DNA of 32,832 nt. Origin: Smithellaceae bacterium. Lineage in GTDB: Bacteria > Desulfobacterota > Syntrophia > Syntrophales > Smithellaceae. The notes beneath the pieces are model-generated. The model saw nothing but the letters and a program-made list of their open reading frames with translations, was not told where the DNA came from and did not search any database. A program made the translations under genes and the position numbers. Shown here piece after piece: positions 1 through 32,832 of this stretch. The stretch is from the NCBI GenBank assembly GCA_030690945.1, contig JAUYFM010000028.1, positions 1 through 32,832 on the forward strand. The letters run 5' to 3'. Position 1 is the stretch's first letter; every line of letters begins with the position of its first letter.

Positions 1-933
1 CTTCAGAAACAGCAGTCCGAGGGTTGGGGTGCAAAAGTCATTGAACGGCTTTCTCGTGACCTGAAAGTGTCCTTCCCACAGATGCAGGGATTTTCCAGAA
101 CTAATCTGCTTTATATGCGTGCTTTTGCAGTGGCTTGGCCAGACGAATCAATTGTCCAACGGGTCGTTGGACAATTGCCATGGCGGCACAACATCGCGCT
201 TCTCGACAAGCTGAAAGACCCTACAAAAAGGCTCTGGTATGCTGAAAAAACAATCGAAAACGGCTGGTCTCAGCCCGTTTTGGTACATCATATTGAAACG
301 CTGCTACATGAAAGACAGGGTAAGGCTATCACTAATTTCTCAAACACCCTTCCATCCCCGCAGTCCGACCTTGCTCAAAGTCTTTTAAAAGATCCTTATA
401 GTTTTGATTTTTTAACCCTTGCTGAAGATGCCCATGAACGGCATCTCGAAGCGGGTTTGCTTGTTCATATCAGGGAATTTCTACTAGAACTTGGCCAAGG
501 CTTTGCCTTTGTCGGAAGCCAGTATCCGCTTAGGGTAGGGGAACATGATTTTTTTGTTGACTTGCTCTTTTATCACCTAAAACTCCGTTGTTTTATTGTA
601 ATAGACCTTAAGATGCATGCTTTTGATCCCGAGTTTTCCGGAAAAATGAACTTCTATCTTTCAGCGGTAGATGATCTTCTACGCCATCCGGGTGATGCAC
701 CATCCATCGGTGTAATTCTTTGTAAGACACGAGACGCAACGGTGGCAGAATATGCGCTTCGGGATGTGAATAAACCAATAGGCGTATCAACGCATATCAC
801 GGAATTACTCACCCGATCGCTTCCTGATAATCTGAAGAATGATTTACCGACTATTGAGGAGCTTGAGTTCGAGGCTGCCGGTGTTCCTTTTCCTGAAGAA
901 GAAGGCACAGAGAAAACAAATGGGGAGTCGTGA
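1..933 (+). CDS. DUF1016/YhcG-type PDDEXK nuclease, 5' end missing
   Basis: The reading frame is open from base 1, so the gene begins upstream of the window and about 310 codons are visible. The N-terminal part (EGWGAKVIERLSRDLK, then FPQMQGFSRTNLLYMRAF) matches the DUF1016 N-terminal domain. The C-terminal part has the PDDEXK-type core, with an acidic residue in DFFVDLLFY and a DxK pair in VIDLKM, followed by the family's GKMNFYLSAVDDLL and DAPSIGVILCK segments. Most relatives have ELK where this protein has DLK; Asp is tolerated in this superfamily, so activity cannot be excluded. The family occurs as an accessory gene in type I restriction loci and other defence clusters. A GTG at 67 is only an internal codon, because the conserved domain extends upstream of it. 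The family call is firm; the cellular role is unknown. Confidence 0.85.
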   Translation, partial: LQKQQSEGWGAKVIERLSRDLKVSFPQMQGFSRTNLLYMRAFAVAWPDESIVQRVVGQLPWRHNIALLDKLKDPTKRLWYAEKTIENGWSQPVLVHHIETLLHERQGKAITNFSNTLPSPQSDLAQSLLKDPYSFDFLTLAEDAHERHLEAGLLVHIREFLLELGQGFAFVGSQYPLRVGEHDFFVDLLFYHLKLRCFIVIDLKMHAFDPEFSGKMNFYLSAVDDLLRHPGDAPSIGVILCKTRDATVAEYALRDVNKPIGVSTHITELLTRSLPDNLKNDLPTIEELEFEAAGVPFPEEEGTEKTNGES

Positions 934-1199
934 CCTTGCAACCATTGATGGGCGCCGTATTGGCAGTAGCCGTCAGGGAATGTCAGATGGTTATCTTTAC
1001 CTGTGTTCCAGAAAGATATGCTTTTATTGCGGAGGCCGCTGTTGTTCCATTGTAGCAGGCGTTATATCGGGAATGGTTTCATGGCGAGAATGCAGGCTTT
1101 TGCGGCAAAGCAGGAGATAATCGAGACCGCTGCTGCAAAGACGGGAATTCCAGAGCACGAAGCGGTGCTGCATTTGCAAAACAAAAGGAGATAATACCT
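934..1199 (+). other. Gene-poor gap with a short ORF of unknown origin
   Basis: No complete gene is recognisable between the DUF1016 stop and the DUF262 fragment. One frame carries a short ORF ending at 1194 (internal ATG at 1081) that encodes MARMQAFAAKQEIIETAAAK followed by a short tail ending in QNKRR. I do not recognise it; it could be the C-terminus of a deleted gene or chance coding. An AAAAGGAG ribosome-binding site at about 1184-1191 serves the ATG at 1200. The surrounding fragments make this stretch look like a deletion scar rather than an ordinary intergenic region. Confidence 0.35.
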
Positions 1200-1470
1200 A
1201 TGAAAACATCAACGATCCTCGAAAAGATTGATGAGAATCAATTATTTGTCCCGGCGTTTCAACGAGAATATGTTTGGAAACGCGATGACGCTAAACAACT
1301 GATAGATTCCCTCATTAAGGAGTACCCGACCGGAACTATGTTGACATGGGAAACGGCAAACCCTCCTGAGTTGAAGGGGCCGCATAAATATGACACCAAA
1401 CAGGGCGCGGTAAAGCTACTTCTTGACGGTCAACAGCGTGTTACGACTCTCTACATGCTGATTAGGGGGG
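1200..1470 (+). pseudogene. DUF262 (GmrSD-like) N-terminal fragment
   Basis: The first ~90 codons read as a canonical DUF262 N-terminus: STILEKI, then FVPAFQREYVWKRDDAKQLI, a YPTGTMLTWE segment, and the family signature LLLDGQQRVTTLYML. DUF262 is the nucleotide-binding/nuclease module of GmrS/GmrD-type type IV restriction enzymes, which are normally 500-700 residues long. Homology stops abruptly after LIRG near 1470. The frame then runs on for ~70 unrelated codons to a stop at 1682, because it passes out of frame through a dinD-like tail. The start is supported by AAAAGGAG spaced eight to nine bases upstream. The product would lack most of the enzyme and is almost certainly inactive. Confidence 0.75.
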
Positions 1471-1471
1471 A

Positions 1472-1618
1472 AAGGTGCGGCAAACCATCCGGGAATTGGG
1501 CGGTACGATGCCCGAAGAATTACCGGTGGTGGAAAGTATCAAGAAAATCGGGACCCAACAGCGCAAGCAACTCGGCAAGGCTCAGACGTCTGCAAAGAAG
1601 AAAAGCGATGACAAATAA
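1472..1618 (+). pseudogene. dinD: dinD-like C-terminal fragment
   Basis: In the frame beginning at 1472 the DNA encodes KVRQTIRELGGTMPEELP, then VESIKKIGTQQRKQLGKAQ and a lysine-rich tail ending in a TAA at 1616-1618. From memory, E. coli DinD ends with the near-identical segment KVRQTIQELGGTMPEELP, so this is the last ~48 codons of a DNA-damage-inducible protein D homologue. The rest of the gene (over 200 codons) is absent, and the fragment is joined to a DUF262 5' end in a different frame. It has no start of its own. DinD-like genes are frequent passengers in type I restriction operons, in line with the other remnants here. Confidence 0.75.
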
Positions 1619-1639
1619 AGGGAGCGGTTCTATAAAAAA

Positions 1640-1707
1640 CGTTAATTGCTGCCTGTTTCGTGTTAAATTAACGATGCTTTGACAAATACCCGTTAAGCAG
1701 GTATGAT
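1640..1707 (+). promoter_or_regulatory. Promoter of the first Fic gene with inverted half-sites
   Basis: A near-consensus sigma-70 promoter is visible: TTGACA at 1679-1684, a 17-base spacer, and TATGAT at 1702-1707. Immediately upstream lies a perfect 8-bp inverted repeat, CGTTAATT (1640-1647) and AATTAACG (1666-1673). A further CGTTAA (1691-1696) sits inside the promoter spacer. Three such half-sites around the core promoter suggest operator control, possibly by the Fic protein's own C-terminal region. The predicted start of transcription (about 1713-1715) coincides with the ATG at 1714. Confidence 0.65.
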
Positions 1708-1713
1708 TTATCC

Positions 1714-2595
1714 ATGGCAACAACAAATCCGGTAAAAAGCGCTATCAAAGACCTGAAGGCCGAATACGACCGGCTTGCCCAGGGCAAAGAATCTTTACTG
1801 TCCATTATTGATGAAGCCGAGCTTTCGGAAAGCGTTTTCAATTCTAACGCCATCGAGAATTCAACGCTGACGCTGAAGGAGACGGAGCGTATTCTGCTGG
1901 AGATGGAAGTTTCCCGTCATGTCTCGGTGCGGGAAGTTTTTGAAGCAAAAAACCTCGCCCGGGTGATAGAATATACCAAAAGCAAAGCGCAGGAAGAGGA
2001 ACTTTCTCTGGAGATGATTCTGCTTCTGCACAAAATGCTGATCGGCAATATCAACGATGCGATTGCCGGGCGTTTCCGCACCACGGGCGAATACGTCCGT
2101 GTGGGAACCCATATCGCGCCGGCACCTGAATATGTTGCGCAAATGATGGAGACAATTCTGAGGGAATATGCCGCCGACCACACCAATTACTTTACCGACA
2201 AGATCGCCAAATTCCATCTTGATTTCGAAACGATCCATCCGTTTTGCGATGGCAATGGTAGAATGGGTCGGGTAATCATCAATTTCCAGATCAGGCGCTT
2301 GGGGTTTCCCGGCATCATCATTCGGGATAAAGAGAAGCGGGTTTATTACGCCTCGTTCAATGAATATAGCAAAGCAAAAAATGCCAAAACAATGGAGAAG
2401 ATTATCACCCTCGCTCTGACGGAGTCGCTGCATAAAAGAATTACCTATCTGCGCGGCGAGAAGATAACCACGCTTGCCGATTGCGCGAAAACGGGCCGGA
2501 AATCGATCAACACCCTGCTTAACGCCGCCCGCCGACAGACGATTCCGGCTTTCCGTGAAAAAGGTGTTTGGAAAATTGGAGTTTATAACCGATGA
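1714..2595 (+). CDS. Fic family protein, class II (N-terminal inhibitory motif)
   Basis: The 293-residue protein carries the Fic active-site motif HPFCDGNGRMGR at residues 175-186, which binds a nucleotide and transfers AMP or another phosphate-linked group to a target protein. The inhibitory motif (S/T)xxxE(G/N) appears as SNAIEN at residues 44-49, before the Fic core, which makes this a class II Fic whose Glu48 should block productive ATP binding. The region after residue ~235 resembles a helix-turn-helix tail. The ATG at 1714 has only a weak GCAGG about 12 bases upstream and lies at the predicted transcription start, so translation may be leaderless. All key residues are present and the gene seems intact although its neighbours are broken. 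Its stop overlaps the start of an HsdR-like fragment, as expected inside a type I restriction operon. The target is unknown. Confidence 0.9.
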   Translation: MATTNPVKSAIKDLKAEYDRLAQGKESLLSIIDEAELSESVFNSNAIENSTLTLKETERILLEMEVSRHVSVREVFEAKNLARVIEYTKSKAQEEELSLEMILLLHKMLIGNINDAIAGRFRTTGEYVRVGTHIAPAPEYVAQMMETILREYAADHTNYFTDKIAKFHLDFETIHPFCDGNGRMGRVIINFQIRRLGFPGIIIRDKEKRVYYASFNEYSKAKNAKTMEKIITLALTESLHKRITYLRGEKITTLADCAKTGRKSINTLLNAARRQTIPAFREKGVWKIGVYNR

Positions 2596-2675
2596 ACGAA
2601 GCGGAAACCAGAGTGGCACTAATCCTGAAGGAAAGCCGTTGGGGCGCTGAAGATGGCCGCGAATGTGGAGTATGA
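2592..2675 (+). pseudogene. HsdR N-terminal fragment
   Basis: Twenty-seven codons begin with an ATG that overlaps the Fic stop (ATGA) and read MNEAETRVALILKESRWG before running to a stop at 2673-2675. Many type I restriction R subunits open with a very similar phrase (NEAETRAELI followed by a GWG). The rest of such a ~1000-residue protein is missing. The ATGA overlap with fic suggests that this was once a translationally coupled gene. The match is short, so the family call is moderate. Confidence 0.5.
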
Positions 2676-2775
2676 CTATGACTTCTTCGTTTATGTGGAC
2701 GAAGAAAGTTTTGAAAAATACAAGCCGACTTCATTCCGGCAATTGCTGGATGGCTTCAAAGAATACAAAGGGTAA
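2653..2775 (+). other. Short ORF, possible gene fragment
   Basis: A 40-residue reading frame starting MAANVEYDYDFFVYVDEESF and ending in a TAA at 2773-2775 has a protein-like composition rich in Asp, Glu, Phe and Tyr. I do not recognise it. It overlaps the HsdR-like fragment in another frame and has no obvious ribosome-binding site. It is probably the 3' end of a deleted gene rather than a functional small protein. Confidence 0.25.
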
Positions 2776-2779
2776 ATAT

Positions 2780-2910
2780 GATGAACTCGTAAAAAGACGA
2801 AAAATACACATTATGTCATTTCGACCGAAGGGAGAAATCTTGAAATAATTGAAGATTTCTCGTCGCTTCGCTCCTCGAAATGTCAAAATGTGACTTTTTA
2901 CTAGACCATC
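2780..2910. repeat. Dispersed hairpin repeat, copy 1 (long form)
   Basis: This is a nested inverted repeat. The inner arms are GAGAAATCTT (2832-2841) and AAGATTTCTC (2852-2861). The middle arms are TGTCATTTCGA (2814-2824) and TCGAAATGTCA (2875-2885, one mismatch). Outer arms are GTAAAAAG (2789-2796) and CTTTTTAC (2894-2901), with imperfect pairing extending to about 2780 and 2910. A second copy of the inner part lies at 32741-32821. No protein is encoded. It resembles a MITE/REP-like element and would fold into a long hairpin if transcribed. The remaining bases to 3052 hold only a small CCCGC/GCGGG hairpin before the next gene. Confidence 0.8.
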
Positions 2911-3052
2911 AAATATAACAAGCCGCTTACTTAATCAACCACCTCGCGAGCTCGCTGTCGAGGTATGAAATGAACGTCATTATATCGCAGCAAGCTGCGG
3001 AGAATTAACGCTCGTCCCGCAACAGCGGGATTAAAACTAAAAAGGAAATATT

Positions 3053-4306
3053 ATGAATCGCTTATTTGATGAAAAAGAATCGTGGACTACTGAGGAGAGA
3101 AAAACCAGACAAGATGAAAGCCTGTCCGGCATGGTGAAACTAGGATATGAAAAATCATCTGCGTTAAAAAAAATATTCGACAGCCATAAAATCAATCCCG
3201 CCAAAATCAAATCACGGGAAAACCTGGAAATTTTACCGGTTACATCGCGGGAAAAGTTAGTTGAAATGGAAATGCAGAACGCGCCTTACGCAGGACTGGA
3301 AAATCCATCTATTGCCATCGACCGCATTTTTACTTCACCGGGGCCTGTTTATGAACCGCATCTTTCCGAAACCGATTATCTTTGGGCCAGAGCGTTTTTC
3401 GCGGCGGGCATCGGACCCCATGATATTGCCCTCAATGCCTTTTCCTATCATCTGGTGGCGGCGGGGCTTACTTTTCATAACGGCCTGCGCAAAGTCGGCG
3501 CGACGGTTGTTCCCTCCGGTACATCGTCATCGCAGGTTCAGGTGCAGTTAATTAAAGATTTGAAAGTGACTGCCTATGTCGGCACACCAAGTTTCCTGAT
3601 GTCGATCATTACAAAAGCCCAGGAGCTGGGGTTTGATTTCAAGAAAGATTTCCTTGTGAAAAAAGCCTGCTTTGCCGCCGAGCCTCTGCTGCCGCAGCTT
3701 CGGCAGGCTTTTGAAAGAGAATACGGTATTGATACGTATCAAATGTATGGTGCAACGGAGGTGGGCGATGTGGCTTATGAATGTTCCCAGAAATCCGGCT
3801 GGCATATCTGTGAAGAAACCATTGTGGAAATCGTCGATCCGGCAACCGGAAGGAATGTTGCTCCGGGAAGCTTAGGCGAAGTGGTGGTCACTCGCCTCAA
3901 CGATATTTTCTTTCTGCTGCGTTTCGGCACGGGCGATTTATCGAGGTTGATCACCGAAAAATGTTCCTGTGGCAGAACATCCTATCGTCTGGCGGGTATT
4001 GCGGGCAGGGTAGGCGACGCGGTGAAAGTCCGGGGACTGTTTATCGCACCAAGCCAACTCAAGCTTCTTGCCGGTAAATTTGAAAATCTCCCTCTTCAGG
4101 CCATTGTCAGCCGCAGCGGCCATGAAGATGTTCTCACAATGCGCGTAGAGAATGTAAATAAACAAGTTGGAACAGATATTTGGGAAGATAACTTCAAGAA
4201 GATGTTTAAAGAAATATGCACGGTAAAAATTGACGCCATGGAATACGTGAAGCAAGGCGCGATCACGCCTGATTCGAAATTTATTCTTGATCAGCGGCAG
4301 TGGTAG
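3053..4306 (+). CDS. Phenylacetate-CoA ligase-like AMP-forming enzyme
   Basis: The 417-residue product belongs to the PaaK-type branch of the ANL superfamily, which activates aryl or other carboxylates to acyl-adenylates and then CoA thioesters. Visible landmarks are a TSPGPVYEP segment in the phosphate-loop position, the acceptor motif YGATEVGDVAYEC, the hinge-region RFGTGDLSRL, a CSCGR segment typical of PaaK relatives, and GRVGDAVKVRG before the C-terminal lid. It is slightly shorter than PaaK (about 430-440), and the N-terminal YEKSSALKKIFD corresponds to the family's usual YxxSPFYRE region. The start at 3053 follows AAAAAGGAAA at suitable spacing. It stands alone, with recJ convergent 55 bases downstream, so the substrate cannot be inferred from neighbours. 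Confidence 0.85.
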   Translation: MNRLFDEKESWTTEERKTRQDESLSGMVKLGYEKSSALKKIFDSHKINPAKIKSRENLEILPVTSREKLVEMEMQNAPYAGLENPSIAIDRIFTSPGPVYEPHLSETDYLWARAFFAAGIGPHDIALNAFSYHLVAAGLTFHNGLRKVGATVVPSGTSSSQVQVQLIKDLKVTAYVGTPSFLMSIITKAQELGFDFKKDFLVKKACFAAEPLLPQLRQAFEREYGIDTYQMYGATEVGDVAYECSQKSGWHICEETIVEIVDPATGRNVAPGSLGEVVVTRLNDIFFLLRFGTGDLSRLITEKCSCGRTSYRLAGIAGRVGDAVKVRGLFIAPSQLKLLAGKFENLPLQAIVSRSGHEDVLTMRVENVNKQVGTDIWEDNFKKMFKEICTVKIDAMEYVKQGAITPDSKFILDQRQW

Positions 4307-4361
4307 GCGCTGTTATTATTTTTTTACCGAATAGATACGCGTCAACAATCGATAAAATCCT

Positions 4362-6101
4362 TTAAGTTAAAACAACGGCGTCTTTCATTTTCAGTTGAAT
4401 ATCGGATGAACCGTTCCAATAATTAATTTGTGGAGAGAAAACCACATCCAGATTTGCGCCATTAATAGCGCCGAGATACTTACCCATGCCAAACCAGATA
4501 GCGTTCACTGAAGCGCCGTCGGATGTCAGACGCATTTTGAGATGATTATGGCCGACGACAACCGGTGAAGACGCTTTGATATTACGGGCGCAGAGAATCG
4601 GCTCGGGATTTTCACAGCCGAAAGGTGCAAGCAAAGTCATCTGATGGATCAGATCAAGATTGATATCCTGAAGATTACATTCCGCGTCAATGAAGGTGTG
4701 AGAAACTATCTCCGAGGATTCAATAGAATTCCCGATGATTTCATCAAGCATGATGGCAAATTCATCAATGTCATCTTCTTTTATGGAAATACCAGCAGCG
4801 CGATAATGGCCGCCGAAGGACAACAACAGTGGCGCGCACTGCTGTAATCCTTTGTGCATATTAAAATCAGACACGCTGCGACCGGAACCTTTACCCACAC
4901 CATCTTTAAGACTGATGACAAACGTCGGACGGCTGAAAAGATCCACGAGGCGCGAGGCCACGATGCCTACCACGCCGGGATGCCATTTTTCGGAAGAAAA
5001 GACCAATGCATTCGTGTTTTCCAGATCGGGATTTGTTCCCAACTGGCCGATAATCTCATTGAAGATGTCTTTTTCCATGGCCTGGCGCCGACGGTTATGC
5101 AAATCGAGCTTTTCCGCGAGTGGTCGTGCCTGATCCATGTTTTCAGCCAACAGAAGATCAACCGCGTCCAGAGCAGAGGCGATCCTGCCTGCAGCATTAA
5201 TGCGGGGAATCAGGCAAAAAGATGCCCTGAAGGAGTCAATGACTTGTCCATCAATGCCGCTGACTTCTTTGAGAGCCCTGATGCCGGGACGTTTGCCTTC
5301 CGTGATTAATTCCAGACCGATCTTCGCAAAAATCCGGTTTTCACGAACCAGCGGCGCAATGTCTCCAATCGTTCCCAGTGCCACAATATCCAGATATTCC
5401 TTAAGGTTGGGATATTGGCCGTCTTTCCAGAAACCCTCCTTGCGCAATGATCCACGAAGCGCGATGAGGAAATAGAAGGCGATTCCGACGCCCGCCAGAT
5501 GCTTGAACGGAAAAGAGCAGTCGGGGCGGTTCGGATTAATACAGGCAACGGCAACCGGCAACTGATCCGTTATCTCGTGATGATCCAATACTATCGTGTC
5601 AATGCCGATGGATTTCGCATACGCGATTTGTTCAACGTCGGAAACCCCGCAGTCCACTGTAATGATAAGCTTTATGTTCTTACTTTTAAACTGGTCGATA
5701 ACCGGGATTTTCAGCCCATAACCTTCCTGAACCCTGTCAGGAATATAGTAAGATACGTGCGGTGTCAGTTCTTTGATAAATTTATAAAGAATAACAACGG
5801 AGGTGATGCCGTCCGCGTCATAGTCACCATAAATGACGATGTCTTCCCCGTCATAAATGGCCTTCAATAGCCTGCTGACGCCAATTTTCATATCCTGCAT
5901 CAGAAATGGACTGCGCAGATCGTTGAGAGAGGGGTAAAGATAACTGCGCGCCTCTTCCAAACTGGCAATATGCCGATTGGCTATCATCTGGGAAATAATC
6001 CGGTGGATGCCGAATTCCTTCGCCAGCGATTCTTCTATGTTTTCATGGCCGGTACCTTTGAGCTTCCATTGTGTTACCGGCAAGTGTCCTTCATCAGTCA
6101 T
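4362..6101 (-). CDS. recJ: Single-stranded-DNA-specific exonuclease RecJ
   Basis: RecJ degrades single-stranded DNA 5' to 3' in recombination, mismatch repair and replication restart. The 579-residue length is normal. The DHH-family motifs are all present: DYDADG at residues 93-98, DCGV from residue 150, and the DHH triad within VLDHHEI at 173-175. The C-terminal DHHA1 region contains SFGGHYRAAG. An AAGAAG ribosome-binding site precedes the ATG. The gene is convergent with the acyl-CoA ligase. The 55-base gap between them has a T-run but no convincing hairpin terminator. Catalytic function should be intact. Confidence 0.95.
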   Translation of the reverse strand: MTDEGHLPVTQWKLKGTGHENIEESLAKEFGIHRIISQMIANRHIASLEEARSYLYPSLNDLRSPFLMQDMKIGVSRLLKAIYDGEDIVIYGDYDADGITSVVILYKFIKELTPHVSYYIPDRVQEGYGLKIPVIDQFKSKNIKLIITVDCGVSDVEQIAYAKSIGIDTIVLDHHEITDQLPVAVACINPNRPDCSFPFKHLAGVGIAFYFLIALRGSLRKEGFWKDGQYPNLKEYLDIVALGTIGDIAPLVRENRIFAKIGLELITEGKRPGIRALKEVSGIDGQVIDSFRASFCLIPRINAAGRIASALDAVDLLLAENMDQARPLAEKLDLHNRRRQAMEKDIFNEIIGQLGTNPDLENTNALVFSSEKWHPGVVGIVASRLVDLFSRPTFVISLKDGVGKGSGRSVSDFNMHKGLQQCAPLLLSFGGHYRAAGISIKEDDIDEFAIMLDEIIGNSIESSEIVSHTFIDAECNLQDINLDLIHQMTLLAPFGCENPEPILCARNIKASSPVVVGHNHLKMRLTSDGASVNAIWFGMGKYLGAINGANLDVVFSPQINYWNGSSDIQLKMKDAVVLT

Positions 6102-6195
6102 GTGTTCTTCTTTAAATTATTTTTTCAAAATGATCATATCAGTGACAAATCTTATGTCAAGTCTTCATTGATAATCTTGATCTTTAAAAAAATAA

Positions 6196-6450
6196 ATGGT
6201 AATCCTCACGCAAGCTATGATCATGAAATGGTTTAAAATAAATAAAAGTGATATCGTGCTTGTTCAGTTTATTATTGAAGGCTATGAGGGACTGGCCACA
6301 GTTTCCACCATTGACCCCAAAGCGGCAATTCTCCAGGTTCTAATCATGCCGGATTTTATTAAAGATGCGGAAAGTATTCTGGATTATTTAAAAGATCGGT
6401 TTATGATGGAAGAGGTACCGTCCCAGAATACCCGGGTGTCTCTATGTTGA
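6196..6450 (+). CDS. DUF4911 domain protein
   Basis: This small acidic protein (up to 84 residues) matches the DUF4911 pattern of deltaproteobacteria: a basic N-terminus, then DIVLVQFIIEGYEGLATVST followed by a DPKAAILQVLIMP strand. The function of the family is unknown. The start is uncertain: ATG codons at 6196, 6217 and 6223 are all possible and none has a clear Shine-Dalgarno sequence. The conserved region begins at MKWFKINKSDIV, so 6223 is attractive. Its stop overlaps the start codons of the next gene, which indicates translational coupling and a shared transcript. Confidence 0.7.
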   Translation: MVILTQAMIMKWFKINKSDIVLVQFIIEGYEGLATVSTIDPKAAILQVLIMPDFIKDAESILDYLKDRFMMEEVPSQNTRVSLC

Positions 6451-7232
6451 TGTTAACCCATACCCATTTATTGCAGCAAATCATGGGTGCATCCAACACC
6501 AAACACAGCGATCCGGATATCTACATTTACAATATTGCTCCCGACTTGCTGACGATTCATCCCGATATCAACGCCAAACAGACGCATTCCATCAATAGAT
6601 TTATCCAGGCGCCTCCGGATCATCCGCGTACCGCCTACATCATGTTTCATCTACTGGTGGATGATCTGGCTCATTACGGAAAAATTTCAATGACATGCCA
6701 GGAAGGGTTCGATCCGCATTCCGCCGGATATTCTTACGTTAAGGGAAGGCGTCTGGTTGATTCCATATTGAATTTACATAAAATTGTTGATCGGGACATA
6801 TCCTATAATGAAGCGGTTTACCGCTCACATTTAATTATTGAGATGATCTATGATCTGGTCATTTTGTCCCATATTCACGCGGACAGGTCCATTGAACTCC
6901 TGGAGGACGCGATTCATTTTACACTTGACCGGAAAGGCAATGAATTTTGCGCCGATATGTCCTGGCTCTATGGCATCGAAAAAGATCATGTCCGGGATGT
7001 GCTGAAAAACGCGGTGTCCTATATCACGAAGGAAAGATTGGAGAGGATTATGAATATCGAAGGCCGAATTCGTCTGTTTACGGACAAATTCGGCCTGAGA
7101 AATGATAATTCGGTGTTTGCTGAAGCGATTCAAACGTTGTTTCAAGATGCCCTGGATTCCATTGAGAATGAAGAATTCCTACAACAGACTTCAACGGCCA
7201 TCAGGAATTACGGTTGGTTTCCGCCGGATTAG
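6444..7232 (+). CDS. Uncharacterised histidine-rich protein, possibly metal-dependent
   Basis: I do not recognise this 262-residue protein with confidence. The N-terminal third has many potential metal ligands ([11 protein letters not shown], then [17 protein letters not shown], a later QTHSINRF, and [12 protein letters not shown]). That spacing loosely recalls the zinc-dependent phospholipase C-like fold, but it is only an impression. The rest is helical with no signal peptide or membrane segment. Two starts are possible, at 6444 or 6450 (ATGTTGATG), and both overlap the DUF4911 stop, so the two genes are coupled. The 3' end overlaps the convergent rpmB stop by four bases. Confidence 0.7.
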
Positions 7233-7426
7233 CTGGCTTTTTTAACAAAACCGGAACGGATGCAACGCGTGCAGGCTTTCACTCTCTTAACTGCTCCCGT
7301 TTTTTCATCAACACATCGTAACTTTTGGAGATTCGGACGCCAGATAGTTTTACTCTTGTTATTGGCGTGACTGACATTATTGCCGACTGCCGGCTTCTTA
7401 CCGCATACTTCACAAATACGAGACAT
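7229..7426 (-). CDS. rpmB: Large ribosomal subunit protein bL28
   Basis: The 65-residue protein is a full-length bL28: [20 protein letters not shown], a KTIWRPNLQ segment, and a C-terminal [12 protein letters not shown]. Four cysteines (CEVC and CTRC) form the zinc-ribbon pattern of the cysteine-containing bL28 type. The ATG is preceded by TAAGGAG about nine bases upstream. No bL33 gene is adjacent. The gene is transcribed alone on the minus strand and its stop overlaps that of the convergent upstream neighbour. Confidence 0.95.
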
Positions 7427-7505
7427 GATTTAACTCCTTAGAAAAAATGTAGGTGGTTCCTAAGCTATAATAGGTTATTTTGCAAGCATTTTTTGTGCTT
7501 CACTT

Positions 7506-7540
7506 AAAAAAAACAGGAAACGGTTTCAAACCGTTCCCTG
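7506..7540 (-). terminator. Intrinsic terminator of the purM-purN-FAD-pfk operon
   Basis: Read on the minus strand, a stem CAGGGAACGGTTT / AAACCGTTTCCTG (7514-7540, one mismatch, very short loop) is followed at once by eight U residues (7506-7513). It lies about 30 bases past the phosphofructokinase stop. This is a textbook rho-independent terminator and separates that operon from rpmB. Confidence 0.85.
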
Positions 7541-7550
7541 CAACCTAACC

Positions 7551-7578
7551 TTCAGCCTTCAGCCTTCGGTCTTCAGCC
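7551..7578. repeat. Heptanucleotide tandem repeat at the phosphofructokinase 3' end
   Basis: Four consecutive 7-base units are present: TTCAGCC, TTCAGCC, TTCGGTC (degenerate), TTCAGCC. The array overlaps the last codons of the minus-strand phosphofructokinase gene and supplies its TGA stop codon. Confidence 0.75.
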
Positions 7579-8874
7579 TTTTCTCATCTCCGCCGGCTGT
7601 CCTGTTGTTTCCAGCACCCTGAGCCAGACATTACCTTGTGGATCGATTTGTCTGCTGGAAATTGCAGTGGCAAGCGGCAGGTGAACATACTCGTTATTTC
7701 TGAGCGCTACCAACAGGCCTGTTTTCCCCGCCATGGCCGCATGCACAGAGTATTGTCCCAGAGAACTGCAATAAATGCTGTCTGAGGCATTGGCTGGAAC
7801 CGAACGAATCAGGTAACTTGGCTCAATATATTTTAAATTGATTTCCAGATTGATCTTTCGAAAATGCTGTTCGACAGCGGTTTTGAGAAACAGGCCGATA
7901 TCATGAAGGCGGATGTTGCCTGATGCATCGGTTTTTTTTTCATTTGAATTTTGCATCATCAATTCCTGTCCCGCACCTTCAGCCACCAGAATCACTGCGT
8001 GTCCCCGCGCTTTCATTCTATCCGTAAGCGTTTGCAAGAACCCTTTTTCGCCATCAAGGTCAAACGGTACTTCGGGAATCAGAACAAAGTTTACGTCGCC
8101 CTGGGCCAGGGCCGCAGTTGCCGTGATACAACCGGACAAACGTCCCATGATTTTCACCAGGCCGATACCGTTATAGGCGCCCTTGGCTTCCACATGCGCA
8201 CTGTGGACGGCTTCCACTGTTTCTTCGATGGCCGTGTCAAAGCCGAAGGATTTTTCAATTAAATTAAGATCGTTGTCGATGGTTTTGGGAATGCCGATTA
8301 CGGCAATTTTAGCATTTCTGGCGGTGATTTCAGCCGTCAGTTTTTCCGCCGCCCGCATGGTGCCGTCGCCGCCCACGCAAAAAAGGATGTTGACTTTTAA
8401 TTGCTCCAGATAATCCACCATGACCGAAATATCCTGCGGTCCGCGGGAAGTTGAAAGGACACTGCCTCCAATATGAGTAATATCCTTGACGAAATCCGGC
8501 GTCAGATTAATAGGCAAATCACCAAAGGCCGGATTCAGTCCGCGCAGTCCATATTTTATTCCCAAAATATTTTTTACATTGTAACGGTAAAACAGCGCCA
8601 TAGTCACCGAACGGATCACATCGTTTATGCCGGGGCAGAGCCCGCCGCATGTGACAATGGCCGCCTGTGTTTGTGCGGGATCAAAAAAGATCTTTTTCCG
8701 TGCGCCGGCCGGTTCGACAGACAAAGGCCGGCCCAGGGAATCTTTTCTTTCAAAATAATTGGTAAGGCGGGTATGAAATAGAATCCTGTCATCATCCGAG
8801 GTGAAACTACTGGTATTCAGGGGAGAATCGATTTGGCAGAAGCCGAGATTTGCAATTGTAAAATCATGTGTCAT
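7573..8874 (-). CDS. 6-phosphofructokinase, Gly/Lys active-site type
   Basis: This 433-residue phosphofructokinase phosphorylates fructose 6-phosphate in glycolysis. The N-terminal extension of ~70 residues precedes the core motif TCGGLCPGIN (75-84). GGDG is at 168-171, the catalytic loop PKTIDND at 196-202, and MGR at 243-245. In this superfamily the second Gly of GGDG (rather than Asp) favours ATP, whereas Lys in PKTIDND is usually linked with pyrophosphate; the Gly/Lys combination is known from ATP-using long PFKs such as the trypanosomal enzyme. It is the last gene of the operon, four bases after the FAD protein stop, with AAGGAA as ribosome-binding site inside that gene. Phosphodonor specificity is therefore uncertain. 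Confidence 0.9.
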   Translation of the reverse strand: MTHDFTIANLGFCQIDSPLNTSSFTSDDDRILFHTRLTNYFERKDSLGRPLSVEPAGARKKIFFDPAQTQAAIVTCGGLCPGINDVIRSVTMALFYRYNVKNILGIKYGLRGLNPAFGDLPINLTPDFVKDITHIGGSVLSTSRGPQDISVMVDYLEQLKVNILFCVGGDGTMRAAEKLTAEITARNAKIAVIGIPKTIDNDLNLIEKSFGFDTAIEETVEAVHSAHVEAKGAYNGIGLVKIMGRLSGCITATAALAQGDVNFVLIPEVPFDLDGEKGFLQTLTDRMKARGHAVILVAEGAGQELMMQNSNEKKTDASGNIRLHDIGLFLKTAVEQHFRKINLEINLKYIEPSYLIRSVPANASDSIYCSSLGQYSVHAAMAGKTGLLVALRNNEYVHLPLATAISSRQIDPQGNVWLRVLETTGQPAEMRKG

Positions 8875-8878
8875 AAAA

Positions 8879-10321
8879 TTATTTCCTTTTCTTCATCACT
8901 TGCAGCGTTGCGTTTTTACCGGAGATCATCTCCGCATCAAAACCGGCATCCATCAGTAAAGATGAACCCGTCAAGAAGATATTTTTAAACCGCGTTTTAT
9001 TGGTTTTGGCGGCAAAAGAGGTAAAAAAGGCATTGCGGACTTTATATTTTGGACTGAGGACTTTTCGGTAATCTAAGGAAACATCAATTGATTTGTCAAT
9101 ATTGGATAGCTCAATATTATCCTTTAAAAAGGGAAGGAATGCTTCGAGTCTCTCTAAAATCGAATTGGCCTCACGTTTGAGAGCATCCCATGTCCAGTTT
9201 TCTTCACCATCCGGGAGGTAAATCGTGGCCGTAAGGGATGATCTGGCCAGAGAGAGACGCTGATCTTTTTCCGGAAGACTTGTTTCCAGAATAATCAGAT
9301 TATTGTCGTAGATGTCTTTCGCCACATCCGTAATGACGGCAATATGCCGGGCAATCTGTTGGGGCAGGCATTTCTCGGCGACACCCAGAAAAATCGTGAA
9401 AGGATAATAGGCGATTTTTACCGGACGAAACCAATCTGAAATATTGAGATACTTGTTGTTGCCCCGAACCAAAGATAGACTGTTCGATTTTGTGCTGACG
9501 ATGAGATTCTGGCCGGACACTTTGGACGTTGAGCCGTCTTGCGCTTTGATTTCCAGATCGATAATTTCATTTCTGGTCATGGACAATATTTGATAGTTGT
9601 TCAGATATAAACCTTTGTTCGATTCAATTTTTTCGATGAGCGCGTTGTATAAAAATTGTTTTCCCTGCGGAAAATAAGAAACGCCGCGCAGGGGCGCGCA
9701 ATATTGAAAAGCCGAAGCAAATGAAAACAAATCATCATTATTGAAGGAAAACAGAGCCTGCTGGGCTTCCCAAACCTTTTCCAACGACGCATCTTGCGAT
9801 AGAATTTTATCAAATTTAACGGCGCCAAATTTATATCGGACAATATAAGGAAGTATTTTCAGGTAGGAGAAATATTCTTTAATATTTTGCGGCTGAATCT
9901 GCGGATGTTCAGCCATCCAGTTGTGAAAAATGGACGAGGTGTCAACCGCCATATTATAATAGTCACTGATGTCTGTATCGAATTCGGGAAATTCCCGGGC
10001 CAGTTCTGCCGTAAGTGAGGTAAGGTCATTATAGAAATCAATGCGATGATTGGGAAGAATAACCTGAAACGCGGGATTGATGGACAGTGATTCAGCTTCG
10101 GGCGGTGCAATACCCAATTCGGCCAGCACCGACAGGCCCAGTTGTTCCGGCCCCAGGCCGGTAAGCGGCGTGGGATCGATATTGAAAACAAAATCATCGA
10201 GTAGATACAACCCGCCCAGTCCGCCCTCCGCAATAAGCAGCGTCTGGAGACCATTTTGGCTTGCGTAGGCAGCGGCGACATGAGATGAAAGATCATCGCC
10301 TATGACAATCAGATCATACAC
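8879..10321 (-). CDS. FAD-dependent oxidoreductase of the phytoene desaturase/amine oxidase type
   Basis: The 480-residue protein starts with a beta-strand and dinucleotide-binding turn (YDLIVIGDDLSSHVAAAYAS) and ends with NIFLTGSSLLMDAGFDAEMI, the C-terminal flavin-contacting segment found in the phytoene desaturase-like and amine oxidase families. The N-terminal glycine motif is degenerate (GDDLSS in place of GxGxxG). The middle carries a substrate-domain-like region (SYFPQGKQFLYNALIEKIES) resembling the family's GGMQ/PxGG strand. The start is a GTG at 10321; the nearest Shine-Dalgarno (GGAGG) lies unusually far upstream. It sits between purN and phosphofructokinase in one operon. The substrate is unknown. 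Confidence 0.7.
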   Translation of the reverse strand: MYDLIVIGDDLSSHVAAAYASQNGLQTLLIAEGGLGGLYLLDDFVFNIDPTPLTGLGPEQLGLSVLAELGIAPPEAESLSINPAFQVILPNHRIDFYNDLTSLTAELAREFPEFDTDISDYYNMAVDTSSIFHNWMAEHPQIQPQNIKEYFSYLKILPYIVRYKFGAVKFDKILSQDASLEKVWEAQQALFSFNNDDLFSFASAFQYCAPLRGVSYFPQGKQFLYNALIEKIESNKGLYLNNYQILSMTRNEIIDLEIKAQDGSTSKVSGQNLIVSTKSNSLSLVRGNNKYLNISDWFRPVKIAYYPFTIFLGVAEKCLPQQIARHIAVITDVAKDIYDNNLIILETSLPEKDQRLSLARSSLTATIYLPDGEENWTWDALKREANSILERLEAFLPFLKDNIELSNIDKSIDVSLDYRKVLSPKYKVRNAFFTSFAAKTNKTRFKNIFLTGSSLLMDAGFDAEMISGKNATLQVMKKRK

Positions 10322-10362
10322 GAAATATATTTTCCTCCAAAACAGGCCGATAAAAAAGCCTG

Positions 10363-11025
10363 TTAACCGTCCAGGGGCGGATTATGAATCGCCGCATGAT
10401 CAGGATTTTTGATGTTCTTAATTTCTATATGACGGCCGTTTTTGATAATTCTGCCTTCCGCAAAATAACGGATGGCCTGAGGATAAATTTTGTGTTCTTC
10501 CTTTAGTATTCTGGCGGCCAGCGTCTCCGCCGTATCATCGATGTGCACCGGCACAACCGACTGAATAATAATGGGGCCGGTATCCACGCCCTCATCGACA
10601 AAGTGGACCGTGCAGCCGGAAAATTTAACGCCGTAATCCAAAGCCTGTTGCTGCACATGCGTGCCGGGGAAAGCGGGCAACAGGGCAGGGTGAATATTAA
10701 TAATTTTCTGGTCAAAGGCGCGTAAAAAAGACGTGGTGAGAATCCGCATAAATCCGGCCAGCACGATTAAATCGACACCGGCATTTTGCAGAATGCGAAT
10801 CAGTTCGCGATCAAAATCGTCACGGCTGGAAAAATCATGATGGTTTAAAACCGCGCAGGTAATGCCGTGCTTTTTTGCCCTCGTCAGACCATACGCTTGC
10901 GGACTATTGCTCACGATGATTTTAATCTGAGCGGGTAGAGTTCCCTTTTCAATATGATCGATGATGGATTGAAGATTTGAGCCGCTGCCGGAAATCAAAA
11001 TGCCCAATTTTAAGAGTTCAGCCAT
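10363..11025 (-). CDS. purN: Phosphoribosylglycinamide formyltransferase
   Basis: PurN transfers a formyl group from 10-formyltetrahydrofolate to GAR in de novo purine synthesis. The sequence has the GAR-binding N-terminus (LGILISGSGSNLQSI), the catalytic Asn-His-Asp set in INIHPALLPAFPG, then GCTVHFVDEGVDTGPII. I chose the ATG at 11025 (protein starting MAELLKLG), which gives ~220 residues and lies ten bases after the purM stop. A longer reading starting at 11085 would overlap purM with an implausible basic leader. It is co-transcribed with purM and the FAD protein. Confidence 0.95.
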   Translation of the reverse strand: MAELLKLGILISGSGSNLQSIIDHIEKGTLPAQIKIIVSNSPQAYGLTRAKKHGITCAVLNHHDFSSRDDFDRELIRILQNAGVDLIVLAGFMRILTTSFLRAFDQKIINIHPALLPAFPGTHVQQQALDYGVKFSGCTVHFVDEGVDTGPIIIQSVVPVHIDDTAETLAARILKEEHKIYPQAIRYFAEGRIIKNGRHIEIKNIKNPDHAAIHNPPLDG

Positions 11026-11035
11026 AGGCCTGCCG

Positions 11036-12103
11036 TTAAATATCCGTAAAACAAACTGAATCCTGATTTTCTTCCTTTTTCTCAATCACGCCGAGCAGGT
11101 AAGCTTTTTCTCCCATCACTTTTAGACGGTCGAGGAGTTCCTGCGATTCCTTTTCCGAGACGATCATCATCATGCCAATGCCCATGTTAAAAACCCGGAA
11201 CATCTCTTTTTCTTCTACATGGCCGATATCCTGAATAACGGAAAATATCGGCGGAACCTCCCAGCTATTGCTGGTAATGACGCAACGGCAGACACCGGGA
11301 ATGATACGCGGGATATTGTCGTAAAAACCACCGCCGGTAATATGGATCAGTCCTTTGATATTGAAACTTTTAAAAATACTCAAAAGTGATTTGACGTAAA
11401 TTCGGGTTGGTTCAAGCAGTTCCAGACCGACTGTTCTTTCCAGCCCCGGTATGGAATCATTCATAGAGAGCTTGCCTTTTTCCAGGAGCACCTTGCGGGC
11501 CAGTGAAAAACCATTGCTGTGCAGACCACTTGAAGCTAGACCGATCACCCGGTCATTGATGCTGATATTGGAACCGTCGATAAGCTTATCTTGTTCAACA
11601 ATACCTACGCAAAATCCAGCCAGATCATAATCGCCCGATTGATAGAAGCCCGGCATTTCCGCCGTTTCTCCGCCCAGCAGCGTGCAACCGGCCTGCTTGC
11701 AGCCCTGAACAATGCCCTCGACAATCTGCACACTCTTTTCCAGTTCGATTTTGCCTGTGGATATATAATCCAGAAAGAATAGGGGTTCCGCCCCTTGAAC
11801 AATCACGTCATTGACCGACATGGCGACCAGATCAATGCCGATGGTGTCGTGCTTGTCCATCAGGTGTGCGATTTTGAGTTTTGTGCCCACCCCGTCGGTC
11901 GAAGAGACAAGGATCGGATTTTTCATTTTTGCTGCATCAAAACGGAACAATCCCCCGAAACCGCCGATGCCGGAAATCACTTCCTTGCGGGCTGTTGTTT
12001 TAATCAGGGGTTTAATGCGCTCTACAAATGCATTGGCGGTATCAATATTAACGCCGGCGTCTTTATAAGTAGATGCTTTAGATTTTACGGATTTTGTTGC
12101 CAT
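11036..12103 (-). CDS. purM: Phosphoribosylformylglycinamidine cyclo-ligase (AIR synthetase)
   Basis: PurM closes the imidazole ring of AIR using ATP, the step that follows FGAM synthetase in purine synthesis. The 355-residue length is typical. Visible motifs are SSTDGVGTKLKIA, GIDLVAMSVNDVIVQGAEPL, CTLLGGETAEMPGFY, GLASSGLHSNGFSLAR and ITGGGFYDNIPRI, all diagnostic of PurM. It is first in the minus-strand purM-purN-FAD-pfk operon and is transcribed divergently from recG. Confidence 0.97.
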   Translation of the reverse strand: MATKSVKSKASTYKDAGVNIDTANAFVERIKPLIKTTARKEVISGIGGFGGLFRFDAAKMKNPILVSSTDGVGTKLKIAHLMDKHDTIGIDLVAMSVNDVIVQGAEPLFFLDYISTGKIELEKSVQIVEGIVQGCKQAGCTLLGGETAEMPGFYQSGDYDLAGFCVGIVEQDKLIDGSNISINDRVIGLASSGLHSNGFSLARKVLLEKGKLSMNDSIPGLERTVGLELLEPTRIYVKSLLSIFKSFNIKGLIHITGGGFYDNIPRIIPGVCRCVITSNSWEVPPIFSVIQDIGHVEEKEMFRVFNMGIGMMMIVSEKESQELLDRLKVMGEKAYLLGVIEKKEENQDSVCFTDI

Positions 12104-12174
12104 ATAACTCCATAAATTAAGATTAGTTCTTCAAGTGATAATTGATGAGATGATCTAACGTAAATCAGCGTTTG

Positions 12175-12231
12175 TGTCAATCATTGACTTGCACAAAAGG
12201 AAATTATTTGTTAAAAAAACTAATAATTTCC
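12175..12231. promoter_or_regulatory. Divergent purM/recG promoter region with palindromes
   Basis: A perfect 13-base palindrome GTCAATCATTGAC (12176-12188) places TTGACA on the minus strand (12175-12180) back to back with TTGACT on the plus strand (12184-12189). These look like divergent -35 boxes for purM and recG; the matching -10 boxes are weak. A second perfect inverted repeat, GGAAATTATT (12199-12208) and AATAATTTCC (12222-12231), follows on the recG side and could be an operator or leader hairpin. The -35 assignment is an inference from sequence. Confidence 0.45.
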
Positions 12232-12273
12232 AGAAAATCATTTGCTTTGCCCGTCAATATTTCGGAGAATTAA

Positions 12274-14739
12274 ATGGAGTCATTTAAAAAAAATCTGCAG
12301 AAAATCGAACAGCCTCTGAACTTTGCCGCAAAGGATGATTTTAGAAATCTATCCCACATTAAAGATTTAGGAAAATCGCTGACTGGTTTAATTGCTCAGC
12401 AGATTTCTGCCATCCCGCCGGTTGCAAAAAACAGTTTCGAGCCTGCCCTTGGCAATATGCTGCATATTTTTTCAGATTATGACGCGCAGGATATAACCGT
12501 TAAAAAATCAAAAATTTCTGAAGCGACGCAAATTCTGGAAAGACTCAAAAACGCCGCTGATGTCTTTGACGCACACAAACCTGTTTCCCCGCATCAGGAA
12601 GAACAAATCACCGAAAGAATAGCGGATCTGAGATTATCCGGAGAGAAACTCAACATGTCCGTACAGTTTCTTAAAGGTGTGGGGCCGAAGATGGCTGTGC
12701 GTTTCGCAGCCAAAAAAATTAATACCATAGAAGATCTGCTTTATTTTCTCCCCCGCACCTATGAAGACCGTCGGGAAATCCGGAAAATCAACAAGCTGGA
12801 AACAGGAAAAATCCAGACCATCATGGCAACTGTCGTACTGTCCGAGTTTCGCTACTACGGCAAACGAAGAATACTGGAAGTAACTGTGAGCGACCATACG
12901 GCCAATTTGACCGCCAAGTGGTTTAAAGGCCAGATGTCTTACCTGACGGGTACTTTTAAGAAAGGAACCCGGGTCATTTTCACGGGCAATGTGACACCCA
13001 ATTATGCCGGTAAAACCATGATTCATCCCGACTATGAAATTCTGGAAGAAGAGGACGAGGAAAATCTTCTAAACTTCAAGCGCATCGTACCGGTGTATTC
13101 GGAAACAGAAGGCCTGCACCAGAAGTATATCCGTAAAGTCATGTATTCCGCACTGGAAAATTATTCGCGTTATGTTTCATCGCCGATTCCCATGGAAATC
13201 TGCAGGAAGCGAAACCTGCAAAATATTCATGAGGCGCTCTTGACCGTCCATTTCCCCGGACAGGACGCATTACTAGAACCCTGGATCAGCGCTCGTTCCG
13301 AGGCACACCGACGTTTGATTTATGACGAGTTTTTCTTTTTTCAACTGGGCATGGCCATCAAAAAATCCGGTCGTATTCTGGATAAGGGCATTTCGTTTTC
13401 AGTTGATGGTAATCTGCTGGAGAAATTTTATGCCTCACTGCCGTTCACGTTAACCGGCGCTCAAACAAGGGTTATTGCAGAAATTCGGCAGGATTTAAAA
13501 ACAGACAATGCGATGAACCGCCTGCTGCAAGGCGATGTGGGGAGTGGAAAAACACTGGTGGCCATGTCGGCCATGATAACCGTTTGCGAAAACGGCTATC
13601 AGGCGGCGCTGATGGCGCCCACCGAAATTTTGGCCAAACAGCACTTTGCGACCCTATCGGCATGGGCTGAGCCTATCGGCCTACGCGTCGTTTTGCTCAC
13701 CGGAAGCATGACAAATGCCGTTCGCAATGACGTTTTGGAGCAAATTAAATCTGGCGACGCCAACATCATTCTTGGCACACATGCTCTCATCCAGGAAGAT
13801 GTTGACTTTAAGAAGCTGGGCTTTGTCGTCATCGATGAGCAGCACCGTTTTGGCGTGATGCAACGGGCGACCTTGCGCAATAAAGGAATCAATGCCGACG
13901 TCCTGGTCATGACAGCCACACCCATTCCGCGGACGCTGGCCATGACTGTTTATGGCGATCTGGATGTTTCGGTGATCGATGAAATGCCGCCGGGTAAAAA
14001 ACCAGTGCGCACCGTTTTGATGGGTGAAAGTAAAAGACAGGCGGTTTACGAAACCATCCGCAAGGAGCTTGCCAAAGGTCATCAGGCATTTATTGTGTAT
14101 CCATTGGTGGAACAATCAGAGAATCTGGATTTGAAAGACGCAACAAAAATGGCCGAGCATCTGCAAAAGGATATTTTTCCGGACTGTCGGGTAGGGCTGA
14201 TTCATGGCAAGATGAAGGATAAAGAAAAAGACGCGGTGATGAAGGACTTTCTGGACAATAATATTTCTATTTTGGTTGCCACAACGGTCATCGAAGTCGG
14301 CATCGATGTGCCGCGCGCGTCCTTGATGGTGATTGAACATGCGGAGCGTTTCGGCCTGTCGCAACTTCATCAACTGCGCGGCCGTGTGGGCCGGCGTGAT
14401 ATTCCATCGAGCTGCATCCTGCTTGCCGATTATAAAGTGTCCGCGGATGCCCGCAAGCGACTTAAAGTTATGGAAAAAACCACAGATGGCTTTGCACTTG
14501 CGGAGGAAGACCTTGTCATTCGCGGTCCCGGAGATTTTCTGGGTACCCGTCAATCGGGACTTCCTGATTTCCGCATTGCCAGCATCATCCGCGACGCCCG
14601 TATTCTTAACGATGCCAAGGAAGATGCCTTCGCACTGGCCGCCCGCGATCCGTTCCTTGAAAAACCGGAACACGCCATCTTAAAAGAAGCCCTGATCATG
14701 AAATGGCAGGGCAAACTTGATCTGGCCAGGACAGGATGA
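12274..14739 (+). CDS. recG: ATP-dependent DNA helicase RecG
   Basis: RecG reverses stalled forks and migrates branched DNA. The 821-residue protein is longer than E. coli RecG (693) because of an ~125-residue N-terminal extension; the conserved wedge region begins near residue 130 (SVQFLKGVGPKMA). Helicase motifs are in place: Walker A GDVGSGKT at 420-427, DEQH at 521-524, TATPIPRTLAM, and the C-terminal VATTVIEVGIDVPRAS and QLRGRVGR. Long N-terminal extensions also occur in other RecG lineages such as Thermotoga. The ATG at 12274 has CGGAG eight bases upstream. Monocistronic and divergent from purM. Confidence 0.97.
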   Translation: MESFKKNLQKIEQPLNFAAKDDFRNLSHIKDLGKSLTGLIAQQISAIPPVAKNSFEPALGNMLHIFSDYDAQDITVKKSKISEATQILERLKNAADVFDAHKPVSPHQEEQITERIADLRLSGEKLNMSVQFLKGVGPKMAVRFAAKKINTIEDLLYFLPRTYEDRREIRKINKLETGKIQTIMATVVLSEFRYYGKRRILEVTVSDHTANLTAKWFKGQMSYLTGTFKKGTRVIFTGNVTPNYAGKTMIHPDYEILEEEDEENLLNFKRIVPVYSETEGLHQKYIRKVMYSALENYSRYVSSPIPMEICRKRNLQNIHEALLTVHFPGQDALLEPWISARSEAHRRLIYDEFFFFQLGMAIKKSGRILDKGISFSVDGNLLEKFYASLPFTLTGAQTRVIAEIRQDLKTDNAMNRLLQGDVGSGKTLVAMSAMITVCENGYQAALMAPTEILAKQHFATLSAWAEPIGLRVVLLTGSMTNAVRNDVLEQIKSGDANIILGTHALIQEDVDFKKLGFVVIDEQHRFGVMQRATLRNKGINADVLVMTATPIPRTLAMTVYGDLDVSVIDEMPPGKKPVRTVLMGESKRQAVYETIRKELAKGHQAFIVYPLVEQSENLDLKDATKMAEHLQKDIFPDCRVGLIHGKMKDKEKDAVMKDFLDNNISILVATTVIEVGIDVPRASLMVIEHAERFGLSQLHQLRGRVGRRDIPSSCILLADYKVSADARKRLKVMEKTTDGFALAEEDLVIRGPGDFLGTRQSGLPDFRIASIIRDARILNDAKEDAFALAARDPFLEKPEHAILKEALIMKWQGKLDLARTG

Positions 14740-14986
14740 GGGGAAAGTTAACATTTCAAGGATAAAGAAGATGATGGTCTCGTAGCCGTGTCGCAATGCT
14801 AATTTGTCATTGCAACGCGTGCCCTTTAGGGTAGTTCACGACAGTGAACGTTACAATCTAATCAGGCGTCGTAGTAATCTCATATGTTCGGTAACCATCC
14901 ACAATTAACGATCGCCCATCGTTTGTCCGCCATCATCCTTCAGCCCTGAGCTATGCGCTATCAACCCTGCAATGTCCAAATAATAC
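14740..14986. other. Intergenic region without a gene
   Basis: Nothing coding is visible here. It holds a short palindrome CCCTTTAGGG (14822-14831) and an inverted pair GTTCAC (14834-14839) / GTGAAC (14844-14849). These could form a small hairpin, but no T-run follows, so it is not a clear recG terminator. Confidence 0.4.
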
Positions 14987-15056
14987 TTGCGCATGAGATG
15001 AAACTGCCTTATAATCGCTTCACATTATGAAGCGTATAATTGCAATAATCGCTTCA
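14987..15056 (+). promoter_or_regulatory. Promoter and three-half-site operator of the second Fic gene
   Basis: A sigma-70 type promoter reads TTGCGC (14987-14992), 17 bases, TATAAT (15010-15015). Directly after the -10 box lies an inverted repeat CGCTTCA (15016-15022) and TGAAGCG (15028-15034), then a third CGCTTCA (15050-15056). The half-sites cover the transcription start and the leader up to the Fic ATG at 15071, so a protein bound here would block initiation. The Fic protein's C-terminal winged helix is a candidate autorepressor. A second TATAAT lies at 15035-15040. Confidence 0.65.
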
Positions 15057-15070
15057 GGAAAGAAAAGCTC

Positions 15071-16198
15071 ATGAAATATATCTGGCAACTCAAAAACTGG
15101 CATGATTTCACGTATGATATTGCCGCCGTGATGAAACCGCTGGGCGGGCTGCGCGTTATGCAAGGGAAACTGTTGGGTCGTGTTGCCGAACTCGATATTG
15201 GTTTGAGCGTTGATGCGCAGGCCTCCATCCTTGTGGAAGAAACCGTTCGGACAGCCGAAATTGAAGGGCAGCAGCTCAGTCGTTCAGCCGTCCGGTCTTC
15301 CGTAGCTGTCAAACTGGGCTTGCCCAAAGGCGTTGGCACGCCGGACAGACATGCCGATGGTCTCGTCGATGTTCTGTTGGACGCCGTGCGTTTTTATAAT
15401 AAGCCACTGACTCTGACAAGACTCAATGGCTGGAATGCGTCGCTTTTTCCCACGGGTTATACTGGCTTGAGAAAGATTCGGGTTGGTAAGCTGCGCGGGA
15501 ATGAACCGATGCAAATTATATCCGGACCGATTGGTAAGGAAAGAGTCCATTTTGAAGCCTTGCCCCGTCAGAGCCTTGATGAGGAAATGCGCTTTTTTCT
15601 GAAATGGTGGCAGACATCAGCGGATTGCATGGATGGTATATTACGCTCGGCACAGGCTCATCTGCATTTTCTTACCATCCACCCCTACGAAGACGGTAAC
15701 GGACGATTGGCGCGTGCGATGACAGACATGGCGCTGGCGCAGGATGAAAAGATCAATGTCAGGTATTACAGCATTTCGTCAGAGATTGTGCGACGCCGGG
15801 ATGCTTACTATAATATCCTGGAAGACGTGCAGAACTGTCGTACCGATGTGACAGCCTGGTATTTGTGGTTCATCCAATGTGTCTATTCGTCCATCGAGCA
15901 GTCCAGGGAAATGATCGCCGGTGTACTTCTGCGCCATGATTTTTGGAATAAACATGCCCAAACACTAATCACTGACCGGCAGAAAAAAGTAATCAACCGC
16001 ATTCTTGAAGCTGGCCCCGGAAACTTCGAAGGCGGTCTGACCACACGAAAGTATGTCAATATTGCCGGTGTCAGCCGCGCGACGGCATTTCGGGAGATCA
16101 CCGACCTTGTAGATAAAAATATTTTACAGCGTCTCTCCGGCAGCGGCCGCAATGTCCGCTACGACCTAATCTGGCCGCGCCAGGACGGAAAACAGTGA
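15071..16198 (+). CDS. Fic family protein with DUF4172 and winged-helix domains
   Basis: The 375-residue protein begins with a DUF4172 domain (YIWQLKNWHDFTYD), then the inhibitory motif TAEIEG (residues 61-66), the Fic core with HPYEDGNGRLAR (204-215), and a C-terminal winged helix around residues 325-370 (RKYVNIAGVSRATAFREI followed by a wing-like GSGRNVRYDL). All catalytic residues are present, so it should act as an auto-inhibited AMP-transferring enzyme. It differs in architecture from the Fic at 1714. The ATG follows CAGGAAAG at normal spacing. The combination of a DNA-binding tail and an operator-like site in front suggests autoregulation. The target protein is unknown. Confidence 0.92.
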   Translation: MKYIWQLKNWHDFTYDIAAVMKPLGGLRVMQGKLLGRVAELDIGLSVDAQASILVEETVRTAEIEGQQLSRSAVRSSVAVKLGLPKGVGTPDRHADGLVDVLLDAVRFYNKPLTLTRLNGWNASLFPTGYTGLRKIRVGKLRGNEPMQIISGPIGKERVHFEALPRQSLDEEMRFFLKWWQTSADCMDGILRSAQAHLHFLTIHPYEDGNGRLARAMTDMALAQDEKINVRYYSISSEIVRRRDAYYNILEDVQNCRTDVTAWYLWFIQCVYSSIEQSREMIAGVLLRHDFWNKHAQTLITDRQKKVINRILEAGPGNFEGGLTTRKYVNIAGVSRATAFREITDLVDKNILQRLSGSGRNVRYDLIWPRQDGKQ

Positions 16199-16219
16199 AT
16201 ACAAAGATGTATCACGTAG

Positions 16220-16296
16220 GGCGCAGTCCCCGACTGCGCCGCGATTGTGATGTTGGTTCCGGACTTTTATTGTAGGGCGCGTTCCCCGAACGCGCC
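16220..16296. repeat. Paired hairpins with compensatory stems
   Basis: Two perfect 9-bp stems with identical CCC loops occur 56 bases apart: GGCGCAGTC/GACTGCGCC (16220-16240) and GGCGCGTTC/GAACGCGCC (16276-16296). Both are preceded by GTA. The stems differ at two positions, and both partners change together, so pairing is preserved. A related GCGCCCTACA in the other orientation lies near 32674. They look like members of a dispersed hairpin family. Confidence 0.7.
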
Positions 16297-16297
16297 T

Positions 16298-16350
16298 GTC
16301 CCCCGCTGGCGGGGGTGGGGGGTGGTGCACCATTCTCAATTCACTATCAC
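16298..16350 (+). repeat. GC-rich dispersed repeat, copy A
   Basis: A CCCCCGC/GCGGGGG hairpin (16300-16315) is followed by GGGGGTGGTGC and then a degenerate TTCACTATC-type string. Related copies lie at 18541-18610 (same orientation) and 29661-29735 (reverse). No protein is encoded. Confidence 0.65.
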
Positions 16351-16389
16351 CTATGCACCGAACGCCGCACCTATTATGGCGCTAATCCT

Positions 16390-16418
16390 TTGACATCCCG
16401 CAGGGCGAGCCCTATACT
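16390..16418 (+). promoter_or_regulatory. Strong sigma-70 promoter for the thioredoxin-like gene
   Basis: TTGACA (16390-16395) and TATACT (16413-16418) are separated by exactly 17 bases. Transcription would start near 16425, giving a leader of about 60 bases before the ATG at 16486. Confidence 0.75.
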
Positions 16419-16485
16419 CTATTAACAAAGACACGAATACTCATTCAATCGACGATTGGCAATGCCACCGAAATCAGGAGAGCAC

Positions 16486-16830
16486 ATGGCTTTCAGCAAA
16501 ATGTTTGTGAAAAAAGAGCCGACCCGCGAAGAAATTGACGCGCTTTGCGAACCGACTGTGCTGGAATTCGGCACCGACTGGTGCAACTATTGTCAGGACG
16601 CCCAGCCATTCGTCGCGAAAGCGTTTGCCGCCCACCCGAGCATAGTGCACATCAAGGTCGAAGACGGCCCCGGCCGACCGCTGGGGCGTTCCTTTCGAGT
16701 CAAACTGTGGCCGACGCTGGTGTTCCTGAAGGATGGAAAAAAGGCCGCGCGCCTGGTGCGCCCGGAAAGCCTGCTGGCAATCGAGCAGGCCATGCAAAAG
16801 ATCGAACCACGGCGCAGTACCCCCTGGTGA
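16486..16830 (+). CDS. Thioredoxin-like protein with WCNYC active site
   Basis: The 114-residue cytoplasmic protein has a thioredoxin fold: VLEFGTDWCNYCQDAQPF contains the redox pair Cys33 and Cys36 after Trp32, and KLWPTLVFLKDG supplies the cis-proline (Pro76) and following strand. The active-site dipeptide is Asn-Tyr in place of the usual Gly-Pro, so its redox potential and partners may differ from standard thioredoxin. The conserved HIKVEDGPGRPLGRSF region is shortened compared with TrxA. I chose the ATG at 16486 because AGGAG lies five bases upstream; an ATG at 16456 is possible but unsupported. It has its own strong promoter and is convergent with the aminotransferase. The gene looks richer in GC than most of the window. 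Confidence 0.88.
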   Translation: MAFSKMFVKKEPTREEIDALCEPTVLEFGTDWCNYCQDAQPFVAKAFAAHPSIVHIKVEDGPGRPLGRSFRVKLWPTLVFLKDGKKAARLVRPESLLAIEQAMQKIEPRRSTPW

Positions 16831-16984
16831 TGAAAGAATCTCGCAAACATGGAGAGAAACACTGCCATTGACTAAAGGAAGATTTTTCAATGGATGTAAA
16901 ATATAAAAGGTGCAGGTCAAATGCTGCAAGCGGCCGCAAGGCCAATGCGCAGTCTACGCGTTACATATCATCTTCAGATAAAGT

Positions 16985-18355
16985 CTATCGAATCCCCGCA
17001 ATCTCATGCAGCGCCGAAAGAAGGTAAGTCATCTCGCTTTCGGAAAGGTAGTAGTGTGGAGAAAGACGGACCGCGCCGTTTACCGTCCCTGTCGCGTCCG
17101 CCGGAAACCCTTCCGAGGCATGCTTGGCGTGTATGGCGTACTGATCCCGCAGCGTGCTGTAGACCGTTTCCGACGGGATTCCCCGAACGCGGAAACAAGT
17201 CATGAAGCAGCTCAGAGACGGATCGACGGGGGTGATCATTTCGAACTTGTCGGGATACGTTAAAAGGTCGGTCCTGATGCGCTCTCCTATCGAGAGCAGC
17301 CGGCTTGTAATATTCTCCATCCCCAGCCGTGTCACCTGCGCCAGCGCGTCCATCAGAGGCAGAACGTTGGTATACGCAACAACGCCCCCCTTGCGCTGCG
17401 GAAAATGCCTTTGCAGATTTGCCGGGCTGTAATAATTATCGTCCACAATCGTGGGCCAAAACGAAGACAAGGTTGCCAGCAGGCGGGGGTGAACAGTCAG
17501 GAAACCGGACCCGACCGGCCCGCACAGGTACTTATGTCCATTGACCACCAGGGCGTCGCAGTCCAGGGCTTGCACGTCCAGAGGGATGACGGTAAACGCC
17601 TGGGCGCCGTCGACAACGGAGATAGCCCCAAAGCTGCGGGCCAGGGCGCAAATATCGCGGGCCGGGAGGATATGACCCGTCGAGCAGGTGATGGCGGGAA
17701 AGCTGATGACCCGAACAGGGCCGCCGGCGCCGGTGCAGGCCGATCGGAATCGTTCCACAAGATTGGCCCGCCAGGTGGTCTCGGTGTCTCCGGGACTGAT
17801 CAGAGGGACCTGGATCACCCGCGCGCCGTAGCGATCCGCCTGGAGCTTCCACATCGTCAGTCCGCCGGTGTGCTCGTGGTCGGTGGTGATGATCACGTCG
17901 CCCGCCGAAAAGGTAATGCCATTGGCGACAAGCGACATGCCCTCCGTGACCGAACTGACCATTGCGCTGTAGCGCCCGACAGAAGTTGGCGTGGTATGAG
18001 CGTTGGCCAGCGTGGCGAAGGCGTCGTGCAGGGGGGAGAGAGACCGGATGATCTCCGCCACAAAACGGTCCAGGTAGCAACCCTGGGCCATGATGCCGCC
18101 GACAGCGGACATGCGCTGCTGCACGGCCTTAAGCGTTGTCCCGAACGTCGAATTGTTCACATACAGGTATGAGGAACTGAGGGTGAAATCATTCTGACGC
18201 ACCGCCTGCCAGAAATCGGGATCGGCTGCTGCCTGCGACGAAGCGCAGCCGGACATCTGGGCCGCCAGAAGCGAGGCGACCCCCGCGCCGATAACAGTCT
18301 TTCCCGAAAGCTGCAGGAATTCCCTTCTATTGTATCCGTCTTCGATATCGCCCAT
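16985..18355 (-). CDS. Tat-exported lipoprotein, class V aminotransferase (isopenicillin-N epimerase-like)
   Basis: The 456-residue precursor starts with a twin-arginine signal (NRREFLQLSGK, residues 9-19), a hydrophobic stretch and a lipobox-like MSGC ending at Cys37. The mature part is a fold-type I PLP enzyme: TTDHEHTGG, VDGAQAFTVIPLDV (cofactor-ring Asp249), and NGHKYLCGPVGSGF with the predicted Schiff-base Lys275. The nearest known types are isopenicillin-N epimerase/cysteine desulfurase-like class V enzymes. Because the cofactor is inserted in the cytoplasm, export of the folded holoenzyme by Tat makes sense; it should then be membrane-anchored in the periplasm. The substrate is unknown. 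The gene stands alone on the minus strand and looks GC-rich relative to its flanks. Confidence 0.88.
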   Translation of the reverse strand: MGDIEDGYNRREFLQLSGKTVIGAGVASLLAAQMSGCASSQAAADPDFWQAVRQNDFTLSSSYLYVNNSTFGTTLKAVQQRMSAVGGIMAQGCYLDRFVAEIIRSLSPLHDAFATLANAHTTPTSVGRYSAMVSSVTEGMSLVANGITFSAGDVIITTDHEHTGGLTMWKLQADRYGARVIQVPLISPGDTETTWRANLVERFRSACTGAGGPVRVISFPAITCSTGHILPARDICALARSFGAISVVDGAQAFTVIPLDVQALDCDALVVNGHKYLCGPVGSGFLTVHPRLLATLSSFWPTIVDDNYYSPANLQRHFPQRKGGVVAYTNVLPLMDALAQVTRLGMENITSRLLSIGERIRTDLLTYPDKFEMITPVDPSLSCFMTCFRVRGIPSETVYSTLRDQYAIHAKHASEGFPADATGTVNGAVRLSPHYYLSESEMTYLLSALHEIAGIR

Positions 18356-18540
18356 AACACCCCCGTCATCTCATCATCGCATCCGGAACTTTTAGCTTTT
18401 TGTTAAATGAAACTTTTGCATCAAAGTATTGTTCAGGTCGTAAAAAGAGCACGCTGGAAAAGCATCGGGAGTATAACGGGGAGCATGCCGAAAATCAAGC
18501 ACGATAGCTCCTTGCCACCCGTGCGCCGCCGGACCAGGTT

Positions 18541-18610
18541 GCGTGCCCCCGCCGGTGGGGGCAGGGGGTGGTGCTTCATTGTCTATTCACCATTCACCAT
18601 CCACTATCAA
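18541..18610 (+). repeat. GC-rich dispersed repeat, copy B
   Basis: GCCCCC/GGGGGC arms around GCCGGT are followed by AGGGGGTGGTGC and then an ATTCACCATTCACCATCCAC string, the same order as copy A at 16298. It occupies much of the gap behind the aminotransferase start. Nothing else is recognisable between 18356 and 18672. Confidence 0.65.
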
Positions 18611-18672
18611 CTAATTGCCTTTTCCCTTGCAATGTGTTTTTAAAGTTGTAATATGACGGGCAATTAAAAAAA

Positions 18673-18711
18673 CCTAGCGGGATCTGAAAACTTATATTTC
18701 AAGACCTGACC
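18673..18711 (+). repeat. Left inverted repeat flanking the hsd operon
   Basis: The 27-base core (18685-18711, starting TGAAAACT and containing ATATTTCAAGACCTGA) is matched at 25 of 27 positions by the reverse complement of 28750-28776. An outer CCTAG (18673-18677) precedes the core by seven bases and has a counterpart at the right end. The two copies enclose the whole restriction operon. From here to 19004 the DNA is AT-rich and holds only the operon promoter. Confidence 0.75.
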
Positions 18712-18909
18712 ATAATCATTCCCTGACAGACAAATTGGCTTTTTTTCGAAATAAAAACTTAACCATTTTACATGGAATTATGTCAAAAATTAGATGGCAT
18801 ATATTCGTATATAATTGTAACTATTCGTTATTGAGGCAGATAAATAGAATATTTGTAATTCGCAGAGGAATGATACTGCTAGGCAATAAACATATTAATG
18901 AACAGAAAT

Positions 18910-18982
18910 GTCATTATTGTATAAAATAGTTATTGACAATTATCGTTTATTTAGTTAGTATTTAGCCGTAACGTCATTATTG
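18910..18982 (+). promoter_or_regulatory. Promoter of the type I restriction operon
   Basis: TTGACA (18933-18938), a 17-base spacer and TAGTAT (18956-18961) form a good sigma-70 promoter about 45 bases before the first gene. A 10-base direct repeat GTCATTATTG stands on either side of it (18910-18919 and 18973-18982), which could be a regulator binding pair. The surrounding 300 bases are very AT-rich. Confidence 0.6.
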
Positions 18983-19004
18983 CATATTATTTAGGCGGTA
19001 GGAA

Positions 19005-19580
19005 GTGAAGGCTTTATTAAAGGACATCGCATCAATTCAAATGGGTTATTCATTCCGTTCGCGTCTTCAAGCCACTACGTTGGGCTCAGTCTCCGTAATA
19101 CAGATGAAAGATCTAACGGATGAGAATATTGTCAATTGCAACAGTTTAACGCTGACTGACATCAGCAAATTCAATGAAAATCATTATGTAAGAAAAGGCG
19201 ATCTAATCTTCCGGTCACGTGGCCTATCTGCAACATCCGCTATAGTTGCAGATGGTCCGGGCATTGCCGTGCTATCCTCGCCGCTTTTCAAAATCAGGTT
19301 GACCCGGCCTGATGTTTTGCCCGAATATCTGAATTGGTTTATCAGTCAGTTGCCCGCGCAGATTTTTCTGGCAAGCCATGCAAAGGGTACAACACAACAG
19401 ATGATAAGCAAGGAAACATTGGAACAGCTTGAAGTTCTTTTACCGCCGCTGGAAAAGCAAAAAAGCATCATTGCTCTGGCTACACTGGCCGATGATGAGC
19501 AACGCATCATGAAACAACTGGCGATAAAACGTAAACAATATATTTCAGCAACCTTAATTCGTGAAGCCAGAGGAGAATAA
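19005..19580 (+). CDS. Half-size type I specificity subunit (single TRD)
   Basis: The 191-residue protein has one target-recognition domain (LKDIASIQMGYSFRSRLQA, then DLIFRSRGLSATSAIV and HAKGTTQQMISKETLEQL) followed by one conserved spacer helix (LPPLEKQKSIIALATLADDE). Ordinary HsdS has two such halves. A single half can work as a dimer, recognising a palindromic bipartite site, or could pair with the full HsdS encoded downstream. The start is a GTG with AGGA very close to it, so translation may be weak. Its stop is four bases before the hsdM ATG, and AGAGGAG inside its end serves hsdM. It is the first gene of the operon. It may also be a remnant of a duplicated hsdS, but the frame is intact. 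Confidence 0.85.
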   Translation: MKALLKDIASIQMGYSFRSRLQATTLGSVSVIQMKDLTDENIVNCNSLTLTDISKFNENHYVRKGDLIFRSRGLSATSAIVADGPGIAVLSSPLFKIRLTRPDVLPEYLNWFISQLPAQIFLASHAKGTTQQMISKETLEQLEVLLPPLEKQKSIIALATLADDEQRIMKQLAIKRKQYISATLIREARGE

Positions 19581-19584
19581 ATAG

Positions 19585-21141
19585 ATGAATGGAAAAATCG
19601 ATCAGAAAGACATCAACAATGCGGCATGGGCGGCCTGCGACACCTTTCGTGGCGTGGTCGATCCCGCGCAATACAAAGATTACATTCTGGTGATGCTGTT
19701 CGTTAAATACATATCAGACACATGGAAAGATCACTATGAGCAATACCGCAAACAGTATGGCGATGACGATGCGCGTATTCGCCGCAAGTTGGAACGCGAG
19801 CGCTTTGTTCTGCCCTATGCAGAATTAAAAGATCATGAAACCGGAAAAGTGACTGACCGGTTCCTTGCCGATTTTTACAACCTGTATGAGCGGCGCGGAG
19901 CCGCAAATATCGGCGAACTGATCAACATCACGTTCGATGCTATTGAAGAAGCCAATAAATCAAAACTTGAAGGCGTTTTCCGCAATATCGATTTCAACAG
20001 CGAAGCAAATCTTGGAAGGACCAAAGACAGAAACCGCCGCCTGAAAAACCTGCTGGAAGATTTCAATAAACCACAACTGGACATGAGCCCTAGCAAGGTT
20101 TCCGAAGATGTTATCGGTAATACCTACATTTATCTGATCGAACGATTTGCCACCGATGCCGGTAAAAAAGCCGGGGAGTTTTACACACCGCATAAAGTAT
20201 CTGAGCTGGTTGCAAAGCTCGCCAGACCCAAATCCGGCAACCGTATTTGCGATCCAGCCTGCGGTTCCGGCGGACTGCTCATCGAGGCAGCACTGGAAGT
20301 CGGTGACAAGAATTTTGCCCTCTTCGGCATGGAATCCAATGGCAGCACTTGGGCGCTTGCCCGGATGAACATGTTTTTGCATGGTGCGGACAGCGCTCGA
20401 ATTGAATGGTGCGATACGCTGGTCAGTCCTGCGCTGGTTGAAAACGACCGCCTGATGAAATTTGATATTGTTGTCGCCAATCCTCCTTTTTCTCTGGACA
20501 AATGGGGCGCGGAAGAAGCCGAAAGCGACCGATTCAATCGCTTCTGGCGTGGTGTTCCGCCCAAGAGCAAAGGCGATTGGGCGTTTATCAGCCACATGGT
20601 GGAAGCCGCGCTGGAGAAAGAAGGGCGCGTGGCCGTTGTGGTTCCGCACGGCGTATTGTTTCGCGGCGCAGCCGAAGGACGGATTCGCGCAAAAATGATT
20701 GAAGAAAATTTGCTGGACGCTGTCGTCGGCCTGCCGGGAAATCTCTTCCCGACTACATCTATTCCCGTTGCCATATTGGTCTTTGACCGCAGTCGCGAAA
20801 AAGGCGGCAAAAACCACAATCGCAAAGACGTCATTTTTATTGATGCCAGCCGCGACTATCTGCCGGGAAAAAATCAAAACGCCCTGTCCGACGAGCATCT
20901 TCAAGAGATTATCGAAACGGTAAAAGAGCGAAAAACCATCGAGAAATATGCGCATGTGGCAGCTCTTGACGAGATCAAAGAAAACGATTTCAACCTCAAT
21001 ATCCCCCGATATGTCGATACCTTTGAGGAAGAAGCGGAAATCGATATTGACGCCGTGCAACTGGAGATCGATCAACTGGAAAAGGAACTTGCAGACGTGC
21101 GGGTAAAGATGGCGCGGATGCTCAAAGAGATTGAACGATAA
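19585..21141 (+). CDS. hsdM: Type I DNA methyltransferase, M subunit
   Basis: HsdM methylates adenine N6 within the site chosen by HsdS and also forms the core of the restriction complex. The 518-residue protein has the HsdM N-terminal helical domain (CDTFRGVVDPAQYKDYILVM), SAM-binding motif I (CDPACGSGGLLIEA) and catalytic motif IV NPPF in VVANPPFSLDKW, plus the preceding GEFYTPHKVSELV. Length and motifs are those of an active enzyme. AGAGGAG lies ahead of the ATG. The C-terminal coiled-coil-like segment (DIDAVQLEIDQLEKELADV) probably contacts HsdS. rhuM follows after 15 bases. Confidence 0.97.
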   Translation: MNGKIDQKDINNAAWAACDTFRGVVDPAQYKDYILVMLFVKYISDTWKDHYEQYRKQYGDDDARIRRKLERERFVLPYAELKDHETGKVTDRFLADFYNLYERRGAANIGELINITFDAIEEANKSKLEGVFRNIDFNSEANLGRTKDRNRRLKNLLEDFNKPQLDMSPSKVSEDVIGNTYIYLIERFATDAGKKAGEFYTPHKVSELVAKLARPKSGNRICDPACGSGGLLIEAALEVGDKNFALFGMESNGSTWALARMNMFLHGADSARIEWCDTLVSPALVENDRLMKFDIVVANPPFSLDKWGAEEAESDRFNRFWRGVPPKSKGDWAFISHMVEAALEKEGRVAVVVPHGVLFRGAAEGRIRAKMIEENLLDAVVGLPGNLFPTTSIPVAILVFDRSREKGGKNHNRKDVIFIDASRDYLPGKNQNALSDEHLQEIIETVKERKTIEKYAHVAALDEIKENDFNLNIPRYVDTFEEEAEIDIDAVQLEIDQLEKELADVRVKMARMLKEIER

Positions 21142-21156
21142 CAACGGAGAATATAA

Positions 21157-22215
21157 ATGACTGATAACCTTCCGGTAAAAAGTGAATTTCTCGTTTATCA
21201 AACCGAAGATGGAAGAATCAAGATTGATGTGCGGCTGGAAGATGAGACCGTCTGGCTTACACAACAGATTATGGCTGATCTCTTCCAGACCACACAGCAG
21301 AATGTCAGTCTCCATATTCGGAACATATACGAAGAAGGCGAATTGAATGAGGATTCAACTCACAAGAAATACTTGTCAGTTCGGCGGGAGGGTAAAAGAT
21401 CGATCAAACGGCAACTCGATTATTACAATCTGGATATGATCATCTCCGTTGGCTACCGGGTGAAAAGCCACGTTGCCACCCGTTTCCGCATCTGGGCTAC
21501 GCAACGGCTCAAGGAGTATATTGTCAAGGGCTTTGTCATGGATGACGAGCGATTGAAAAATCCGCCTGTTGCCGGTTCCGCTATTCCCGATTACTTCGAC
21601 GAAATGCTGGAACGCATCCGCGACATCCGCGCCAGCGAACGACGGATGTATCTGCGCGTAAAAGAAATCTTTGTGATGGCAGGCGATTACGACCCGTCCT
21701 GGTCCGAGACAAATAAGTTTTTCAGCATTATCCAAAACAAACTTCATTTTGCCGCAACCGGTTTGACGGCGGCAGAACTAATTAAAGGCCGCGCCGATCA
21801 CAGCCAACCCAATATGGGACTGACAAGCTGGAAGGCGGGCGAAGTCCGCAAAACGGATGTGACAATCGCCAAGAATTATCTCAAAGAAGAAGAAATCGAT
21901 GGACTGAACCGGATTGTTGTCATGTGGCTGGACTATGCCGAAGATCAGGCCAAACGCCGTAAGCAGGTTTTCATGAAAGACTGGGAACAAAAGCTCGATG
22001 AATTTTTGAAATTCAATGATCGCAAGGTGCTCCCCGATGCCGGAAGTGTCAGCAAGAAGGATGCGGATGGGTTTGCCAAAGATGAATACGACCGCTTTGC
22101 CGAGCGCCGCCGGGACTACAAGGAATCAATTGGAGAAGAGGAATCTATCAAGCAATTGGAAGAAGCTGCAAAGCAATTGGGGCACGGGCGGAAGAAACTG
22201 GAGGATGGGGAATGA
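21157..22215 (+). CDS. rhuM: RhuM family protein
   Basis: This 352-residue protein matches the RhuM (virulence protein) family: an N-terminal winged-helix-like segment (TVWLTQQIMADLFQTTQQNV), the conserved RQLDYYNLDMIISVGYRVKS and FRIWATQRLKEYIVKGFVMD, and a charged C-terminal helical region. The name comes from a Salmonella pathogenicity island gene; its biochemical role is unknown, although many copies lie within type I restriction operons between hsdM and hsdS, exactly as here. It is spaced 15 bases from hsdM with CGGAGA as ribosome-binding site, and its stop overlaps the hsdS start by four bases (ATGA). A fused N-terminal DNA-binding region suggests a regulatory or target-sensing role, which is inference. 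Confidence 0.9.
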   Translation: MTDNLPVKSEFLVYQTEDGRIKIDVRLEDETVWLTQQIMADLFQTTQQNVSLHIRNIYEEGELNEDSTHKKYLSVRREGKRSIKRQLDYYNLDMIISVGYRVKSHVATRFRIWATQRLKEYIVKGFVMDDERLKNPPVAGSAIPDYFDEMLERIRDIRASERRMYLRVKEIFVMAGDYDPSWSETNKFFSIIQNKLHFAATGLTAAELIKGRADHSQPNMGLTSWKAGEVRKTDVTIAKNYLKEEEIDGLNRIVVMWLDYAEDQAKRRKQVFMKDWEQKLDEFLKFNDRKVLPDAGSVSKKDADGFAKDEYDRFAERRRDYKESIGEEESIKQLEEAAKQLGHGRKKLEDGE

Positions 22216-23444
22216 GGAAACACGTCAAATTGGGGGATATTGCCAATATATATTCTGGTGGAACCCCATCGCGCACTAAGCCAAACTTCTGGGGCGGCAA
22301 CATTCCGTGGGTTAAAACGACACAAATTCAGAACTGTGTAATTACCGAGAAGGATGTTGATGAATGGATTACACCTGAGGGCATGAAAAAATCCTCCGCA
22401 AAGATGGTCCCGAGAGGTACGATTCTAATGGCAATGTATGGCCAGGGTAAGACACGTGGACAAGTCGCAGTGCTTGGAATAGATGCAACCATTAACCAAG
22501 CATGTGCTGCGATTATTGTAAAAGATAGTGCTGATAGCAACTATATTTATCAGCAACTTCTTTATCGGTATTCATCAATCCGTAATCTGAGCAACACAGG
22601 TAGTCAGGAAAATCTGAATTCTGCACTGATTAAGTCTATTGCTTTCTCCTTACCTGATTTGATATCGCAAAAAAATATAGCTATTCTGCTTTCTATTTGG
22701 GACCGGGCCATCGACAAGGCTGGACGGCTGATTGCAGTCAAGGAGAAGAAATTTGTATCTCTATCTAACAGATGTCTTTTTGGCGGCAATCCGCTTACCA
22801 TGGATGTTTCAAAGAATACACGATGGTTTTCCGTACCTGCGCACTGGAAAATAGTGCGGATAGGGAGTGTAGCTAAAGAAGTAAAATCAACTAATGGCTC
22901 AGTAAAAAAAATACCAGTTCTTTCCTGCACCAAATACGACGGCTTAGTGGATTCTCTGACATACTTTGACAAACAGATATTCAGTGTGGACAGATCCAAT
23001 TACAAGGTAGTGTCACGCGGCCAGTTTGCCTATGCAACCAATCACATTGAAGAAGGCTCTATCGGTTATCAAGAACTTTATGAAAAAGGGCTGGTAAGCC
23101 CGATGTACACAGTATTTCAAACGGACAACAGCATCGATGACACCTATCTTTATCAGGTTTTGAAAACAAATATTTATTTACATATCTTCCGAGTAAATAC
23201 CAGCTCATCAGTCGACAGAAGGGGCAGCTTGAGATGGAAAGAATTTGCCAAACTTCCTGTTCCTTTGCCGCCAATGAATGAGCAGAAAAAGATATCCACA
23301 TTACTAAAAACTGCACGACAAGAAATCGACTTTCTAAAAAAACAACTGGAAGCCTACCGTCAACAAAAACGCGGTCTCATGCAAAAATTACTAACTGGCC
23401 AATGGCGAGTGAAAATTAAAGAGGAGCATATCGGTAATGGATGA
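22212..23444 (+). CDS. hsdS: Type I specificity subunit, full length
   Basis: The 410-residue HsdS has two target-recognition domains. The first (HVKLGDIANIYSGGTPSRTK to about residue 160) is followed by a helix (SQKNIAILLSIWDRAIDKA). The second starts near WKIVRIGSVAKEVKS and ends with a helix (EQKKISTLLKTARQEIDFL). The C-terminal QKRGLMQKLLTGQWRV is typical of HsdS. It determines the bipartite DNA target of the HsdM and HsdR complex. The second half differs strongly from the first and from the half-size HsdS at 19005, so three different TRDs are encoded in this operon. Its end overlaps the next gene by eight bases, and GAGGAG inside it serves that gene. Confidence 0.95.
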   Translation: MRKHVKLGDIANIYSGGTPSRTKPNFWGGNIPWVKTTQIQNCVITEKDVDEWITPEGMKKSSAKMVPRGTILMAMYGQGKTRGQVAVLGIDATINQACAAIIVKDSADSNYIYQQLLYRYSSIRNLSNTGSQENLNSALIKSIAFSLPDLISQKNIAILLSIWDRAIDKAGRLIAVKEKKFVSLSNRCLFGGNPLTMDVSKNTRWFSVPAHWKIVRIGSVAKEVKSTNGSVKKIPVLSCTKYDGLVDSLTYFDKQIFSVDRSNYKVVSRGQFAYATNHIEEGSIGYQELYEKGLVSPMYTVFQTDNSIDDTYLYQVLKTNIYLHIFRVNTSSSVDRRGSLRWKEFAKLPVPLPPMNEQKKISTLLKTARQEIDFLKKQLEAYRQQKRGLMQKLLTGQWRVKIKEEHIGNG

Positions 23445-24792
23445 TAAAAAACCGTTTTCTCGAGAGACGCTGAATGAAATATTCAAAATATCACCTCATA
23501 AACCAGATCGGGTTATTTCACGCGAATGCGGCTGGCTAGAGTTTAAAGAATCATTTGGTTGGAACAGTCTGCCCAAATATATGAAGACATTTGCTGCATT
23601 CGCGAATGTAAAAGGTGGTTATATTGTTTTTGGAATAGCCAACAGTCCACACATTTTGAAAGGCCTGAAGGGCAATAATCTTTTATCTTTTGAAGAGCTG
23701 CAACCTGAACGATTGTCACAAACGCTTAATGATCATTTTTCGCCTGAAATAGAATGGGATATTCAACAACACGAATTAGATGAAAATATATATGGGATAC
23801 TCTGCATACATGAGTCTAAACATAAGCCGGTAATTTGCTGCCAAGATTCCGGGAAGGATTTGAAAGAAGGGGATATCTATTATCGCTATCGTGGACGTTC
23901 AGAACGGATAAAATATCCAGAACTTCGCAGTATTCTGGAGATCAATCGCAATCATGAACAACAAGTATGGATGCGGCATGTTGCTAATATTGCACGTATC
24001 GGTGTTCGGGATGCCGGTGTTTTTGATCTAAAGACAGGACAAGTTACTGGATCGGGCGGGGCTTTCTTAATAGATGAATCTCTGCTTAGTCAACTATCTT
24101 TTATTAAAGAAGGCGAGTTTACAGAGGTAAAAGGCAAGCCTGCCCTTAAATTGATTGGTAGTCTGAAGTCGGTAGATGGCATTAATTCTAGTGTTATTAA
24201 GAAACAAATTGTAAAAACAAAAGGTATTCGCATAAGCGATATTGTTTTGTGTTTTTTAAACCAAGAAGATGTTTTGGAACCGCAGGAATATATCAAACAG
24301 ATTTGCTTTGAAACAAGCGCGAATCTTCCATTCTATTATTACGTCCACAAGGCCGGCATAAGTCACGATGCGACTGTTGAAATGCTTAATGCCGTTGTGT
24401 CACGTTCAAATGCAAAAACAAAACTTATCAAACGGATAGTTGAACAAACGACACAGCGGTTAAAACCTGCTTCCGATGATAATATTAAAAGTAAAGAAAA
24501 GCTTGAATATGTAAGACAATTAATTGACAATTCAGTCGATCTCTCAATATCAGGCAAAAATCTGGAGTACTGCCTTCAAGCCGTTCGATTACTTTCCGCA
24601 GATGACATTCTAAAACACAGTCCTTACCTTTGTGAATTGTTAAAAACATGCTTTAACAAGCACTATGCATCCGCTAAAGGCCCAGTGGCTGACAATATGC
24701 GCCGTGCAATATGTTGGATTGATGAGGCTCTGTTTAAAGAACCGAAAAAGCCAACGCCCAGTAAACATAAGTTACTAAGGAGACGCGCGTGA
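23437..24792 (+). CDS. AlbA_2/Schlafen-domain protein in the restriction operon
   Basis: The N-terminal ~170 residues form an AlbA_2 (divergent Schlafen AAA_4) domain: CGWLEFKESFGW, then KTFAAFANVKGGYIVFGIAN, and later DIYYRYRGRSERIKYPELR. Domains of this type bind or cut nucleic acid in the Schlafen family, but AlbA_2 function in bacteria is mostly undefined. The remaining ~280 residues carry a segment with a partly repeated hydrophobic and helical pattern and no motif I know. The ATG has GAGGAG ten bases upstream and lies within the 3' end of hsdS; its stop overlaps the hsdR GTG start (GTGA). This strict coupling makes it likely to be produced with the restriction complex. Role is inferred only from position. 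Confidence 0.8.
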   Translation: MDDKKPFSRETLNEIFKISPHKPDRVISRECGWLEFKESFGWNSLPKYMKTFAAFANVKGGYIVFGIANSPHILKGLKGNNLLSFEELQPERLSQTLNDHFSPEIEWDIQQHELDENIYGILCIHESKHKPVICCQDSGKDLKEGDIYYRYRGRSERIKYPELRSILEINRNHEQQVWMRHVANIARIGVRDAGVFDLKTGQVTGSGGAFLIDESLLSQLSFIKEGEFTEVKGKPALKLIGSLKSVDGINSSVIKKQIVKTKGIRISDIVLCFLNQEDVLEPQEYIKQICFETSANLPFYYYVHKAGISHDATVEMLNAVVSRSNAKTKLIKRIVEQTTQRLKPASDDNIKSKEKLEYVRQLIDNSVDLSISGKNLEYCLQAVRLLSADDILKHSPYLCELLKTCFNKHYASAKGPVADNMRRAICWIDEALFKEPKKPTPSKHKLLRRRA

Positions 24793-27700
24793 CCACATTC
24801 CGTTTCAACGAAAAATATTTATCCCAGATTCCCGCCCTGCAGATACTCATCAGTCTAGGCTTTGAATACCTGCCGCCGGAAAAAGCCTTTGCCGAGCGTC
24901 AGGGGAAAACCGGCAATGTGCTGTTGGAAGGGATTCTGCGAAATCAACTCAAACAACTCAACCGCATCAACTACAAAAGCAATGAATATCTATTCAGCGA
25001 GGAAAATATTCAGACGGCCATTCAGACACTAAAGAATATCAAGAATGACGGACCACACAAAACAAATGAGACTGTGTATGATCTGATCACGCTGGGCAAG
25101 TCACTGGAGCAATCCATTGAGGGTGATTCTAAAAGTTTTACACTGAATTATATTGACTGGAAAAACTGGCAGCGCAATGTCTTTCATGTGGCTGCGGAAT
25201 TCAAAGTGGCACGCTCCCGCAGCAATGAAACGGCACGTCCTGACATCGTCTTGTTTGTTAACGGCATACCGCTTGCGGTCATCGAATGCAAGGCGCCGGA
25301 TGTGGAAATCGATCAGGCTGTTTCTCAGTCTATCCGCAACCAGGGCGATGAGTACATTCCACGGCTGTTTTCCTATGTGCAGTTGGTGATGGCTGTCAAT
25401 AAAAACGAGGCGAAGTATGCAACGGCGGGGACGTCGGCTCGGTTCTGGAGTATTTGGAAAGAACTGCGGGATGCGGAAAATGATGTTGCCACCTGCGTTG
25501 AAAATAATCTTACGCCTGTGCAAAAGGATCAACTCTTCCAAGGCGACTTTGCCGTGGCTCGTTCTTTCTTTGATGAACTGGAAAAGGAAGATAAACGTCT
25601 TGTGACCGAGCAGGACAAGGCGCTCTACAGCTTGTGCCGCCCGGAACGGCTGTTGGAGATGGCTTTCAAGTTTACGGTCTTTGACGGCGGTGTCAAGAAG
25701 ATTGCCCACTATCAACAGTATTTTGTTGTGAAATCTACTCTGGAACGTATCAAACAATCGGATGGCGAAGGCAGGCGGCAGGGCGGTATTATCTGGCATA
25801 CGCAAGGGTCGGGCAAGTCTCTGACGATGGTGATGTTGACGCGTAATCTGGCGCTGGACCCGGATGTGCCCAATCCCCGCATTGTACTGGTGACTGATCG
25901 TGACGATCTGGACAAACAACTGGGCAATACCTTTGCCGCCTGCGGGCTTGATCCGAATCGCGCCACGTCAGGGCGTCATCTGCTGGACCTGGTGTCGGAA
26001 CAAAAAGTGGGCATTGTGACCACGCTGATTCATAAGTTTGACAAGGCGTTAAACCAAAAGAAATTTCAGGACGATTCGCGTGATATTTTCATGCTCGTCG
26101 ATGAAAGCCATCGGACAAATTTTGGTTCTTTTTCGGCGCGAATGCGCCAGATGTTTCCCAATGCCTGCTACCTGGGCTTTACCGGCACGCCGCTTCTTAA
26201 AAAAGAAAAGAACAACTTCATTAAATTCGGCGGGCTGATTGAACCACATTATTCCATTCATCAGGCGGTGGAAGACGGGTCGGTTGTGCCTCTGCTCTAT
26301 GAAGGCCGATATGTGGAGATGGAGCAGAACAAAGAGGCCATCGACCGCTGGTTTGATCGTCACACACAGGGACTGACCAAAGAGCAAAAAGCCGATCTGA
26401 AGAGGAAATATGCCCGTGCCGCAATGCTCAATAAAGCCGATCAGGTCATTTACATGCGCGCCTTCGATATCAGCGAACATTACCGCGCTGCCTGGCAGGG
26501 AACCGGTTTCAAGGCGCAGTTGGTCGCGCCCGGCAAGGCCGCCGCACTCGCGTATCAGGAACATCTGACAAACATCGGGTTTGTCAGCTCGGAAGTGGTG
26601 ATTTCCGCGCCGGATACTCGGGAAGGCTACGAAGAGACGGATGAAGAGCCCACGGATGAAGTGGTCAAATTCTGGCAGAAAATGATGAAGCGCTACGGTA
26701 GCGAAGAAGAATACAACAAGCAGATTATCAACCAGTTTAAAAACGGATCAGAGCCGGAAATATTGATTGTCGTGAGCAAGCTCTTGACCGGCTTTGATGC
26801 GCCGCGCAATGTGGCCATCTATCTGTGCAAGGAGATCAAAGAGCATTCGCTGTTGCAGGCTATTGCCCGCGTCAACAGGCGGGAAGAAAATAAAGAGTAT
26901 GGGTATGTAGTTGATTATGTCGGCCTGCTGGGTGAACTGGACAAGGCATTAACAATGTATAGCGCTTTCGAAGGCTTTGATGAGGACGATTTGGCGGGTG
27001 CGCTGACGTCGGTCAATGTCGAAGTTGAAAATTTACCCCAGCGCTATTCCCATCTCTGGGATGTCTTTAAGGAAATAAAGAACAGTGGCGATGAAGAGGC
27101 CTATGAACGATTGCTGGCTGATATTGCTCTACGTGAAGAGTTTTATCAACGACTGATGGAATACAGCAAAACCCTCGGCATTGCGCTCTCCACGGAAGCG
27201 TTCGTCATGAAGATTGATGATGGACGGCTGAAACGCTACAAATCTGATTTGAGGCGCTTCCAGAAACTCAAAGCATCCGTCAAGCTGCGCTACGCGGAAG
27301 CCGTCGACTATCGTGATTACGAACCAAAAATCAAGAAACTGCTGGACACGCATATTCAGGCCAATGAAGTTATCCAATTGAATGAGCCGGTGAATATCTT
27401 TGATGCAAATATGTTCACGATGGTGAAGGAAGAACAGGGCGTTTATGGCAAAACAACGGCGGCCAAAGCGGATACCATTGCTTTCGCCACCAAAAAGGTT
27501 ATTACGGAAAAAATGGCCGAAGACCCGGCTTTCTATGAAAAGTTTTCCAAGTTGATTCAGCAGGCAATAGAGGATTTCCGGGCGAAGCGTCTGTCGGACT
27601 TAGAATACCTCAATAAAGCGATAGAAATTCGTAACAAGGTCACTACCCGGCATCATGACGACATGCCTTCTGTCCTGGAAGGCAAAGAGGACGCAATGGC

Positions 27701-27986
27701 CTATTACGGTGTCATCAAACCGCTCTTTGAGCAGCAGAAAATATCACGAGAGATGTGTGAATCCATTGGTGCGGATACGGCATTGGCTATACAAGATATA
27801 TTGGATCGCCACTGGAAAGTTCAATTCTGGGACGATGATGATACTCAAAATCGCGTTATCGATGACATTGACGATTATCTCATTGATGAAGTCAGAAACA
27901 AAAAACAGATGAACATCAGCTTTGAACAGATTGATGATATTATTGCGCGCGTTATGAAAGTGGCTGAGAGCAGGAGACGTCAATGA
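24789..27986 (+). CDS. hsdR: Type I restriction endonuclease, R subunit
   Basis: HsdR is the translocating motor and nuclease of type I restriction. The 1065-residue protein has the PDDEXK centre (Asp152, then ECK with Glu166 and Lys168), Walker A GSGKS at 340-344, the DESH box at 438-441, GFTGTPLL, and motif VI-region residues in LLTGFDAP and AIARVNR. All catalytic positions are present, so cleavage should be possible. Translation starts with GTG overlapping the stop of the AlbA_2 gene. The C-terminal part (helical, charged) should dock on HsdM. The stop overlaps the start of the YgjP-like gene by four bases. Confidence 0.97.
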   Translation: MTTFRFNEKYLSQIPALQILISLGFEYLPPEKAFAERQGKTGNVLLEGILRNQLKQLNRINYKSNEYLFSEENIQTAIQTLKNIKNDGPHKTNETVYDLITLGKSLEQSIEGDSKSFTLNYIDWKNWQRNVFHVAAEFKVARSRSNETARPDIVLFVNGIPLAVIECKAPDVEIDQAVSQSIRNQGDEYIPRLFSYVQLVMAVNKNEAKYATAGTSARFWSIWKELRDAENDVATCVENNLTPVQKDQLFQGDFAVARSFFDELEKEDKRLVTEQDKALYSLCRPERLLEMAFKFTVFDGGVKKIAHYQQYFVVKSTLERIKQSDGEGRRQGGIIWHTQGSGKSLTMVMLTRNLALDPDVPNPRIVLVTDRDDLDKQLGNTFAACGLDPNRATSGRHLLDLVSEQKVGIVTTLIHKFDKALNQKKFQDDSRDIFMLVDESHRTNFGSFSARMRQMFPNACYLGFTGTPLLKKEKNNFIKFGGLIEPHYSIHQAVEDGSVVPLLYEGRYVEMEQNKEAIDRWFDRHTQGLTKEQKADLKRKYARAAMLNKADQVIYMRAFDISEHYRAAWQGTGFKAQLVAPGKAAALAYQEHLTNIGFVSSEVVISAPDTREGYEETDEEPTDEVVKFWQKMMKRYGSEEEYNKQIINQFKNGSEPEILIVVSKLLTGFDAPRNVAIYLCKEIKEHSLLQAIARVNRREENKEYGYVVDYVGLLGELDKALTMYSAFEGFDEDDLAGALTSVNVEVENLPQRYSHLWDVFKEIKNSGDEEAYERLLADIALREEFYQRLMEYSKTLGIALSTEAFVMKIDDGRLKRYKSDLRRFQKLKASVKLRYAEAVDYRDYEPKIKKLLDTHIQANEVIQLNEPVNIFDANMFTMVKEEQGVYGKTTAAKADTIAFATKKVITEKMAEDPAFYEKFSKLIQQAIEDFRAKRLSDLEYLNKAIEIRNKVTTRHHDDMPSVLEGKEDAMAYYGVIKPLFEQQKISREMCESIGADTALAIQDILDRHWKVQFWDDDDTQNRVIDDIDDYLIDEVRNKKQMNISFEQIDDIIARVMKVAESRRRQ

Positions 27987-28696
27987 GATTGTCCCATGGC
28001 GTCGTCTCCTATGGCAGAGAAAAAATTGAATTCAGTTTCTGTCATGTTGATCGGAAAACACTCGAAATCGCTGTTCATCCTAATCAAACCGTTGTTGTCA
28101 AAGCGCCACTGGGTGTTGAATCGGCTGAAGTGCAAAGACGTGTCGCCAAACGTGCAAGGTGGATCATCAAGCAAAGAAATTATTTCCGACAATTTGAACC
28201 CCGGACGCCAGCCCGCTGCTATGTTGGCGGTGAAACGCATCTTTATCTGGGAAAGCGTTATCGCCTAAAAATCAGCAGCGAGAATCAAGATTCAGTTAAA
28301 TTGTTAAAAGGATATTTTGAAATTCAGGTTAAAGGGCGCGTTACTTCGGACAAGGTCAAATGTTTACTAGATGGATGGTACGCTAAAAAGGCTTCATCAA
28401 AATTCCGAGAGAGTTTAGACTATTGCTGGCCCCGCTTTAAGAAGCTTTCAGTCGTGCAGCCAAGGCTGCAAATCAAACGCTTAAAGAAACGCTGGGGCAG
28501 CTTATCCGGCAGGGGCACACTTACCTTAAACACTGATCTGATCCGTGCATCCAAGGGATGCATTAATTATGTTATTACACATGAGTTGTGTCATCTGCAA
28601 AGTAAAGTTCATGGACCGAAGTTTTATAAAACATTGGAAAGAATAATGCCAGATTGGAAAAAGCGGAAACAAAAATTGGAACTAACCTTGGTTTAG
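27983..28696 (+). CDS. YgjP-like (DUF45) metallopeptidase
   Basis: The 237-residue protein has the zinc metallopeptidase signature HELCH at residues 200-204 with a further His210 in KVHGPKFY, and the DUF45 hallmark KKRWGSLSGRGTLTLNTDLI upstream of it. The N-terminal half (VVVKAPLGVESAEVQRRVAK, then ARWIIKQRNYF) is characteristic of the YgjP family. The substrate is unknown. YgjP-like genes are known neighbours of type I restriction genes, often directly after hsdR; here the ATG overlaps the hsdR stop (ATGA). No terminator is evident after it. A role in processing or removing restriction subunits is a possibility, not shown by the sequence. Confidence 0.9.
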   Translation: MRLSHGVVSYGREKIEFSFCHVDRKTLEIAVHPNQTVVVKAPLGVESAEVQRRVAKRARWIIKQRNYFRQFEPRTPARCYVGGETHLYLGKRYRLKISSENQDSVKLLKGYFEIQVKGRVTSDKVKCLLDGWYAKKASSKFRESLDYCWPRFKKLSVVQPRLQIKRLKKRWGSLSGRGTLTLNTDLIRASKGCINYVITHELCHLQSKVHGPKFYKTLERIMPDWKKRKQKLELTLV

Positions 28697-28749
28697 GATA
28701 ATTCCGGTGACATAAAAAATAATTACAATCATAAGAATAGTACGAATAG

Positions 28750-28790
28750 GATCAGGTCTTGAAATATCAGTTTTCATCATCTAACCTAGG
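28750..28790 (-). repeat. Right inverted repeat flanking the hsd operon
   Basis: The core 28750-28776 contains TCAGGTCTTGAAATAT and ends AGTTTTCA. Its reverse complement matches 18685-18711 at 25 of 27 bases. CCTAG at 28785-28789 lies eight bases farther out, mirroring the left end. It sits 54 bases after the last operon gene. The rest of the gap to 28861 shows no feature. Confidence 0.75.
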
Positions 28791-28861
28791 CATCAATAAA
28801 ACGAGAGGCATTTTCAGGATGATGTTTTCTGAAACAAGCAGACAGAAATTTACCGGTAACC

Positions 28862-29659
28862 ATGCGCTATAACCCTTTTCAAATTTTCAAAGAAAGCAAA
28901 TCACCGGCCGGGCTCTATGCTCGCAAGAATTGGCTTGGCGAATCTGAAAATCCTTTGTGGCAAAGTGATTTCAATCAAACCGTTTCTTCCCTGCTGGAGG
29001 GGCAGGCCGCCGATGGTTCGTGGGGCCAATCGCCCATTGAGACCGTCAGGCGTTTGTTTGGTTTGCATCTGACCTTGCGCGATCGCACGGAAGACATCCG
29101 TAAGGCCCTGGACTGGCTTAGCTCTCAGATATTAACGGATGACCTGTCGGGACCGTATCTGGAAGATTTGTCAGCCGATGCATTTCGGGGATTGCCTTTT
29201 ATCAATGCAAAGCAGCCATTGGTATTTGTTTGCGCGACACTTTTTCTGGCTTCTGTATTCCATTTGGAAAACGATGAGGCAGTTGAAGCGCACTACCTGC
29301 TCTTAATGCAATGGCTTGCCAGACATGCGGAAAATTCAGAGCTCTGTCCTGAGAAAAGCAATGTTTTGCGAGCATTGATCGTTCATCCGGTTTATGCAAA
29401 TGACCTGGGTACTATGAACTTGGTCGATGATTTGGCAAATATTCAAAAACCGTCAGGCGTATGGCCTTCGCCCATACCATTTTTCCAAACCTTGAATGCC
29501 CTGGCCCATCTGAATTCCGAAGCGGCGAATCGTCAGTGCCTTGCGGCATTTCCTCTTTTATCAAACGTACAGAAAAAAGACGGCGCATGGGGCAGCGAAG
29601 ATCGGGAATGGAACACGTTTCTGGTTGTCCACGCGTTGAAGAATAAACAATGTTTGTGA
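28862..29659 (+). CDS. Small prenyltransferase/squalene-oxidase-repeat protein
   Basis: The 265-residue protein has at least two QW-type repeats of the terpene-cyclase alpha/alpha-toroid fold: LLEGQAADGSWGQSPIETVR near residue 45, and a C-terminal pair (NIQKPSGVWPSPIPFFQTLN and VQKKDGAWGSEDREWN). This fold is used by squalene-hopene cyclases, prenyltransferase beta subunits and many proteins of unknown role. It is less than half the size of a squalene-hopene cyclase and I see no DxDD catalytic motif, so a cyclase activity is doubtful. There is no signal peptide and no clear Shine-Dalgarno before the ATG. It stands between the restriction island and an antitoxin-like gene, and its function is unknown. 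Confidence 0.7.
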   Translation: MRYNPFQIFKESKSPAGLYARKNWLGESENPLWQSDFNQTVSSLLEGQAADGSWGQSPIETVRRLFGLHLTLRDRTEDIRKALDWLSSQILTDDLSGPYLEDLSADAFRGLPFINAKQPLVFVCATLFLASVFHLENDEAVEAHYLLLMQWLARHAENSELCPEKSNVLRALIVHPVYANDLGTMNLVDDLANIQKPSGVWPSPIPFFQTLNALAHLNSEAANRQCLAAFPLLSNVQKKDGAWGSEDREWNTFLVVHALKNKQCL

Positions 29660-29660
29660 G

Positions 29661-29735
29661 AAGTGAATGGTGGATAGTGACTGGTGAATAGTGACTGGTG
29701 AACTACCCCCCACCCATGCCAGCGGGGGGCACGGG
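29661..29735 (-). repeat. GC-rich dispersed repeat, copy C
   Basis: On the minus strand the order is a CCCCCCGCTGGCATGGGTGG hairpin region, then a GTTCACCAGTCACTATTCAC string, related to copies A and B. On the plus strand a 14-base tandem repeat (GTGACTGGTGAATA, then GTGACTGGTGAACT) lies at 29677-29704. The repeat directly abuts the start of the next gene. Confidence 0.65.
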
Positions 29736-29738
29736 GTA

Positions 29739-30515
29739 ATGAAACTTACCCGTAAAAAGAAGCGCATGAACTTCAAAGGCGTGGACATCGACTATCCCGT
29801 GGATTGTTTTATTTGTCCGACTTGTGGTTTGGAGGCTGCAACATTAACCCAGAGTGCGGATATACAAAGAAGCATATCGGATGCCTATCGGAAGAAAGTG
29901 GGATTGATGACCGGCAGCGAAATAGTTGAAGGTCGAAAAAGGAAGAATTTGAGCCAGGAAAAGCTGGCGAAAATGATGAAGGTTGGAATTGCCAGCATAA
30001 AACGCTGGGAAACCGGCATCATCCAAAGCCAATCCATGAATAAAATGCTTCTTCAGGCAGTGTCCGGAGAAGCGTGCGGTGATTTTTTGACGGGCAATCG
30101 ATCATTATCCATTCCCCGGATCAAGCTGGCTCTGCGCTACCTTGAAAAAGTCACGGATATGAAAATACTCAAAGAAAATGACAGGTTTTTGTATGCCGCA
30201 AAATATATGTGGTACATTGATATGGCAGCTTACAAGCAAACCGGACAAAGCGTGACCGGGGCAACCTATACCGCGCTGCCGATGGGGCCGCAGTTAAACA
30301 ACTACAAGGATTTGGTAGCAGAAATCATCAAAGCACCCGAGAAACAGGCAGAACCACTGACTGAAGAAGAAAAGCTTATCATTGAGAAAGTTGCGCATTC
30401 GTTTCCCACCACGAAACGCGTTTATGATGCTTCCCATCGAGAAGTCGTATGGCAAGAAAAGTCTCCGGGACAATTCATTCCCTATTCGGATGCTTTTAGG
30501 TTAACTGAATTGTAG
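29739..30515 (+). CDS. HTH-Panacea (SocA/DUF4065) antitoxin-like protein
   Basis: The protein (~258 residues from 29739) has one CxxC knuckle (ICPTCGLEAATL), an MqsA/Xre-type helix-turn-helix (LSQEKLAKMMKVGIASIKRW), and a C-terminal Panacea domain (IKLALRYLEKV, then YAAKYMWYIDMAAYKQTGQS and TYTALPMGPQLNNY). Panacea domains neutralise diverse toxins in type II toxin-antitoxin pairs, and MqsA-like proteins repress their own operon. Relatives usually have two CxxC knuckles; only the second is present here, and the 5' end is pressed against a dispersed repeat, so the N-terminus may be truncated. Start candidates are ATG 29739 and ATG 29766, neither with a good Shine-Dalgarno. No toxin gene is recognisable on either side. 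Confidence 0.75.
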   Translation: MKLTRKKKRMNFKGVDIDYPVDCFICPTCGLEAATLTQSADIQRSISDAYRKKVGLMTGSEIVEGRKRKNLSQEKLAKMMKVGIASIKRWETGIIQSQSMNKMLLQAVSGEACGDFLTGNRSLSIPRIKLALRYLEKVTDMKILKENDRFLYAAKYMWYIDMAAYKQTGQSVTGATYTALPMGPQLNNYKDLVAEIIKAPEKQAEPLTEEEKLIIEKVAHSFPTTKRVYDASHREVVWQEKSPGQFIPYSDAFRLTEL

Positions 30516-30629
30516 TTGTGGGGTCGCGGCGACGTTGGTCGAAATCGAAAAAGAGCAATAATGCGGGAAACCGGAAATAAGGTACAGTCGGTCCCATTAA
30601 TATTAAAATAATTTAAAGGAGAAAAATAC

Positions 30630-31439
30630 ATGCTACAGATGGATCTCAACACGCTATTTTCATTACAGGGTAAAGTCGCTATGGTCACTGGCGGATCACG
30701 GGGAATCGGTAAAATGATCACCCAGGGCCTGCTGCAGGCTGGCGCTAAAGTCTATATCACGGCAAGAAAAAAAGCGGTCTGCGAAGAAGCGGCAAAGGAG
30801 CTTTCCGTTTTTGGTCCGTGCATTGCCATCGCATCCGATATTGGCACGCCCGAAGGCCGGGCAGAGCTTCTGCAGGCATTGGGCCAAAAAGAAGATAAGC
30901 TCCACATTTTGATCAACAATGCCGGCACAAACTGGGGTGGGGAATTTGACAAGTATCCGGACGAAGCCTTTGAGAAAGTCCTTCATCTGAATGTCAGCGC
31001 CGTATTTTCCATGACCCGGGATTTTATTCGTTTGCTCGAGCGCGCGGCGACCAGCGAAGATCCGGCTCGGGTGATCAATATTGGCTCCATGGACGGCCTC
31101 CATATCCCAACGGTCGCCCACACCGGTACCTTTGCCTATACATCTAGCAAAGCAGCGGTGCATCATCTGACCCGGAATCTGGCAGTAACGCTCGCGCCGC
31201 GTCACATCACCGTGAACGCCATCGCACCTGGTTTTTTCCCGAGCAAGATGACGGAATTCGTCTTCGACAAGCATCTGGCGGATATCGAAGAAAACAGCCT
31301 GCAGAAGCGTGTAGGAAAACCCGAGGAAATGGCCGCTATCGCCATTTATCTGTGCTCCAAAGGCGGCGCCTACACGAACGGAGCGGTGATTCCCGTTGAT
31401 GGCGGAACTTCCATCAACCACCAGCATGTGAGATTTTAG
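30630..31439 (+). CDS. Short-chain dehydrogenase/reductase
   Basis: The 269-residue enzyme is a classical SDR using NAD(P)H: cofactor motif TGGSRGIG at residues 20-27, NNAG at 96-99, catalytic Ser153 with Tyr170 and Lys174 (YTSSK), and the C-terminal APGFFPSKMTEF. Arg24 after the glycine motif and basic residues near the second strand (TARKK) favour NADP(H). The closest flavour is 3-oxoacyl-ACP reductase/RhlG-like, but the substrate cannot be read from sequence. AAAGGAG lies at proper spacing before the ATG at 30630. The gene is not visibly part of a larger operon. Cytoplasmic. Confidence 0.9.
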   Translation: MLQMDLNTLFSLQGKVAMVTGGSRGIGKMITQGLLQAGAKVYITARKKAVCEEAAKELSVFGPCIAIASDIGTPEGRAELLQALGQKEDKLHILINNAGTNWGGEFDKYPDEAFEKVLHLNVSAVFSMTRDFIRLLERAATSEDPARVINIGSMDGLHIPTVAHTGTFAYTSSKAAVHHLTRNLAVTLAPRHITVNAIAPGFFPSKMTEFVFDKHLADIEENSLQKRVGKPEEMAAIAIYLCSKGGAYTNGAVIPVDGGTSINHQHVRF

Positions 31440-31626
31440 ACGGTTTATAGAGAAGTTTGAGGGTAATCGATGAACAGGGGGCATTGTGGACTGGGAATGA
31501 CGATTTATTTCTGGAGCATATAAGAAAAATCGTGTAGATTACAGCTGCACGTATGCGTTTTGTCCGGAATGAGACTGTGGTGCAGGTAGTGAGGGGAGAC
31601 ATCCTTAAGAACTGATGAGGCGGAAG

Positions 31627-32556
31627 ATGAATATCTTGAAGACAGGCGTTGTGGTTGTCGCGGCATTATTTTCCTTCACATGTCTTTTCAGCAGCTTTGC
31701 GATTGCGGAGAATACGGTTGCCGGGACAGAAGAAATTACCGGCAAAGAAATCCAAAACAAAAGAACGGGAAAACAAACCGGGGTAAAAAAGAACCGTTGC
31801 GGGAAAATAGAAAAAACGGTGATCACGGGAAGCATTGAACAACGGAGCGCTGCTTTGCAGGCGTCCTTCCGGAAGGCCGGAATCAGCCCCGATGAGATTG
31901 ATGAAATATTTTCCGACGAGCGGATCGAGATCTACTACAATATATATTTGTCATCGGTACCGAAAGAAGGCGAGACGAAAAAGAGGAAGCTGAGTTACTT
32001 CGATGAGGAGTTCGGCCTGCTCAAACCGGAGTCCATTGAATCCGGAAAAAGAATAATAGCGGAACACAAAGAACTCTTTGAGAGGCTGGAAAGTTTCTAT
32101 GGTATTCCCGCCAATTATATTGTGGCTATTATCAGGGTAGAAACGAATTTCAAAGAACATCTCGGCGAATACAGGGTTTTCAATTCCCTTTATACGATGG
32201 CCATGCTCAGTAAAAGAGCAAAGCGTGTTAACATGGCCAGTAAAGAACTGGTCACCTGGGTAAAGATGTGCAGGCAAAGGGGCATCGACCCGTTTACCGT
32301 GAAAGGTTCCTGGGCCGGCGCCTTTGGCATTCCCCAGTTTATGCCTTCATCGTATGTTATTTTTGCCGTGGATCATAATAACGACGGGATAATCGATCTG
32401 TATGATTATCCCGATGCTTTTGCCAGCGTCGCCAATTACCTCCGTCGTGTGGGCTGGAAAACCGGCAACGAGAAAAAAATGCGCCAGGCCGTCTATCGTT
32501 ACAACCATCAAAAAGCCTACGTCAACGCCGTCTTTGCGTATGCGGAGAGCTTCTGA
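31627..32556 (+). CDS. MltB-type lytic murein transglycosylase
   Basis: The protein cleaves the MurNAc-GlcNAc bond of peptidoglycan with 1,6-anhydro product formation. A signal peptide (hydrophobic core ending in SSFAIA before ENTV) directs it to the periplasm; there is no lipobox, so it is probably soluble or loosely bound, unlike E. coli MltB. The catalytic Glu lies in AIIRVETNFKEHLGEYRVFN, and the family signature SWAGAFGIPQFMPSSYVIFA is followed by a calcium-site-like DHNNDGIIDLYD and FASVANYLRRVGW. I prefer the ATG at 31627, which has GAGG six bases upstream, over the ATG at 31615. The segment between the signal and the domain is lysine-rich and linker-like. Confidence 0.9.
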   Translation: MNILKTGVVVVAALFSFTCLFSSFAIAENTVAGTEEITGKEIQNKRTGKQTGVKKNRCGKIEKTVITGSIEQRSAALQASFRKAGISPDEIDEIFSDERIEIYYNIYLSSVPKEGETKKRKLSYFDEEFGLLKPESIESGKRIIAEHKELFERLESFYGIPANYIVAIIRVETNFKEHLGEYRVFNSLYTMAMLSKRAKRVNMASKELVTWVKMCRQRGIDPFTVKGSWAGAFGIPQFMPSSYVIFAVDHNNDGIIDLYDYPDAFASVANYLRRVGWKTGNEKKMRQAVYRYNHQKAYVNAVFAYAESF

Positions 32557-32740
32557 AAAATCCATGTGTGATAAGGGTCAGTGAATTAGAACGGAAATAC
32601 CAAGGCGCATTCGGGGATAACCTGACCACCTAATACCCTGAAGGGCACACGAGGTGGCACGAGGTCACGCGATGCGCCCTACAGAGATAACGGGGTCTGC
32701 GACAAATTTATGGGCGAGAGCTTTGAATAATCGCCAATTC
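32557..32740. other. Intergenic region with repeat remnants
   Basis: No gene is visible. A GCGCCCTACA string near 32674 matches the start of the paired hairpins at 16220-16296 in reverse orientation, and GGCACGAGGT-like direct copies lie just before it. Otherwise I see nothing. Confidence 0.4.
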
Positions 32741-32821
32741 TGTCATTTCGACCGTAGGGAGAAATCTTTAACAGTTCATAATATCTGAGATTTCTCGTCG
32801 CTCTCGCTCCTCGAAATGACA
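32741..32821. repeat. Dispersed hairpin repeat, copy 2
   Basis: Perfect 11-base arms TGTCATTTCGA (32741-32751) and TCGAAATGACA (32811-32821) enclose GAGAAATCT and AGATTTCTC arms, as in copy 1 at 2814-2885. The GTAAAAAG/CTTTTTAC outer arms of copy 1 are absent. The two copies are highly similar over ~75 bases and differ mainly in the loop and by small insertions. Confidence 0.8.
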
Positions 32822-32832
32822 ATTGTCAAAGG

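Follow-up and report, generated by a model that had tools for sequence, protein, structure and literature searches.

It is still an open question how Type I R-M systems regulate their expression when they enter a new host. In the literature covered, most of the R-M controls described concern Type II; the Type I examples, from the available parts of two sources, are RptR (PMC12255303) and one C-protein case (PMC12707154). RptR is encoded by the first gene before hsdM and, according to the accessible text of PMC12255303, represses its own promoter via repeated sites; its operon also carries a metallopeptidase gene at the end and cargo between S and R, as does the operon described here. RptR is, in the same text, a 79-aa helical DNA-binding protein with the 6-bp site TAGCTA, whereas the protein encoded first in the present operon, a single-TRD HsdS paralogue (half-S), has 191 aa and a TRD, and its candidate site is a different palindrome of 21 bp. 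RptR is a precedent for a regulator in the slot of the half-S. The C protein, whose reported place in Mycoplasma gallisepticum is ahead of a Type I hsd operon, is listed with others in a 2025 review (PMC12707154), the available part of which names no HsdS-based regulator. As far as that part goes, C proteins are encoded in the R-M locus and act at their own promoter, as is proposed below for the half-S; they are helix-turn-helix (HTH) proteins, whereas the half-S is predicted to have the HsdS/TRD fold.

Chains with one TRD and one helix, two copies of which read an interrupted palindrome, are represented in the accessible descriptions by EcoR124I HsdS(delta50), the EcoDXXI truncations and NgoAV. 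The EcoR124I half-S homodimer reads GAA N7 TTC with methylated adenines 7 nt apart, the same spacing as in most of the operators reported here, and the methylated bases of Type I systems generally lie 6–9 bp apart (PMC3874165, available part). Homodimeric truncated HsdS proteins serve as a genome-wide specificity; here, a full HsdS is present as well and the candidate target of the half-S lies in a promoter. The Type 1 1/2 methyltransferases (M.AhdI, M.PshAI and M.BsaBI) resemble the half-S in having a natural, separate single-TRD S, with M.AhdI composed of two M and two S, but unlike the half-S they are part of Type II systems. No statement that these enzymes target their own promoter was found in the literature covered, and no description of self-regulation by a half-S was found in the part of the open full-text literature that was accessible.

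The window (the whole stretch of 32,832 nucleotides analysed here) carries on its forward strand an operon in the order half-S, hsdM, RhuM, full hsdS, AlbA_2, hsdR and YgjP-like metallopeptidase. The half-S gene (19005–19580, GTG start) ends 4 bp ahead of the start of hsdM (19585–21141), whose 518-aa product is the N6-adenine methyltransferase subunit (PF02384, E 3.2e-100; PF12161 HsdM_N; TIGR00497 above cut-off). A RhuM-family gene (21157–22215, PF13310) occupies the slot between M and S, and is followed by a full-length hsdS (22212–23444, 410 aa) with two Methylase_S stretches in Pfam. A gene with a Schlafen AlbA_2 domain (23437–24792, PF04326) lies between S and R, then come hsdR (24789–27986, 1065 aa; HSDR_N, SWI2_SNF2 and T1R_D3; TIGR00348) and, at the end of the operon, a gene for a YgjP/SprT-like metallopeptidase (27983–28696, PF01863). 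In relatives, a SprT-family gene follows as well. The whole genome (3.15 Mb) contains nine Methylase_S matches.

The M-S and S-R junctions are cargo slots, both in the window (21157–22215 and 23437–24792) and in relatives (L039–L044, L167 and L170). In the relatives that were opened, the M-S slot holds other genes or is empty, and the cargo of the two slots comprises RhuM, a PDDEXK nuclease, Shedu, DUF3800, Fic, TIGR04141, YecA, a cold-shock domain and AlbA_2.

The half-S protein gave a single Pfam match, to Methylase_S (PF01420, residues 5–157, E 4.8e-11, 43.6 bits against a cut-off of 22), and at E values up to 0.001 Pfam detected no other domain and no HTH. The AlphaFold2 model, built from a 70-sequence alignment (pLDDT 95.2, pTM 0.87), shows a globular domain (residues 1–148) followed by one helix of 40 residues (149–188); a single-sequence model (pLDDT 36) was discarded. 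By the alignment-based model, the half-S differs from a classical Type I HsdS in having one TRD and one helix per chain instead of two of each, the arrangement of the single-TRD S of Type 1 1/2 enzymes and of homodimeric half-S proteins. The S subunits 7vru_C, 1yf2_A, 3okg and 5ybb were among its best structural matches. Among the best full-length matches was also Esub1 (PDB 8vsq and 8vsr), like the half-S a stand-alone single-TRD S-like protein, the structure of which was solved with the protein Prx; no paper naming Esub1 was found in the open full-text literature. The matches to Esub1 and HsdS chains had VIA Z scores of 18.9–19.5, with 17–18% identity and an rmsd of 4.3–5.0. The GTG is the earliest start codon downstream of the in-frame stop, and is immediately adjoined by a Shine-Dalgarno-like AGGAA.

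An HsdM-anchored scan confirmed at least 546 relatives, and among the best 80 of the 546, with 72–96% identity, an upstream half-S was present in 78; the record titles span many phyla, but many of the records are metagenome bins, so that single taxon titles may be wrong. The two exceptions were L080, which had none, and L082, with merely 53 bp of upstream sequence. In the 78 loci (L074, L100 and L113 of which are partial reads), the half-S lay within 40 bp of hsdM or overlapped it in 52, at 41–530 bp in 17 and farther away in nine. The protein is clearly conserved over the entire chain, with a length from the profile-inferred start of 189–208 aa (median 191, n = 75). A half-S relative turned up in 54 records of a plasmid search, and in 45 of these the match spanned at least 80% of the protein; 18 regions were opened, and the half-S was directly before hsdM in all 17 that were annotated, the other one being unannotated. 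Among 274 gammaproteobacterial genomes searched later, 14 (the search-centre genome counted) contained a short half-S scoring 80 bits or more, as did 12 of 297 genomes of the same phylum as the window (its own genome counted), and HsdM was downstream in 24 of the 27 short half-S loci thus obtained, one of which (L174) is from the genome of L061. These results show that the half-S is a core part of a conserved Type I R-M operon subtype, and no add-on.

The preliminary description of this DNA had read the gene as one TRD plus one spacer helix, preceded by a close Shine-Dalgarno sequence and a GTG start, and had assigned two TRDs to the downstream HsdS; the Pfam matches, the model and the AGGAA directly abutting the GTG agree with all of this. 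It had also regarded the half-S as an extra subunit in an unusual place before hsdM. Measured against textbook Type I loci the place is indeed unusual, but it is the standard one in this HsdM clade, and with 78 of the best 80 relatives carrying the gene the word extra does not apply.

Small genes were frequent between half-S and hsdM in the 16 gap loci inspected, and examples are L093, L104, L084, L095, L061, L063, L065, L098, L105, L116, L118 and L122. One form encodes a short protein with DSHGxDPxxIxG close to the end, and the other a protein of about 100 aa which we take to be GIY-YIG-like. It was also found that E. coli EC26 (L173, 1804–2376) has a very divergent half-S ahead of another hsdM, and half-S proteins may thus exist outside the HsdM clade studied.

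The intergenic region before the half-S contains two copies of a palindrome, approximately TGCAGWAAYGNCRTTWCTGCA, one on either side of a sigma-70-like promoter. The promoter, TTGACA-17-TAGTAT (18933–18961, plus strand), matches 10 of 12 positions, with a start site inferred near 18968; the scan of the region gave four such sites, against 2.6 on average in shuffles. The first candidate operator, O1 (AACAGAAATGTCATTATTGTA, 18901–18921), has its dyad at 18911, with A at -4 (18907) and T at +4 (18915). O2 (AGCCGTAACGTCATTATTGCA, 18964–18984) has its dyad at 18974, over the inferred start, with A at -4 (18970) and T at +4 (18978). Both were detected by the EM motif and PWM, both are imperfect palindromes, and relative to the inferred start their centres lie near -57 and +6. 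In relatives, O1 is found at -46 to -65 and the position of O2 is more variable.

The motif was recovered by unconstrained EM on the plus strand of the 200 bp before the half-S in 79 loci, which gave TGCAGNAACGNCATTACTGCA with 19.6 bits and a self-reverse-complement r of 0.92. Fits to 12 shuffled sets and to two control regions (of 68 and 71 loci) were all low in information, with likelihoods of 270–714 compared with 987. L010 and L012, which share their contigs with L046 and L045, and any region shorter than 60 bases were left out of the motif runs. A run on both strands placed at least two sites above 7 bits in 57 of the 79 regions, one in 12 and none in 10, these counts being in-sample. When the motif was derived from one half-S clade and applied to the others, at least one site was found in 20/20, 9/12 and 32/33 regions, and at least two in 15/20, 8/12 and 19/33, compared with 0/768, 0/474 and 0/1244 control windows; the threshold was the 99th percentile of the controls, and L054, L055, L057, L077, four Fibrobacter loci and all plasmid loci were left out of this cross-validation. 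Two sites were present in 53 of 62 loci with this palindrome (type A), and TTGAC stood between them in 47 of the 53, the -35 box having been sought solely between the two sites. Methods without a motif model gave less: counting of perfect palindromes produced a weak signal (best word AACG N1 CGTT in 11 of 87 loci, shuffle maximum 9), indicating that a degenerate motif model is needed. A general palindrome score of at least 13 was reached in 30 of 101 loci (10.2 expected from shuffles) and a paired-palindrome score above the 95% shuffle level in 19 of 101, both modest but significant excesses.

From these data, and with a probability of roughly two in three, we propose that the half-S is a dedicated half-HsdS which binds its own promoter as a homodimer, probably together with HsdM and perhaps also methylating it, and so autoregulates the operon. 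The properties computed in support of this reading are the conservation of the gene, where it lies, the fold predicted for its product, and palindromes that come in pairs and track the half-S. Two half-S chains would pair via their single helix and present identical TRDs in inverted orientation, so that the dimer would read an interrupted palindrome. With O1 just upstream of the -35 box and O2 over the start site, occupancy of the two sites would control transcription of the whole operon. Repression via O2 is the most likely outcome, and O1 near -57 might provide cooperativity, or activation at low dose in the manner of C proteins. In such a loop the half-S would be translated first, beside HsdM, and the dimer on O1 and O2 would hold the operon down; on entry to a new cell the operators would be free, and half-S and HsdM would be made until the promoter is shut. 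A fuller version, in which an M2(half-S)2 complex is a TRD-fold regulator that both binds and methylates the two palindromes, and the operon in this way senses its own supply of HsdM, is offered tentatively and stays on the doubtful side of even.

The geometry of the palindromes bears on the part of HsdM. Of 113 type A sites, 99% have A at -4 and 100% have T at +4, and when sites were picked without columns -4, -3, +3 and +4 the same bases were still found in 60 of 62 and 61 of 62, respectively. Other palindromes occur at other loci, namely type B (CTGTA..TACAG), type C (GCATCA N7 TGATGC) and type D (TAGTAT N5 ATACTA), and these types and that of L214 also have an A-N-T arrangement, with 7–8 bp between the two bases. 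The spacer of type B is N7, except for N8 in L039, L040 and L159, and L183 has N6, with one of its two sites breaking the A-N-T rule. Thus all readable palindromes, one site excepted, have an A-N6-8-T core, with 7 bp between the candidate adenines as the rule. The A-N7-T of the putative operators falls within the 6–9 bp adenine spacing of Type I and half-S homodimer targets. No difference in half-S helix length was seen between operators with N7 and N8 spacers in the alphaproteobacterial group.

It might be argued that HsdM is not involved, and that a half-S homodimer alone binds the operators as a pure transcription factor. The C-terminal motif LL[TSA]G, noticed in the full S proteins of these operons and without a published definition, occurs in 50 of 64 full S but in 2 of 102 half-S proteins, and the half-S of the window ends in KRKQYISATLIREARGE and lacks it. 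This may weaken the binding of HsdM by the half-S, or mean that it has been lost, and the conserved operator is also longer than a usual Type I half-site. Against this, the A-N7-T present in most palindrome types is a requirement of a methyltransferase and would be needless for a pure factor, and the half-S accompanies this particular HsdM clade. In addition, neither S nor M of EcoKI binds DNA alone, according to the available part of PMC3874165. We therefore consider a half-S acting on its own unlikely; the Type I adenine geometry, together with the behaviour of EcoKI S and M, points to M2(half-S)2 as the most likely binder, and the operator adenines may also be methylated by it.

The preliminary description had suggested that a half-S homodimer, next to the complex with the full HsdS, would give the cell a second methylation specificity with a palindromic bipartite motif. 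In favour of a working second specificity in defence, in the accessible text of PMC3874165 Type IC half-S homodimers are active methyltransferases and NgoAV is a natural palindromic case, and half-S constructs are active with HsdR too (PMC6158711, available part). The distribution of sequence variation points the other way. In the 63 loci that have both proteins, the half-S TRDs share a mean pairwise identity of 0.466, whereas the first and second TRDs of the full S reach 0.193 and 0.228; the full S set (64 loci) was found with the half-S profile, which favours half-S-like S proteins. The target reader has thus been retained in the half-S and has diversified in the full S.

The target also appears concentrated in the promoter. 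O2 is the only exact match in the 3.15-Mb genome to the 17-base pattern GWAAYGNCRTTWYTGCA, and part of O1 (18905–18921) is one of two matches with one mismatch, although GWAAYGNCRTTWYTGCA was composed with the motif already in view and the window was among the 79 motif inputs. At three mismatches, GWAAYGNCRTTWYTGCA showed no excess over the reversed control in the same genome (273 and 310 compared with 307 and 300). In ten other genomes, the 21-mer at up to three mismatches was found at 0–8 places, including promoter sites falling within that limit, compared with 0–2 for the reversed control. A second specificity would leave the position and pairing of the sites around the promoter unexplained, and is improbable: the homodimer with a palindromic bipartite target fits the promoter palindromes, the Type I geometry and the change of the palindrome with the TRD, but a genome-wide role is not supported by a conserved TRD and a target that is rare elsewhere.

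A shortened target, CAGWA N7 TWCTG, was tried and rejected. It had 11 exact places in the genome, none of them the promoter in the window, and at one mismatch it had fewer matches than the reversed control (331 compared with 511), which indicates that the centre of the palindrome also matters. An interspersed repeat with GAAATGACATTTC and TCGAAATGACATTTCTTGA is present in at least 27 copies on many contigs of this genome (L128, L133, L135 and others), and the core of its TCGAAATGACATTTCTTGA corresponds to the central 13 bp of the operator palindrome. The match is probably coincidental; the repeat could titrate the half-S, but after checking it was not counted as evidence.

The palindromes might instead be the operator of a host-encoded regulator or of another protein of the operon, with the half-S merely adjacent, and co-inheritance in one operon would then also yield some tracking of the half-S. 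The operator labels in 102 loci were 61 type A, eight B, four C, four D, one A and B, and 24 none, with L057 (8 bases upstream) counted as none; types B–D were set after viewing the loci, as was the half-S identity cut of 0.38 used below. On the half-S tree (100 rows, without the contig-end fragments L074 and L113, 2 of the 102) the labels required 13 changes, compared with a mean of 36.1 in shuffles, none of 200 of which was as low. Types B and D each formed one clade, and the clustering of type C on this tree was not clear (3 changes; 29 of 500 shuffles as low). Two loci from the later genome searches with a half-S below 180 bits, L180 and L214, have palindrome pairs of their own, GCATCA N7 TGATGC with GCATCA N7 TGACGC and ATCAGTA N7 TACTGAT with ATCAGTA N7 TACTGAC, respectively.

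In pooled bins, type A was found in 59 of 64 loci whose half-S identity to the window reached 0.38 or more, compared with 1 of 12 loci below this cut. The same held inside narrow bins of HsdM identity to the window, with type A in 32/36 loci above and 1/6 below the cut at HsdM identities of 0.76–0.82, and in 18/19 and 0/5 at 0.70–0.76. In held-out loci, type A sites scoring 14 bits or more were present in 7 of 8 with a half-S of at least 230 bits and in 0 of 18 with one below 180 bits, or 1 of 18 at a 13-bit cut-off (L181, 13.6); the Fisher table on the latter group was made without L185, L188 and L202 (0/15; with them 0/18). The AUC for sharing type A was 0.917 from half-S identity and 0.799 from HsdM, but nearest-neighbour prediction of type A was no better from the half-S than from HsdM (85/94 each), as a regulator other than the half-S would allow. 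Taken together, these comparisons suggest that the palindrome follows the half-S more closely than HsdM, and that where the half-S has diverged the palindrome is often a different one. Joint inheritance of promoter and half-S might still account for the tracking.

Other features of the operon can be set against such a regulator: the gene content between half-S and M, like that between M and S, is variable, and loci with titles from many phyla share the same site, which speaks against a host factor. One such locus, titled Methanolobus sp. MAG (L072), has a half-S/HsdM pair and a type A operator in an archaeal-binned contig, reflecting either lateral transfer or a binning error. A half-S clade of six (L014, L066, L071, L076, L090 and L092), which is among the 24 loci labelled none, had no recognisable operator pair. 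In L014, L066 and L076 a hairpin just before the half-S was seen by eye, followed by a T-run in L066 and L076, and attenuation might take the place of operator control there.

Operons without a half-S were also opened. In four operons of related HsdM (one Klebsiella, three E. coli) there was no half-S, showing that such an HsdM can do without it; the Klebsiella HsdM is 54% identical to that of the window, and the E. coli HsdM DNA is 91–97% identical to that of Klebsiella. No type A–D sites and no paired palindromes were found in the four (pair scores of 8–9, equal to the shuffle mean). They could not be taken as palindrome-free, since their single-palindrome scores (12–13) equalled those of many half-S loci, and three of the four keep a single palindrome near the hsdM start, GATGCA N6 TGCATC, of the A-N6-T form (L170 and L172 match exactly, L167 with one mismatch). 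The presence of a palindrome in a promoter is thus in itself no proof of a half-S, which is a point in favour of another regulator and slightly lowers confidence in the preferred reading, but given the behaviour of the operator inside the narrow HsdM bins we consider an operator foreign to the half-S very improbable. Short fragments of S are frequently seen in Type I loci, but decay of a second hsdS is contradicted by the presence of the half-S in nearly all of the best relatives, its uniform length and the conservation of the whole chain, and can be dismissed.

On the preferred reading, a half-S that probably with HsdM controls its own promoter, a copy of the targeting subunit appears to have been put to use for control in a widespread Type I subtype. 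If this is true, half-S genes annotated as 'restriction endonuclease subunit S' have been misread as extra specificity genes. The DNA target of a half-S would be predictable from the promoter sequence, which would offer a cheap route to TRD specificities, and methylation, HsdM supply and transcription would be joined in one loop. On the fuller version with methylation, the operon would have a self-methylating, self-limiting R-M promoter, and the half-S proteins would constitute a new class of transcription factor across many bacterial phyla, built on the TRD fold and not on a helix-turn-helix.
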